A stretch of DNA of 25,005 nucleotides, from positions 1 through 25,005 of IMG/VR virus record IMGVR_UViG_3300042924_003830; one strand, 5' to 3'. This stretch comes from a virus. Below, piece after piece: positions 1-25,005 of this stretch. The notes beneath the pieces were generated by a model. It ran no database searches and was not told where the DNA came from. It saw only the letters and a list, made by a program, of their open reading frames with translations. The translations under genes were made by a program, and so were the position numbers. Position 1 is the stretch's first letter, and each line of letters starts with the position of its first letter.

Positions 1-127
1 TCGCCTTGTCGCAGCCGCACGTCGCCCGCACCGTCGCCTCGAAGGCAGCGGGCTCCATGCCGAACTTCGTAGCCATCGAAAGCAGGATGCTCTTGCGGTC
101 CTGCGTGTTTGCAATCTGCGTCGTCAT
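1..127 (-). CDS. RecT/Bet-like ssDNA-annealing protein, N-terminus only
   Basis: The gene starts at ATG 125-127 and runs off the left edge, so only 42 residues are visible. An AAAGGA ribosome site lies just upstream. The visible part reads DRKSILLSMATKFGMEPAAF, followed by EATVRATCGCDKA. This resembles the N-terminus of phage RecT-type recombinases, in which a short lead is followed by an MA.(R/K)(F/Y)GMEPAAFE.T(V/L)RAT block before the annealing core. RecT proteins anneal single-stranded DNA during phage recombination and replication. The gene is last in the visible leftward early cluster, which fits a recombination role. The assignment rests on a short N-terminal match from memory. The annealing core itself is outside the window. 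Confidence 0.5.
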   Translation of the reverse strand, partial: MTTQIANTQDRKSILLSMATKFGMEPAAFEATVRATCGCDKA

Positions 128-155
128 CTTTTGAGTCCTTTCGGGAGCGTGTCGT

Positions 156-617
156 TTAGGAGTGAAAGCCGTTGCTAGAAAACGTGTGCATCAATTCCTG
201 CTGTGCCGTCTTGGGTTGCGTGGCAATGTTCTCGACGGCACTGGCCAGCCGCTCGAGCACGCGGTAGATCTCATCCAGCGTCGTGTCAATCGACGCGAGC
301 GATGCTGCGGCAGCCAAAGTTGCTGACGGCTGACTGTCCACAACTGTGGACGATGGCGTTGCGTGCGAGTCCTCATCGTCAAAGGCGGACAGAGATCGCA
401 GATACTCGTCTGCGTCCGCTTTGTGAACCCAGACAGCGCCGCCCTTAAGGTCGCCAACGTGGCGGACCAACTTCACGGCCCGTATAAGTCCAGTCTTTTG
501 CGCTCTTGAAACAGCCTTATAGTCCGTGCTGTTAACGACAAAACCTGACATTCCTACGTAGCCAACCGGCACTTGCGATTCGTCTTGAATGAACGTGGTT
601 GTGTGTCGAGTCTTCAT
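156..617 (-). CDS. Small protein, possible HTH DNA-binding domain plus helical tail
   Basis: A 153-residue protein of unknown family. ATG 617 has AAGGGA about 10 nt upstream. Residues 17-75 have the look of a small excisionase/winged-helix domain: a possible helix-turn-helix around VNSTDYKAVSRAQKTGLI, then a WVHKADADEYLRSL block like the wing and final helix of HTH_17/excisionase-type proteins. Residues 80-110 are Ser/Ala/Asp-rich and probably a linker. Residues 108-145 form a predicted amphipathic helix (TTLDEIYRVLERLASAVENI) that could dimerise. It sits directly upstream of the RecT-like gene. A regulatory or DNA-binding role is inference only. Confidence 0.6.
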   Translation of the reverse strand: MKTRHTTTFIQDESQVPVGYVGMSGFVVNSTDYKAVSRAQKTGLIRAVKLVRHVGDLKGGAVWVHKADADEYLRSLSAFDDEDSHATPSSTVVDSQPSATLAAAASLASIDTTLDEIYRVLERLASAVENIATQPKTAQQELMHTFSSNGFHS

Positions 618-719
618 GCTTCGCGTCCCTTTCTTTCCTTGGTGAAATCCCGCGTCCGCGTCCTGCCTCAGCGGGGCGATCCCTTCCGTGGCTTACCCGG
701 CTCCGCCGGGCTCCGTGTC

Positions 720-944
720 TCAGTGCGTGATGTCGTGAACGCTGACGGCCAGCCATGCGCCGCCCACGTCCACCGTGAGCCGGTCGCCGTCGATCCACTC
801 GACGCGGCCCTGCCACCGGCGGCCTGCGGTGCAGCCACTCACGAAGTCGCCCTCGGCGGGCATGCTCACCGGGCTCGGGGTGTGGTCAGCCATCCCCGCC
901 ACGGCGGCGAGGTACTCGTTCTGATGGGGGTCGGTACTGTACAT
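720..944 (-). CDS. Small early phage protein, unknown function
   Basis: A 74-residue protein, not recognised. ATG 944 is preceded by AAAGGAGCC at good spacing, and a sigma70-like promoter ends about 30 nt further upstream, which supports a real gene. The second half (residues 32-74) alternates charged and hydrophobic residues in a beta-rich pattern, with WQGRVEWIDGDRLTVDVGG as its core. This suggests a small SH3/KOW-like or other all-beta fold. Residues 1-30 look unstructured. It lies in the leftward early cluster. About 100 nt without a visible gene separate it from the next gene. Confidence 0.6.
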   Translation of the reverse strand: MYSTDPHQNEYLAAVAGMADHTPSPVSMPAEGDFVSGCTAGRRWQGRVEWIDGDRLTVDVGGAWLAVSVHDITH

Positions 945-974
945 GTGTTTACTGGCTCCTTTGGGGGTGGCGAA

Positions 975-1002
975 AATGTATTGACGGGTGAACTTCTGTC
1001 AA
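975..1002 (-). promoter_or_regulatory. Sigma70-like early promoter for the 720-944 gene
   Basis: On the - strand a perfect TTGACA (997-1002) is followed after 16 nt by TACATT (975-980). Transcription would begin near 968, giving a leader of about 23 nt that contains the AAAGGAG ribosome site of the gene starting at 944. The -35 box and spacer also hold the split inverted repeat TTGAC...GTCAA, which could be an operator half-site pair. The assignment comes from motif matching only. Confidence 0.5.
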
Positions 1003-1008
1003 GTGGCA

Positions 1009-1026
1009 TAGCGTCGGCGTTAGAAC
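1009..1026 (-). repeat. 18-bp operator-like repeat, copy 1
   Basis: On the - strand the sequence is GTTCTAACGCCGACGCTA. It is identical over 18 bp to 1612-1629. It lies just upstream of the promoter at 975-1002, and its last two bases begin a weak -10-like TATGCC. A repressor or activator site is the simplest reading. Confidence 0.6.
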
Positions 1027-1030
1027 AAAA

Positions 1031-1174
1031 TCAAAAAAAACTGGTGGCTGCGGTCAGGATCATGTCGATTGCGTCGTGGACGAAGCGGGCGAGCGCGGTG
1101 TCGTGGCCGAGGTCTTGGCCCAGGCGGACCAGCACCATCGACTCAAGAGCTCGATCCCAGTTGATGCGTTTCAT
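1031..1174 (-). CDS. 47-residue early protein, unknown function
   Basis: A 47-residue ORF starting at ATG 1174, too short for many gene finders. It is supported by a strong AAAAGGAGG ribosome site with 7 nt spacing, placed in the 22-nt gap after the upstream gene ends at 1197. The product is a predicted pair of helices (MKRINWDRALESMVLVRLGQ, then a helix rich in Ala/His/Asp), ending in FF. No family is recognised. It is probably co-transcribed with the gene at 1197-1556. Confidence 0.55.
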   Translation of the reverse strand: MKRINWDRALESMVLVRLGQDLGHDTALARFVHDAIDMILTAATSFF

Positions 1175-1196
1175 GTTTGCCCTCCTTTTGCGGTTC

Positions 1197-1556
1197 TCAG
1201 CCGTCGATGCCGTGGCGGCACAGTTGCTGGTCGGGGCAGTCGACCGGGGAAAGCCATCCGAGTTGCCCTGCTTCGCAGTCGGCACGTGCGGCTTCGTCAA
1301 CGACGGCACGCACGCGAGCCGGAAGTGCGTCGTACCGTGCGTACAGGTCATCGACGTGGGCCACCGCAGAAGCAAGGCTCGGCTCCCACTTGCCGTTGAT
1401 GCCGCTGGAAGATCCGTATGAAACGCTCGGCGTGACTGCAAACCCCTGCTGCGAATCGCACACACGACCGCTGCCGTGCTTGCTGATGAAGTTCCGAGTG
1501 ATGCGAAAGCCTCGATACAGGAACGTCATTGCGTCGATCTTGGTTGCCTTGGTCAT
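1197..1556 (-). CDS. Early phage protein of 119 residues, unknown function
   Basis: Not recognised. I chose ATG 1556 because a GGGAGA ribosome site lies 6-7 nt upstream, and because promoter P2 (1608-1635) would start transcription near 1600, leaving a normal leader. The frame also opens at ATG 1601, only 6 nt below the -10 box, and would then be leaderless and 15 residues longer. The N-terminal third is beta-like (FLYRGFRITRNFISKHG), followed by a Ser/Gly-rich turn and two predicted helices around residues 65-100. The C-terminus holds three cysteines and a histidine. It leads the 1197/1031 gene pair. Confidence 0.55.
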   Translation of the reverse strand: MTKATKIDAMTFLYRGFRITRNFISKHGSGRVCDSQQGFAVTPSVSYGSSSGINGKWEPSLASAVAHVDDLYARYDALPARVRAVVDEAARADCEAGQLGWLSPVDCPDQQLCRHGIDG

Positions 1557-1607
1557 CGTCTCGTCTCCCAGTTCTCGGCCGCGAGTCTCATTTGCTCGCA
1601 TGGCCCT

Positions 1608-1635
1608 ATTGTAGCGTCGGCGTTAGAACTAGCAA
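1608..1635 (-). promoter_or_regulatory. Early promoter P2 with embedded operator-like repeat
   Basis: On the - strand TTGCTA (1630-1635) and TACAAT (1608-1613) are separated by 16 nt. The -10 box matches five of six consensus bases. The spacer is occupied almost completely by the 18-bp repeat shared with 1009-1026, so a bound protein would block or replace polymerase contacts. The promoter faces the 1197-1556 gene. Confidence 0.5.
1612..1629 (-). repeat. 18-bp operator-like repeat, copy 2
   Basis: Identical over all 18 bases to copy 1 at 1009-1026. Here it fills the spacer between the -35 and -10 boxes of P2 and overlaps the first two -10 bases. A related core, CTAACGCCG, lies inverted in promoter P3 at 1933-1941. 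Confidence 0.65.
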
Positions 1636-1682
1636 GGGGTGAGAAATTATTTTTTTCGACCCGGTTTTTCCCGTGAAAATCG

Positions 1683-1922
1683 CTAGTTTCGGGAAAACTT
1701 GCCAGGACGGCCGCCGGTTCCACGGTCCCGCTTGGCGAATCGGAGCACCTCGGCCTCGTCAAAAACGAGGGCGGTGGGGGCGGCGTGCCACGAGTCCAGG
1801 CCGCCTTTGTCGCCCCCGAGCAGGGCCAGCTGGCGCACCCTGCCCATCGAGACGTTGAGGATCTTCGCCGCCTCGGCTGTGGAAATCAGCTTTTTCCCGG
1901 TCGGGAGTGCCACGGTGATCAT
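1683..1922 (-). CDS. HTH protein, excisionase/MerR-like
   Basis: A 79-residue protein with a helix-turn-helix at about residues 12-33 (LISTAEAAKILNVSMGRVRQ), followed by a short loop and an ALVFDEAEVLRFAKRDR block that resembles the wing and last helix of HTH_17/excisionase-type proteins. These proteins bind DNA at attachment sites or promoters. Here it lies next to, and divergent from, the integrase gene, the usual place for an excisionase or early regulator. ATG 1922 has GGAGG only 1 nt upstream. GTG 1913 is 10 nt from the same GGAGG and may be the true start. Phage-specific function is inferred from fold and position. Confidence 0.7.
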   Translation of the reverse strand: MITVALPTGKKLISTAEAAKILNVSMGRVRQLALLGGDKGGLDSWHAAPTALVFDEAEVLRFAKRDRGTGGRPGKFSRN

Positions 1923-1929
1923 GCCTCCA

Positions 1930-1957
1930 ATACTAACGCCGGGGCAAGCGGTGTCAA
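1930..1957 (-). promoter_or_regulatory. Early promoter P3 with inverted operator-like core
   Basis: On the - strand a perfect TTGACA (1952-1957) and TAGTAT (1930-1935) are 16 nt apart, directly upstream of the HTH gene. Transcription would start around 1922, so the mRNA is leaderless from ATG 1922 or uses GTG 1913 with GGAGG. CTAACGCCGGGGC on the + strand (1933-1945) matches the core of the repeats at 1009 and 1612 in 11 of 13 positions, in the opposite orientation. Confidence 0.45.
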
Positions 1958-2045
1958 AGGGGCGAGCCCGGGTGGAACCCCGGCCCAGACCACCTGTACA
2001 ATCCGGTGGCCGGGTCGAAGTTCGAGTGGAGGCGAGTTCGGTTCA

Positions 2046-2071
2046 ATAAGTGTATACTTCTGTACACTTAT
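2046..2071. promoter_or_regulatory. Perfect dyad upstream of integrase: attP core or operator
   Basis: ATAAGTGTA (2046-2054) and its exact reverse complement TACACTTAT (2063-2071) flank an 8-nt spacer. This is the geometry of a tyrosine-recombinase core site (9-13 bp arms, 6-8 bp spacer). It is AT-rich in otherwise GC-rich DNA and ends 32 nt before the integrase start. An operator that controls the integrase gene fits equally well. TATACT at 2053-2058 could be a -10 box for the integrase, but no convincing -35 box was seen. Confidence 0.5.
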
Positions 2072-2103
2072 GGCTTCGGCCGAGCAAAAAAGGAGTTTCC
2101 ACC

Positions 2104-2997
2104 ATGCCCATGCCGTTGCCGGAATTGCTTGAGCGTTACGCCCTGTTACGCCAACTGAAGCCCAAGAGCGTCGAGCTCTACGAGATGCTGCTGGATCGCG
2201 TGAAGAAATTCTTGGGGCGAGAGGCCACCACCGACGACCTCGACGACCTCATCATCAGCCGCTACCTCAAGTGGCGAGCAGAGACACCGGGGTGGAGGAA
2301 CCGCCTGCCGTCGCCCGCCAGCGTCCGCAAGGATCGCGTGATGCTCGCCGCGATCTGGACCTACGCGGCGAAGAAAAGAATCGCCGCCGAGTTCCCCGAG
2401 TTGCCCAAGGTGAAGGTGCCCAAGCGGCTGCCCACGGGCCGGGCCTACACGGCCGACGACGTGGCCGCCTTGGTGCGGCGCGCCCGCCTGCGTTGTGGAC
2501 GCACTGGCGGCGTTCCTAGCGGCTGGTGGTGGGCCACCATCATCTATGCCATCTACTGCACCGGCGAGCGTCTGGAGGCCACCATGTCGCTCCGGTGGGC
2601 CGACGTGGATCTGGAGCGGCGGCGCGTGGTGTTTCGCGGCGAGACCCGCAAGGGCTCGACCCGCGACATCGAAAGGCAGATCACGCCCGACCTGGCCAAG
2701 ATGCTGGCCCTGCACCGGCGGGCCGACGCCGATCTGGTCTGGCCGTGGGATCGCCGCACGAAGAGCCAGTGGACGAGCTTGAAACTGCTGTGCAGCAAAG
2801 CGGGCGTGAAGTATCGGGGCTTCCACGGGCTGAGACGCACGGCCGCGAGTTATGCCGCCCTAGCCGGGGGCCGCTCGGCCGCGACGCAGCTGCTCGACCA
2901 CAGCGACCCGAACCTGCAACGGGTATATGTCGATCCCGTCATCTGCCCGAACGAAGAGGACTCGACTGCGGCCCTGCCGCACCTCGACTTGAGATAG
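2104..2997 (+). CDS. int: Tyrosine-family site-specific integrase
   Basis: A 297-residue tyrosine recombinase that would integrate and excise the phage DNA at attachment sites. The N-terminal 100 residues form a SAM-like core-binding domain (LPELLERYALLRQLKPKSVE, then SASVRKDRVMLAAIWTYA-like helices). The catalytic set is complete: Arg156 in TGERLEA, Lys183 in RKGSTRD, His241 and Arg244 in FHGLRRT, His266 in LLDHSDP, and nucleophile Tyr275 in QRVYVD. I chose ATG 2104 because AAAGGAG lies 9 nt upstream. The frame is open back to 2050, but that would cross the palindrome. It is the only + strand gene here and is slightly short for phage integrases, without an obvious N-terminal arm-binding domain. 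Confidence 0.93.
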   Translation: MPMPLPELLERYALLRQLKPKSVELYEMLLDRVKKFLGREATTDDLDDLIISRYLKWRAETPGWRNRLPSPASVRKDRVMLAAIWTYAAKKRIAAEFPELPKVKVPKRLPTGRAYTADDVAALVRRARLRCGRTGGVPSGWWWATIIYAIYCTGERLEATMSLRWADVDLERRRVVFRGETRKGSTRDIERQITPDLAKMLALHRRADADLVWPWDRRTKSQWTSLKLLCSKAGVKYRGFHGLRRTAASYAALAGGRSAATQLLDHSDPNLQRVYVDPVICPNEEDSTAALPHLDLR

Positions 2998-3062
2998 CCG
3001 GGCTGACGGGGAGGCGGCAGGGAAAGGAAGGAAAACCTGCCGCCTCAACCCGCCGCCCGGCT
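2996..3062. terminator. Large nested stem-loop between convergent genes
   Basis: GAGGCGGCAGG (3011-3021) pairs perfectly with CCTGCCGCCTC (3036-3046) around a 14-nt purine-rich loop. Outside it, AGCCGGGC (2996-3003) pairs with GCCCGGCT (3055-3062), and CGGG (3007-3010) with CCCG (3049-3052). The structure fills the gap between the ends of the convergent integrase and 3062-3259 genes. No U-tract follows on either strand, so it is not a textbook intrinsic terminator. Position suggests a bidirectional transcription or mRNA-end barrier. Confidence 0.5.
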
Positions 3063-3259
3063 CATTGTTCCGCTGGCCGTGCGATGTTCTCTCGGCTCGC
3101 CAAGATCGCCAGCAGCCGCTCGCGCTCTTCGAGCAGCCGCCCGATCATGCGTGCCGCCGTGCCGTTCGTGGCCGTCCAACTGTTTGACGGCCCGTGGCGG
3201 CCCACCCACAGCCACGCCTCCTGGGCCTCGTCCTCGCTGTAGTGCACGCGGGGATTCAC
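3062..3259 (-). CDS. 65-residue late-operon protein, unknown function
   Basis: Not recognised. GTG 3259 overlaps the TGA of the preceding gene by 4 nt (GTGA), the usual coupling in this operon. The protein has an N-terminal WLWVGRHG segment, a Thr/Ala-rich middle and a C-terminal helix (ARMIGRLLEERERLLAILAS). It is the last gene of the leftward late operon and ends in the large stem-loop. Confidence 0.55.
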   Translation of the reverse strand: MNPRVHYSEDEAQEAWLWVGRHGPSNSWTATNGTAARMIGRLLEERERLLAILASRENIARPAEQ

Positions 3260-3606
3260 TCGACGCTCTCCCGGTAGAGCACCAGGGCGATGATTGAATA
3301 CGCCGCGAGGTCGAGCAGCGTGTCCTCCACGCCGTCGAATTCCACCTCGCCCCGGCGAAAGAACGACCGCAGCCGGTGCATCTTGTCGCTCATGCGGAGC
3401 ACGCAGCCCGCGTAGGCGGGCACGTTGATGACATCGGCCGAGTTGCGGATGTTGCTCAGGGCATCGTCGTCCTGCCCGTAGTCTTTTGTCTTCCGAAGGT
3501 GGAGCGTGCGGATCTCGTCAAGGATGTCGAGGAACTCGCGCGAGCCGGGCCGCAGTCCCTCACGCATCACGCCATCACCATTGAGTCGGTCGGCCACGGT
3601 AATCAT
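3256..3606 (-). CDS. MazG/DUF1599-like all-helical protein
   Basis: A 116-residue protein starting at ATG 3606, which overlaps the TGA of the metallophosphoesterase gene (ATGA). The frame is open further upstream, but that part is a shadow of the neighbour. The sequence follows the pattern of the DUF1599/MazG-like phage family: a KTKDYGQD motif near residue 40, a NIR..AD segment, RMSDKMHRLRSFFRRG, then VEDTLLDLAAYSIIALVLYRE. MazG-type proteins hydrolyse nucleoside triphosphates. DUF1599 members have been linked to modified-nucleotide metabolism in phages. The E/D pattern for metal binding is partly visible (SDK, VEDTLLD). Activity here is inference. Confidence 0.65.
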   Translation of the reverse strand: MITVADRLNGDGVMREGLRPGSREFLDILDEIRTLHLRKTKDYGQDDDALSNIRNSADVINVPAYAGCVLRMSDKMHRLRSFFRRGEVEFDGVEDTLLDLAAYSIIALVLYRESVE

Positions 3607-4778
3607 CCCTTTCTGGTCCCTTCGCTGACGTGCATCGATCGCAGCCCGCCATCGGGGCTGTAGAGGAATGTTTCGCATGCCTGTCTAGCCCCGAGAAATC
3701 CGTTGGCTGAGTGCCAATCGTCAGGCGGGCAGATCGTCGGGGCCGTTCGCACGATCACGCCGTCGAGCGTGTCGAGCGGCTTGTTGTGCTCGGCCGCCTG
3801 GTGGTGCAAGTGGCCCGTGTGCCACTCGCGATAGGTGCTGCGGCTCCACGCCTCGCGTTGCTCAAGGGCCATGATCTGCGGGAGTTTCCGCTTCGCCTTG
3901 TGCCCGTGCGTGAACCCGAGCAGGTTGCGCCCGTGCGTGAGGTATTGCCGCGAGAGGAAGTCGGGCTTGATCGTCACGGCCTTTGATCCACGGAACCGCT
4001 CCACGAGAATCCGCTGAAAGGCCCACGTCAGCACTTCGTCGTGGTTCCCGTTCACGATCACCACGTCGGTGGGGGCCGAGGCCGCCGACCGCTCGACGAT
4101 GCCGAGCAGCGAGTCGCAACCCACCTGAATCATCTTCTGCAACCGCCCGTCCCGCTCCAGCGGCGTGCCGCCGGTTGTCGTGCCGCTCGGCGTGTCGTAG
4201 TGGAAGAGGTCGCCCAGGAACGCGATCGTGCGGCGCGTGGGCTTGTGGGCATCTCCCACCGCCACCAGTTCGGCCCCGGCTTTGCCCACGAGCTGCTCGG
4301 CCAGGTCGAGGTCGTAGTCGCTGCCGCCCGTGGTCTTGCTCCACGAGTAAGCCCCGAAGTGCGTGTCGCTGATGACGAGCACCTGCCATAGGCCGTCTGC
4401 CTTGGGTGCCTTGACAGTTTTGGTCAAGGGCTTGCGGAGCGTCTTCTTCGCGGCGTCGATCATCGCCTCGACCACTTCGATGGTCGTCGGCCCGCCCTTC
4501 GGCTTGAGCCGCACGAAGACGCGGTGCAGTTCAATGCTCCCGCCTTCGCCGTCGCCTGTCTCCCACTTTGTTGCCTCAGATGCAGCCACTTCAAAACGCT
4601 GCATATCGGCTTCGATATGGGCGAGCAAATCCTCGACGGTCTTGATCCGTCTGCTCGTGGAGCGGGCTTCGAGCGAATCGCCGTCCTGCCGCTGCGTGAC
4701 TTGTTCGGCGTCAGCGCTGGGCTTCGGGGGCGGGAGCTTCGCGGCCACGCTCTCGGCTAGCGTCTTCCTTCGAGCCAC
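3603..4778 (-). CDS. Calcineurin-like metallophosphoesterase
   Basis: A 391-residue protein. I chose GTG 4778 because AAGGAG lies 8 nt upstream. The frame is open to 4811 but without such a site. The first 120 residues are charged and helical, with no known fold. The catalytic domain follows with all metallophosphatase motifs in order: VISDTHFG near 138, FLGDLFHYD near 190, NGNHDE near 245, THGH near 291 and HTGHLHH near 320. These bind two metal ions and cleave phosphomonoesters or phosphodiesters. Phages carry such enzymes as possible nucleases or nucleotide phosphatases. The substrate is unknown. It overlaps both neighbours. Confidence 0.88.
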   Translation of the reverse strand: MARRKTLAESVAAKLPPPKPSADAEQVTQRQDGDSLEARSTSRRIKTVEDLLAHIEADMQRFEVAASEATKWETGDGEGGSIELHRVFVRLKPKGGPTTIEVVEAMIDAAKKTLRKPLTKTVKAPKADGLWQVLVISDTHFGAYSWSKTTGGSDYDLDLAEQLVGKAGAELVAVGDAHKPTRRTIAFLGDLFHYDTPSGTTTGGTPLERDGRLQKMIQVGCDSLLGIVERSAASAPTDVVIVNGNHDEVLTWAFQRILVERFRGSKAVTIKPDFLSRQYLTHGRNLLGFTHGHKAKRKLPQIMALEQREAWSRSTYREWHTGHLHHQAAEHNKPLDTLDGVIVRTAPTICPPDDWHSANGFLGARQACETFLYSPDGGLRSMHVSEGTRKG

Positions 4779-5014
4779 GAGATGACTCCTTGTAGGCCGC
4801 TTGTTTTCCACCCGCGCTCGCGAGCGGCGTCCATGATCGCGCGAGCATAGGCCCGCTTCTGGTGCACGTCGTGGTTGAACGCCTGCCGCACGCGCTCCAG
4901 TTCAGCCTGGGCCTCTGGCTGGAGTCGCTCAAACCACGTCAGGAACCCAGGGCTGCGGTTCTTCGCCCGCGAGAGCACGTCATCCAGCAGGCTCGGTGCC
5001 TTCGCCTTCGCCAT
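4757..5014 (-). CDS. Small helical phage protein, HTH-like C-terminus
   Basis: An 85-residue protein starting at ATG 5014 with AAAGGAG upstream. It is almost all helix: an N-terminal LLDDVLSRAKN segment, a charged middle helix (PEAQAELERVRQAF), and a C-terminal AIMDAARERGWKTSGLQGVI-type segment ending in SWLEG. The last part resembles a compact DNA-binding helix-turn-helix. It lies between the HExxH protein and the metallophosphoesterase, overlapping the latter by 22 nt. No family name can be given. Confidence 0.6.
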   Translation of the reverse strand: MAKAKAPSLLDDVLSRAKNRSPGFLTWFERLQPEAQAELERVRQAFNHDVHQKRAYARAIMDAARERGWKTSGLQGVISWLEGRR

Positions 5015-5017
5015 GCG

Positions 5018-5299
5018 TCACTCCTTTGGCGTGAGTGTGTAGAGCATCGCCAGCACACGCCGCTGCACGCGGGCCGCCTCGGTTACGGCCTCCTCTGAGA
5101 TGTTCGGGCCGAGAGCCGCGTGGAGTAGTTCGTGCAGGATCGTCTCGACGCGCGACCAGCCGCGTTGTTTGTCGTCAATGAGGATGCGAGGGCGGGCTGA
5201 GTTGTCGAAGAACGTCCAACCGGCGGCGTCACCCTTGAGCGGCACGAAGCGCAGAAGCCAGCGCTTGCCGTCAATCGTGATGTGGTGATCCTCCGGCAT
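5018..5299 (-). CDS. Mini zincin with HExxH motif
   Basis: A 93-residue protein with HELLH at residues 56-60, preceded by the helix WSRVETIL. The glutamate at residue 75 in VTEAAR could be the third zinc ligand, as in gluzincin-type folds. The N-terminal half is beta-like (ITIDGKRWLLRFVPL, then WTFFD, then RILID), matching the beta-sheet-plus-active-site-helix layout of minimal metallopeptidases such as the IrrE/ImmA or SprT cores. It is far shorter than those families. It could cleave a host or phage regulator or be a structural relic. The start at 5299 is the only strong ATG. Confidence 0.65.
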   Translation of the reverse strand: MPEDHHITIDGKRWLLRFVPLKGDAAGWTFFDNSARPRILIDDKQRGWSRVETILHELLHAALGPNISEEAVTEAARVQRRVLAMLYTLTPKE

Positions 5300-5337
5300 C
5301 TGCTGCGTCCCTTTCGCCCGTCAACGTAGCGGGGCTG

Positions 5338-5673
5338 TCAATCGCCAACGTAAAACCGCTTCGCCGCAATCAGCGCGTTCCGCGCGTCCGTCTGGAGCTT
5401 ATTCCCGACCTCATTTAGCCACCGCTGCCGGGCCGGGCAGCCACACCCACCGGGCTTGCCCTCCGTGCGTGTCAGCCGCTCGACGCGCTCCTTTGTGATC
5501 CCGAGAGCGGTGAGCCCCTTTTCTACGAGGTCGCCGACAGGGATGGGCTCCCATATGTCTTCCGGCACAGGCGCGCACATGCGATAGAGCGGCAGCGTCT
5601 TGGCAACGTAGCCGCAGGTTGGGCAGGTGCGCTCGGGGTTCTGGAAGTCGCACAGTTTTGCGGGGTCGATCAT
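5338..5673 (-). CDS. Zinc-ribbon-like small phage protein
   Basis: A 111-residue protein whose ATG 5673 overlaps the TGA of the upstream tail gene. An N-terminal CPTC pair (residues 17-20) and Cys33 suggest one metal-binding knuckle. CGC at residues 77-79 sits just before PARQRWLNEVGNKL. The second motif recalls short phage proteins with a CGGCG(K/R)R...LN block. The middle (residues 42-70) is helical and includes GLTALGITKERVERLTRT. It is the junction gene between the tail genes and the small late genes. Function unknown. Confidence 0.6.
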   Translation of the reverse strand: MIDPAKLCDFQNPERTCPTCGYVAKTLPLYRMCAPVPEDIWEPIPVGDLVEKGLTALGITKERVERLTRTEGKPGGCGCPARQRWLNEVGNKLQTDARNALIAAKRFYVGD

Positions 5674-7769
5674 CCTGAGATTTCCAGCCGTATGTATGGG
5701 TTTGGAGGAGGCGGCAGAAATTCAAGGCCCGGAGGGTACTGCGGAAGCAATCCGTTTCGGTTGTGGCTAATGACATAAGACCCAGGCTGCGGCCTGCACA
5801 TCGTGGACGAATTGCAACCAATGCAGCCCGGAGAAAAATGATGAAAGTCTGGAAATGCTAGGTAGTTGTCTCCAGGAGATCCGACGCGAGTTTGGCATTT
5901 CTTTTCACACGATTGGCAGCCAGCCGTGTAGTAGTCGTTGCAGTGCGTGACGGCGGCATAGAACCCGAACCCGCCATAGCTAATGGTGCAGTTCTGAACC
6001 GCACCAGAGGGGCCACCGTTAAGGCCGCGCACCAGCACGATTGAATATGGGTCCGGCTCGACCCACTCTTCGCCGGTCCATGAGCTTGCCGGGTAAACCG
6101 TTGCCTCGATCTCTAGCGGCGCTGTTCCGCCGTCCCGGCAGCAGACGTGCCGCGTCTGAGAACCAGTTAGTTCTGCGAGCGGTGCGTAGTTGCCGCCCGG
6201 TGTCACTGTGAGCGTGACTCCAGATGGAGCGGTCGCTTCAAACGGCAACGGCACGCATTCCTCGTTTTGGCCTGGCGTCCTGAACGCCTCCGCGAAGCAA
6301 GCACCACTGGCAGATGAATAGGGCGCATCGGAGCCCTTGTTCAGGTCCGTGCCGTTCCCGCGATCCCAAACCATGACGCGGGCCGCAGAAGTTGAGTATT
6401 GCACCTCGACTGTCGTGATGCAGCCCTTGTTTAAAAAACGGTGCTGGTAGAGGCACGGATTCAGCGGACCAAACCCGTCGGAAGTGCGACTCGGCCTTCT
6501 TAGGACGACAGATTTCCCGTTCCAGTACGGTCCGCAACAAATCTCGACCCATTCCCACGCCAAATATCCAAAGCCGCCATTGGCAATTTTAAGCCCCGTG
6601 ATCTGGCCGAATGTTGCACTGTTGGGGTTGGTGTTGATGGTCGCGCTGATTGAGGCCCCACCGTAGGTGCCTGCCGCTCTGCCTCGCTGCGCGACAGTAA
6701 CCGTTACCGTCGCGAGCTCAATCGTCGTCGGCCCTGGCAAATAGTAAGCGCCAGCGCTCGTCACTTGGATGAATTCAATCGGGCCGCCTGCTGCGTAATA
6801 TTCACGAAACCAGCCGTCGATAATGTCCTTGTCGTTCGTGTCGAGCTCAAAATCGACAATTGAGCCGCCAGGCCCCACGGTCTTCACAACCCAAGGCGTG
6901 CCGAAATCGCCGCAGTGCGCGACGCCGTTTGTCAGCGTAAACACAAGCTCATCGCCAACCGCGTACCCAGAGCCTGCGTTATTGATCGCAAAGTCGTTGA
7001 GAGCCCACACGGGGCTACCGTCGCAGTTTGAGAAGCCTTGAAACATGACCGGCACCAGTTCCGCACCGGCCCCGGTAGCAGAGTTGACGGAGATGGAAAG
7101 CGATGGCGCAGTTCGCCCGCGCACAAGAAACGCCGACGCGGGTTCAACTTCGACGCCAGGAGCCTCAACGGTAAACGTGATGGTGTCGCTCTCAACCGTG
7201 CCTCCTCCATCAAGCGCCAGCCCCGATAGCACCCAAACGGCCTGGTCGCCCTCCCCAACTTTCTCCAGCGACACGGAAAACTGTTGCGTCCCGCCTGCGC
7301 TGGCGGTCACAGTTGGCTCAAGTCGCTCTGAGATGATTCTCGCGTAGCCTTCCCCGCCGCTCGTCAGCTCCACCGCAGACACAGGCCCAGGGTCGTCGCC
7401 TGGTGCCGTCACTTTGCCAGCCGCGCCGGAGCCGAAATCCGATTCAAAATTCAGAAATGCCAGCGAACCACCCTGCACGCGATCCGCAGGCCAGTTGCTT
7501 ACGCTAACCGTCACGGTGTCGGGCAGGCTTTCGCCCTTGCAGTCCACGCAGGGCAACGAACCGCCGCACTGGCCGCCAACGCACTGGCAGCCGGGAGGGC
7601 AGTCTTCGTTTTTTGCGCATGGGCCAGAGCACGGGCTAGCGCAGCACGGCGAGCAGGTGCTTCCGAGCATGATGCCGATTGGATACATGCCAGCGGCGAA
7701 CGCGAGAATTAGCCACGCCAAGAGCGACGGCGGATCGGCCGAGACGATGGCGGCGAGGAGGTCTAGCAT
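5670..7769 (-). CDS. Large Cys-rich tail or surface protein with GGxGY repeats
   Basis: A 699-residue protein starting at ATG 7769, which overlaps the preceding stop. A start 7 residues earlier is possible but lacks support. Residues 16-36 are a hydrophobic segment (SLLAWLILAFAAGMYPIGIM) followed at once by a cluster of 11 cysteines within residues 39-77, like a small disulfide or metal-bound knot. The remaining part is beta-rich with spaced, similar motifs (GGEGY, NAGSGYAVGD, NGGFGY, GGFGFY), typical of repeated phage fibre or adhesin domains. More cysteines cluster in the C-terminal 130 residues (CQSCEKKC, CIGCN). It follows two tail genes after the tape measure, where receptor-binding proteins lie. 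Adhesion is inferred. Confidence 0.65.
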   Translation of the reverse strand: MLDLLAAIVSADPPSLLAWLILAFAAGMYPIGIMLGSTCSPCCASPCSGPCAKNEDCPPGCQCVGGQCGGSLPCVDCKGESLPDTVTVSVSNWPADRVQGGSLAFLNFESDFGSGAAGKVTAPGDDPGPVSAVELTSGGEGYARIISERLEPTVTASAGGTQQFSVSLEKVGEGDQAVWVLSGLALDGGGTVESDTITFTVEAPGVEVEPASAFLVRGRTAPSLSISVNSATGAGAELVPVMFQGFSNCDGSPVWALNDFAINNAGSGYAVGDELVFTLTNGVAHCGDFGTPWVVKTVGPGGSIVDFELDTNDKDIIDGWFREYYAAGGPIEFIQVTSAGAYYLPGPTTIELATVTVTVAQRGRAAGTYGGASISATINTNPNSATFGQITGLKIANGGFGYLAWEWVEICCGPYWNGKSVVLRRPSRTSDGFGPLNPCLYQHRFLNKGCITTVEVQYSTSAARVMVWDRGNGTDLNKGSDAPYSSASGACFAEAFRTPGQNEECVPLPFEATAPSGVTLTVTPGGNYAPLAELTGSQTRHVCCRDGGTAPLEIEATVYPASSWTGEEWVEPDPYSIVLVRGLNGGPSGAVQNCTISYGGFGFYAAVTHCNDYYTAGCQSCEKKCQTRVGSPGDNYLAFPDFHHFSPGCIGCNSSTMCRPQPGSYVISHNRNGLLPQYPPGLEFLPPPPNPYIRLEISG

Positions 7770-8095
7770 TGGGCGGCGATGAGGAACCAATCGGTGCCAT
7801 CCTTGGCGATGGCGCAGTTACGAGATGACGCTGCCGTGCCGATGGCAGCAAATAAATTTGTCGCGCTCAGCGTGGCGGTCGAGCCGCGCAGCGTCACCGT
7901 TTTTGCGGAGTTGATCGACCACGCGCCGGTGAACGTGGCCATGCGGAAGGTCTTGCGGCTTGCGCCCTGCTGGATCGCATCGAACGACAAGGCCCGCCCG
8001 CGCGTTGGCGTCAGTTCAGCGGCTCGCACCACGTTCGCAATCCGCTCGGCGGATTCGCGCGTGAACTGTACGGCGTCGCGGTCGCTCGGCGTCAT
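7763..8095 (-). CDS. Small tail-module protein, unknown function
   Basis: A 110-residue protein whose ATG 8095 overlaps the previous stop (ATGA). The N-terminal half is helical and polar (FTRESAERIANVVRAAEL). The C-terminal half is beta-like and rich in Thr/Ser/Ala, and includes ATFTGAWSINSAKTVTLRG and DGTDWFLIAAQC. The second half resembles short beta-domains of phage tail fibre or head-decoration proteins. It lies between a putative distal tail protein and the large cysteine-rich protein. No named family recognised. Confidence 0.6.
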   Translation of the reverse strand: MTPSDRDAVQFTRESAERIANVVRAAELTPTRGRALSFDAIQQGASRKTFRMATFTGAWSINSAKTVTLRGSTATLSATNLFAAIGTAASSRNCAIAKDGTDWFLIAAQC

Positions 8096-9021
8096 GTGGG
8101 CGGCATCCCGAAGACCGTTGCGAAACTAGCCTCGGGATTCACGCGGCGATTCAGAACCGTCGCATTCCCGGTCATGTTCAGGCCACCGCTGCCGTTGAGA
8201 CCCACGGGATTCGGCGACGGCACCCATTCGCTATTCTGAAAATCAAACACCATCGCCCGACGTTTCTGCCCGCCGTCGATGAAGTTGAAACCCACATCTG
8301 GCAGCAGGAGGTTGTGGCCGCTCTGGCGGTAGGCCAGCGTGGCCGTCGCCTTCCAGAACTTCACGACCGTGCCGCCGAATTCTTCGTACTCGTATGTCGT
8401 GTCAATACCGGCCACGCGGATCGTGTGGGCGTCGCAGCCGAAGTAGGTGGCGTCGTTCACGCTGTTGTTCGCGGCATACCATCCCGATGGGAACGCGGAA
8501 AAGTTCTTCGTGACCTTCATCAGCACCACGCTCTCGGTGGTCATCAAGCCGGGGTAGAAGTCAAAGGCGGAATTGGTCAGCGGGTGGGTCGTGCCGTTGC
8601 CGCTGCCGGGCGTCCCAGGGTGGAAATACCGCAACGCCGGGAACTCGCCGCTACTTCCCTCAAAACTCCACACGGTGGGGCGCGAGGTCGGCGTCAGGAA
8701 ATCCTCGTCGCGCACGATGCCGTATTCCAGCACCACCTCGACGTGGTACGGCGAGCCCTCGAATCCTTCGTTGATCGAAAACTTCCGCAGCTTCCACGCC
8801 GCAAGCCGTGGGTGCGGCTCACCGAAAATCGCAGAGGACGCGATCACCCCCGTGGTCGTGTTGAAGACGGCGGCCAGGATTTCCAGTTCCGTCGCCGGGT
8901 CGTTTTGAAGCGTGCCGTCGGCGAGAACGCAGACAAGCCGACGCTTGACGATGGCGGGCCTGCCCACCTCGCGCTCAAACGTCTGCGCCAGTTCTTTGGT
9001 CGAAACAACGCTCATGGTCAC
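8092..9021 (-). CDS. Putative distal tail or baseplate protein
   Basis: A 309-residue protein directly after the tape measure gene, in the position of distal tail or baseplate hub proteins in siphoviruses. GTG 9021 overlaps the tape measure TGA (GTGA). ATG 9015 is an equally possible start. The sequence is mixed beta with many aromatic residues and no signal peptide. It includes YHVEVVLEYGIVRDEDFLTP near residue 95 and an acidic YEYEEFGGTVVKFWKATATL beta region near 205. No enzymatic motif was seen. The role comes from gene order only. Confidence 0.6.
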   Translation of the reverse strand: MTMSVVSTKELAQTFEREVGRPAIVKRRLVCVLADGTLQNDPATELEILAAVFNTTTGVIASSAIFGEPHPRLAAWKLRKFSINEGFEGSPYHVEVVLEYGIVRDEDFLTPTSRPTVWSFEGSSGEFPALRYFHPGTPGSGNGTTHPLTNSAFDFYPGLMTTESVVLMKVTKNFSAFPSGWYAANNSVNDATYFGCDAHTIRVAGIDTTYEYEEFGGTVVKFWKATATLAYRQSGHNLLLPDVGFNFIDGGQKRRAMVFDFQNSEWVPSPNPVGLNGSGGLNMTGNATVLNRRVNPEASFATVFGMPPT

Positions 9022-12000
9022 CCCATTCTCGCCGCGCCGACAATCGCTACCGGCTGGTTGAAGTAGTTGGCCGAGGCCCCCGTGATGCCCGCCGCGATAG
9101 AGTTCAGCAACCGCGTCTGGAGCCGGGCCTCGATCAGTGCGGGGTCTTGGGCCTGGGCGGCAACGTCCTGCACGAGCGCTTGCCCCTCGGCGGTGCGAAT
9201 GTCAGCGACGTTCACCGTGGCGTTCGTGGGCCGCGTCAGCGCCTCCATCCGGCGGGCCTGCTCCTCCGCGACGCGGGCACTCTGAGCGAGGGCGGCGTTC
9301 GCACCGGCGTAAGCGTTTTGGAAGCCCGAGAGGAAGGCGTCGTTCTGGCGGGCGACGAGCGATTGGAACTGCTGGGCGGCGCTGCTGCCCTGCTGCAACT
9401 GCTGGGCCTGCTGGCGGTTGGCCTGAACGCGGCCGTCCACGATGCCCTGTTCGATGCGCTTGGCCTGCTCCAGTTGTTTGACCCGCTCCACCCCGGCGCG
9501 AGCATCCTTCAATCGCCCCTTGTCGCGGGCTTCCTCAATCGCCTTCTGCTCGGTCTGAATCCGAGCCTCAAGTGCTTGGATATTGACGGCCGCCTGCTTC
9601 TTGCGTTCCTCAAGTTGCTTGACGGCTTCCAGTTCGGCCTTCTGCCGTTCGTCGATCTTGGAAGCGAGGAAGTCTTCCACCCGCTGGGCTGCGGCGAGCC
9701 GTTGATTGAATAGGTCTTGCTGCCGCTCGACTTCCTTCTGGTACGTCTCGGCGGTGAGGATGCCGTCCTGTGCCTGCTGCTGGGCCTTGGCGATGCCCTG
9801 CTCAAGGGCTTGGGCCGCCAACGCCCCGACGTTGCCGAACTGCTCGGCCTTGCCGATAAGCCCGTCGATGCTCTTGTTCGTGGCTTCAAACGCCTTCGTG
9901 AACCCGTCGCCGAAGCCCTGCTCGACTGCTTGCTGCTGGGTGTCGAGTTTGGCCTGCAACTGGTCGAGTTGTGCGAGCTTGGCCGCAGCGGCGTCGGCGG
10001 CGATGACGTTGCCCGCCTCACGCTGGGTGCGGATTTCCTGCTCCAGCCGCAGCCGCTCGCGGTCCACAACTTCGATGTCCCGCTCCAACTGCGTCGTCGT
10101 GTCGCCCGCCTTGAGCAGTTCGGCCACGCGGTTCTTTTCGTTTTCGAGCGTCCGCTTCTGGAGTTCATCGATCTGCTTGAAACCTTCGATCTGCTTGTCG
10201 TATTCGCCGGTTGCCTTGGCGACTTCCTGCGCGAGCGTCGCGGCGTTTATGCGGCCGTCCTCGAACTGCGCACCGAGGTCGCGGAGTTTGTCTTGGAATT
10301 GTGCGGCGGCGTCGAAGCCAGACTGCCCGAATTGCTGCGCGCCCTCGACGGCCTTGTTGATCTTGTCCTGCAAACCGGCGAGCGTCTTTTCGGCTTCGGC
10401 GTTGATTTGTATTTCGAGTTTGGCGTCTTCCTCCAGGCGGGCCAGTTCGTCCTTGAACGCGGCCCCGGCCTTCTCGGCTTCACGCCGGAAGGTTTCCTCA
10501 TTGAACAGCCCGGCGTCGAGCTTCGCCTTGAGGTCGTCTACCGCCGTCTGGTACTTGAGGGCGGCGTCGAAGCCTGCCTGCCCAAACTGGGCCGACTCGT
10601 TGATGGCAGTGCTGACGCTGCCGGTTATGTCGTCCAGCGTCTTCTGGAGCGTCTTGCTTTCGGCGACCAGCTCTTCAATCGCCCCGCCGCCGTTGACCTC
10701 AACGGTCGCCACGACCGGCTGCTCGATCTCTGGCACGATGCCCAGCCATTCCTCCGCAAACTGGAGAACGCGCTCAATGAAGCCGCCCACTTGGCCGACG
10801 ACGTTTTTGATTGCGTCCCACAACCCACCAAACGCGGCCCCCACCGTCTCGGCAAAACCGCTGATAACGCTGCCAACGCCAGTGAATTCAAGGAACTGGC
10901 TAACCGCTTCGCCGACCACGGTGGCGGCGCGGCCAAGCGTGTCGCCGATAATGCTGCCGAGTCTGGCAAACGCTGCCTCGGCAATGGTGGCGACCCGCGA
11001 CACCACTTCACCGATCTGGGCGAACGTGTCGCGGAACGAACCGGCGACGCCTTCAAACTTGAAGAACTCGCGGAAGCCAATGATTGCGTCGTTGATGCGG
11101 CCCGCGACCGCCGTGACCGCTTGGCTCATCGCGTCGATGACGCCGCTAATCAAGCGGCCTTGAGCGGCGAACGGTTCCAACACCGTGCCGATAAGGTTTC
11201 CGATTGTCGAACCAAACTGCAAAAGCACGTTGCCCGCCAACCCGATAGCACTGGTCAGTGGCGAGAAAATATCCAGCACCGCTCCGATGTTGCGGCCGAA
11301 CGTGGCGATGGCCGACGCCAGCCCGTCGCTCAGGCTTTGCGTGATGCCGATGAACGGCGTCAGCAGTTCATTGCCCACGCCAGACAGCGAAGCCTTCACG
11401 GCGTCAAACGAATCGCCCAACGCCAGCACCCGGCCTACGTCGATCTCGGACAGACGAGCGTTGAAACGGTTGAGCGTTTGCTCGGCGGTGCCAAGATTGT
11501 TGAAGAACGGCAGCAACTCGGCTCCGCTCTTGCCGAAGATCGCCGTGGCGGCGGCGGCACGCTTGGCGGGGTCTTCAATTCCCTGCAGCCGTTCACCGAT
11601 GAGTTTGAGTTGCTGCTCGCTGTCCAGCCCCTCAAGGTCGGTCAGGCTCACGCCCAAACGACCGAGGGCTGCGGTAGCCTGCTTGCTCTCCTCGTCGGCA
11701 CCGGCCAGCGTCTTGAGCAGTCGCGTCATCGCGCCGTTGACCGTATCGAACGATACGCCCGACATTTCGGCCGCCTTCTGCAACGTCTGCATGAAGTTGA
11801 ACGACACGCCGAGTTTGTCGGCAGCGTTTTGCAGTCGCTCCGTTTCGGCTTCCAGCGATGACAAGCCGCTGACCACAGCCGCCGCCGCCGCGCCGATACC
11901 GGCGATGCCAGCCGCCGCAAGCGTCGCCGGGTTCACAACGCTGGCGAGCGATGTGCCGATGCTGGCAAGGCCGCTGGAAAGACCGCCGGAGAACACTCGC

Positions 12001-12791
12001 CCAAGCCCTTCGCCAGCACTGGCAAGGCCAGACAGACGACCGGCGAAGTTGCCAATGGGGCCTGGGATCGCGGACAGTACGCCCGAAAGTTCGTTGAACT
12101 TCAGCCCCACGTCGCCAACCGTTTTGTCGTAGCCCTTCGCTGCCGTCTCGGCTTTCGTGAATGTCTGCGTCGCTTTGGCGACGGCACGGTCAAACGTCTC
12201 TTGGTTGATGCGACCCGCCGCGAGGTGGGCGGTGAGCTGCTGCACCTCTTGGTCGTACAACTCCATCGGAGTCATATTTGCGGCCGTGACCCTCGCAGCC
12301 TCGGCCCGCGCGGCGGCAATCTTCTTTTCTTCCTCGGCCAGACGAGCAGCGTCGCCGCTCAGTTCCGCCCGCGCGCGGGCTGCCGTTTGCTCGGTGATGG
12401 CCCCTCTCTCAACGAGGTCGGCGATCTCCCGCAGCTGGGCGGCACGATCTTCCTCGGCCGTCGTGTACCGCTGGGTGATCTCGATGCCACGCTCAAAGGC
12501 ATCGGCGGCCTGTTGGGCTTCCTCGGTCAGTTGGGCAAACGCCGCCGCGTATTCCTGCGGCCCGACTGCCTTCGACTGCAACTGATCCGCCAGCCGGGCG
12601 AACCGCTCCGCAAACTGCTCCTGCGCACGGGCAGCACCAGCCGAGCTCTCCGTGAACGGGGCGAAGACCTTCGTGGCCCGGTCCACCTGCGCCTGCAAAC
12701 TGTTCAGCGCACGCTCGGCCTGCGTGAGCGACTTCGGGACGCTTGAAGCGTCCGCCGTCACCTTCATCGCAAGTCCGAGAATGTTTGCCAT
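9018..12791 (-). CDS. Tail tape measure protein
   Basis: A 1257-residue protein, the longest in the window, between the tail chaperones and the distal tail genes. Tape measure proteins set tail length and line the tail tube. The N-terminal 230 residues and the region after about residue 700 are long charged coiled coils rich in Ala, Gln, Glu and Lys. Between them lie Gly/Ala-rich hydrophobic segments (AAAGIAGIGAAAAAVVSGL near residue 295) that fit the usual membrane-active parts. A roughly 45-residue module with QFGQ.GFDAA...DGRINAATL-like pattern recurs (coding around 10600, 10340 and 9850, with a related earlier copy near 12220). Start ATG 12791 lies 3 nt after the gpGT stop. Confidence 0.92.
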   Translation of the reverse strand: MANILGLAMKVTADASSVPKSLTQAERALNSLQAQVDRATKVFAPFTESSAGAARAQEQFAERFARLADQLQSKAVGPQEYAAAFAQLTEEAQQAADAFERGIEITQRYTTAEEDRAAQLREIADLVERGAITEQTAARARAELSGDAARLAEEEKKIAAARAEAARVTAANMTPMELYDQEVQQLTAHLAAGRINQETFDRAVAKATQTFTKAETAAKGYDKTVGDVGLKFNELSGVLSAIPGPIGNFAGRLSGLASAGEGLGRVFSGGLSSGLASIGTSLASVVNPATLAAAGIAGIGAAAAAVVSGLSSLEAETERLQNAADKLGVSFNFMQTLQKAAEMSGVSFDTVNGAMTRLLKTLAGADEESKQATAALGRLGVSLTDLEGLDSEQQLKLIGERLQGIEDPAKRAAAATAIFGKSGAELLPFFNNLGTAEQTLNRFNARLSEIDVGRVLALGDSFDAVKASLSGVGNELLTPFIGITQSLSDGLASAIATFGRNIGAVLDIFSPLTSAIGLAGNVLLQFGSTIGNLIGTVLEPFAAQGRLISGVIDAMSQAVTAVAGRINDAIIGFREFFKFEGVAGSFRDTFAQIGEVVSRVATIAEAAFARLGSIIGDTLGRAATVVGEAVSQFLEFTGVGSVISGFAETVGAAFGGLWDAIKNVVGQVGGFIERVLQFAEEWLGIVPEIEQPVVATVEVNGGGAIEELVAESKTLQKTLDDITGSVSTAINESAQFGQAGFDAALKYQTAVDDLKAKLDAGLFNEETFRREAEKAGAAFKDELARLEEDAKLEIQINAEAEKTLAGLQDKINKAVEGAQQFGQSGFDAAAQFQDKLRDLGAQFEDGRINAATLAQEVAKATGEYDKQIEGFKQIDELQKRTLENEKNRVAELLKAGDTTTQLERDIEVVDRERLRLEQEIRTQREAGNVIAADAAAAKLAQLDQLQAKLDTQQQAVEQGFGDGFTKAFEATNKSIDGLIGKAEQFGNVGALAAQALEQGIAKAQQQAQDGILTAETYQKEVERQQDLFNQRLAAAQRVEDFLASKIDERQKAELEAVKQLEERKKQAAVNIQALEARIQTEQKAIEEARDKGRLKDARAGVERVKQLEQAKRIEQGIVDGRVQANRQQAQQLQQGSSAAQQFQSLVARQNDAFLSGFQNAYAGANAALAQSARVAEEQARRMEALTRPTNATVNVADIRTAEGQALVQDVAAQAQDPALIEARLQTRLLNSIAAGITGASANYFNQPVAIVGAARMG

Positions 12792-12794
12792 AAA

Positions 12795-13450
12795 TCACCC
12801 GCCGCCGAATAAGTGCTGCAATTGCTTGATCTGATCCACCATCTGCTGCTCGTGCTGCGGAGGCTTCTCGATTGGGTTGAAGTCGCTGGCCTGCGGAGCC
12901 TTTCCCTTGGCGGAATAGGGGGCAAGCATCGCGCTTACCTCAAGCCCCGTCTGCCGCCACGGATCTGGCAACGCCTGGAAATACCGCGTGTAAGCCATCC
13001 ACTCGGCTAACTCCTGCGAGTCCATCCGAGCGGACAACTCTTTCACGGTCATGCCGAGATGCCCCGCCAACGCGAAGAGAAACCGCCGCGTCGGCGAGAC
13101 GTTCAGCCTTTTCCCAGCTCTTCTACATCGGCCTCCGTCATGTTGTTGTGCTTCAGAGCGGAGTCGAATAGGCGGCCCATCACCGCGCCGCTCTTGTTGG
13201 CCAGCGCCGCCAACTGCTCGCGAGTAAAGAGCAATTCGCCCTTCTCGTTGCAGAGCACGCGGGCGAGGTACTCGGTGCGGAAGTTCTCCACGCCCGTCTC
13301 GCGCTTGCCGATCCAGAGCCGCTCGTAGGCGTCGCGCTCGCCCACGCTCATCACGCGAACGTAAACGTCTCCGCCCCACTCCCTCACCTTGACCTTCAGA
13401 AGGCCGAGGTCGTCCGCTGCCAGGATCTGTTCTGCCGTCAGTGCCGCCAT
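12795..13450 (-). CDS. Tail assembly chaperone gpGT (frameshift product)
   Basis: This product joins the gpG frame (start 13450) to the -1 frame at the GGGAAAA site (13109-13115) and ends at 12795, giving about 218 residues. The extra 104 residues begin RLNVSPTRRFLFALAGHLGM, then TVKELSARMDSQELAEWMAY and a PDPWRQTG segment. This is the usual T-domain pattern (an LG.TV.EL...S..EL.EW.A block) of long-tailed phages. In lambda, gpG and gpGT hold the tape measure while tail tube subunits are added. Order just before the tape measure fits. The frame is open further upstream (to 13379), but that part is a shadow of gpG. Confidence 0.85.
13103..13450 (-). CDS. Tail assembly chaperone gpG
   Basis: A 115-residue protein starting at ATG 13450 (MAALTAEQILAADD), with GAGGA 8-9 nt upstream. 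An in-frame ATG at 13492 would add 14 residues overlapping the upstream gene and is less likely. The pattern (a short acidic helix, beta hairpin VREWGGDVYVRVMSVGERD, then long helices around LFTREQLAALANKS) matches phage tail chaperone proteins of the lambda G/HK97 gp13 type. It ends at TGA 13103 two codons after the slippery heptamer, so most ribosomes make gpG and a fraction continue into gpGT. Confidence 0.85.
   Translation of the reverse strand: MAALTAEQILAADDLGLLKVKVREWGGDVYVRVMSVGERDAYERLWIGKRETGVENFRTEYLARVLCNEKGELLFTREQLAALANKSGAVMGRLFDSALKHNNMTEADVEELGKG
13109..13115 (-). promoter_or_regulatory. Programmed -1 ribosomal frameshift site GGGAAAA
   Basis: In the gpG frame the mRNA reads CTG GGA AAA GGC TGA, so G-GGA-AAA is a canonical X-XXY-YYZ heptamer. 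After a -1 slip the next codons are AGG CTG AAC, which continue into the T domain. The zero-frame stop lies 3 nt downstream. Lambda uses the related GGGAAAG. No downstream stimulating structure was assessed. Confidence 0.9.
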
Positions 13451-13460
13451 GTGTGTGTCC

Positions 13461-13781
13461 TCATTCAGGCGTGATCTTGAACGACAACGCATACCGGGCG
13501 ATGTCGTTTACCTTGCCCGAGAGCTGCACGCGCTCGCAGATAGCTTTCGTGGAGAAGGTCAGCCCGCCACCAGTGATGGCGAGCGTGGCCTTCTTGCCGT
13601 ATTCGGCCAGCGAGACGTTGGCAGTGCTCAGGCACGAAATATCTATAGTGCCAACGTCAAATGCCCAGGTGCTCGCCCGCGCGAGCGGCAGACTGCCGCC
13701 CGCGCTGACCTTGATCTCCACGACCTCGCCGAAGTCCGTGGAGTTCCACGAAGCCGTAACGCCCGTGCATACGTTCGCCAT
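13461..13781 (-). CDS. Tail tube-like protein 2
   Basis: A 106-residue protein with GGAGG 6 nt before ATG 13781. It is mostly beta strand with a single short helical turn, consistent with the phage tail-tube fold: TASWNSTDFGEVVEIKVSAG at the N-terminus and EYGKKATLAITGGGLTFSTK in the middle. It lies between another tail-tube-like gene and the chaperones, where the major tail protein is expected. It could be the tube protein itself or a minor or decorating paralogue. No direct repeat similarity to its neighbour is obvious. Confidence 0.65.
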   Translation of the reverse strand: MANVCTGVTASWNSTDFGEVVEIKVSAGGSLPLARASTWAFDVGTIDISCLSTANVSLAEYGKKATLAITGGGLTFSTKAICERVQLSGKVNDIARYALSFKITPE

Positions 13782-13799
13782 GACGGGCCTCCGTCAGGC

Positions 13800-14183
13800 T
13801 TAGTAGCGGTCCACGCGGAAGGTGACCTGGCCCCGCACCGCGTCGTTCGTCGCAAACGTCAGCGTGGACGAAGCCACGGTGGCGGCAGCGCTGATCGCCG
13901 CCGACCCGCCGACCGTCAGCACGAGCGTTCCGGTTGAGGCGTCCCTGATGATGTTCGTGCCGAGGTAGTCCACCACGACCTCGCGGCCCGTGTCGGTAGC
14001 AGAACCCTTGAGCGGGCGGCTGATGGTCTTCACGCTGTTGCCAGCGGTGATGCCGAGGTGCGACACGTCAATGGTGTCGTCGGCGGACGGGTCGGTGTTG
14101 GTCACGACGATATTCGTGACGGTGAAGGCGGTGCCACCGAAAGAGAAGACGGTCCCGGTTCCATCATGCGGCGTAGCGGCCAT
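13800..14183 (-). CDS. Putative major tail (tube) protein
   Basis: A 127-residue protein with AGGAG ahead of ATG 14183. It is Thr/Val/Ser-rich and beta-stranded, like siphovirus major tail proteins: GTAFTVTNIVVTNTDPSADD, a TIDVSHLG block, then SRPLKGSATDTGREVVVDYL. The phrase T(I/V)DVSHLG..(A/G)...V is common in major tail subunits, where it precedes the long beta-loop. Position after the tail terminator and before the chaperones supports the role. The next gene has a similar size and composition, so which of the two forms the tube is uncertain. Confidence 0.7.
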   Translation of the reverse strand: MAATPHDGTGTVFSFGGTAFTVTNIVVTNTDPSADDTIDVSHLGITAGNSVKTISRPLKGSATDTGREVVVDYLGTNIIRDASTGTLVLTVGGSAAISAAATVASSTLTFATNDAVRGQVTFRVDRY

Positions 14184-14186
14184 CTG

Positions 14187-14603
14187 CTAAGTCTCCTGCC
14201 AGAGGATTGCGTAGGTTTGTGAAACGGAATACACCGGCGGAAGGTCGCCACCGGCCAACTGCACGAATCCGTCCGCCTCGTTTTGGAGACTGACGTTCTT
14301 CACTTCCACATTGTTCATGGTGCCGCCGTACCCATCCAGAACCTTTCGGCACTTGTCAGCAAGGTCTCGGACGGCCTCGTAGGTCTCGGCGTAGAGATCG
14401 AGCGTCATGTTCACCGTGGGCACGCCCATCGGGCCGGATAGCGTGTGCGAACGAATCACGCCCGACCGGCGATAGGTTGCGAAGGGCAGGGCAGCCGTTG
14501 CTGGGGCCAGCACGGGGAACACGCGAGCGCCGATCACGGCAGCCACGGCTGTGTTTGCTACCAGGGCCGACCGCGCCACAGACTCGGGGGATTTGAACGA
14601 CAT
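14187..14603 (-). CDS. Tail terminator / tail completion protein (DUF3168-like)
   Basis: A 138-residue protein starting at ATG 14603. It follows the DUF3168 plan of siphovirus tail-completion proteins: an N-terminal helix (SVARSALVANTAVAAVIGAR), a VFPVLAP...LPFATYRRSG strand pair, a central MTLDLYAETYEAVRDLADK strand-helix, and a C-terminal VYSVSQTYAILWQE strand. Such proteins cap the tail tube and dock it to the head. It lies between the gp10-like connector and the tail-tube genes, the standard order. Confidence 0.75.
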   Translation of the reverse strand: MSFKSPESVARSALVANTAVAAVIGARVFPVLAPATAALPFATYRRSGVIRSHTLSGPMGVPTVNMTLDLYAETYEAVRDLADKCRKVLDGYGGTMNNVEVKNVSLQNEADGFVQLAGGDLPPVYSVSQTYAILWQET

Positions 14604-14640
14604 GCCACCATCGTGCCAGCGAGCCCGCCTCTGCTTGCAG

Positions 14641-15387
14641 TTACGGCGTGCCGCTCACCGTGCCCGTGCCGCTGTAGGTGAGCGACGACAACGCCCGCTC
14701 CAGTGAAATCCGCAGTTCCTGTTGCAGGATGAAGGCGACCTTGCTCTGCGACTGCTCCCACGCCGTCTTGACCGGCGGCTGTGCGTCGATGCCACCGAGC
14801 GGGCTGGGGTCGATCACCAGTTCCTGCCCCTTCTTCGCCTTCTTGAAGAACGCCTTCGGATACTGCGGGTCGGTCGCAAGGCCGCCGTCCTGCCGCTTGA
14901 AGATTCGGAACGGGCCGTAGCTGGCCTGGCTCGACGCGATCACTGAGTTCTGCCCGCTGACTTGGTGAACCTTTCCGAGCTTGCTCGTGCGGGTGTACGG
15001 GTTGTTGGCCACCTTCCTGACTACGCGCCGCTTGGTCCCGAACTCGAGCCACCACTGGTGAAACGCCCGGTCTGGCCCCAGCTGAACGCCGCCTGCCGTG
15101 ATCTCCTGGGCTTCGCCCTTGCCGGATCGGTTGTAGCCAATGAGCCCTACGGCACCGCCGTTGCGGGGGTAGGTCTTCACCTTGTAATTCACGGCCCTGC
15201 GCAGGTTGCCCGTCACGCCGAACGGCGTCACCTCGCGGAGCCGCAGGAAGGCGGGCCAGATCGCTTTCTCCAAAGCCTCGCCCAAGATCGGGGCCACTTC
15301 CTTCGGGGAAAAAAGATTCCGCAGCGAATCGCGAAGGCCCGCGATTTCCTTGGAGTCGAGCTCGAGTTTGATCCCGGCGACGGCCAT
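14641..15387 (-). CDS. HK97 gp10-like head-tail protein
   Basis: A 248-residue protein whose ATG 15387 shares one base with the upstream TAA (TAATG). The frame is open upstream to 15621, but that part is a shadow. The layout matches the HK97 gp10/tail-component family: an N-terminal helix (LDSKEIAGLRDSLRNLF), the paired-helix block PILGEALEKAIWPAFLRLRE, then TPFGVTGNLRRAV, and a HQWWLEFGTKRRV motif near residue 115. It is longer than typical members because of an insertion around residues 125-190. It forms part of the neck between head and tail. Confidence 0.75.
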   Translation of the reverse strand: MAVAGIKLELDSKEIAGLRDSLRNLFSPKEVAPILGEALEKAIWPAFLRLREVTPFGVTGNLRRAVNYKVKTYPRNGGAVGLIGYNRSGKGEAQEITAGGVQLGPDRAFHQWWLEFGTKRRVVRKVANNPYTRTSKLGKVHQVSGQNSVIASSQASYGPFRIFKRQDGGLATDPQYPKAFFKKAKKGQELVIDPSPLGGIDAQPPVKTAWEQSQSKVAFILQQELRISLERALSSLTYSGTGTVSGTP

Positions 15388-15707
15388 TAGCCGACGTTCT
15401 CCTGGCAGATGATCTCGTGCTCGCTGCGGTTGTTGTGCTCGAGCAGGCTGATGATCTCCAGCGTTCGCCCGCCCCACGACAGACGCATGTTGTGTGTCAG
15501 GCCCGGCAGGTAACGCATCCGCACTCGGTGGCTCATGGAGACCTGATTCTGACCGGCCAGCAACGCCTCGCGGGCGCTCACGCCGTCCACGCTTGCCCAA
15601 ACGCTCGTGGAGTTGCTCCACGCCAGCACCGTCTCACCCAGGGCATTGGTCGTGCCGCTGGCGATCTGCACGGTAACGCGGTCGCGGAGCTTCCCGGCGT
15701 CGATCAT
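15387..15707 (-). CDS. Head-tail joining / head closure protein
   Basis: A 106-residue protein of the SPP1 gp16/phage head-tail joining type. It has the MIDAGKLRDRVTVQ opening, then WASVDGVSAREALLAGQ and SHRVRMRYLPGLTHNMRLSW. The last segment is a family hallmark (H.V..RY..G.....R..), and the C-terminus follows the expected GRTLEIIS.......EI.C pattern. I chose ATG 15707 because it overlaps the preceding TGA (ATGA). GTG 15722 would add five residues. The protein closes the connector after DNA packaging. Confidence 0.82.
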   Translation of the reverse strand: MIDAGKLRDRVTVQIASGTTNALGETVLAWSNSTSVWASVDGVSAREALLAGQNQVSMSHRVRMRYLPGLTHNMRLSWGGRTLEIISLLEHNNRSEHEIICQENVG

Positions 15708-16315
15708 CGGTAGGAGCCCCACTTCTGAGAGTCGAGTAGCGACGACACGGCGAACTCAAGTTCCTTGGAGATCGAGCCCACGATCACCGTGCTGCGGTTG
15801 TCGTACCAGAATCCCACGAGCATCAGCATTGCGTGCCGGATCGCGGCAGGCACGTCGGTGCCGCTGGACCCATAGCCAGCCCACCACGTGACGGCGTGTG
15901 CCCCGGCGTCGATGCGGTGCGGCGGCCAGGTGCCAGCGTAGATCGGCAGCACCGTGCCGGGCGTTGAGTGGCGGTCCACGCGGAACTGCTCCACGGCATA
16001 GGAGCCGGTTGTGCCGCTGTCGGTGGTGAACGTGAGCGACACTGCCGTGGCCGTGCCCGCGACGGCCATCGGCGGGCGTGGCAACTCAATCGGCTCAATG
16101 CCCGACGTGGGGAAGCGGTCGAACCGCATCACCCACTGGGTGTAGACGAGCGTGCGGTCGAGGTACTGCTCGCACCACTCGCGGGCCGCCGTGATGAGCG
16201 AGGCCACATAGGCGTCGTCGGCGTTGCCGTCGATGCGACAGTGGGCCTTCGCCTCGGAGAGCGTCACGGGCTCCACGGCGGGCGGCGTCTGGCGGCTGAG
16301 AGATCGGTACTTCAC
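15704..16315 (-). CDS. Head-tail connector, gp6/gp8-like
   Basis: A 203-residue protein with GTG 16315 overlapping the upstream TGA (GTGA). The frame is open to 16705 but is shadow there. It has the connector-family hallmarks: PVTLSEAKAHCRID near residue 18, then ITAAREWCEQYLDRTLVYTQ, a LPRPPMAVAG block, VTWWAGYG near residue 150, and a C-terminal IRHAMLMLVGFWYDNR helix before an SLLDSQKWGSYR tail. These are features of HK97 gp6/phiE125 gp8 proteins, which form a ring below the portal. Confidence 0.85.
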   Translation of the reverse strand: MKYRSLSRQTPPAVEPVTLSEAKAHCRIDGNADDAYVASLITAAREWCEQYLDRTLVYTQWVMRFDRFPTSGIEPIELPRPPMAVAGTATAVSLTFTTDSGTTGSYAVEQFRVDRHSTPGTVLPIYAGTWPPHRIDAGAHAVTWWAGYGSSGTDVPAAIRHAMLMLVGFWYDNRSTVIVGSISKELEFAVSSLLDSQKWGSYR

Positions 16316-16512
16316 TTCTTGCGTCTCCGCTTGGGCGTGGCGTCGGCCGTCTCCACGTCGTGCTCGACGGCGGCCGTCTCGATCAACTCCTGCTGACGGT
16401 CCTCCACCGCGAACCGCTTGGCGATCAGTTCCGCCGCCAAGCCGCCGGGGATCTCCACGACTTGGCCGGGGCGGTAGGAGCGGAACGATCGCAGCATCTT
16501 CAGTTTCGTCAT
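16312..16512 (-). CDS. 66-residue basic-tailed phage protein, unknown function
   Basis: ATG 16512 overlaps the glycosyltransferase-like gene's TGA (ATGA). The frame is open upstream to 16689, but that part is a shadow. The first 35 residues read like a short beta/helix unit, with KMLRSFRSYRPGQVVEIPGG and AAELIAKRFAVE. This kind of short protein is often found just before connector genes. The end is Lys/Arg-rich (PKRRRKK). Function unknown. It may be a minor head protein or nucleic-acid-binding factor. Confidence 0.6.
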   Translation of the reverse strand: MTKLKMLRSFRSYRPGQVVEIPGGLAAELIAKRFAVEDRQQELIETAAVEHDVETADATPKRRRKK

Positions 16513-17276
16513 TGAGGGACGCTCCATGCAGTTTCGGGCTTCTGCATCGTGTTGCAGTATTCGGTGGCGTGCTGATAGACGGGCTTGCCGAGGTCTTTGC
16601 CGGGCCATGTGAAGACATACTCGCCGTGGCCGATGCACACCCGTGGCGTGACGAATAAGCGGTTTCCGCTTTCTCGCCAGTTGACCCAAAATGCGATGTC
16701 AGCATCTCGCCGTGGCCGCCAGTTCGGATCGCCAGGCGTCTTGGGCTGCTCCTCCCAGGTGCCGTCGCTGTTGGGCAGTTCCTGCATCCACGGCAGTTTG
16801 CACCGCTTCAGGGCGGCCGTGCTCAGGATGGTGCAGCCGAAGTGTGCGGTATCGACTTCCTGCACCGGCTCGGCAAACCATTCCTTCGGCAGCGTGATCT
16901 TGCCGCCCTCGGGCGGGTTGTCGAGCGTGCCCTTCAAGGTCAACATCGGCCTGCCGTCTTCCCGCTTTGTTTGCAGCGGGGCGAGAGCGTCGCACTGGAA
17001 CGTCATGGCCAGGGCGAACAGTTGCTCGAGGTCGTCGCGGCTGAACGCGCTGTCGTAATCAATAACGAGAAGGTACTCGCATTTGTCTACGAACTTCTCG
17101 CAGACCCTTGACAGGCATTGGGACCAAAACGCCCCCTGCATCATTGTGGGCCGAATGCCGAGCGGCATGAGCGCCTGCGCCCATGTGTAGAAGTTCGACA
17201 TAAACCCGAGCCGGGGGACGCTCATCACAGCCTCCACCCGAACGTCTGCCTCAGTACCACCCACGCGGACGATCAT
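16509..17276 (-). CDS. Glycosyltransferase-like protein (GT-A type) in the head module
   Basis: A 255-residue protein with GAGG 6 nt before ATG 17276. The VIDYDSAFSRDDLEQLF block at residues 71-87 is a GT-A style DxD motif followed by the usual helix. It sits after a CLSRVCEKFVDKCEYLL region, and HFGCTILSTAALKRCKLPWM and RDADIAFWVNW follow in the order expected for the acceptor side and second acidic motif of GT2-type enzymes. No signal peptide or membrane segment was seen. It lies directly after the capsid gene and terminator, between capsid and connector genes, so the likely target is a virion protein. Sugar and acceptor are unknown. Confidence 0.65.
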   Translation of the reverse strand: MIVRVGGTEADVRVEAVMSVPRLGFMSNFYTWAQALMPLGIRPTMMQGAFWSQCLSRVCEKFVDKCEYLLVIDYDSAFSRDDLEQLFALAMTFQCDALAPLQTKREDGRPMLTLKGTLDNPPEGGKITLPKEWFAEPVQEVDTAHFGCTILSTAALKRCKLPWMQELPNSDGTWEEQPKTPGDPNWRPRRDADIAFWVNWRESGNRLFVTPRVCIGHGEYVFTWPGKDLGKPVYQHATEYCNTMQKPETAWSVPQ

Positions 17277-17284
17277 GTGCTACC

Positions 17285-17325
17285 TCAAAAAAGAGAGCGG
17301 GCCGCCCCGTAGTGGAGCGGCCCGC
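17285..17325 (-). terminator. Intrinsic terminator after the capsid gene
   Basis: On the - strand GCGGGCCGC (17325-17317) pairs with GCGGCCCGC (17305-17297) around an 11-nt loop. It is followed by CTCTCTTTTTT (17295-17285). This is a strong GC stem plus U-rich tail. It lies between the capsid gene end (17357) and the next ORF start (17276), so it should lower transcription of the connector and tail genes relative to the capsid. Confidence 0.8.
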
Positions 17326-17356
17326 CCAGTTTGCACATCACGTCAAGCCGTCAGGC

Positions 17357-18667
17357 TCACGCACCGACGAGGCCGATGACCGGACCGGCGACGGTGGACG
17401 AACCGAGGTTCGGGTGAGCGATCGCCACGCGGGCGACGGCCCGAATCACGGTCTGGTCGCTGAGGAAGTTCACCTGATCGCTGGAGGCGATCTCGATGGA
17501 CTGCCGCACGCCGTAGTAGGAGCTGTTGGCCATGTTGCCGTACAGCGCCATCACCGCACCCGTCGAGTCCGCACCGCTCGGGAGCCGGTCGGTGAGGACC
17601 ACCGGGCTGCCGAGGAAGGTGAGACCCATGCCCTGCGACAGGCCGACCGAGCCGCCCTGGTTCAGATCGAGAGCCTGCATGCAGGTCGCGAAGAAGAACG
17701 GCGAGCAGAACCACTTGGCACCCTGACGCGAGTGCTGCGGCACGGCCGCCATCATCGCGAGCAGGTTGGCCTTGGTCACCTCGTCTGGGGTGTCACCGGC
17801 AGCGGTCACGAGCGACGCCGCGTAGGTAGCACCCGAGGAGGCCAAGAGGCCGCCCGTGTGGCTGGTCACGAGACCGGCCACGCCAGGAGCGCTCGCCGGG
17901 TTGCCGCTCCACGCAGCCGCCTCGACGGCGTTGGCGAGCGACAGGCCGAGCTCCGTGGCGATGAAGTCGGCGATCGACACGATGGAGTCCTGGAGCAGTT
18001 CGCTCGCGACAACCACCGCGCCCGTCACCTTCTTCGCCGTCAGCGAGACCTGATTCATGGTCGGGTCGCTGGCCGTGATCGCCGTGTTCTCGTCGATCCA
18101 GTAGGCAGTCGTGCCGCCCGTCCGACGCGGGAACTGGAGCACGTCGCTCGGCATCGTCACGCTCGTGGCGTTCTGAGCGAAAGCCGAATACTGATCGACG
18201 AGCCGGATGACCGTCGAGGAGAGCACGTCGGGCACCACGGCCGAACCGCTGTTCGCCGAGGTCGAACCCATCGCACGGGCCTCAACGCCGTGATCCTGGC
18301 ACCACCGCTTGGCCTCGGCGTCGCCGCTCTTGGCCTTCAGCCACATGCCCGTCTTGTAGGCATCCTCGACGCTGTTGAACGCACGCAGGCGGCCCGAGAA
18401 GGGAACGGCCTCGATGCGGACCTTGGGCTCATCGGCACGGACCTCGGGGGCGGGCGAGCAACGCTCGACCACGGACCGCAGGCTCTTGGCCGACTCGACG
18501 ACCTTCTTCTCGAAGTCGATCTTGGCGGTGAGTTCGTCGGCACGCTTGTTGAGGTCGATCAGTTCGACATCGCGAGCGGTCGTGTCTTCGGCCTCGATCG
18601 CACGAACGGCGTCGATCCGGTTGGCAAGGGTTGCCGCTTCGTCCTGCAGCTTCTTGAGATTGTCCAT
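17357..18667 (-). CDS. Major capsid protein, HK97 fold
   Basis: A 436-residue protein with AGGAG before ATG 18667. Residues 1-70 form a charged coiled coil (delta-type scaffold domain, DEAATLANRIDAVRAIEAED and VELIDLNKRADELTAKIDFE). A linker and a predicted protease-cut zone precede the core, which starts with a GS-rich stretch at about 134 and AVVPDVLSSTVIRLVDQYSA. Later blocks include LQFPRRTGGTTAYWIDENTA and MALYGNMANSSYYGV. Neighbour order (protease, capsid, connector) confirms HK97 type. A protease removes the delta domain during maturation. The cut site cannot be fixed from the sequence alone. Confidence 0.93.
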   Translation of the reverse strand: MDNLKKLQDEAATLANRIDAVRAIEAEDTTARDVELIDLNKRADELTAKIDFEKKVVESAKSLRSVVERCSPAPEVRADEPKVRIEAVPFSGRLRAFNSVEDAYKTGMWLKAKSGDAEAKRWCQDHGVEARAMGSTSANSGSAVVPDVLSSTVIRLVDQYSAFAQNATSVTMPSDVLQFPRRTGGTTAYWIDENTAITASDPTMNQVSLTAKKVTGAVVVASELLQDSIVSIADFIATELGLSLANAVEAAAWSGNPASAPGVAGLVTSHTGGLLASSGATYAASLVTAAGDTPDEVTKANLLAMMAAVPQHSRQGAKWFCSPFFFATCMQALDLNQGGSVGLSQGMGLTFLGSPVVLTDRLPSGADSTGAVMALYGNMANSSYYGVRQSIEIASSDQVNFLSDQTVIRAVARVAIAHPNLGSSTVAGPVIGLVGA

Positions 18668-18715
18668 GTTCTGTGAGACTCCTGCGGCGGTATTGCCGTG
18701 GAGTCCACAGTGCCA

Positions 18716-18886
18716 CTAGCGGGCTGGTCTCTTGCAGAACCGCACTTCAGAAACTGTTGTTTTGACAAACGCCACCGCACGCGCCCCGCACCGGGGGCAG
18801 CGCAAATACCGCTGCCGCTCGTCACCGCAGGGGCGGCTGGAACGGCAACGGAGTTTTTCGCCGCAGGTGCAGCGTGCTTCAGACAC
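18716..18886 (-). CDS. 56-residue zinc-ribbon protein between protease and capsid genes
   Basis: A short ORF starting at GTG 18886, overlapping the protease stop by 8 nt. It has six or more cysteines: CTC at residues 6-8, Cys14, Cys20, and a CPRCG knuckle at 30-34. The CPRCG knuckle and the Arg-rich surroundings resemble a zinc ribbon of the Ogr/Delta or transcription-factor kind, though too short for a firm match. It fills most of an otherwise empty 210-nt gap between protease and capsid genes. Its existence rests on the cysteine pattern and the overlapping start. It may bind nucleic acid. Confidence 0.5.
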   Translation of the reverse strand: MSEARCTCGEKLRCRSSRPCGDERQRYLRCPRCGARAVAFVKTTVSEVRFCKRPAR

Positions 18887-19523
18887 GGCGAAGCCTCAGT
18901 GCCCACGCCGCAGCGGCGTCACGGACCAGGGAACGCTTCGCAATCTCCGCAACCACCTCGGGGGCGGCAGGCGTTTCCTGCGTTGCCAACCAGGCTTCGT
19001 AGGACCGCAGGGCAACGGAAGCCGATGTCTGCGGGTACGCTGGCACCAAAACCGGACCCACATCGTAAAGGCCGGATACCTCACGGATTTGGCGAATTGC
19101 CTTGCCGTCCTCGCCAGTGCGGAACGACTCTTGCTTCGGGTCCACCGTGAAGGCGAATGAACTTCCAGAAACGTCTTTTCTGGAAATGAGCTCAATCACG
19201 TCGGCCCGGCTCACCGGCGGCGTGACCACATAGCGCAGCCCCTTCGTGTCGCTGGAGAGTTCAAGCGTGCCGCTTGAGGTGCGGCCCAGCACGATATTGG
19301 AATCGTGGTTGAACAGTGCCACCACGTCGCCCTTGCCCCGCTGGCGGTTCAGAATCTTGTCGAACGCGCCCGGCAGGATCTCCTCGCGGAACCCACCGAG
19401 GTCGAGAGAAAGCCGGTTGTAGACGGCGGCGTAGCCGATGATCGCGGCCCGGCCATCGGCCCGGCTCTCGACGATCAACTCGTTCTCTTCCTCGAAGGCG
19501 AAGTCGCGGCGTTCAATTTCCAT
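18879..19523 (-). CDS. Prohead protease, HK97/S78 family
   Basis: A 214-residue serine protease starting at ATG 19523 with AGGAGG 9 nt upstream. The frame is open further upstream but overlaps the portal gene there. The S78/U35 motifs are clear: YAAVYNRLS at the N-terminus, His73 in ALFNHDSN, Ser122 in DVSGSSFAF, and DVGPVLVPAYPQTSA near 155-168. The protease cleaves the capsid delta domain and itself inside the prohead. It overlaps the portal gene by 11 nt. Confidence 0.92.
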   Translation of the reverse strand: MEIERRDFAFEEENELIVESRADGRAAIIGYAAVYNRLSLDLGGFREEILPGAFDKILNRQRGKGDVVALFNHDSNIVLGRTSSGTLELSSDTKGLRYVVTPPVSRADVIELISRKDVSGSSFAFTVDPKQESFRTGEDGKAIRQIREVSGLYDVGPVLVPAYPQTSASVALRSYEAWLATQETPAAPEVVAEIAKRSLVRDAAAAWALRLRRV

Positions 19524-20802
19524 CGGTGGAATCCTCCTGTTCGGCTTCATCCTCGGCGTCGTCGGCCGGACTGTCTTGTTCCTCGACGGGCGGCGCTGGC
19601 ATCGGCTCCGGTGCCGGTGCGTCCTGGCCAACCTTGTCGAGCGTGGTCATGTTGAGTTGCACGAAGTGGCGGTCGCCTTCCGGCCCGATGGGATTCAGGT
19701 TTTCCAACTCCCGAATCTCGTTGATGCTCATCCACCCATTCTGAAGGGCAGAGACGTAGTAGGCCGACCGGCTCGCGTGGTCGCCACGCAGCAGGCCCGA
19801 GACGCTGTGCTCGGCGAAGTAGGTCTCATCGTCCACGATGAGGTCGCGCGAGATCGCCGCCTCCCACCGCTTCAGATGAGGCAATAAGCAGTGCTGTACG
19901 AACTCCGTCCCCTGCACCTCAATGTTTGAGTAGGTCGAGCGGGTGAGATCCTGAATCATGTGGGGCGGCACGCGGAACGCCCGGCAGATTTCGATCACTT
20001 GATACTGCCGCGTCTCAAGGAACTGCGCCGCCTCGTTGCTGCCGCTGAGCTCTTTGGCGGAAACGCCCGCAGGGAGGACGGCCGTTCGGAAAGCCCTGTC
20101 GCTGCCCCTGTGCATTCGCTCCCAACTCTCACGTAGGCGCTCGGCAGCGTCTACGGGAATCGGGTTGCTGCTTTCCAAGATCACACCCGGACGGGCACCG
20201 TTGCCGAAGTACGTGGACCCGTGGGCCTCCAACGCCTGGGCCAGCCCGATCGCGTTCTGGAAGATCTTGTACGTGGGGATCGCGCGAATCCCGTCCTCGG
20301 TCGTGAACCGCAGGGCGAAGATCTGGTCTTGGCTGTAGATCGTCTCGCGCCCGCTCGGCTCCCGATACCGATACCGCAGCGTGCCGTCAGAGAGCCGCTC
20401 GACTTCCATGCGGCTGGAGTGCAGCGGCCACAGTTCCGAGACGGCACCTCGAGCACCGGGGCGGATCTCGGCGTAGCTCGCACCGTAGTGCAGGTACATG
20501 CCCGTCATCCAATCCCTGAATTCCTGCGCCGTCTGCCACGGGTTCGGCTGCTGGTGCAGGAGCCGATACACGGGGTGGCTCGTGGCCTTGGCCTTGCCAC
20601 CGTTCGCCATCCGCTCGTAAACGTGGAGCGGCAAAGCGGAGACGGCATCCGAGATCACGCGGATGCAGGCGGTGTAGGCCGAGCAGGCCATGCTGTTGTC
20701 AGCGTTGACGCGGATGCCCGAGGGCGTGCGAGACGGCGAAACCTCTGGCCAGTCGATGCCACGCAGGTCGAACATCCTGAAGTCGGCGGCGTTTTCGCTC
20801 AT
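19513..20802 (-). CDS. Portal protein, HK97 family
   Basis: A 429-residue portal protein forming the dodecameric ring for DNA entry. It has the HK97/PF04860 layout: an N-terminal arm, CSAYTACIRVISDAVSALPL near 35, HPVYRLLHQQPNPWQTAQEF near 75, LHYGASYAEI near 110, and a SNEAAQFLETRQYQVIEICR block followed by FRVPPHMI near 285. The C-terminus is acidic (EDEAEQEDS). ATG 20802 overlaps the terminase TGA (ATGA). Confidence 0.93.
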   Translation of the reverse strand: MSENAADFRMFDLRGIDWPEVSPSRTPSGIRVNADNSMACSAYTACIRVISDAVSALPLHVYERMANGGKAKATSHPVYRLLHQQPNPWQTAQEFRDWMTGMYLHYGASYAEIRPGARGAVSELWPLHSSRMEVERLSDGTLRYRYREPSGRETIYSQDQIFALRFTTEDGIRAIPTYKIFQNAIGLAQALEAHGSTYFGNGARPGVILESSNPIPVDAAERLRESWERMHRGSDRAFRTAVLPAGVSAKELSGSNEAAQFLETRQYQVIEICRAFRVPPHMIQDLTRSTYSNIEVQGTEFVQHCLLPHLKRWEAAISRDLIVDDETYFAEHSVSGLLRGDHASRSAYYVSALQNGWMSINEIRELENLNPIGPEGDRHFVQLNMTTLDKVGQDAPAPEPMPAPPVEEQDSPADDAEDEAEQEDSTDGN

Positions 20803-21863
20803 AACGAGATGATGTCCCAGGATTGTTCGGGTGGCGGGGCCGTGGCCGTCGCGTGGATGCCGAGGGCCATGACCAGCGACACGATGCCGTCGATGCGTTC
20901 CGTGCTCTTCGCCTTACTCGGTTTGATGTTGCCTTGGTGGTCGGTCTGCACCGCTACGTTGCCAGCCATCCACGAGAGCACCGGGTGGTTCGCGTGGCGG
21001 ATCTTCTCCGACAGCACGAGGTTCTCCAGCAGCTTCGCTGGGCTGCTCATGGAGCCGTAGCCCTGCCCGAAGCCTGTCACATTCACCCCCTCGCCTTGCA
21101 GTTGCGTGGCCAATTGGGTGGCGTTCCAGCGGTCGATTCCAACCTGCCGGATGTTGAACCGCTGCGACAGCTCCACGATGTCTCGGCGGATCACGTCGTA
21201 GTCGGTGACGTTGCCATCGGTCGCCCTGATGTACCCGTCGCGAATCCAGCCGATGTAGTCCACCTTGTCCCGCTGCGTCCGCTCGGCCGCGTTCACCTGC
21301 GGCACCCAGAAGAATGGCATCACGTCAAAAGTGCCGTCGTCGGCCTGGCTCACCATCACGAAGGCCGACAAGTCGTAGGTGGTCGCAAGATCGAGGCCCG
21401 CATACCACTCGCGCTTTTCCAGTTCGTCCCGCAGCGGGCCGCCGCACTTGGCCCATGTGTCGGGCGATAGCCATCGGGTGTCTTGCGTGGTCCAGACGTT
21501 GAGCCGGTATCGCAGGAAGGCATTGAGCTTGCTGGGGCTTTGCTCGGCCTCGCGGGCATCGGCCGCGAACGACTCCAGCGTGATCGTCTCGCCCAAGCTC
21601 GGGTTGGCCTGCTTCCATACCGGCTCCTCCTTCCACGTCCCATCGGCCCCGCACTCGGGCGGCGCGGCGTAGATGCACCCGAAGAAGGCCGGGTCCGTGG
21701 TTGGGTCGGCTGTGCATCGCTCGGCGTAGGCGTGCTGCTCCCAGCAGATGCTCTTGCGGTCGTAGCCCGCCGTCGTGATTGAGAGAAGGAGCGGTTGTTT
21801 TCGAGCCGCTCCACCGTACCTGAGTGCATCGCGTGTTTTGCCCAGGCCTTCGCCCCCGGCTTC
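20799..21863 (-). CDS. terL: Large terminase, C-terminal part (motif III and nuclease domain)
   Basis: This is the continuation, in the same frame, of the large terminase after the in-frame TGA at 21864. It begins inside the 51-nt insertion; conserved sequence resumes at DALRYGG (codon 21828-21830), with SITTAGYDRKS (ATPase coupling motif III) shortly after. The C-terminal RNase H-like nuclease has its acidic residues in YAGLDLATTYD, QVGIDRWNA and TERIDGIVSL. No good independent start is visible between the stop and motif III. The first start codon favoured by gene finders (TTG 21596) would drop motif III. Removing the insertion gives about 537 residues, a normal size for the HK97-type enzyme. 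If not recoded, this half is probably not made. Confidence 0.85.
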   Translation of the reverse strand, partial: EAGGEGLGKTRDALRYGGAARKQPLLLSITTAGYDRKSICWEQHAYAERCTADPTTDPAFFGCIYAAPPECGADGTWKEEPVWKQANPSLGETITLESFAADAREAEQSPSKLNAFLRYRLNVWTTQDTRWLSPDTWAKCGGPLRDELEKREWYAGLDLATTYDLSAFVMVSQADDGTFDVMPFFWVPQVNAAERTQRDKVDYIGWIRDGYIRATDGNVTDYDVIRRDIVELSQRFNIRQVGIDRWNATQLATQLQGEGVNVTGFGQGYGSMSSPAKLLENLVLSEKIRHANHPVLSWMAGNVAVQTDHQGNIKPSKAKSTERIDGIVSLVMALGIHATATAPPPEQSWDIISL

Positions 21864-21881
21864 TCAGCCGAGGGCGAAAGC
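21831..21881 (-). other. 51-nt in-frame insertion with RNA hairpin and stop codon in terL
   Basis: The insertion sits between codons for Trp194 (21882-21884) and the Asp that normally follows (21828-21830). Coding-strand order is a 16-nt arm (21881-21866, starting GCTTTCGCCC), a GAGA loop (21865-21862), the matching 16-nt arm (21861-21846), then 15 nt to the junction. All 16 positions pair in RNA, including two G-U pairs. The UGA (21866-21864) spans the last stem base and the loop. GGC (21869-21867) precedes the UGA, and GGC recurs in frame at 21842-21840 and 21848-21846. Insertion length is a multiple of three. The left and right borders are ambiguous by 1 nt because both sides carry G. Confidence 0.9.
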
Positions 21882-22463
21882 CCAGAGGCGACGGTCCCTT
21901 TGCGCATGAAGTTCATCGAACAGCAGGGCGTGGATATTCAGCCCCTCGGCACGGAACGCATCCGCCGAGAGCACCCGATAGAACGAGTTGCTGGCCTTGT
22001 GGATGATCGTCTTCCGGCTGTCGATCACGTCGAAATACTTCGACAACGCAGGCGAGGCCCGCACCATGCTGGCGGCCTCCCTGTATATGATCCCTGCCTG
22101 CTCACGGTCGCTAGCCGCCCCGTAGCACTCAGCACCTTTTTCCCCGTCGAACCCGGTCAGATAGAGTGCCAGCCCGGCAAGTGTGGTGCTCTTGCCTTGC
22201 TTCTTCGGGAGTTCGATGTACCCGATTCGGTGCTGCCGCGTGCCGTCTGGGTTCAGCCGACCGAAGAGCTCACGCAGCACATAGTGCTGCCAGGGCAGGA
22301 GCTTGAACGGCTGGCCCGCGATCTGGCCCTTGCTATGCCGCAGGATGTTCTCGAAGAACCAGACGACGCGCTCGTACTTCTTCTGCCCCTCGGGCGTGAG
22401 TTCACGCGCCGTGGATCTTGAAGAACTCTTCAACTTCGTCGGTTGGCTTTTCTTCTTTGCCAC
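21864..22463 (-). CDS. terL: Large terminase, N-terminal part (Walker A and B)
   Basis: This 199-codon part starts at GTG 22463, overlapping the small-terminase end by 62 nt, with AGGA 11-12 nt upstream. It holds LPWQHYVLRELFGRL near 57, variant Walker A PKKQGKST at 86-93, and Walker B ALLFDELHAQ at 179-188. It ends with five foreign residues and a TGA right after DRRLW. Terminase motors need Walker A, Walker B and motif III in one ATPase core, so this fragment alone should not pump DNA. TGA is used as a normal stop throughout the window, so a genome-wide UGA reassignment is unlikely. Confidence 0.88.
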   Translation of the reverse strand: MAKKKSQPTKLKSSSRSTARELTPEGQKKYERVVWFFENILRHSKGQIAGQPFKLLPWQHYVLRELFGRLNPDGTRQHRIGYIELPKKQGKSTTLAGLALYLTGFDGEKGAECYGAASDREQAGIIYREAASMVRASPALSKYFDVIDSRKTIIHKASNSFYRVLSADAFRAEGLNIHALLFDELHAQRDRRLWAFALG

Positions 22464-22875
22464 CTAGCCGTGTCCTGCTGGTAGGGGTCAATCCAAACTC
22501 GCCCATTAGCGACGCCTGGAGCGCCACTAAACTTCGATATAGCGGGCCTGCCGGGTTCGGCTTCACGCCACCGAGATCGGTTCGCATCACGGGGCCGGTC
22601 GCCCGCAACTCCAAAAGGCACGCCTGCGTTGCAGCATAGACCTCGCACAAAGTCGCTAAGGCTTCGCCATCGGCCTGGGTGAGCGTGCCCAGTTCGAGCA
22701 GGAGCGGCACAAACTCGTTCCACTTCGCGACGGCCTGGGGCTCGACCATCAATCGCTGCGGCATCGGCGGCGCACCGGACGGGGCCGGGAGGTCGGGACG
22801 AATCTGCCGTTTGCCGGGGTTGCCCTCAAGCAGTTTTTGGGCAGCCGTCTTTGGTTTGCGTCCGACGCGTGCCAT
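22402..22875 (-). CDS. terS: Small terminase, P27 family
   Basis: A 157-residue protein starting at ATG 22875. It has the family's N-terminal RKPKTAAQKLLEGNPGKR motif, a helical DNA-binding and oligomerisation middle (QAVAKWNEFVPLLLELGTLT, then ADGEALATLCEVYA), and a C-terminal FGLTPTSRTRLGG block before an acidic EE..DE.EEFF tail. P27-type small terminases recognise phage DNA and hand it to the large subunit. AAGG lies just upstream of the start. The end overlaps the start of terL. Confidence 0.9.
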   Translation of the reverse strand: MARVGRKPKTAAQKLLEGNPGKRQIRPDLPAPSGAPPMPQRLMVEPQAVAKWNEFVPLLLELGTLTQADGEALATLCEVYAATQACLLELRATGPVMRTDLGGVKPNPAGPLYRSLVALQASLMGEFGLTPTSRTRLGGKEEKPTDEVEEFFKIHGA

Positions 22876-23099
22876 AACCTTACGAAACTGTTAGGTAGTT
22901 TTTTGTTGCTCCACACTCCGAGGCGCTACTGGATCGCCTGAGAGGTGCCGTTTTTTTGCGGATTGCCGGAAGTCGGTCCTGAGTGCTGATCGGCCTTCCC
23001 AAAAACGCTGCGGAGTTTTGCGGGCACGCGTTTTCGGCTTCTACGTACGGTATTGCTCATTGAGGGTCGGTATGATCCGAGGCACGCCGGGTACGCTCG
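22876..23099. other. 224-nt intergenic gap between HNH and terS genes
   Basis: No ORF with coding character was found on either strand. On the - strand there is an imperfect hairpin AAAACGC...GCGTTTT with an 18-20 nt loop near 22999-23032, weak as a terminator, and several A/T runs. It would be a natural place for a packaging (cos or pac) signal beside terS, or a promoter for the structural genes, but no consensus was recognised. Confidence 0.35.
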
Positions 23100-24194
23100 C
23101 TACATCCGCAGCCTCATCTGACCGACCGCCCGAGCACCCTTGATGCTGTTGCATCGAAAGCAGGCCGTTTGGAGGTTGTGCCTTTCGTGTGGGCCACCAA
23201 GCGACATCGGCACGATATGGTCTATCGTCGGCGACAAGGGATGAATCTTCCCTGTCCTCTTGTTCCACGCTGGTTTATTTAAGCACTTGCGGCCACATAA
23301 CTGGCAGACGTAGCCGTCCTGCGCGTACACGTCCCCAACCGGCACGCTCTCGTAACGCACTCCGTGATGCCTCGCACGCGACCTGTGGTTTCTGCCATAT
23401 CGACGCTTGGCTTCCCGGCGTGACGCTTTAGCTGAGGCCGTGCGGCACTCGCAGCACATTACGCCGTTCGGTCCGCAAGAAACTCCACGGACCACCACCC
23501 TAACGCCGCACTTATTGCAGTTGGCCACGGTTTTGCTTTTTCGCATGCACCGCCTTGAGCAGAACCGCGATGCGCCTTCATTGCATCGCCCGCCACACAA
23601 CTCGCACTTGCGTTCTTGGGATGAGAGGGCCGCCATGCGAGAGAAAAGCCGCTGGCACTTGAACACTTGCTTCCAGCACTTCGCTATATGCCGCATGGCC
23701 ATTACTGACGGGGCTGACGAGTACGGCCCCATCTTGTGCCACGTTGCCTTGAGCTGGTTCGTCCTGTCCCATTTGTGATCGCCTGCATTGCGTGCGTCGT
23801 AGAAGCACCTCTTGCTGCAATACAGGTTTGCGTCGTTGCCGCCATACTTCCGCCTGAACGATTGGCCGCATCGCTTGCAGGTGGGCTTTGGCAGGCGTCT
23901 ACTGGCCTGTGTGCCCCTGCGGCGGCCGCTGCTGTACTCGGCTGAGTAAGCCTTTCTCCAAGCCTTTTGGCAGGCGTCAGCACACTCTGGCGAGCAGCAC
24001 TTGGCCTTGCCGACATTAGCCCCGACATTTGTGAACTGCTTTCCGCAGTTCTTGCAGGTGGCCTGCTCGGTCACCTCGACCCAGCGGCCAGCCTTCCTGG
24101 CCAGATGACGCTGCACCTTGTCGCAGTGCGGGCAGCGCTGGCAATCTCTTCCGGTCGCCGTCTTCCAATCCGAACCACACTTGCGGCATGCCAT
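23100..24194 (-). CDS. HNH endonuclease with multiple zinc-finger modules
   Basis: A 364-residue protein with AAAGGAG before ATG 24194. The C-terminal HNH domain has CQLC at 297-300, DH at 325-326 (TIDHIVPMSLGG), Asn340 and CFRC at 345-348. Before it lie at least five Cys4-like modules: C3/C6 with C21/C24, C47/C50 with C67/C71, C106/C109 with C126/C130, C197/C200 with C212/C216, and C226/C229 with C248/C250. The total is well above 20 cysteines, with basic linkers. HNH enzymes cut DNA. Those beside terminase genes can assist packaging, but this long zinc-rich form is more like a free-standing homing endonuclease with extra DNA-binding fingers. It is followed by terS. Confidence 0.88.
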   Translation of the reverse strand: MACRKCGSDWKTATGRDCQRCPHCDKVQRHLARKAGRWVEVTEQATCKNCGKQFTNVGANVGKAKCCSPECADACQKAWRKAYSAEYSSGRRRGTQASRRLPKPTCKRCGQSFRRKYGGNDANLYCSKRCFYDARNAGDHKWDRTNQLKATWHKMGPYSSAPSVMAMRHIAKCWKQVFKCQRLFSRMAALSSQERKCELCGGRCNEGASRFCSRRCMRKSKTVANCNKCGVRVVVRGVSCGPNGVMCCECRTASAKASRREAKRRYGRNHRSRARHHGVRYESVPVGDVYAQDGYVCQLCGRKCLNKPAWNKRTGKIHPLSPTIDHIVPMSLGGPHERHNLQTACFRCNSIKGARAVGQMRLRM

Positions 24195-24239
24195 GCGAAT
24201 GGTCTCCTTTGCTTGTGGAGACCGATGGTGGCATGTTTG

Positions 24240-24557
24240 TCAAACCATTCGTGTGGCCGTCTCTCGCCGCGTCTTCCTACTGTGGCACGACAGGCATCTG
24301 GCCTCGCCATTGCCCACGTCATACCGTTCGCCACCCTGGCTGATAGGCACGACGTGATCGGCGTGCATGCTTCGACCGTGGGCCACGCGCCCGCAGTCCA
24401 CGCATTGCCAGTTGCACTTGTTCAGCACGGCCTGACGCCAAGCCTTGTGGGCCTTCGAGCAGTAGCCTCGTGCCGCTGCGTTGGGCCTGGCTGAGTCGTC
24501 GCGCCTGGGCTGTGTCCTCAGCCTTGGCGGCCTGTGGCTTGGAATCCGTGCTGGCAT
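24240..24557 (-). CDS. Small HNH endonuclease, packaging type
   Basis: A 105-residue protein. The first 30 residues are Pro/Arg-rich. The HNH core includes CVDC at 52-55, MHADHVVPISQGG near 64-76, Asn83 and CLSCHSRKT at 88-96. This compact C..C-HxDH-N-C..C form is like the HK97 gp74 type, which is encoded beside terminase genes and supports cos cleavage and packaging. ATG 24557 is used because GAAGG lies very close upstream. The true start could be a few codons later. It precedes the zinc-rich HNH gene. Confidence 0.85.
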   Translation of the reverse strand: MPARIPSHRPPRLRTQPRRDDSARPNAAARGYCSKAHKAWRQAVLNKCNWQCVDCGRVAHGRSMHADHVVPISQGGERYDVGNGEARCLSCHSRKTRRETATRMV

Positions 24558-24619
24558 GCCTTCAGCCTATGCCTAGCGTCCAGTTGGCTTGCAGCCTTAT
24601 GTCGCCGCTATAGCGCACT

Positions 24620-24868
24620 TCAGGCGGGCGGCTCGGGCAGCGGCATCCAGTGGGTAGCGTCCACGCCAGCCTCATCGCAGGTGATGTTGCCGTCCTCGTA
24701 TAGCCAAAACTCGCCGCCCAAGAAATAGCCGACAGCCTGCCCACCGTAGCCGTCTCGGTAGTTGAGATACAGCAGGATCGAGTCTGGCCTGCCTTCCTCC
24801 GGCAGCCGATCGCTCACGGAAACCCAGCGATCCGTCAGCGTGTAAACCTTGCCGTTGATGATCTCCAT
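24620..24868 (-). CDS. DUF551-like protein
   Basis: An 82-residue protein starting at ATG 24868. It has WVSVSDRLPEEGRPDSILLY near residues 15-34, then a G..VGYF segment and THWMPLPEPP at the end. This is the DUF551 pattern (W..V.DRLP......VL.Y....... THWMPLPEPP), found in many phage and prophage early genes, with no known function. The match is strong in both halves. A second, related C-terminus is encoded just upstream. Confidence 0.85.
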   Translation of the reverse strand: MEIINGKVYTLTDRWVSVSDRLPEEGRPDSILLYLNYRDGYGGQAVGYFLGGEFWLYEDGNITCDEAGVDATHWMPLPEPPA

Positions 24869-24884
24869 CCGTCTCTCTCTTCGC

Positions 24885-25005
24885 TCAGTAGCGCACCGGC
24901 GGCTCTGGCATCGGCATCCACGCGACCGGCTCTTTCACAACGCCACCATCCGAGCAGCAAAATTGCAGTCCCATGTGGCCTTTCAGCCAGTAGGTTGCGG
25001 GTTGA
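24885..25005 (-). CDS. DUF551-like protein, C-terminal fragment
   Basis: Forty codons are visible before TGA 24885-24887; the start lies beyond the right edge. The fragment ends with WMPMPEPPVRY, the DUF551 ending, preceded by YWLKGHMG and a CC pair. It is not identical to the neighbour at 24620-24868, so these are two diverged tandem copies rather than a recent duplication. Only 15 nt separate them, so they are probably co-transcribed. Confidence 0.7.
   Translation of the reverse strand, partial: QPATYWLKGHMGLQFCCSDGGVVKEPVAWMPMPEPPVRY

Follow-up and report, generated by a model that had tools for sequence, protein, structure and literature searches.

Introduction

Efficient translational bypassing in bacteria and phages is represented by essentially one proven case, gene 60 of phage T4, and reviews stress its rarity (PMC5009743). 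The gap in T4 gene 60 is 50 nt long with a stem-loop at the take-off site, and sliding of the ribosome is processive up to about 56 nt (PMC11194080). A stop codon is located right after the take-off codon, another stem-loop lies upstream on the 5' side, and there is a link to the homing endonuclease mobA (PMC5009743, PMC11194080). In the mitochondria of Magnusiomyces capitatus, short inserts called byps are bypassed at many sites, and their codons are not always perfectly matched (PMC5009743).

Here, we report a 51-nt hairpin insert in the large terminase gene (terL) of a virus. Judged from sequence comparisons, it would belong to a family of mobile elements for translational bypassing, with a probability of roughly three in four. 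These small, apparently mobile hairpin inserts are a previously undescribed family; no description of such elements was found in the open-licence papers searched.

Results

The Interrupted Terminase Gene

The window, the whole stretch of DNA analyzed here (25,005 nt; positions 1 to 25,005 of the IMG/VR record IMGVR_UViG_3300042924_003830), is a fragment of a phage or prophage. It contains an HK97-like gene set, which includes small terminase, portal, S78 prohead protease, capsid, tape measure, and integrase. The integrase gene is located at 2050-2997 on the plus strand and suggests a temperate phage or prophage. Two HNH endonuclease genes (23100-24194 and 24240-24557, minus strand) are present upstream of terS. 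A conserved GGGCGGGCC...GGCCCGCTC hairpin (17295-17327, minus strand) is located directly upstream of a glycosyltransferase-like gene (16509-17276), a name that is a guess, as Pfam gave no match. The hairpin is seen at the equivalent position in many of these phages, and it is probably the terminator or leader structure of this gene. There are no tRNA genes in the window and no clear ones in 37 contig pieces, where one dubious ARAGORN match was obtained (L322).

terL is encoded at 22463-20799 on the minus strand. It is a single TerL frame with a lone internal TGA at 21866-21864. The preliminary description had claimed that only one TGA breaks the frame, between the flanks RRLW and DALRYGG, and translation confirmed this. 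The features are listed below, all on the minus strand.

21882-22463, minus strand: 5' part of terL, ATPase domain with Walker A and Walker B, codons 1-194, ending with ...DRRLW (translation; Pfam TerL_ATPase, E = 5e-16)
21882-21890, minus strand: CGC CTC TGG, invariant 9 nt on the 5' side of the insert in the main site-A family (site-A alignment; third-position diversity)
21882-21884, minus strand: presumed take-off codon TGG (Trp), the final codon 5' of the insert (borders from uninterrupted relatives)
21831-21881, minus strand: bypass-like insert at site A, 51 nt, missing from uninterrupted relatives and 50, 51, or 52 nt long in interrupted ones
21846-21881, minus strand: hairpin with a 16-bp stem and a GAGA tetraloop at 21865-21862 (folding; covariation)
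21864-21866, minus strand: in-frame TGA, which ends ordinary translation (translation)
21834-21840, minus strand: A-rich spacer CAAAACA, from the extended stem to the landing triplet (alignment of site-A inserts)
21831-21833, minus strand: presumed landing triplet, CGC here and AGA, CGA, or TGA in relatives, no match to TGG (comparison of site-A inserts)
20799-21830, minus strand: 3' part of terL with the coupling motif ITTAG plus the nuclease domain; 343 codons, starting with DALRYGG and ending at the stop codon (translation; Pfam TerL_nuclease, E = 7.5e-44)

The exact borders of the insert are set by uninterrupted relatives, in which TGG is directly followed by GAY. The 51-nt hairpin with a 16-bp stem and a GAGA loop had originally been placed at 21881-21831; folding and the uninterrupted relatives proved both coordinates and borders right, and the alignment of terL with relatives, proposed as a check, upheld them. 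The predicted folding energy of the 51 nt is -33.3 kcal/mol (z = -5.1), and none of 200 shuffled sequences was equally stable. The stem is extended to 21 bp (21886-21841) when the exon bases TCTGG (21886-21882) are included, and the exon sequence CTCTGG pairs with the 3' side of the site-A hairpin.

Recurrence at One Codon Joint

The IMG/VR search with the downstream half of TerL as a query yielded 80 close relatives. Twenty of these nearest TerL relatives have an insert, either at the position of the window's insert (site A) or 19 codons upstream (site B). Site A is occupied in 14 relatives; two inserts are identical to that of the window (L002 and L003), and the rest are diverged and 51 or 50 nt in length. 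The six inserts at site B are 50-nt hairpins. The other 60 relatives have no insert, and in the resolved ones RRLW is directly joined to DALRYGG.

The scan with a DNA pattern for the site-A hairpin detected 36 IMG/VR contigs from 33 metagenome datasets, all with the hairpin at one terL codon joint. The joint is maintained even where TerL is only 44% identical to that of the window. The insert in L116 is 52 nt long; together with the 50- and 51-nt inserts elsewhere, all three lengths modulo 3 are thus represented at one joint. The in-frame length of 51 nt is incidental, since the inserts of close relatives at this joint measure 50 or 52 nt. The terL gene of L085 has inserts at both sites A and B.

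A mini-intein-like insert in the Walker A motif of TerL was observed in L116 (2990-3375; KKNGK/ALAIDTPIPTPDGW...THN/S) and in L357 (within 500-1460, minus strand). In both contigs, the hairpin insert and the intein are present in one terL gene.

The 51-nt insert is real and reflects neither misassembly nor decay. Inverted repeats are prone to assembly and sequencing artefacts, but with covarying variants of the site-A element in so many contigs and datasets, the probability of an artefact is negligible. Decay or assembly error, which the preliminary description had considered, can be dismissed in view of the many relatives that are interrupted and yet intact.

Related Hairpins at Other Joints

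Other inserts came to light in an additional pattern scan and when all retrieved loci were scanned for long hairpins. Related inserts can be aligned as one family. They are 39-52 nt in length overall, and those outside the main site-A family are 39-51 nt long. Ten insert families, nine of them in terL, were recognized at eight terL joints (A to H) and one joint in another gene. Families E, G, H, X, and L236 are each represented by one distinct insert. In the following list, the joint is marked by a slash, and the codon directly before the insert is given with the last triplet of the insert.

Site A, main family: RRLW/DALRYGG; 50, 51, or 52 nt; TGG with AGA, CGC, CGA, or TGA
Site A, L236: distinct 39-nt hairpin; TGG with TGG
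Site B: AEG[L]/NIH; 50 nt; CTG with CTG or CTA
Site C: AAD[R]/EQA; CGG with CGA
Site D: FDE[L]/HAQ, adjoining Walker B; 50 nt; CTG with CTG
Site E: PKK[N]/GKST, Walker A; AAT with AAC
Site F: RY[R]/LNVW, nuclease domain; CGG with CGG or CGA
Site G: IEV[P]/KKN; CCG with CCG
Site H: YIE[L]/PKK; CTG with CTG
Site X: GAF[W]/SQ, glycosyltransferase-like gene; 50 nt, TGG with TGG; L121, L354 (3084-3133), and L361

Site X, in three contigs, is the only copy found outside terL. The gene containing it is homologous to 16509-17276 of the window.

The family alignment has the common stem core TTnnGCCC...GGGCnnAA. The stems are 15-23 bp in length and, with few exceptions, begin no more than 6 nt ahead of the insert. 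Changes on both sides were observed in 14 of the 19 pairs. There are 65 double-change cells versus 16.6 in shuffled alignments, and none of 500 shuffles reached 65. When the pairing was slid by one column, the proportion of paired cells fell from 95% to below 60%.

An apparently intergenic repeat in L350 and a candidate in L288 were rejected, as they show no resemblance to the element. In the uninterrupted relative L341 (15724-15765), a long 18-bp hairpin with a 6-nt loop is seen outside terL.

Unreadable Inserts between Selected Gene Halves

Ordinary decoding fails at each of the 41 distinct inserts. A frameshift results from 28 of them, and the other 13, with lengths that are multiples of three, each include a stop codon in frame. 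Ordinary translation ends inside or past the insert in every case. An intein is rejected, as no insert is translatable in frame. Readthrough, which had been supposed to add 17 residues, is contradicted by the 50- and 52-nt versions, which shift the frame.

Both gene halves are open to the normal length and under purifying selection. The median dN/dS ranges from 0.085 to 0.34 across sites, with values at site B possibly inflated by the doubly interrupted L085, and is 0.10 and 0.15 for the two halves at site A.

It is conceivable that palindromic elements knocked out terL in defective phages that are rescued by others. The stops of ordinary translation in or after every insert and the origin of the records from metagenome contigs are consistent with such inactive genes. 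This explanation is nevertheless very unlikely. It is opposed by the low dN/dS, the openness of both sides, the dozens of diverged lineages, the double insert in L085, the exact codon borders, and the synonymous ends described below, and no other decayed genes were noticed in the window. The retention of an intein in two interrupted terL genes (L116 and L357) also argues for live genes. terL genes with such inserts look broken to gene finders but are probably not broken, and this serves as a warning for gene finding.

Codon Match between Take-Off and Insert End

In nine of the ten families, the last triplet of the insert is synonymous with the codon directly before the insert. At other places in the inserts, such matches occur at a base rate of 7%, which gives P of about 6e-10 for nine families out of ten. 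Among the codon pairs around the joints, no pair but that of the take-off codon and the last triplet matches throughout the nine families. All differences within the pairs (CTG/CTA, CGG/CGA, and AAT/AAC) are at the third position and synonymous. Plain target-site duplication would demand neither codon phase nor synonymous-only differences of the extra copy at the third position. The match is the pattern expected if a peptidyl-tRNA leaves one codon and re-pairs on another, by analogy with T4 gene 60 (PMC5009743, PMC11194080).

The main rival explanation is the removal of the insert from mRNA. The insert would be a tiny intron-like hairpin, and an enzyme would join the exons to restore TerL. Exact borders at codon joints, a length free of frame, and a strong hairpin are all in line with RNA removal. 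It requires no codon match at site A and explains the window copy as easily as bypassing does. It fails, however, to explain why the end codons are in phase and synonymous in nine families with third-position differences that are synonymous only, and no Rfam match was found up to an E-value of 0.5. RNA removal is thus considered unlikely. The length of about 50 nt is far below the size of a self-splicing intron. A group I or group II intron was rejected on the same Rfam result and on a length too short for a ribozyme. We infer that the ribosome skips the insert, rather than that the RNA is cut and joined.

The Unmatched Landing Triplet at Site A

In all 17 distinct inserts of the main site-A family, the take-off codon TGG is mismatched with the last triplet. 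The middle base of this triplet is always G, and the third base is A or C, never G or T. It encodes Arg in 15 of the 17 distinct inserts (18 of 21 rows) and is TGA in two inserts, from contigs including L093 and L094. The third-position diversity of the Arg and Leu codons before site A is 0.0-0.07 in interrupted relatives versus 0.5-0.6 in uninterrupted ones.

Three readings of bypassing at site A were compared. The favoured one is an exact hop with a non-cognate landing triplet, because byps tolerate imperfect matches (PMC5009743), the spacer lengths are like those of other families, and CTC TGG looks like coding sequence. The other two use another codon pair; they are variants compatible with bypassing, but both are doubtful. 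One is a hop from the Arg codon CGC two codons earlier to the Arg triplet, so that Leu-Trp is lost. Arg at the last triplet in 15 of 17 inserts and the invariance of CGC in interrupted genes point to this hop, but it would delete two conserved residues and require a gap of 56-58 nt, and TGA breaks the match in two inserts. CTCTGG would also be non-coding, and yet it is invariant while its pairing partners vary. The other is a hop from GCT (Ala) in the insert to Ala of DALRYGG, so that Asp is lost. The codons match in 21 of 21 rows, but the match is trivial, as Ala is conserved regardless, and the lost Asp is a conserved residue. The preliminary description had proposed a hop from GGC to GGC, which does not hold in L030, L084, L093, and L112, where either the TGA after GGC or the GGC in the tail is absent.

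By analogy, the insert in the window would work like T4 gene 60, and its related branches show the codon match. It is not filed as a member of the gene 60 type, because the codon match was tested and not found at this site.

Signs of Mobility

The inserts are scattered on the tree of the nuclease half of TerL, with 39 state changes versus 52 with shuffled labels, although these are rough counts on a quick tree. For sites B, C, D, and F, state changes on the TerL tree are no fewer than random. The scattered distribution and recurrence suggest that the element is apparently mobile.

At site B, no differences are seen in the 30 nt leading up to the insert, the preceding 30 nt differ by 24-34% in most comparisons, and differences resume just after the insert. 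Upstream of the insert, 13 codons show no third-position variation, versus a diversity of 0.28-0.73 in uninterrupted genes. This frozen stretch contains an 8-bp hairpin; either co-transfer or an RNA signal upstream of the insert could account for the invariance. Site A has a short frozen stretch without structure, and its upstream exon shows less structure than that of uninterrupted relatives.

The covariance model run over about 1 Mb indicated one element per phage genome, always in terL, with no intergenic copies. A search for copies elsewhere, suggested in the preliminary description, was successful for other terL joints and for site X in another gene; the hairpin scan and the covariance model revealed no further copies in the same genomes except in the glycosyltransferase-like gene.

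Relatives of the larger HNH gene adjoin terS both in phages with an insert and in phages without one, and on this ground the gene was rejected as a partner endonuclease. No element-specific endonuclease was found among the phages examined.

The nearest and only cellular contig match is a Phycisphaerales MAG with 44% identity. No convincing copy of the element was found in 294 genomes of its phylum, where the one weak match is chance-like and in coding sequence. INPHARED contained no DNA match to the element.

Discussion

A gene-60-like bypass or other recoding at the RNA level, as originally proposed, is strongly supported by the recurrence, the selection, the covariation, and the codon matches in nine families. 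In the proposed mechanism, small non-coding hairpin elements of 39-52 nt would insert exactly between codons, nearly always in terL. The ribosome would translate to the codon before the insert, meet a very stable hairpin starting there, and let go. It would jump over the hairpin and resume once past the final triplet of the insert, which lies 3-11 nt beyond the stem. For the nine families, this triplet would re-pair with the same peptidyl-tRNA, carrying the take-off amino acid. Full TerL would be produced irrespective of the insert length.

It is reasonably probable that such mobile bypass elements are phage counterparts of the mitochondrial byps that parasitise terL at eight or more motif codons across a broad range of aquatic phages, hopping to a synonymous codon, and that the site-A branch evolved an unmatched landing. 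If so, this natural series (Trp, Leu, Arg, Asn, and Pro; 39-52 nt; varied spacers; unmatched variants) would make a comparative system out of what is now a single case, and it would allow tests of the requirements for take-off and landing, of a parasite-like mobility as in introns and inteins, and of why terL is the home of these elements.

Comparison with Known Systems

Group I and II introns and inteins in terL resemble the inserts in their insertion into conserved motifs, patchy distribution, and site-specific recurrence. REP and MITE palindromic repeats are likewise short palindromes found across genomes; a dispersed repeat of this kind was rejected, as there is one copy per genome inside terL and no intergenic copy in about 1 Mb. 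A phage terminase gap described in PMC5009743, compared by its description only, also interrupts a terminase gene, but that gap is much shorter and tied to a UUA codon.

Byps share homologous inserts at several codon joints and in more than one gene. They differ in being mitochondrial, at 81 sites in most genes with relaxed decoding, whereas the elements here are in phage genes, one (rarely two) per genome and nearly always in terL.

Unlike T4 gene 60, the window copy at site A has no matched landing codon, and no stop codon is located directly after take-off, as the first codon of the insert is GCT, GGT, GTT, or GTC. The stem is long (15-23 bp), sites and lengths are many, and no element-specific endonuclease is seen. 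An upstream 5' stem-loop as in T4 is represented by the strong frozen 8-bp hairpin at site B and is plausible at site F, but it is absent at site A. Like T4 gene 60, the inserts are non-coding sequences in a gene for a conserved phage protein, are 50 nt long at sites B, D, and X, and have a stem-loop at take-off, with a UUCG loop at B and in part of D. The gap is unreadable by normal decoding, while both sides encode one protein. The gaps of 39-52 nt lie inside the range of processive sliding, and nine families (A_L236, B to H, and X) have matched take-off and landing codons.
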